Positions 1 to 21,084 of a DNA stretch of 21,084 nucleotides are shown one piece after another. Below the pieces are notes generated by a model. It made no database searches. It saw only the letters and a program-made list of their open reading frames with translations, and was not told the origin of the DNA. The stretch lies in NCBI GenBank assembly GCA_015146655.1, contig VKHL01000271.1, positions 1 through 21,084 of the forward strand, given 5' to 3'. The stretch comes from Ochromonas danica (Eukaryota; Sar; Chrysophyceae; Chromulinales; Chromulinaceae). A program made the position numbers and the translations under genes. Numbering within the stretch: the first letter of the stretch is position 1; every line of letters starts with the position of its first letter.

Positions 1-164
1 GGTAGTAGTGTAGTGTAATATGAGAGTAAGATGTATGTATAGTATATAGTGGGCTATGTATAGAGGTAGAAGGAGTATGTGATGGTGAATGTATAGGATA
101 GCGAGTATGCAGTATAACTACAATGTTAACGATGATATGATTGTATTATAATTATGATTAATAG

Positions 165-1453
165 AATGGATGGCCTTCTCCATTGGCTATCGCAAGTGGC
201 AATGGGCAATTGGAAGTGGTGAAGGTGTTGCTGTCAGATCCTCGTGTTGATGTTAATAAAGCAAACGAGGTGAGTGACTGTAGGTTTCATGTGGTATGAT
301 ATTATAGGGTCTGCATATTGTGTGTTTATCGGTTTACCTGTATTGTGTTAGCCATTATAGTATTATAATGCCTGCTTAACACCCAAGAGATTGTTATTAT
401 GATAGACTGTATTTCTATTGCGTTCTATTATCTTATCTTATCTTATCTTATATGTCTTGTAGTGCATGGTAGTTTTATGGTGTGTGTCATTGTCTATGAG
501 GTGTGGAGTAGCTGTGCTTGAGGTGTTGTTCTAATGAAGATGATATGTCTCTATCATATTGACTATAATAATGTTATTGTATGATGGTCACCAGGATGGA
601 ATGTCTCCATTACATTTTGCCTGTCAGAATGGCTCAGTGGAAGTGGTGAAGGTGTTGCTGTCAGATCCTCGTGTTGATGTTAATAAGACAGATAAGGTAC
701 AATGACTGAAGAATGTCACTATTTTGTTTAATGGTAGAATCTACATTTGGTAAACGATTCTATGTTAATTAATTCTATTCTTAGGATGTTTATTGTATTG
801 TATTGCTATTGTTGAAGTTTTTGTTATATGAAGAGGATGGTCTATGTTGTTGTCTATATTGTAGTTTTCTTTTAATATATGATGGAAAGGGTTGATCTAA
901 CCTGTTTTGATGTTTGTTGATGGTTAGCCGCCAGTTATTACATTTGCCAATAGAATCCTGAGTTTGGTGGAAACAACTCCCTTGATCAAGAATTTTGCTG
1001 ATATGGTCACCAAGGTAATAAAACTAAAGTCTGTTTGCTATTTCTATCCTATGTTCTCTGAATGTAGTGTATATGTGTGTGACATTGTATTGTATAGTAG
1101 TCTAGCATATGTTTAGATAGAAAATGGTAGAGAAGATGGTGAAGTTGATCTAATATGTGATGATGATGATATTGTGTTTGTTGGTTAGGCTGAAATGACT
1201 TCTCCATTAGCAGTTTCCTGTGCCTATAAACAAACGGAGGTAGTGAAGATCTTGATGGCTGATCCTCGGGTGAAAGCTGGTGCAATTGTCCAGGTAAATG
1301 CTGAAGAATGTTGCTGTTACTATCCTGTTGTTACTATTGTTTGTAGTATGTGATGGAGAGGATATTAGTGCTGTTATTCCAATAAGTAATGATGATGATG
1401 ATGATATTTCTGTATGATAGGCCTTTTGTGCGACGACGGGATGGTTTCTATGA
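165..1453 (+). CDS. Ankyrin-repeat protein, 3' part of a multi-exon gene (5' end outside window)
   Basis: I read five exons: 165-269, 595-696, 928-1014, 1189-1293 and 1421-1453 (TGA stop). All splice in phase 0 at GT-AG sites. The first two are one ankyrin repeat each (35 and 34 codons) with SPLxxAxxNGxxEVVKVLL followed by SDPRVDVNK. The third (29 codons) is not recognisably ankyrin. The fourth is a divergent repeat ending MADPRVKAGA, and the last encodes ten residues. Ankyrin repeats mediate protein-protein contact and no catalytic domain is visible. Positions 1-164 are the end of an intron closely related to those at 2773, 3454 and 4135, so more exons lie upstream. The five-exon ending matches exons 9-12 of the next gene, making the two tandem paralogues. 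Exon limits come from repeat homology plus splice signals, not transcripts. Confidence 0.75.
425..451. repeat. (TCTTA)n microsatellite in ankyrin intron
   Basis: About four to five TCTTA units within the 325-nt intron 270-594. Confidence 0.8.
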
Positions 1454-1901
1454 TCTTAATGAAAGATGGTTGAGACAGTTATTGTATTACATATTGACAG
1501 AGTTGATCATATTACATCATATTGCTGTTACCACTAATTCATATCAAGTTATAAATTATTAAGTTTTGTTGATGGTTGTTTAAACTATTTCACTCTAAAT
1601 TAAGTGCTTGATCACCATCGAAACAGGCTAAATTACAATTTGACATATTTTGACACTTTGAACAATTTTTACCACCTCCACACCAAAACAAATCACAAAG
1701 TGAGGGCTAAATTGGTGTTTTGACACTGTGGCATTCAGGTTTTGACAGCTTTTACCATGCCAATCCGCTCCTGTCCAAATCCAAAAGGAAAAGGAAATCA
1801 CAATCAAATCAATTCACTGACTGATTGACTGACTGATTTACTGTGACAACAACTAACTACTGCTATAGACAGAATAATAATAATAGAAGAAGAAGAAGAA
1901 T
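1454..1901. other. Intergenic region between tandem ankyrin genes
   Basis: This holds the 3' flank of the first ankyrin gene and the promoter/5' leader of the second. A stretch near 1525-1552 (gttaccactaattcatatca) recurs near 5250 after the second gene, so the two 3' flanks are paralogous. Just before the ATG at 1902 are CTGA-type repeats (about 1817-1840) and an ATA/GAA microsatellite (about 1875-1900). I see no convincing TATA box or RNA gene. Confidence 0.5.
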
Positions 1902-4900
1902 ATGGCATCATACTATAAGATCTTATTCTGTCAATTGATCTTTCTCTTTGTCTTGCTTTTCTTTCTTATCTCAACCACCACCTCAGCAGATTTTTATATT
2001 GTATTGTCTGTCGCGATGTCTCAAAATGGAGTAGTAGAAAACCCAATGCCAACAACTCCTGATGAGGTAAGTGTGTTGAAATTGTATGATATTGGACGAT
2101 CCCAACACGACGTCATTATTGTTGACAGCTGTCTATTATCCGAAGTGTTTGCTTTATTAAGATGGGAATGCTAAAGTGTGATTTGATTGTGTGTTGCTTT
2201 TTAGATTAAATTGCGTCTATTTCATGATGCTTGCGCAGATGGTGACACAGAAATAGTGAAAGATCTGATAAAGGGATTGGATGTAAACCAGCCAAATAAG
2301 GTGAGCATGACCAAATAATTACTACTAGTCTAGTAGAAGTGTGGGAGATTGAAATCTAGGTTGTATGATATGATGGTTATCAGGACGAATTTTCTGCATT
2401 GCATTTCGCAAGTTTCAAAGGCCATGTAGAAGTGGTGACTTATTGTCAGATCCACGGGTTGATGTTAATAAAGCTGGGATGGTAAGTAGCTGTATAATCA
2501 AACAGTGAATTATTGTCTAGTATATGACTGTATCGGATGTAGTATTGATCTCGTTTGACTTTAGATACTGTAGTGTAGTATAGTACAGTATGGTATACGA
2601 AGAATTGGTGGTCAATCTACTATAACCATATGATATATTAATGATGATATGCTTGTATGATGGTTATCAGTACGGATGGTCTCCATTCCATCTCGCAATT
2701 TTCGGTGGGCATCTAGAAATGGTGAAGCTCTTCTACTCAGATCCTCGAGTTGATGTTAACCAAGGCAACAAGGTAAGTGATGTCTGAAGTCATGGTGTGT
2801 ATAGTCTGAATCATCTATTGCAGCATGTGTAAGGTATTGTGGTTTAATGAATATGAGTGCATAGTGTAAGGGTAGTAGTGTAGTGTACTATGAGAGTAAG
2901 ATGTATGTATAGTATATAGTGGGCTATCTATAGAGGTAGAAGGAGTATGTGATGGTGAATGTATAGGATAGCGAGTGTGCTCTATAACTACAATGTTAAC
3001 GATGATATGATTGTATGATGGTGCTTAGGACGGTTGGTGTTCTCCATTGCATTTCGCAAGTGCCGTGGGCCAAGTAGAAGTGGTGAAGGTGTTGCTGTCA
3101 GATCCTCGTGTTGATGTTCATAAAGCAGGGGAGGTAAGTGTCTGCATTGTTTAATATCGAGTATCCAGATAAGTAATAGCTGAGGCTATGGTATGGTTTT
3201 ATTTACGATGGTTAAGTGTGGTATGATATTAGGTAGATATGTTGAATAAGGTGTTTTGGTGGCCACTGCGGTGCCACCATATGATAATGATGTGTACCTT
3301 GTTGTTGATAATAGCGCTTAATTTGTTGTGTGTATGTATGATGGCTATCAGTACGGATGGTCTCCATTACATTACGCCTGTAAGAATGGCTCAGTAGAAG
3401 TTGTGAAGGTGTTGCTGTCAGATCCTCGGTTTGATGTTAATCTAGCCAACAATGTAAGTGATGTCTGAAGTCATTGTGTGTATAGTCTGAATCATCTATT
3501 GCAGCATGTGTAAGGTATTGTGGTTTAATGAATATGAGTGCATAGTGTAAGGGTAGTAGTGTAGTGTACTATGAGAGTAAGATGTATGTATAGTATATAG
3601 TGGGCTATCTATAGAGGTAGAAGGAGTATGTGATGGTGAATGTATAGGATAGCGAGTGTGCTCTATAACTACAATGTTAACGATGATATGATTGTATGAT
3701 GGTGCTTAGGACGGTTGGTGTTCTCCATTGCATTTCGCAAGTGCCGTGGGCCAAGTAGAAGTGGTGAAGGTGTTGCTGTCAGATCCTCGTGTTGATGTTC
3801 ATAAAGCAGGGGAGGTAAGTGTCTGCATTGTTTAATATCGAGTATCCAGATAAGTAATAGCTGAGGCTATGGTATGGTTTTATTTACGATGGTTAAGTGT
3901 GGTATGATATTAGGTAGATATGTTGAATAAGGTGTTTTGGTGGCCACTGCGGTGCCACCATATGATAATGATGTGTACCTTGTTGTTGATAATAGCGCTT
4001 AATTTGTTGTGTGTATGTATGATGGCTATCAGTACGGATGGTCTCCATTACATTACGCCTGTAAGAATGGCTCAGTAGAAGTTGTGAAGGTGTTGCTGTC
4101 AGATCCTCGGTTTGATGTTAATCTAGCCAACAATGTAAGTGATGTCTGAAGTCATTGTGTGTATAGTCTGAATCATCTATTGCAGCATGTGTAAGGTATT
4201 GTGGTTTAATGAATATGAGTGCATAGTGTAAGGGTAGTAGTGTAGTGTACTATGAGAGTAAGATGTATGTATAGTATATAGTGGGCTATCTATAGAGGTA
4301 GAAGGAGTATGTGATGGTGAATGTATAGGATAGCGAGTATGTAGTACAACTACTATGTTAACGATGATATGATGGTATGATGGTGCTTAGGCTGGATGGT
4401 CTCCATTGCATATCGCAAGTGGTAAGGGTCACGTGGAAGTGGTGAAGGTGTTGCTGTCAGATCCTCGTGTTGATGTGAATAAAGGATATGAGGTAGAATG
4501 CCTTAAGAATGTCACTATGGCTTGACTATCATTTAATTACATTGTACTACAATGGAATTGTTGCGGGCTACTAATAATATATGATATAGAGGATGTAATA
4601 GCATTGATCTAACCTGTTTTGATGTTTTATGATGGTTAACAGCCCTTTCCGGTTGTTGCTGGAATGTTCAAAAAGCTGGCGGGGTGGTTTTCTTTTGATA
4701 TGCCTCCCTTAATGAAATATGCTTATAAGATCCTCCTGGTAATAAAAGATTGTTAAAGTGTTTCCCTCCTCCGGTGTAGAATATCACTATTCCTATCGTT
4801 TAATTGCCGAGTCTATCTTTTCTGTAAATGGTTCTATGTTTAATATATATCTTAGAGTATGTGTTGTGTAGTGGATTGTTGTGTAGTGCAGTGTATTGTA

Positions 4901-5229
4901 TTATACTTGTATTGTATTATGGCATGTGTTTGCAGAAGTGGTATCAGTAGAGAAGATAATAATGTTGATCTAATATATGATGATGATATTTGTTTTTGCT
5001 GGTTAGGCCCAACCGTCTACTGCATTAGCTTATGCCTGTTTTTGTGGACAAGATGAGGTGGTGAACATCTTGATGGCTGATCCTCGGGTGAACGTTGGTG
5101 TATATATCCGGGTAAATGTCTCGAGAATGTAGCTGTTACTATCCTATTGTTATTTGTACTTATAGACTATGTGATGATGTTGTTGTATGATAGGTCGTTT
5201 GTGCGGCGGAACTTCTTTTCCGACCTTAA
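1902..5229 (+). CDS. Ankyrin-repeat protein, 12 exons, one repeat per exon; exon 3 frame-disrupted
   Basis: Exons: 1902-2066, 2205-2300, 2384-2481, 2671-2772, 3029-3133, 3352-3453, 3710-3814, 4033-4134, 4391-4492, 4643-4738, 5007-5111, 5194-5229 (TAA). All except exon 3 are multiples of three and join in phase 0. Exon 2 and exons 4-9 are ankyrin repeats (SPLHxAxxxGxxEVVKVLL, then SDPRxDV). Exon 10 is a non-ankyrin linker, exon 11 a divergent repeat, and exon 12 encodes VVCAAELLFRP. Exon 3 is 98 nt, 4 nt shorter than its 102-nt relatives; the loss lies just after GAAGTGGTGA near 2440, and reading on meets a stop in exon 4. Skipping exon 3 keeps the frame and gives about 371 residues. Exons 5-6 are duplicated as 7-8. 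The N-terminus is hydrophobic (residues 7-23), like a signal peptide. An alternative start is the ATG at 2016 (MSQNG). The role is probably protein binding; the partner is unknown. It may be a functional gene with a skipped exon or a young pseudogene. Confidence 0.72.
2773..3453 (+). repeat. 681-bp tandem duplication, copy A (intron 256 + exon + intron 218 + exon)
   Basis: This unit consists of a 256-nt intron, ankyrin exon 3029-3133, a 218-nt intron and ankyrin exon 3352-3453. It is followed directly by a copy at 3454-4134. By eye the only difference is G at 2794 against T at 3475. It adds 69 codons in frame. Confidence 0.92.
3454..4134 (+). repeat. 681-bp tandem duplication, copy B
   Basis: This is the second copy of the unit, with exons 3710-3814 and 4033-4134. 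Its first intron is a hybrid: its 5' part matches the following intron (4135-4338, T at 3475 and 4156) and its 3' part matches the copy A intron. That places an unequal crossover between homologous 256-nt introns. Confidence 0.92.
4135..4390 (+). repeat. Third member of the 256-nt ankyrin-gene intron family
   Basis: This 256-nt intron has the same length as 2773-3028 and 3454-3709. It is identical to the latter from 4135 to about 4338 and then diverges near the acceptor. Positions 1-164 carry a related intron end belonging to the upstream paralogue. Confidence 0.85.
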
Positions 5230-5723
5230 TTATACAAATCATATCACAGTTACCACTAATTCATATCAAGTTATCATTGTTAATTTTGAAAGCATTGAAA
5301 AGTTATTTTGGTTGTTGAGGTTTAAATGGTGATTTCCCTGTTGTATTAACGTGGAAAACCGAAATCCAATGCCTACGAGATTGATTCCAATCATAATCTC
5401 TTATTTATGCCTCTTTATCATCCTCTTGTTGATTCAAGAAACAAAGTACAGTATCAAGTTGTAATGTCCCTCTAGACTTTCAACTCTATCTTAAGCTTTT
5501 AAAGCGATTGATTTTACAATGAAAGAAAATGTCTAAATCGATTCAAAAACTGTGTTGATCTTTAACTGATTACAAGACAGACTACCAAACGAATCAAAAA
5601 CTAGCAGAGCTTGTGTCATTCCACAGTATAAAATAATGTCCGACAATAAATACAATTGCGATGTGTCGAAAACCAAAGCAAACTATCTCATCCTATCCTA
5701 TTAGAAAGTCACTAATAAACCTA
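5230..5723. other. Convergent intergenic region (3' flanks of ankyrin and ATPase genes)
   Basis: The ankyrin gene enters from the left and the minus-strand ATPase ends at 5724, so this is a tail-to-tail region. It is AT-rich, with short open frames that look spurious. A 3'-flank segment near 5250-5280 is shared with the upstream ankyrin gene. AATAAA on the plus strand near 5645 could serve the ankyrin gene but is far from its stop. I see nothing else. Confidence 0.5.
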
Positions 5724-8700
5724 CTACCAAGCCAACCAATCATTCAACCAATGCTTGGGATAGGTACGAGTGAACCATTTCCTGCCTTCTGTGTAACTCC
5801 ACAACGCAGCTGTTACCCACAGAGCACCATAGAGGAGCTCCAGAGACATGGGATTGCGAGCTTGGGTGACATAGCGAATACCAGGGCAGTAGACCACGAA
5901 GCATCCCAAGGCGATGGCCAACACAACACCAAAGTTGGTGGTGCGATTGTCGAAGAAGCCGTGTTCGAAGATGGACACTGTGCAAGTACGACAAGTCCAA
6001 ACATGAGCAGCCTGACCAATCACGATCATCAGATACCAGCCTGCATAGACAGATTGTAAGATGTGCAACTGCTGGCGCTGTTCATAGACATCTCCATCGT
6101 TGGTCACGAAGTTCCAGTGATCTGTCTTGGGGAAATACTTGTTGTTGTTTTGGACGACATGCAACGGACTGACACCATAGTGAGAGAAGGTGCGGAAGTA
6201 AATGAAGAAGCAAGCAGCCGTGAGGATGATACCAGCTTGACCATAAGAATAAAAGAGAAGCTTGAAGGAGGTCAATCGCTCCTTGTTGATGTCACGAGGA
6301 GGCACTTGCATGATCAAGCTCTCTGCCTTCTCGAAGGCAAAGGAAGTTGCAGGAACCAACTCGGTCAACAAGTCAATACACAAAGTCAACATCGAACCCA
6401 TGGGTTGAGGGAAACCCACATAACCCCACAGTAACACAGGAATGACTTCTGGTACAAGATGGGCCAATGTATAAGCGATGGACTTCTTGAGGTTGGCAAA
6501 CAGAAGTCGTCCTTCTCGAATACCCACCACAATCGAAGCGAAATTGTCGTCCAACAGCACCACATCTGCTGCTTCTTTCGCCACTGCACTACCATTCAAG
6601 CCCATCGCAATGCCAATGGCTGCCTGCTTCAGAGCTGGTGAGTCATTCACACCATCTCCAGTCATTGCTGTCACACTGCCAGCCTTCGTGAACTCCTTCA
6701 CAATGATGAGCTTCTGCTCGGGAGACGTGCGGGCAAAGACGATCTCGGGTTTGTTGACCAGCTTGCTCCAGTCTTCTTCAGTCATCTTGGGGATTTCCGA
6801 ACCATGTACCACCACGGCTTGGGCCTCGTCTGGATGCACTTGGTCGATGGGAACACCGCGCTCTTTCGCCAGCACATCTCGTGTTGGTAGTGTGATCAAG
6901 CCGATGCTACGCGCAATCGCTGCGGCTGTCAAGGGATGATCACCTGTGACCATCACCACTTTCACACATGCAGTGTGACAATCTTTCACAGCCTGAGGCA
7001 CTTCTTTGCGAGGAGGATCCATCAAGGTGATCAACCCCACGAAGATCATGTCGTTGATGGGAGTGGTCGTCTCTTTGCCAATCATGTCCGCGCGCAGCTT
7101 CTCTTTGAAGTGAGGGTCAGCCTCGATCAACTCCGCATAGCTGCCCTTCAGAGGCTTCATGGCAAAGCCCAGCACACGCTCTCCATTGCCTCCGAAGTCC
7201 TCATACACAGCCGTGTAGATGTCTGTGAAGGCTTCGTCGATGGCCTTGATCTCACCGCTGGAGCTCAAATAGAAAGCGCACTTGCCCAACAAGACATCAG
7301 GAGCTCCTTTCAAGAAGATCATCTCCTGCTTCTGCATCGAAACCAAAGGATGGATGGACATCTGCCACTTGAACGACGAGTTGAAAGGAATCTCATGCAC
7401 CTTGCGATTGTCCGCTCGGAAGGATTCTATGTCCACCTTGTTGTGGACCTTCAGGAAATCGCGGCAGAAGCGATACAAACCCAACTCCGTCGCATCGCCA
7501 TTCGGAACCAACTCGTCACTGTCCTTCGACTTCTTCTCCAAGATCACGCGAGAGTTCAACGCAGCGATCTCCAACAGGCGTTGCTGCTGGACGGTCAGTG
7601 GAGCGGCTTGTTGTTCCTGCACCAACCCCTCCGCTGTCATCTTCTGGTTGTAGGCCCAGGCATTCGCCACCGTCATCTGGTTCAACGTCAACGTGCCTGT
7701 CTTGTCCGTGCAAATGCAAGTGCAGCAACCCAATGTCTCGATAATGTCCAGCTTCTTCACGAACACATTCTGAGCTCGCATCCTCTCTGCAATGATGTAC
7801 AAACAGGCCGTGATGGTCGTGGGTAAGCCTTGGGGAACATTGCCCACCATGATCACCACGAAGCCGTTGATGAAGACCTGGATAGGATCTAAGCCGCGAG
7901 ACAAACCCACTATGAACACCGTGGCAGCTTGACACAAGGCGAAGATGGCCAACAGCTTCACGAAGTACTCGATATCGGCTTTCAGAGTGCTCATGGCTTT
8001 GTCTGCATCGCCCGTCAGCTCCACCATCGTGCCAATCAACGTGGCATCTCCGGTGCGAATCACCACGGCATAGCAAGCCCCATCCACTGCCAGAGAGCCG
8101 TTGAAGATGATATTCTTAGCCTCCAAGGCATGGGGATCCGCTGCAATGACTTGGCTGTCCACAGGCTCTGCTTCACCCGTGATCATGGATTGGTCCACCT
8201 GAAGAACGACCAGACAATACAATACGAAGGGAGAAGGTCAATATATGGTGTAGTGCAGTATAATCAGCAGGAGAATGCAAACATAGGATATGCCGCAATC
8301 CTTCAACACATTCATCACCCACACAATCCTTACCTTCAAGCTCTCACACAGAATCACGCGACAATCCGCGGGAACCTTGTCTCCAGCCTTCACACGAATG
8401 ATATCTCCCAACACCAACTCAGAAGTGTCCACCGACTTCATGGCTCCGTCACGAATCACCATTGCTGCCTCTGGCACCATCGCGCGGAACTGCTCCATCA
8501 ACGAGTCGGACTTGGCTTCTTGGGAGTACGTCTCATAACAAGTCACGATCACCACTGCGAACAGCAGCACTCCCAAGTACAGGTTGTCTTGCACGGAGGG
8601 AGACACGATGTAGAGGATGATGCAAAGTAAGGCTGTGATCTCTAGCAACACCATCAAAGCGCTGGCAAACTGCATCAAGAACAACAACCACAAGGGAACC

Positions 8701-9098
8701 TTCGGAGGAGGTGTCAGAACATTGGGTCCGTACTCTTTCAAGAGCTTCTCGGCCATGTCCGAGGTCAGACCTGGACTTTTCTCAATGGCATGGAAGTCAA
8801 TGGCAGTATGGAACTTTTCGGTAATGGCTTCCAGAGAATAGAGGTGCTCAGAATATGCACCACCAGCTCCTTTGCTTGGATTGTGTTCATGCAGAGGGGG
8901 TACAGGCAATAGATTTGGTATGGAAGATGAACTAAGGCGCTTTCTTACAGCCACCACAAGTCTTTCTGTTGCTATCTCACCACTCTCATTGGTGGGTAAC
9001 AAAGGATTGTATTCCCCAGCTGCCACTTCTGTATCATGACTTGTACTTGCCACAGAACCTGTTTCAAGGTCTTTCTCATAATGAGAAGACATTTCCAT
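5724..9098 (-). CDS. P-type IIC ATPase alpha subunit (Na+,K+/H+,K+-ATPase-like), minus copy
   Basis: Exon 1 is 9098-8334 and exon 2 is 8198-5724, with a 135-nt GT-AG intron at 8333-8199. The protein is 1,079 residues. By family it is a membrane pump using ATP to exchange cations. Visible motifs: GPNVLTPPP before M1, TGEA (A-domain, residues 262-265), DKTGTLT (phospho-Asp 420), FNSSFKWQMSIH and KGAP (nucleotide domain), MDPPR, TGDGVND (768-774), then IIC-type M5/M6 (CIDLLTELVPA), SYGQ in M7 and a TEGRKW C-terminus. Length and the roughly ten-helix layout suit a complete IIC alpha subunit. Its last 823 codons, intron and most of exon 1 match the plus-strand copy at 9729-13229; only the first 90-odd residues differ. 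M4 has VPQGL where Na+,K+-ATPase has VPEGL. No beta subunit gene lies in the window. Na+,K+ or H+,K+ specificity cannot be decided. Confidence 0.93.
5725..8816 (-). repeat. Inverted-repeat arm 1 (3,092 bp, ATPase)
   Basis: This is the reverse complement of 10137-13228 (positions pair so that the coordinates sum to 18953). Reading frames on both strands give the same translations in both arms, which implies nucleotide identity rather than protein identity alone. The arm includes the intron. It ends abruptly at the second base of the stop codon and at a codon for Lys in EKFHTAIDFH. Confidence 0.93.
8199..8333 (-). other. ATPase intron, minus copy
   Basis: The intron runs from GTAAGG (8333) to TTCTTCAG (8199) on the minus strand, with a pyrimidine-rich 3' part. 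Removing it joins ESLK to VDQSMITGE, as expected for the family's conserved A-domain region. It appears identical to the intron at 10620-10754. Confidence 0.9.
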
Positions 9099-9728
9099 GC
9101 TTAACTAGTATTTGGATTATGATCAATCATGGCTAAAGGCCTGTCCAAAGAGTGGCGAGCCACGAATTATTGGAAATCTCTTGTCTATCAAAGATTGCCT
9201 GTTGATTTCGTCTGTTGGCTGTCAGACTTTGTCCAAGTTCTGCTGTATGCAACGTGTGGTGGCCGTGCTGTATGCCCTCTGCTGTATGAGGAGGAAAACC
9301 TTGAGTTTCCCTCAAGTCGACTTTTCTTCCCCTGTTCCACACGGTCCGTAGCGGTCAGAACTTGAAGAAGTGCACTGCTGTACAACACACCGTCAGGAAT
9401 ATACAGTCTCCTAGGAGTCACATAAACACCTTTTTAGGTCCAAGAAACACTGCCCAAGGTGTTGTTTCTATGACTTTGTCGATTCAAGATTGGTAAAGAA
9501 AGAACTTTGTCTGACGGTTCAGACTTGTTACCAAAGAATGGTTGACCGTTCATCCTCGATCCTATCACAGGGTCATGGGATGGCTTGGACAAGACAAACC
9601 CTAGTCATAACTTAACTACCACTCACTCATTCTTTGGTCGTCCTTTATCCCTTCCTTGGGACACACAGTCGACACAACAGTCTTCACTTTTGCTTTTGCT
9701 TCTGCTTCTGCTTCTTTAGTATTCAGTC
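9099..9728. promoter_or_regulatory. Divergent 630-bp promoter region between the two ATPase genes
   Basis: The two ATPase start codons lie 630 bp apart, head to head, so both upstream regions are here. The two halves do not look like mirror images, unlike the coding arms. A GCTTTT/GCTTCT tract (about 9690-9716) precedes the plus start. A perfect 6-bp-stem hairpin, GTCTGA-CGGT-TCAGAC, lies at 9509-9524. The octamer CTGACGGT occurs at 9511-9518 and, inverted, at 9389-9396. No clear TATA box is seen. Short open frames at 9112-9421 overlap on both strands and look spurious. Confidence 0.6.
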
Positions 9729-12700
9729 ATGGACAATCAAGACAAAGACCTTGAAGCTGCTCATTTAAAAGAAAGTGATCGTATTTCTGACACTTCCACC
9801 CTTCATGAATCTACAACATGGATTCCTAACGGTACAGGAAAATATCAACCATTAGATACACACAATGCTCATGTCAATGCACGTCGTAGTGGATCAGCTA
9901 GTGTTCTGGTTACAAACGAGAAAGGAGAAGTGACAGTAGAAAGGAAAACCACCGATTTGGGTATTGCCGTGAGGAAAAGACTCAGTGCATCATCCATTCC
10001 AAGTATTATTCCTGTGTTACCAAGAGAGCCTTCTGCTCCTCTGATTAACGCAGAAGATGCTTTAGAAAGAACGGGTGGAAAAGGAGCAGCAGGAGCTTAT
10101 TCTGAGCATATGTATCCTTTAGAAGTCATTGCTGAGAAGTTCCATACTGCCATTGACTTCCATGCCATTGAGAAAAGTCCAGGTCTGACCTCGGACATGG
10201 CCGAGAAGCTCTTGAAAGAGTACGGACCCAATGTTCTGACACCTCCTCCGAAGGTTCCCTTGTGGTTGTTGTTCTTGATGCAGTTTGCCAGCGCTTTGAT
10301 GGTGTTGCTAGAGATCACAGCCTTACTTTGCATCATCCTCTACATCGTGTCTCCCTCCGTGCAAGACAACCTGTACTTGGGAGTGCTGCTGTTCGCAGTG
10401 GTGATCGTGACTTGTTATGAGACGTACTCCCAAGAAGCCAAGTCCGACTCGTTGATGGAGCAGTTCCGCGCGATGGTGCCAGAGGCAGCAATGGTGATTC
10501 GTGACGGAGCCATGAAGTCGGTGGACACTTCTGAGTTGGTGTTGGGAGATATCATTCGTGTGAAGGCTGGAGACAAGGTTCCCGCGGATTGTCGCGTGAT
10601 TCTGTGTGAGAGCTTGAAGGTAAGGATTGTGTGGGTGATGAATGTGTTGAAGGATTGCGGCATATCCTATGTTTGCATTCTCCTGCTGATTATACTGCAC
10701 TACACCATATATTGACCTTCTCCCTTCGTATTGTATTGTCTGGTCGTTCTTCAGGTGGACCAATCCATGATCACGGGTGAAGCAGAGCCTGTGGACAGCC
10801 AAGTCATTGCAGCGGATCCCCATGCCTTGGAGGCTAAGAATATCATCTTCAACGGCTCTCTGGCAGTGGATGGGGCTTGCTATGCCGTGGTGATTCGCAC
10901 CGGAGATGCCACGTTGATTGGCACGATGGTGGAGCTGACGGGCGATGCAGACAAAGCCATGAGCACTCTGAAAGCCGATATCGAGTACTTCGTGAAGCTG
11001 TTGGCCATCTTCGCCTTGTGTCAAGCTGCCACGGTGTTCATAGTGGGTTTGTCTCGCGGCTTAGATCCTATCCAGGTCTTCATCAACGGCTTCGTGGTGA
11101 TCATGGTGGGCAATGTTCCCCAAGGCTTACCCACGACCATCACGGCCTGTTTGTACATCATTGCAGAGAGGATGCGAGCTCAGAATGTGTTCGTGAAGAA
11201 GCTGGACATTATCGAGACATTGGGTTGCTGCACTTGCATTTGCACGGACAAGACAGGCACGTTGACGTTGAACCAGATGACGGTGGCGAATGCCTGGGCC
11301 TACAACCAGAAGATGACAGCGGAGGGGTTGGTGCAGGAACAACAAGCCGCTCCACTGACCGTCCAGCAGCAACGCCTGTTGGAGATCGCTGCGTTGAACT
11401 CTCGCGTGATCTTGGAGAAGAAGTCGAAGGACAGTGACGAGTTGGTTCCGAATGGCGATGCGACGGAGTTGGGTTTGTATCGCTTCTGCCGCGATTTCCT
11501 GAAGGTCCACAACAAGGTGGACATAGAATCCTTCCGAGCGGACAATCGCAAGGTGCATGAGATTCCTTTCAACTCGTCGTTCAAGTGGCAGATGTCCATC
11601 CATCCTTTGGTTTCGATGCAGAAGCAGGAGATGATCTTCTTGAAAGGAGCTCCTGATGTCTTGTTGGGCAAGTGCGCTTTCTATTTGAGCTCCAGCGGTG
11701 AGATCAAGGCCATCGACGAAGCCTTCACAGACATCTACACGGCTGTGTATGAGGACTTCGGAGGCAATGGAGAGCGTGTGCTGGGCTTTGCCATGAAGCC
11801 TCTGAAGGGCAGCTATGCGGAGTTGATCGAGGCTGACCCTCACTTCAAAGAGAAGCTGCGCGCGGACATGATTGGCAAAGAGACGACCACTCCCATCAAC
11901 GACATGATCTTCGTGGGGTTGATCACCTTGATGGATCCTCCTCGCAAAGAAGTGCCTCAGGCTGTGAAAGATTGTCACACTGCATGTGTGAAAGTGGTGA
12001 TGGTCACAGGTGATCATCCCTTGACAGCCGCAGCGATTGCGCGTAGCATCGGCTTGATCACACTACCAACACGAGATGTGCTGGCGAAAGAGCGCGGTGT
12101 TCCCATCGACCAAGTGCATCCAGACGAGGCCCAAGCCGTGGTGGTACATGGTTCGGAAATCCCCAAGATGACTGAAGAAGACTGGAGCAAGCTGGTCAAC
12201 AAACCCGAGATCGTCTTTGCCCGCACGTCTCCCGAGCAGAAGCTCATCATTGTGAAGGAGTTCACGAAGGCTGGCAGTGTGACAGCAATGACTGGAGATG
12301 GTGTGAATGACTCACCAGCTCTGAAGCAGGCAGCCATTGGCATTGCGATGGGCTTGAATGGTAGTGCAGTGGCGAAAGAAGCAGCAGATGTGGTGCTGTT
12401 GGACGACAATTTCGCTTCGATTGTGGTGGGTATTCGAGAAGGACGACTTCTGTTTGCCAACCTCAAGAAGTCCATCGCTTATACATTGGCCCATCTTGTA
12501 CCAGAAGTCATTCCTGTGTTACTGTGGGGTTATGTGGGTTTCCCTCAACCCATGGGTTCGATGTTGACTTTGTGTATTGACTTGTTGACCGAGTTGGTTC
12601 CTGCAACTTCCTTTGCCTTCGAGAAGGCAGAGAGCTTGATCATGCAAGTGCCTCCTCGTGACATCAACAAGGAGCGATTGACCTCCTTCAAGCTTCTCTT

Positions 12701-13229
12701 TTATTCTTATGGTCAAGCTGGTATCATCCTCACGGCTGCTTGCTTCTTCATTTACTTCCGCACCTTCTCTCACTATGGTGTCAGTCCGTTGCATGTCGTC
12801 CAAAACAACAACAAGTATTTCCCCAAGACAGATCACTGGAACTTCGTGACCAACGATGGAGATGTCTATGAACAGCGCCAGCAGTTGCACATCTTACAAT
12901 CTGTCTATGCAGGCTGGTATCTGATGATCGTGATTGGTCAGGCTGCTCATGTTTGGACTTGTCGTACTTGCACAGTGTCCATCTTCGAACACGGCTTCTT
13001 CGACAATCGCACCACCAACTTTGGTGTTGTGTTGGCCATCGCCTTGGGATGCTTCGTGGTCTACTGCCCTGGTATTCGCTATGTCACCCAAGCTCGCAAT
13101 CCCATGTCTCTGGAGCTCCTCTATGGTGCTCTGTGGGTAACAGCTGCGTTGTGGAGTTACACAGAAGGCAGGAAATGGTTCACTCGTACCTATCCCAAGC
13201 ATTGGTTGAATGATTGGTTGGCTTGGTAA
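9729..13229 (+). CDS. P-type IIC ATPase alpha subunit (Na+,K+/H+,K+-ATPase-like), plus copy
   Basis: Exon 1 is 9729-10619 and exon 2 is 10755-13229, with a 135-nt intron. The protein is 1,121 residues, 42 longer at the N-terminus than its minus-strand twin. Motifs: GPNVLTPPP, TGEA (304-307), DKTGTLT (phospho-Asp 462), KGAP (594-597), DPPR (691-694), TGDGVND (810-816), M5-M6 with HLVPE (877-881) and CIDLLTE (904-910), M7 SYGQ, M8 Q1026. The YEQR motif after M7 is kept, but the preceding SYGQQW contact for the beta subunit known in animal enzymes is not obvious. The cytosolic N-terminus is poorly conserved except for AVRKRLSxSSIP, a possible basophilic-kinase site also present in the twin. It probably energises the plasma membrane or an internal membrane by cation transport. 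The start is the first ATG after the pyrimidine-rich leader. Confidence 0.94.
10137..13228 (+). repeat. Inverted-repeat arm 2 (3,092 bp, ATPase)
   Basis: Partner of 5725-8816. Upstream of 10137 the two genes still align (AYSEH, EKFHTAIDFH) but differ at many bases; downstream of it no difference was found until the stop codon, TAA here and TAG in the other arm. Spacer between arms: 1,320 bp. Confidence 0.93.
10620..10754 (+). other. ATPase intron, plus copy
   Basis: A 135-nt GT-AG intron starting GTAAGG and ending TTCTTCAG. It contains an in-frame stop, so retention would truncate the pump before the catalytic Asp. It appears identical to the minus-copy intron, a sign that the homogenisation was not driven by selection on protein alone. 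Confidence 0.9.
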
Positions 13230-14414
13230 TCTACCTCGTATTGTTGTTGTTTGTAGGTAGTCTGTAGAAAGCTCGTCGTTGTATTGGTTTGTTCAATTGA
13301 TGGGATATGACCTGTGCATTGTGGCGCACGGTTTTTTAGTGATAGTTTTTGAATGATTTCATTGGACACGGATAGTAGTGTCCTGTTCTTTATTGCATGC
13401 AATTTTGTCTAGTATGGCCTGAAGAACCTCTTGTAGCATGAATACTGCCTTACTGAACACTTTCTTTTCGTTATTGTAACAAGATTTAACTACTTGTCAT
13501 AGTAATTACAGACCTTTCTTACAAAATGTTATGAGGATGCTATCTTCCACACTTCACAGCGCACGGATAAGTGGGCTATCATCTAATAAAAGTTGATTGA
13601 TTTACATTCCACCACGAAGAACAAGGTGCTAAATGCAAAAGTCCAATTTCACCCAACACTCCGTTCTGAACAGCACCAGACTTCATTTCGGCAGTATTAT
13701 AAGTGACTAGTGTGCTCCTAGCACCATAGACCGTCAGGACAAGTCGGGGAAGGAGCTACAAGCTTGGTCCCAGTGAGAAAAGAAGGTGAGAACTAGAGGT
13801 GCTCAAAGAATGTAATGTTCAATGCTTTGTAGTTTTGGTTTTCAACCGAAAATCAGGGGAAAAGTGTGGTTTCAAAGGTGGATTTTTCCGGTTTTGCATG
13901 TGCAATAAACAGCAGAAAATTCATAAAATCACCATCAAAGGTCAATCAAACTGTTGAGATATTCCGATTTGCCTGATCCGATCACTTTCACGAACCTCTG
14001 AAGTCCGTGTTGTCCAAGTGTCCAGGTAATCCTCTCACTCGTGCCTGATAAAAGTCCTCAAGCAATCCTGTAGAATTAATTATGATTACGGATTACACCA
14101 TTACACCAAAATCTGGACTGGACCTCTGGAAGTGGGAGCAGTCTGGCTGCTTGTCCAACACAAACAATCAATCATCTCTGCCTGTTACGAGCAAACAAAC
14201 CAACAACAAGCAGTGGAATAGGACGCTATTTAAAAAAATAATAATAGATAAGAGTACTGTCTTCAGAGAAAGAAGAGAAAAGGTTTGTCAAAAGCAATAT
14301 CACAAGTGAAGTGAAGAGAAAACAGTAAAAAGCAAATCCAAATTCAGAAATCTAACATCTTGTTGAATCTTGCCTGTGTTGAAGTGAAGGTACTGAGAGA
14401 GATAGAACTGCAGT
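13230..14414. other. Intergenic region between ATPase and LRR genes
   Basis: I find 1,185 bp without a convincing gene. A 75-codon open frame at 14082-14309 has no recognisable features. There is an ACCGTCAG octamer at 13730-13737, an A-rich stretch with a TATTTAAAAA run near 14227 (about 190 bp before the next start, a possible core-promoter element), and GCGCACGG twice (about 13324 and 13560). No RNA gene was recognised. Confidence 0.45.
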
Positions 14415-16136
14415 ATGTCCAGCGAGAGATCATTATTGTGGCAGCTGGATCGAGACGTCCTTCATTGTCTTTACTCGGAATGGTTGGGATCATGGCGGGA
14501 TCTCAGAGCATTGGATGTTGCCTGTGCAGGAGAAAGTGGTGGTGATCGAGCAGCTTGGCTATCTTCTTTATCAGGTTTGGTAATGGCAAGAGGAATGAAT
14601 GAACTACCAGATTACTTTCGCAATAAAGTGGTTGAGCTCTATAAATGGCTAGGCAGTCGTAATGTCTTTCTGGTGGAAGACTTCCCTGTGAGACTCGAGT
14701 CGCTCGATGATTTGCAGAATGCATTGAACTTAACAACCTATTGTCCAGATATTCGCTCTATTGAAATCGACAGAAACGAAGGGACTGATGATTCTCGGAA
14801 AGAAGTGAACATAAAGGCAATGCAAGACGGATTTTGTTTATTTCTGAAGCAATGCAGACGACTCAATTCCGTGACAATCAAGCCTCATGGAAGCTCCTTC
14901 GCAACTATCAAAATAGACGAAATGTTGTTATCAGTGATGTTTAAGGAGTTGAAGAACAACACGTTAGTCAAGATTAATCTGAGAATAGACTCTGTTTCTA
15001 TCTCTTTAAGATCGATCACCAGGTTGCTATCCAACCATACATCCAGCATCAAAGATGTAGTGATAGTAGCTAGTGTTCCAATTCAAGGGTCATTTGATGA
15101 GGTGTTGAACTTTCTTGGTCAGAATAGGATATCTTTGAGAAGGTTGACCATTGGTTCCGATCTCTTGTCGCGTCAGAGATTGTTGGACTATGTTTCAACT
15201 TTCGGAACAAGTATAGAGATTCTAGAATTGGGGGGAAAATATTATCATGAGATTGATCTTGCCATAACGGAAGAGGTGTTGTTATCGATTGGAAGGGCCT
15301 GTCCGAGGTTGAGAACTTTACGATTGAGCACCAAAGATCGACGCTTTTCTGGTCCCACTATGGTTCGGCTTTCTGAGCTGTATCGTATATGTCCTGATCT
15401 AAGGGCTTTGTCTTTCCCGTCGATTGAGATTGATCTTGTGGTTGATGATAAGAAGCATGAAGTATTGTTTTCCAACAATAAATGCAGAAGTCGAGAAGAA
15501 ACAGAAGATTGGATTGAGTGTGTGAGAACTGTAGTGGATAGATGTGGATACAAATATCTCACAATGATGAGCTATAGTGACAAGATCGTCAATGGTGACC
15601 ATTGGGATGTTGTGAAGTCCAAATTGTCTCCTTACATCACCACAATGGAAGTGTCAATGATAGAAGCTACTCTAGTGGAGGCTGTGAGAGACCTTCCTCG
15701 GTTGGAGAAGCTCGATGTCTGTGCTGGCAATTTCCAGATTGGTGATGTTAGCTTAGCCGCCGTTGTGGAGCATGCGTCTGCTCGATTGCAAATGCTCCAT
15801 ATAAACGCCTTTTATCCGAGTGATGAACATTTTACAGACCAGATGATCAGCAAGATGATTCGAGCTTGCCAGAGGTTGCAGGTGCTGATAATACGTAATG
15901 CTGGCTGCGAGAGTGTGTTGGCGGTGAAGGATCATGGTTGTTTGAGAGAGGTGTTTTTGAACAATGTAGCAGCAGAGGAGTCGGTCATAGCGAGTGTTCT
16001 GCAAGAAGAAGGGGAGAATCAACATTGGCCGCGGACATTGAGAAGAGGTGTGGTGGAGAGAAGGAATGCCTACAGCTTCTTTTATGAGGCGAAGTCGCAC
16101 ACTTGGGTAAAAAAAGTTATTTATTGGCAAACCTAA
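14415..16136 (+). CDS. F-box-like / leucine-rich-repeat (RNI-type) protein
   Basis: A single open frame of 573 residues. The N-terminus (about 8-40; LDRDVLHCLYSEWL then LRALDVACAG) has the helical, hydrophobic spacing of an F-box. The C-terminal two thirds carry irregular leucine-rich repeats of the kind in F-box/AMN1 proteins, for example LLSIGRACPRLRTLRLS, LYRICPDLRALSF, and ISKMIRACQRLQVLIIRNAG. Known members recruit substrates to SCF ubiquitin ligases; that role is inferred here and the target is unknown. It is paralogous to the minus-strand gene ending at 18775: both share VACxG, a WLG segment followed by PxRL, and QDxFxxFLxxC. The start is the first ATG that includes the whole F-box-like segment. 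No intron is needed. Confidence 0.7.
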   Translation: MSSERSLLWQLDRDVLHCLYSEWLGSWRDLRALDVACAGESGGDRAAWLSSLSGLVMARGMNELPDYFRNKVVELYKWLGSRNVFLVEDFPVRLESLDDLQNALNLTTYCPDIRSIEIDRNEGTDDSRKEVNIKAMQDGFCLFLKQCRRLNSVTIKPHGSSFATIKIDEMLLSVMFKELKNNTLVKINLRIDSVSISLRSITRLLSNHTSSIKDVVIVASVPIQGSFDEVLNFLGQNRISLRRLTIGSDLLSRQRLLDYVSTFGTSIEILELGGKYYHEIDLAITEEVLLSIGRACPRLRTLRLSTKDRRFSGPTMVRLSELYRICPDLRALSFPSIEIDLVVDDKKHEVLFSNNKCRSREETEDWIECVRTVVDRCGYKYLTMMSYSDKIVNGDHWDVVKSKLSPYITTMEVSMIEATLVEAVRDLPRLEKLDVCAGNFQIGDVSLAAVVEHASARLQMLHINAFYPSDEHFTDQMISKMIRACQRLQVLIIRNAGCESVLAVKDHGCLREVFLNNVAAEESVIASVLQEEGENQHWPRTLRRGVVERRNAYSFFYEAKSHTWVKKVIYWQT

Positions 16137-16929
16137 CTGCTGACGGTTGTTGTTTGAGGGTTTCCTTGGCTTGGTAGCGTCTAGAGACGCCGTTGTTCTT
16201 GGCTGACTTATTCTGGCATAATTACAGTACTTGGCGGATGACAGACCAGCGGATGTTATTGGGGGAAAGTTATCGTACTAATGCAATGCAATTTTCTTGC
16301 AATCATACCTAGTACAGTAGGTGTTGTTATGCCTTTGCTATTGATGTACTAGTATTTGTTATTTGACGGTTTTGACTTTTTGGTTTGGATTTCCGCCGGA
16401 TTTGTGGGATTCAGATTAGGGATTTCATAGCGGTCTTTTTCATAAGATAAGTTAACTGCTGTAAGCGCAGCAGATTGGTTCTCTCTCAAGATTAATAACC
16501 CGATTGATAACCCTTGATGACCAAAGTTTCTTAAACATGTAGTTTCTTAATCTGATCAGTGGTTATTCCATATGGTGTGCACGTAGATATTCAAAGAAGG
16601 AAAACGAAAAATTGCCTTTTTATGGTCATTTTCCGCGTTTTGTTTCGCTTTTTGTGTGTGTTTTCCGGTTTTAGTGAAGTTAAAGCTGAAAAAACGAAAA
16701 GCCAAACACTGGAACAGCCTCAGAGCACAGTCCGTACTACAGTGTTCCTACTAAGTTAACGGTACATACCCCTCCTAGACATCATCTCATCTCATCTCGT
16801 CATCATCTTCTCTCACAACAGACTGCCTCACAAGCTTCTGTCCTCTCATAACTTTATCCCAATAACCTCCTCTAGTAGTCAGTCTAGTCGACACAATTGA
16901 ATACCCAGCAACAACAAGAAGTAGTCATC
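16137..16929. other. Intergenic region with promoter of the ParB-like gene
   Basis: I find 793 bp without a convincing gene. CTGACGGT lies 4 bp after the LRR stop (16140-16147) and TTGACGGT at 16363-16370. A short hairpin CTGCTG-TAAGCG-CAGCAG lies near 16457-16474. The last 150 bp before 16930 are pyrimidine-rich with CATCT repeats, typical of a leader. The 66-codon frame at 16559 looks spurious. Confidence 0.45.
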
Positions 16930-17898
16930 ATGTCGTCCTTCTCTAATGTTCCTCTCTTAGATCTTTGCTTAGATCCTCATCTTCATCAGGGTTTACTTCA
17001 TGATGAACGTCAACGACAATCCATTGCCAGTTGGTTAGATCGCTTCCATGAAATCACTTCTCCTGACCATTCAGATGCTCTACAGAAGATCCTGTCAGAC
17101 AAAGGCAAGACTATTCACGATGCTCCGTTCGTCATCTCTCATCAAGGTATCAATGGCTTCTTCCTCTCCGCTGCACCACCCATTATGTTGGACACTACTA
17201 CTACCACTACTACTGCTACCGACACGGACAGGGTAGTAGTCGATGTCCAACTTCACGATGGTAATCATCGTATGCTAGCTTTAGCGTATTTCTTTGGTAT
17301 TGAACGTTTTGCAGAGTTTACAATTCATGATTTAGAAGTGAATCATGTGATTAAATTCTTTCATACTAAACCATTAACAACACAAGATCTATTAGCATTA
17401 AAACAAGTTGATTATAATGCTGATGAGTTGGATAATCAAATTGAATATTGGTATTCTGCTAAACCATGTGAGAACTTTATCAACAAATGGCAAGGTGGTG
17501 CAAGAGGTAGTGCTAATCGTGATGATCCAGGGCATTATTTTGCATCTTGTTATGTACACTATCTTCGTAGTCATGTCCCAATTAATCTACGAGATTACTA
17601 TGGTATGCAAGAGAAGTTTACACTTCGTCATGCTTTAGGAATTCTTCTACAACAATCAGATATCCTACCACGTCCTTTACGTCTTGGTTTAGTTGAGATT
17701 CCTACTAAAAGAGGATATGAACTACGTGGTCAGTTTACACGTTGGATGGCAGCTTATCCATCCATCTATTGTAACCCACCGAATGGTAAGTTTCTTCTTC
17801 CTACTGGTCATAGTTATGAATACAAGTATTATCGTCCTAGTGATAGGACATGGTATCCAGATGGAGGGAATCTCAGAGTCACACCACGTGATATCTAA
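16930..17898 (+). CDS. Hypothetical protein with ParB/sulfiredoxin-like DGNHR motif
   Basis: The protein has 322 residues. I chose ATG 16930 because the open frame upstream begins only with TTG. The segment VVVDVQLHDGNHRMLALAY (DGNHR at 110-114), followed by FFGIERF, resembles the D/E-G-x-H-R turn and helix of ParB-N/sulfiredoxin folds, where the motif binds nucleotide or phosphate. In bacteria such domains are CTPases, nucleases or regulators; no such activity is shown here. A threonine run (about 89-95), from an ACT/ACC microsatellite, precedes the motif and may be a flexible loop. The C-terminal half is rich in aromatic and basic residues (YYGMQEKFTLRHALG, YEYKYYRPSDRTWYP) and matches no family I know. 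No signal peptide or membrane helix is evident. It sits between two LRR paralogues and is unrelated to them. The family link is tentative. Confidence 0.6.
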   Translation: MSSFSNVPLLDLCLDPHLHQGLLHDERQRQSIASWLDRFHEITSPDHSDALQKILSDKGKTIHDAPFVISHQGINGFFLSAAPPIMLDTTTTTTTATDTDRVVVDVQLHDGNHRMLALAYFFGIERFAEFTIHDLEVNHVIKFFHTKPLTTQDLLALKQVDYNADELDNQIEYWYSAKPCENFINKWQGGARGSANRDDPGHYFASCYVHYLRSHVPINLRDYYGMQEKFTLRHALGILLQQSDILPRPLRLGLVEIPTKRGYELRGQFTRWMAAYPSIYCNPPNGKFLLPTGHSYEYKYYRPSDRTWYPDGGNLRVTPRDI

Positions 17899-18774
17899 TA
17901 AGACTAGTAGTACTAGTGCTACTGCTATTTACTATCTACTAGTATCATCATGATGTGATGATAGCCATGGGCAGGGGAGAAGAAGGACTTGTTGTCTTCT
18001 TCTTATAGTAGATAGTTAGTGTACTATCATATCAATGCCTTCACTTCAATACACTACACTACACTACACTGCTATTATTATACACATTCGTATTGTTATT
18101 ATTCATCATTGTCATTTGCTGATTGCTATCATTACTATTCTTATTATTATACATTATCATTACTGTCATATCATATCAAATCATATTGTACAAGATCTCA
18201 TCCTATTGGCTAGACAACTCACACAAACACTGCTGGCCTGTGTCATACAATGTTGTATTCTTCAGAAGAGATGATACTACAGTATGTGTTTTGTATTCAT
18301 CTCACTCATTTGTAAGTTAATTCCATGGACAGAGAGCTGGTATTAACCGTATGATTAATAGACGACAAGAGTGCTTTAAAGTCTACACCACGTGTCAACC
18401 ATCACATTGTATTGTAATAGATATGTTGTATTGTGAATATGGTCACACTGTATGAACAACAACCCAGTCAATGAGAGGTTGTCATCACAATCAAAGGCTG
18501 GTAGAATCACTTTCCAATATTCAATACTCTAATAACAATAGTATATGATATAGAGTTAAGACAGACATCATCATCATCAGTGTCTCTGCATTAGATTTGT
18601 GTTGAATCATCTTCGGTCAGAGGTATACCAGGATAATGATGATCATCACAATCATCAAAACGACTTCTTATTACAAGCAGTTCTACTACAACATCTTCTT
18701 CGTGTAAACACTACTCTTCCTACCAAAGTAACACTACAACACAGAGTAAACTAATACTATTACAAGAGACATCA
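17899..18774. other. Convergent low-complexity intergenic region with hairpins
   Basis: This is the tail-to-tail space between the DGNHR gene and the minus-strand LRR gene. Two hairpins follow the stop: 17943-17963 (TATCATCA stem, 8 bp, loop TGATG) and 17978-18003 (10 bp with one bulge, AGAAGAA/TTCTTCT). Then comes an (ACACT)4 tract near 18052-18070 and AT-rich sequence to 18200. Short frames here are low-complexity and not credible genes. Confidence 0.5.
18050..18070. repeat. (ACACT)n microsatellite
   Basis: Four ACACT units in the intergenic space after the DGNHR gene. Confidence 0.8.
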
Positions 18775-21084
18775 TCAGGTAGTTGTAGTCGTTGTGGTTG
18801 TTGTGGTTGTATTCATATAGAGATAGCTTCGTATGGAATGAGGAATCTCAACAATATGAGAAGGCAAAGCAGAAGAAGAAGGTAGCCATGCACCAGGTGT
18901 TGTCAAATACAACACACTACTACCACTACCACTACTACTACCACTAGACGAGGTAGTGCAGGTAGTGGTAGAAGTAGTGGTGCTAGTGATATCATCATCT
19001 AACAAGTTGATAGCATAGAGATCTAATCCAGGATAGAGATTTTCATGTGCTCCTTCTTGTGTACGAGAAAAGCAAAACTCTGTTAAATCAATTAAATCAA
19101 TCATACCTAGTTTTAATGGACCTTTCCATTGTCTGTTAATCTGTGGAGAGGTAACCCAATGCATGAGATGTGTTGTCTCAGACTCTGGTACATGATCGAA
19201 TAGGAAATACTGTAGTTGAGATAGTTGACTTAGTTCATAGAGGACACGGCCTATTCCCTCCTCACTACCACCACTACCACTACCTCTGCCACCACCTGTA
19301 ACACTACCTCCACTACCCCCACTACCACTACCACTGCTAATGCTACCACTACCGCCAGTGTATCTCCCCCATGACAAAGCAAGACTAGCCAAACATGGAC
19401 AACCTCGTAACATAGCACAAATCCCATCAATTGTAAAACAACATCTATTTCTCCGACTAGCTTCTTCATCATCATCTTCATCATCTCTACCACGAATCCA
19501 TAAAGAGATCATATTAGAATGATAATAGGCTACTTTAGCTAATGACTCATTGGTTAACTCCATATGTCCATAAGAGGTAAAGAGGTTTAATGAGATTAGC
19601 TGTGGACATGTTTCAATGAGAGTATCAAGCGTTGTGTTTGATAAGGTATCAATGGAAGATTGAAAGCAAATGAGATAGAGTGAGACTTCATTCATCATGA
19701 CATGTAAGTCCTTCTCTTCCAACATTTTATCCTCATTCTCAATATAAATACCATAACTACCACTACCACTACCACCACTACCTCTGCCACTACCTATAAC
19801 ACTACCACTACCACCACTACCACTACTTCCACCACTACCTGCAACACTACCACTACTGCTACTTCCACCAATGCCTATAGCACTACCATTACTACCACTA
19901 CCACTACACTCCCTTGCACCTCCTTGTAGTCGTGTAACTAGCAAATGTAACGATTGCATCCAATCTTGCCATGCATTCTCCATTAATTGTGATGTCTTAT
20001 TAACTAGTTTAATCACATTCTTCTTGTTCTCTTGTTCTTCTACTATCATAAATCCTTCTAATTGAATAGTGACTAATCTTGTAAACATTGTATATAAAGG
20101 TAATAATGGTGGGATTGACTTTCTACCAAAACGATTGAGATATTTAGAGAGTAATGATAGGTTATGTGAAGATGGACATGTTGTTAATACATTAGGTAGT
20201 AGATCAATCCCTGTACCAAAGATATCATGTGGAAATCCTTGTAGTTTTAATTCTGTTAAGTGAGGGTTATTCGAAAAGGATAGATAGTGCCATAGCCATG
20301 ATGAGGATGATGTAGGTGGTAGGTTAGGCTTTACTATGAGGTTGATAGTAGAGAGGGAATAACAATAGCAGCAACAACAGCAACTGTTGGTGGTGTTACT
20401 GTTACTATTGGTGTTGGTTTCGTGTATTGGAGGGATCGACCAGGTCAGATGTGCTGTTTTGACAAATGATAGGTCATCAGGTGGTGGTAGTAGTAATAGT
20501 TGGTATTGGTTGATCAGTGCTGTGGCAAGTAGATTGGCATGGTCATGCTCTGCTGTCAGTGTGCTGACAACAGGTAGTGGTGGTGGTAGTAATGGGGTGG
20601 GTAACGAGGAGGTGCGAGAGGAAGTGCAGGTAGTGGTAGTCCAAGAAGATAGAAACTCTTTGATATCACCATAGTAGAAGATTACCATACCCCCTCCTCC
20701 CATGTGGGAAGGTGTCATTAGATAGTGACAACGATGGAGGAAGATGGAGAAGTCGTCCTGCACTCTCAACAAGCTAGTCCTTGACAACACATCCTCTCCT
20801 CCATCCACCATCACACACAGAGACCTCATACCAACACAGCTTGACTCACTCCAGCATGACAACACCTCCGCCAATGCACTCAATCGCAATGGCAACTCTC
20901 GCACACACAGTCCACGATGACCCAGCCAGCGATACCACCTCTCCAACTCACTCACACCAACCACTCCACCCTTGTCTGCTGATCTTCCTCCTCTTCCTGC
21001 TTCTTGCCTCATGCCTCCTAAGATCAACCCATTCAACACACACAGCCACTCACTTCGACAACTTCCCAAACAGGCCACATCCCA
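18775..21084 (-). CDS. F-box-like / LRR protein with Gly-Ser and Thr tracts, 5' end outside window
   Basis: The frame is open from the window edge to a TGA at 18777-18775, about 769 residues. It reads WDVACLG at the edge, matching LDVACAG of the plus-strand paralogue, so the true start lies beyond 21084 and the GTG at 21078 is not a start. Conserved blocks are WYRWLGHRG, LPLRLSAL, and VQDDFSIFLHRCHYL. RNI-type repeats include LIETCPQLISLNLF and MLRGCPCLASLALSWG. Three low-complexity insertions, absent from the paralogue, are encoded by ACC/ACT-type microsatellites: Gly/Ser at about 19911-19756 and 19360-19262, and Thr/Ser/Gly at about 18989-18917. The C-terminus is a run of about 11 Thr. A Cys-rich run (SCCCCCCYCYSL) lies near 20370. 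The tracts sit between repeats, so the fold may tolerate them. Function as an SCF adaptor is inferred from family only. Confidence 0.68.
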   Translation of the reverse strand, partial: WDVACLGSCRSEWLCVLNGLILGGMRQEAGRGGRSADKGGVVGVSELERWYRWLGHRGLCVRELPLRLSALAEVLSCWSESSCVGMRSLCVMVDGGEDVLSRTSLLRVQDDFSIFLHRCHYLMTPSHMGGGGMVIFYYGDIKEFLSSWTTTTCTSSRTSSLPTPLLPPPLPVVSTLTAEHDHANLLATALINQYQLLLLPPPDDLSFVKTAHLTWSIPPIHETNTNSNSNTTNSCCCCCYCYSLSTINLIVKPNLPPTSSSSWLWHYLSFSNNPHLTELKLQGFPHDIFGTGIDLLPNVLTTCPSSHNLSLLSKYLNRFGRKSIPPLLPLYTMFTRLVTIQLEGFMIVEEQENKKNVIKLVNKTSQLMENAWQDWMQSLHLLVTRLQGGARECSGSGSNGSAIGIGGSSSSGSVAGSGGSSGSGGSGSVIGSGRGSGGSGSGSYGIYIENEDKMLEEKDLHVMMNEVSLYLICFQSSIDTLSNTTLDTLIETCPQLISLNLFTSYGHMELTNESLAKVAYYHSNMISLWIRGRDDEDDDEEASRRNRCCFTIDGICAMLRGCPCLASLALSWGRYTGGSGSISSGSGSGGSGGSVTGGGRGSGSGGSEEGIGRVLYELSQLSQLQYFLFDHVPESETTHLMHWVTSPQINRQWKGPLKLGMIDLIDLTEFCFSRTQEGAHENLYPGLDLYAINLLDDDITSTTTSTTTCTTSSSGSSSGSGSSVLYLTTPGAWLPSSSALPSHIVEIPHSIRSYLYMNTTTTTTTTTTT
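18917..18989. repeat. ACC/ACT microsatellite switching strand sense within one gene
   Basis: Repeats of CCACTAC type flip at about 18947 to GGTAGTGG type, so the stretch can pair with itself. It encodes Thr- then Ser/Gly-rich sequence on the minus strand. Confidence 0.7.
19262..19360. repeat. CCACTACC-type microsatellite in coding sequence
   Basis: Degenerate tandem ACC/ACT triplets that encode a Gly/Ser-rich loop (GGSGSISSGSGS...) on the minus strand, between two LRRs. Confidence 0.8.
19756..19911. repeat. CCACTACC-type microsatellite, longest in window
   Basis: About 155 bp of ACC/ACT triplets with scattered substitutions, in frame. It encodes a Gly/Ser linker of about 50 residues on the minus strand. 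Confidence 0.8.

Follow-up and report, generated by a model that had tools for sequence, protein, structure and literature searches.

Head-to-head type IIC P-type ATPase genes of Ochromonas danica with identical bodies and diverged ends: probable gene conversion between old duplicates

Two divergently transcribed, head-to-head genes predicted to encode type IIC P-type ATPases, A and B, are very probably old duplicates whose bodies were recently made identical by ectopic gene conversion. Both genes lie in the window, that is, the whole stretch of DNA analyzed, which comprises the complete contig C271 (G000:C271; 21084 bases, in a genome of 31.19 Mb and 337 contigs). Gene models were obtained from open reading frames, splicing, translation, and Pfam matches. 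Gene A (5724-9098, minus strand; 1079 aa) consists of exons 9098-8334 and 8198-5724, the latter closing with TAG as the single terminal stop, and of intron 8333-8199. Gene B (9729-13229, plus strand; 1121 aa) consists of exons 9729-10619 and 10755-13229, ending with TAA, and of intron 10620-10754. Each gene thus presented a single intron of 135 nt.

Exon 1 of A displayed Cation_ATPase_N and E1-E2_ATPase over the Pfam cut-off, and exon 2, scanned as the identical copy of B, displayed E1-E2_ATPase, Hydrolase, Cation_ATPase, and Cation_ATPase_C. The translation of the core common to A and B contained DKTGTLT; DKTGT is what we take to be the phosphorylation motif of P-type ATPases. Among proteins of solved structure, the best relatives of the core were Na,K-ATPase alpha chains, alike across nearly the whole second exon, with 558 bits vs. 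284 bits for the best Ca-ATPase among the best 60 of 127 matches listed. Judged by these comparisons, A and B are predicted to be type IIC (Na,K/H,K-like) P-type ATPases, nearer to Na,K/H,K alpha chains than to the Ca-ATPase types. The likeness to the Na,K alpha chain was not complete in the region of M5 and M6, whose residues we assume to be the ion sites: PE in M5 and the first acid of M6 were kept, whereas the second acid of M6 was E and not D. The stretch SYGQ that precedes TYEQR in the Na,K chain, presumably the beta-subunit assembly motif of animal alpha chains, was left unmatched by the A/B query in the alignment. Type IIC P-type ATPases have been reported in protists, stramenopiles among them, and the beta-subunit assembly motif is given as absent in protists other than choanoflagellates, according to PMC9609216.

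The bodies of both genes form an inverted repeat. Arm 1 (5725-8816, minus strand) extends from codon 95 of gene A to two bases of its stop codon, intron included, and arm 2 (10137-13228, plus strand) is the corresponding part of gene B. The preliminary description had reported arms free of any difference, even in the intron and at third codon positions, and this was borne out base by base: 5725-8816 was the exact reverse complement of 10137-13228 (3092/3092, 0 differences), all 985 of the 985 codons inside the arm matched between A and B, and the intron was the same letter for letter (8199-8333 on the minus strand, 10620-10754 on the plus strand). A repeat search with 14-base seeds and a minimum of 40 nt returned this inverted pair as the single one in the whole window. 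The pair could be extended inward to 5725-8873 and 10080-13228, the inner 57 bases (8817-8873) holding 15 mismatches, and the arms were separated by a spacer of 1320 bp (8817-10136). At the other end, identity stopped on the stop codon itself, which is TAG in A and TAA in B. The window therefore holds two linked paralogues in inverted orientation, as is characteristic of a palindromic pair.

Outside the arms the two genes were clearly different, as had been claimed before. The diverged N-terminal part comprised 94 codons in A (8817-9098, minus strand) and 136 codons in B (9729-10136, plus strand), and the first 94 codons of A showed 51% amino acid and 35% third-position identity to B. These parts are nevertheless related, their alignment scoring above all 200 dinucleotide shuffles. 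At four-fold degenerate sites, 15 out of 21 differed between A and B in the N-terminal part vs. 0 out of 450 in the arm (Fisher P = 7e-24). On the 5' side, identity broke off inside homologous coding sequence: the next 57 nt (8817-8873 on the minus strand, against 10080-10136) were aligned free of gaps with 42/57 positions identical, that is, 15 mismatches. An edge of this type looks like the end of a conversion tract and not like the breakpoint of a fresh duplication. Silent sites and intron were thus homogenised within the tract and adjoining homologous sequence was diverged, the combination that marks a conversion pair.

The start codons of A and B are 630 bp apart (9099-9728, no strand assigned), a region that by its position should contain the divergent promoters. 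In local alignments, no likeness above dinucleotide shuffles was found between the two halves of this region (33/200 shuffles reached the score) or between the 3' flanks, compared over 500 nt after each stop (15/200), in agreement with the divergence of promoters and 3' flanks noted earlier. Global alignments of promoters and of 3' flanks each scored above all 20 plain shuffles; our verdict rests on the local alignments and their 200 dinucleotide shuffles and not on the global ones, and a faint remnant of flank homology between A and B is possible, which would fit an old duplication. Within the 630 bp only short imperfect repeats and no strong repeat were detected, and the fold of this region as single-stranded DNA was unremarkable (z -1.21).

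Two close relatives of A and B were found in the genome, C on contig C44 and D on contig C64 (1602 bits each against the core protein), the next match of the genome search reaching 175 bits. The cores of A and B shared 83% amino acid and 52% third-position identity with C and D, and 214 of the 372 four-fold sites compared differed between A and C. C and D, in turn, presented 3251 consecutive identical bases, including an intron of 66 nt, on different contigs. Downstream of this run there were 2 mismatches before the gene end, one of them silent, in the last alanine codon, one tryptophan short of the end, and the other at the last base of the stop. Neither promoters nor 3' flanks of C and D were alike above shuffles (47/200 and 128/200 reached the score, respectively). 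As C and D are equally alike on different contigs, such identity can do without a short-range inverted layout, and the earlier wording of genes "locked" in their inverted repeat was overstated. Paralogue C is adjoined by a gene with a DUF1348 (SnoaL-like) domain (L009 8804-9289; Pfam E 3.4e-66).

The N-terminal part of B was closer to C (70% amino acid identity over 136 codons) and D (74% over 131 codons) than to A (51% over 94 codons). Over the 94 codons common to A, B, and C, nucleotide distance was 0.32 for B-C vs. 0.44 for A-B, and the former was the smaller in 0.9996 of 10000 bootstraps. The relationships are therefore in conflict, as judged from distances among four genes and not from a rooted tree: the N-terminus of B is nearer to C than to A, and the core of A equals that of B. 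With four genes and no outgroup, the two readings predict one and the same unrooted tree; the comparison was therefore based on distances and four-fold sites. The proximity of B to C and D suggests that the N-terminal divergence between A and B is no younger than the split of B from C and D. A faster evolving N-terminus in A would weaken this argument from distances, but neither the contrast in four-fold sites nor the lack of silent change in the core. An old duplication followed by recent homogenisation, as put forward in the preliminary description, is thus supported by the four-fold sites, by the conflicting affinities of N-terminus and core, and by the position of the 5' boundary in gap-free homologous coding sequence.

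Similar patterns in further sets of genes from this genome also support it. The families were hand-picked: actin (16 matches, 16 loci compared), HSP70 (26 matches, 20 loci compared), tubulin (18 matches, five copies read, two of them in part), and the P-type ATPases of contig C40 (three of four places read), A to D and the C40 copies being the P-type ATPase relatives studied. The coding sequences of three alpha-tubulin genes on C80 (L062, G000:C80:51500-57600), whose reading frames are uninterrupted by introns, were identical (1362/1362). Two of these genes stand head-to-head with 448 bp between start codons and have alignable flanks (98.7% over 1537), and the third matched them over a stretch that opens 9 nt ahead of the start and closes 2 nt past the stop, the flanks being unlike beyond. 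Three P-type ATPase copies on C40, different in type from A and B and for which only E1-E2_ATPase and Hydrolase were over the Pfam cut-off, presented identities of 98.6, 99.2, and 99.3%, with alignments whose downstream edges were at most 12 nt from the stop. An HSP70 gene on C107 was 99.1% identical over 815 nt to a fragment on C24; beta-tubulin-like copies on C24 and C89 were less alike (96.1% over 1011 nt), and no near-identical copies from different places were found among the 16 actin matches. As far as these sequences indicate, the A/B pattern is repeated in other gene sets, though not in every family.

In the HSP70 gene on contig C92, two introns (L050 2352-2670 and 3383-3699) had 319 nt in common at 99%; a search for an introner family of this element, in which very common words were skipped, found it at these 2 places only. 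An HSP70-like protein (L050 926-1426) and another that by eye is HSP90-like (L010 5744-6529) carried leader-like N-terminal stretches, which we take to resemble the targeting signals of algae with complex plastids. Beside an actin-like gene on C165 there was an inverted repeat of 157 bp with 97% identity (L027 1-157 and 695-851).

The exact identity of A and B might be produced by the assembly, if collapse, gap filling, or polishing of slightly different genes had put one arm sequence in both places. An exact zero in three gene sets and a contig of merely 21 kb speak in favor of such an artefact, which we nevertheless regard as quite improbable: this assembly separates copies with 18, 19, and 32 mismatches in about 2.5 kb and with five in 815 nt, so that only a small true difference between A and B could have been erased, and the two arms continue into different coding N-termini and different 3' flanks, unlike in a fold-back chimera. 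On the same two grounds, A and B are probably two real, near-identical genes, although assembly or polishing could have sharpened the exact zero in several gene sets.

Full identity, intron included, is also what would be expected of a very young duplicate, and a recent inverted duplication of the core, broken near codon 95 on one side and at the stop on the other, would then account for the arms without any conversion. It is, however, highly improbable, because at both loci the 5' edge is flanked, in register, by homologous coding sequence that has diverged. This indicates that both loci already held related genes, and a core copied in register into an existing homologue is gene conversion. 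Moreover, an edge at the stop or within a few bases of it recurs not only in C and D but also in copies 1 and 2 of alpha-tubulin.

Copying through reverse-transcribed mRNA instead of DNA repair would agree with identity that stops at the coding ends and with alpha-tubulin frames that lack introns, but it is scarcely credible for genes which retain identical introns in A/B and in C/D and whose tracts end at or near the stop codon and not in the 3' UTR; copying from an unspliced-RNA template may be conceived as a variant. Purifying selection alone has a negligible probability of holding the cores identical in spite of a conserved protein (83% amino acid identity of A/B to C/D), as the third positions of the same comparison agree in just 52% and 214/372 four-fold sites differ between A and C, showing that silent sites are free to change, and the intron is identical too.

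Under conversion of old duplicates, one copy would serve as the template to mend a break or gap in its partner, and the copied tract would extend only while both copies still pair. A tract so limited would halt at the stop codon, beyond which there is no clear homology, and, on the other side, within the N-terminal codons; drift would continue in the promoters, the N-termini, and the 3' flanks. The intron copied along with the rest in A and B argues against a spliced-cDNA intermediate. The outcome would be two pumps with a common catalytic body and different N-terminal tails and promoters. Conversion as the mechanism, its recency, its direction, and any benefit derived from it (dosage, or separate regulation of one pump) are what we infer here. 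On general grounds, a crossover between the arms would be expected to flip the spacer, thereby swapping promoter and N-terminus between the 3' ends of A and B, an inversion of the kind that the preliminary description had anticipated; inversions are named among the outcomes of crossing-over in palindromic pairs in a Drosophila review (PMC3924832). We also entertain, as a rather doubtful extension, that this lineage might have an unusually active ectopic conversion which holds paralogous coding units identical to the letter throughout the genome, whether or not they are linked; one coding sequence would then be served by several promoters and N-termini.

The process itself is already known, and the A/B locus would belong, according to our analysis, with the palindromic pairs of the Hsp70 and Amy genes. 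The same review describes Hsp70Aa/Ab and Hsp70Ba/Bb of Drosophila as tightly linked mirror-image pairs whose duplication predates the species and which were homogenised by ectopic conversion (PMC3924832). A and B are likewise tightly linked mirror-image paralogues with homogenised copies, but from another gene family and lineage, and the case of the fly was built on several species and shared silent polymorphisms, whereas ours comes from one genome. For the palindromic pair Amy-p/Amy-d, concerted evolution within the coding sequence and flanks that appear independent are described in that source (PMC3924832). A and B share with it the mirror-image arrangement, the homogenised gene bodies, and the diverged flanks; in contrast with Amy, escape extends to the N-terminal codons, 94 in A and 136 in B, and identity covers an intron. 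In the hsp70 clusters of Stratiomys singularior, coding sequences are homogenised, 3'-UTRs are diverged, and one inverted pair lies within the cluster, as stated in PMC3071340; unlike the A/B pair, that is a multi-gene cluster with polymorphism data. None of the papers listed in our literature search was on this locus or on a comparable pair of type IIC pumps, a result that does not by itself establish absence.

A and B provide a clean natural case of the limits of conversion, placed on the stop codon and inside the N-terminal domain. Whether inverted linkage speeds homogenisation is a question raised by the Drosophila review (PMC3924832), and this genome offers matched comparisons in which to ask whether it truly does: one pair in inverted orientation, one divided between contigs, a set of three tubulin genes, and copies on the same contig. 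Genes of this type also carry a warning: their duplications will be misdated in phylogenies that rely on the cores.

The remainder of the window contained other genes. An ankyrin-repeat gene occupies 1-5200 (plus strand), with repeats apparently on separate short exons and Pfam Ank matches in three of four translated pieces. In this gene, a stretch of 300 nt from 2714 recurs twice with a spacing of 681 bp (95 and 93% identity), which suggests that the ankyrin array grows by duplication of exon-intron blocks. Beyond gene B, three large open reading frames (14415-16136 and 16897-17898 on the plus strand, 18775-21084 on the minus strand) were without any Pfam match over the cut-off. The first and the last of them have, by eye, a similar opening stretch, and the last one contains long Gly-Ser and Thr runs.
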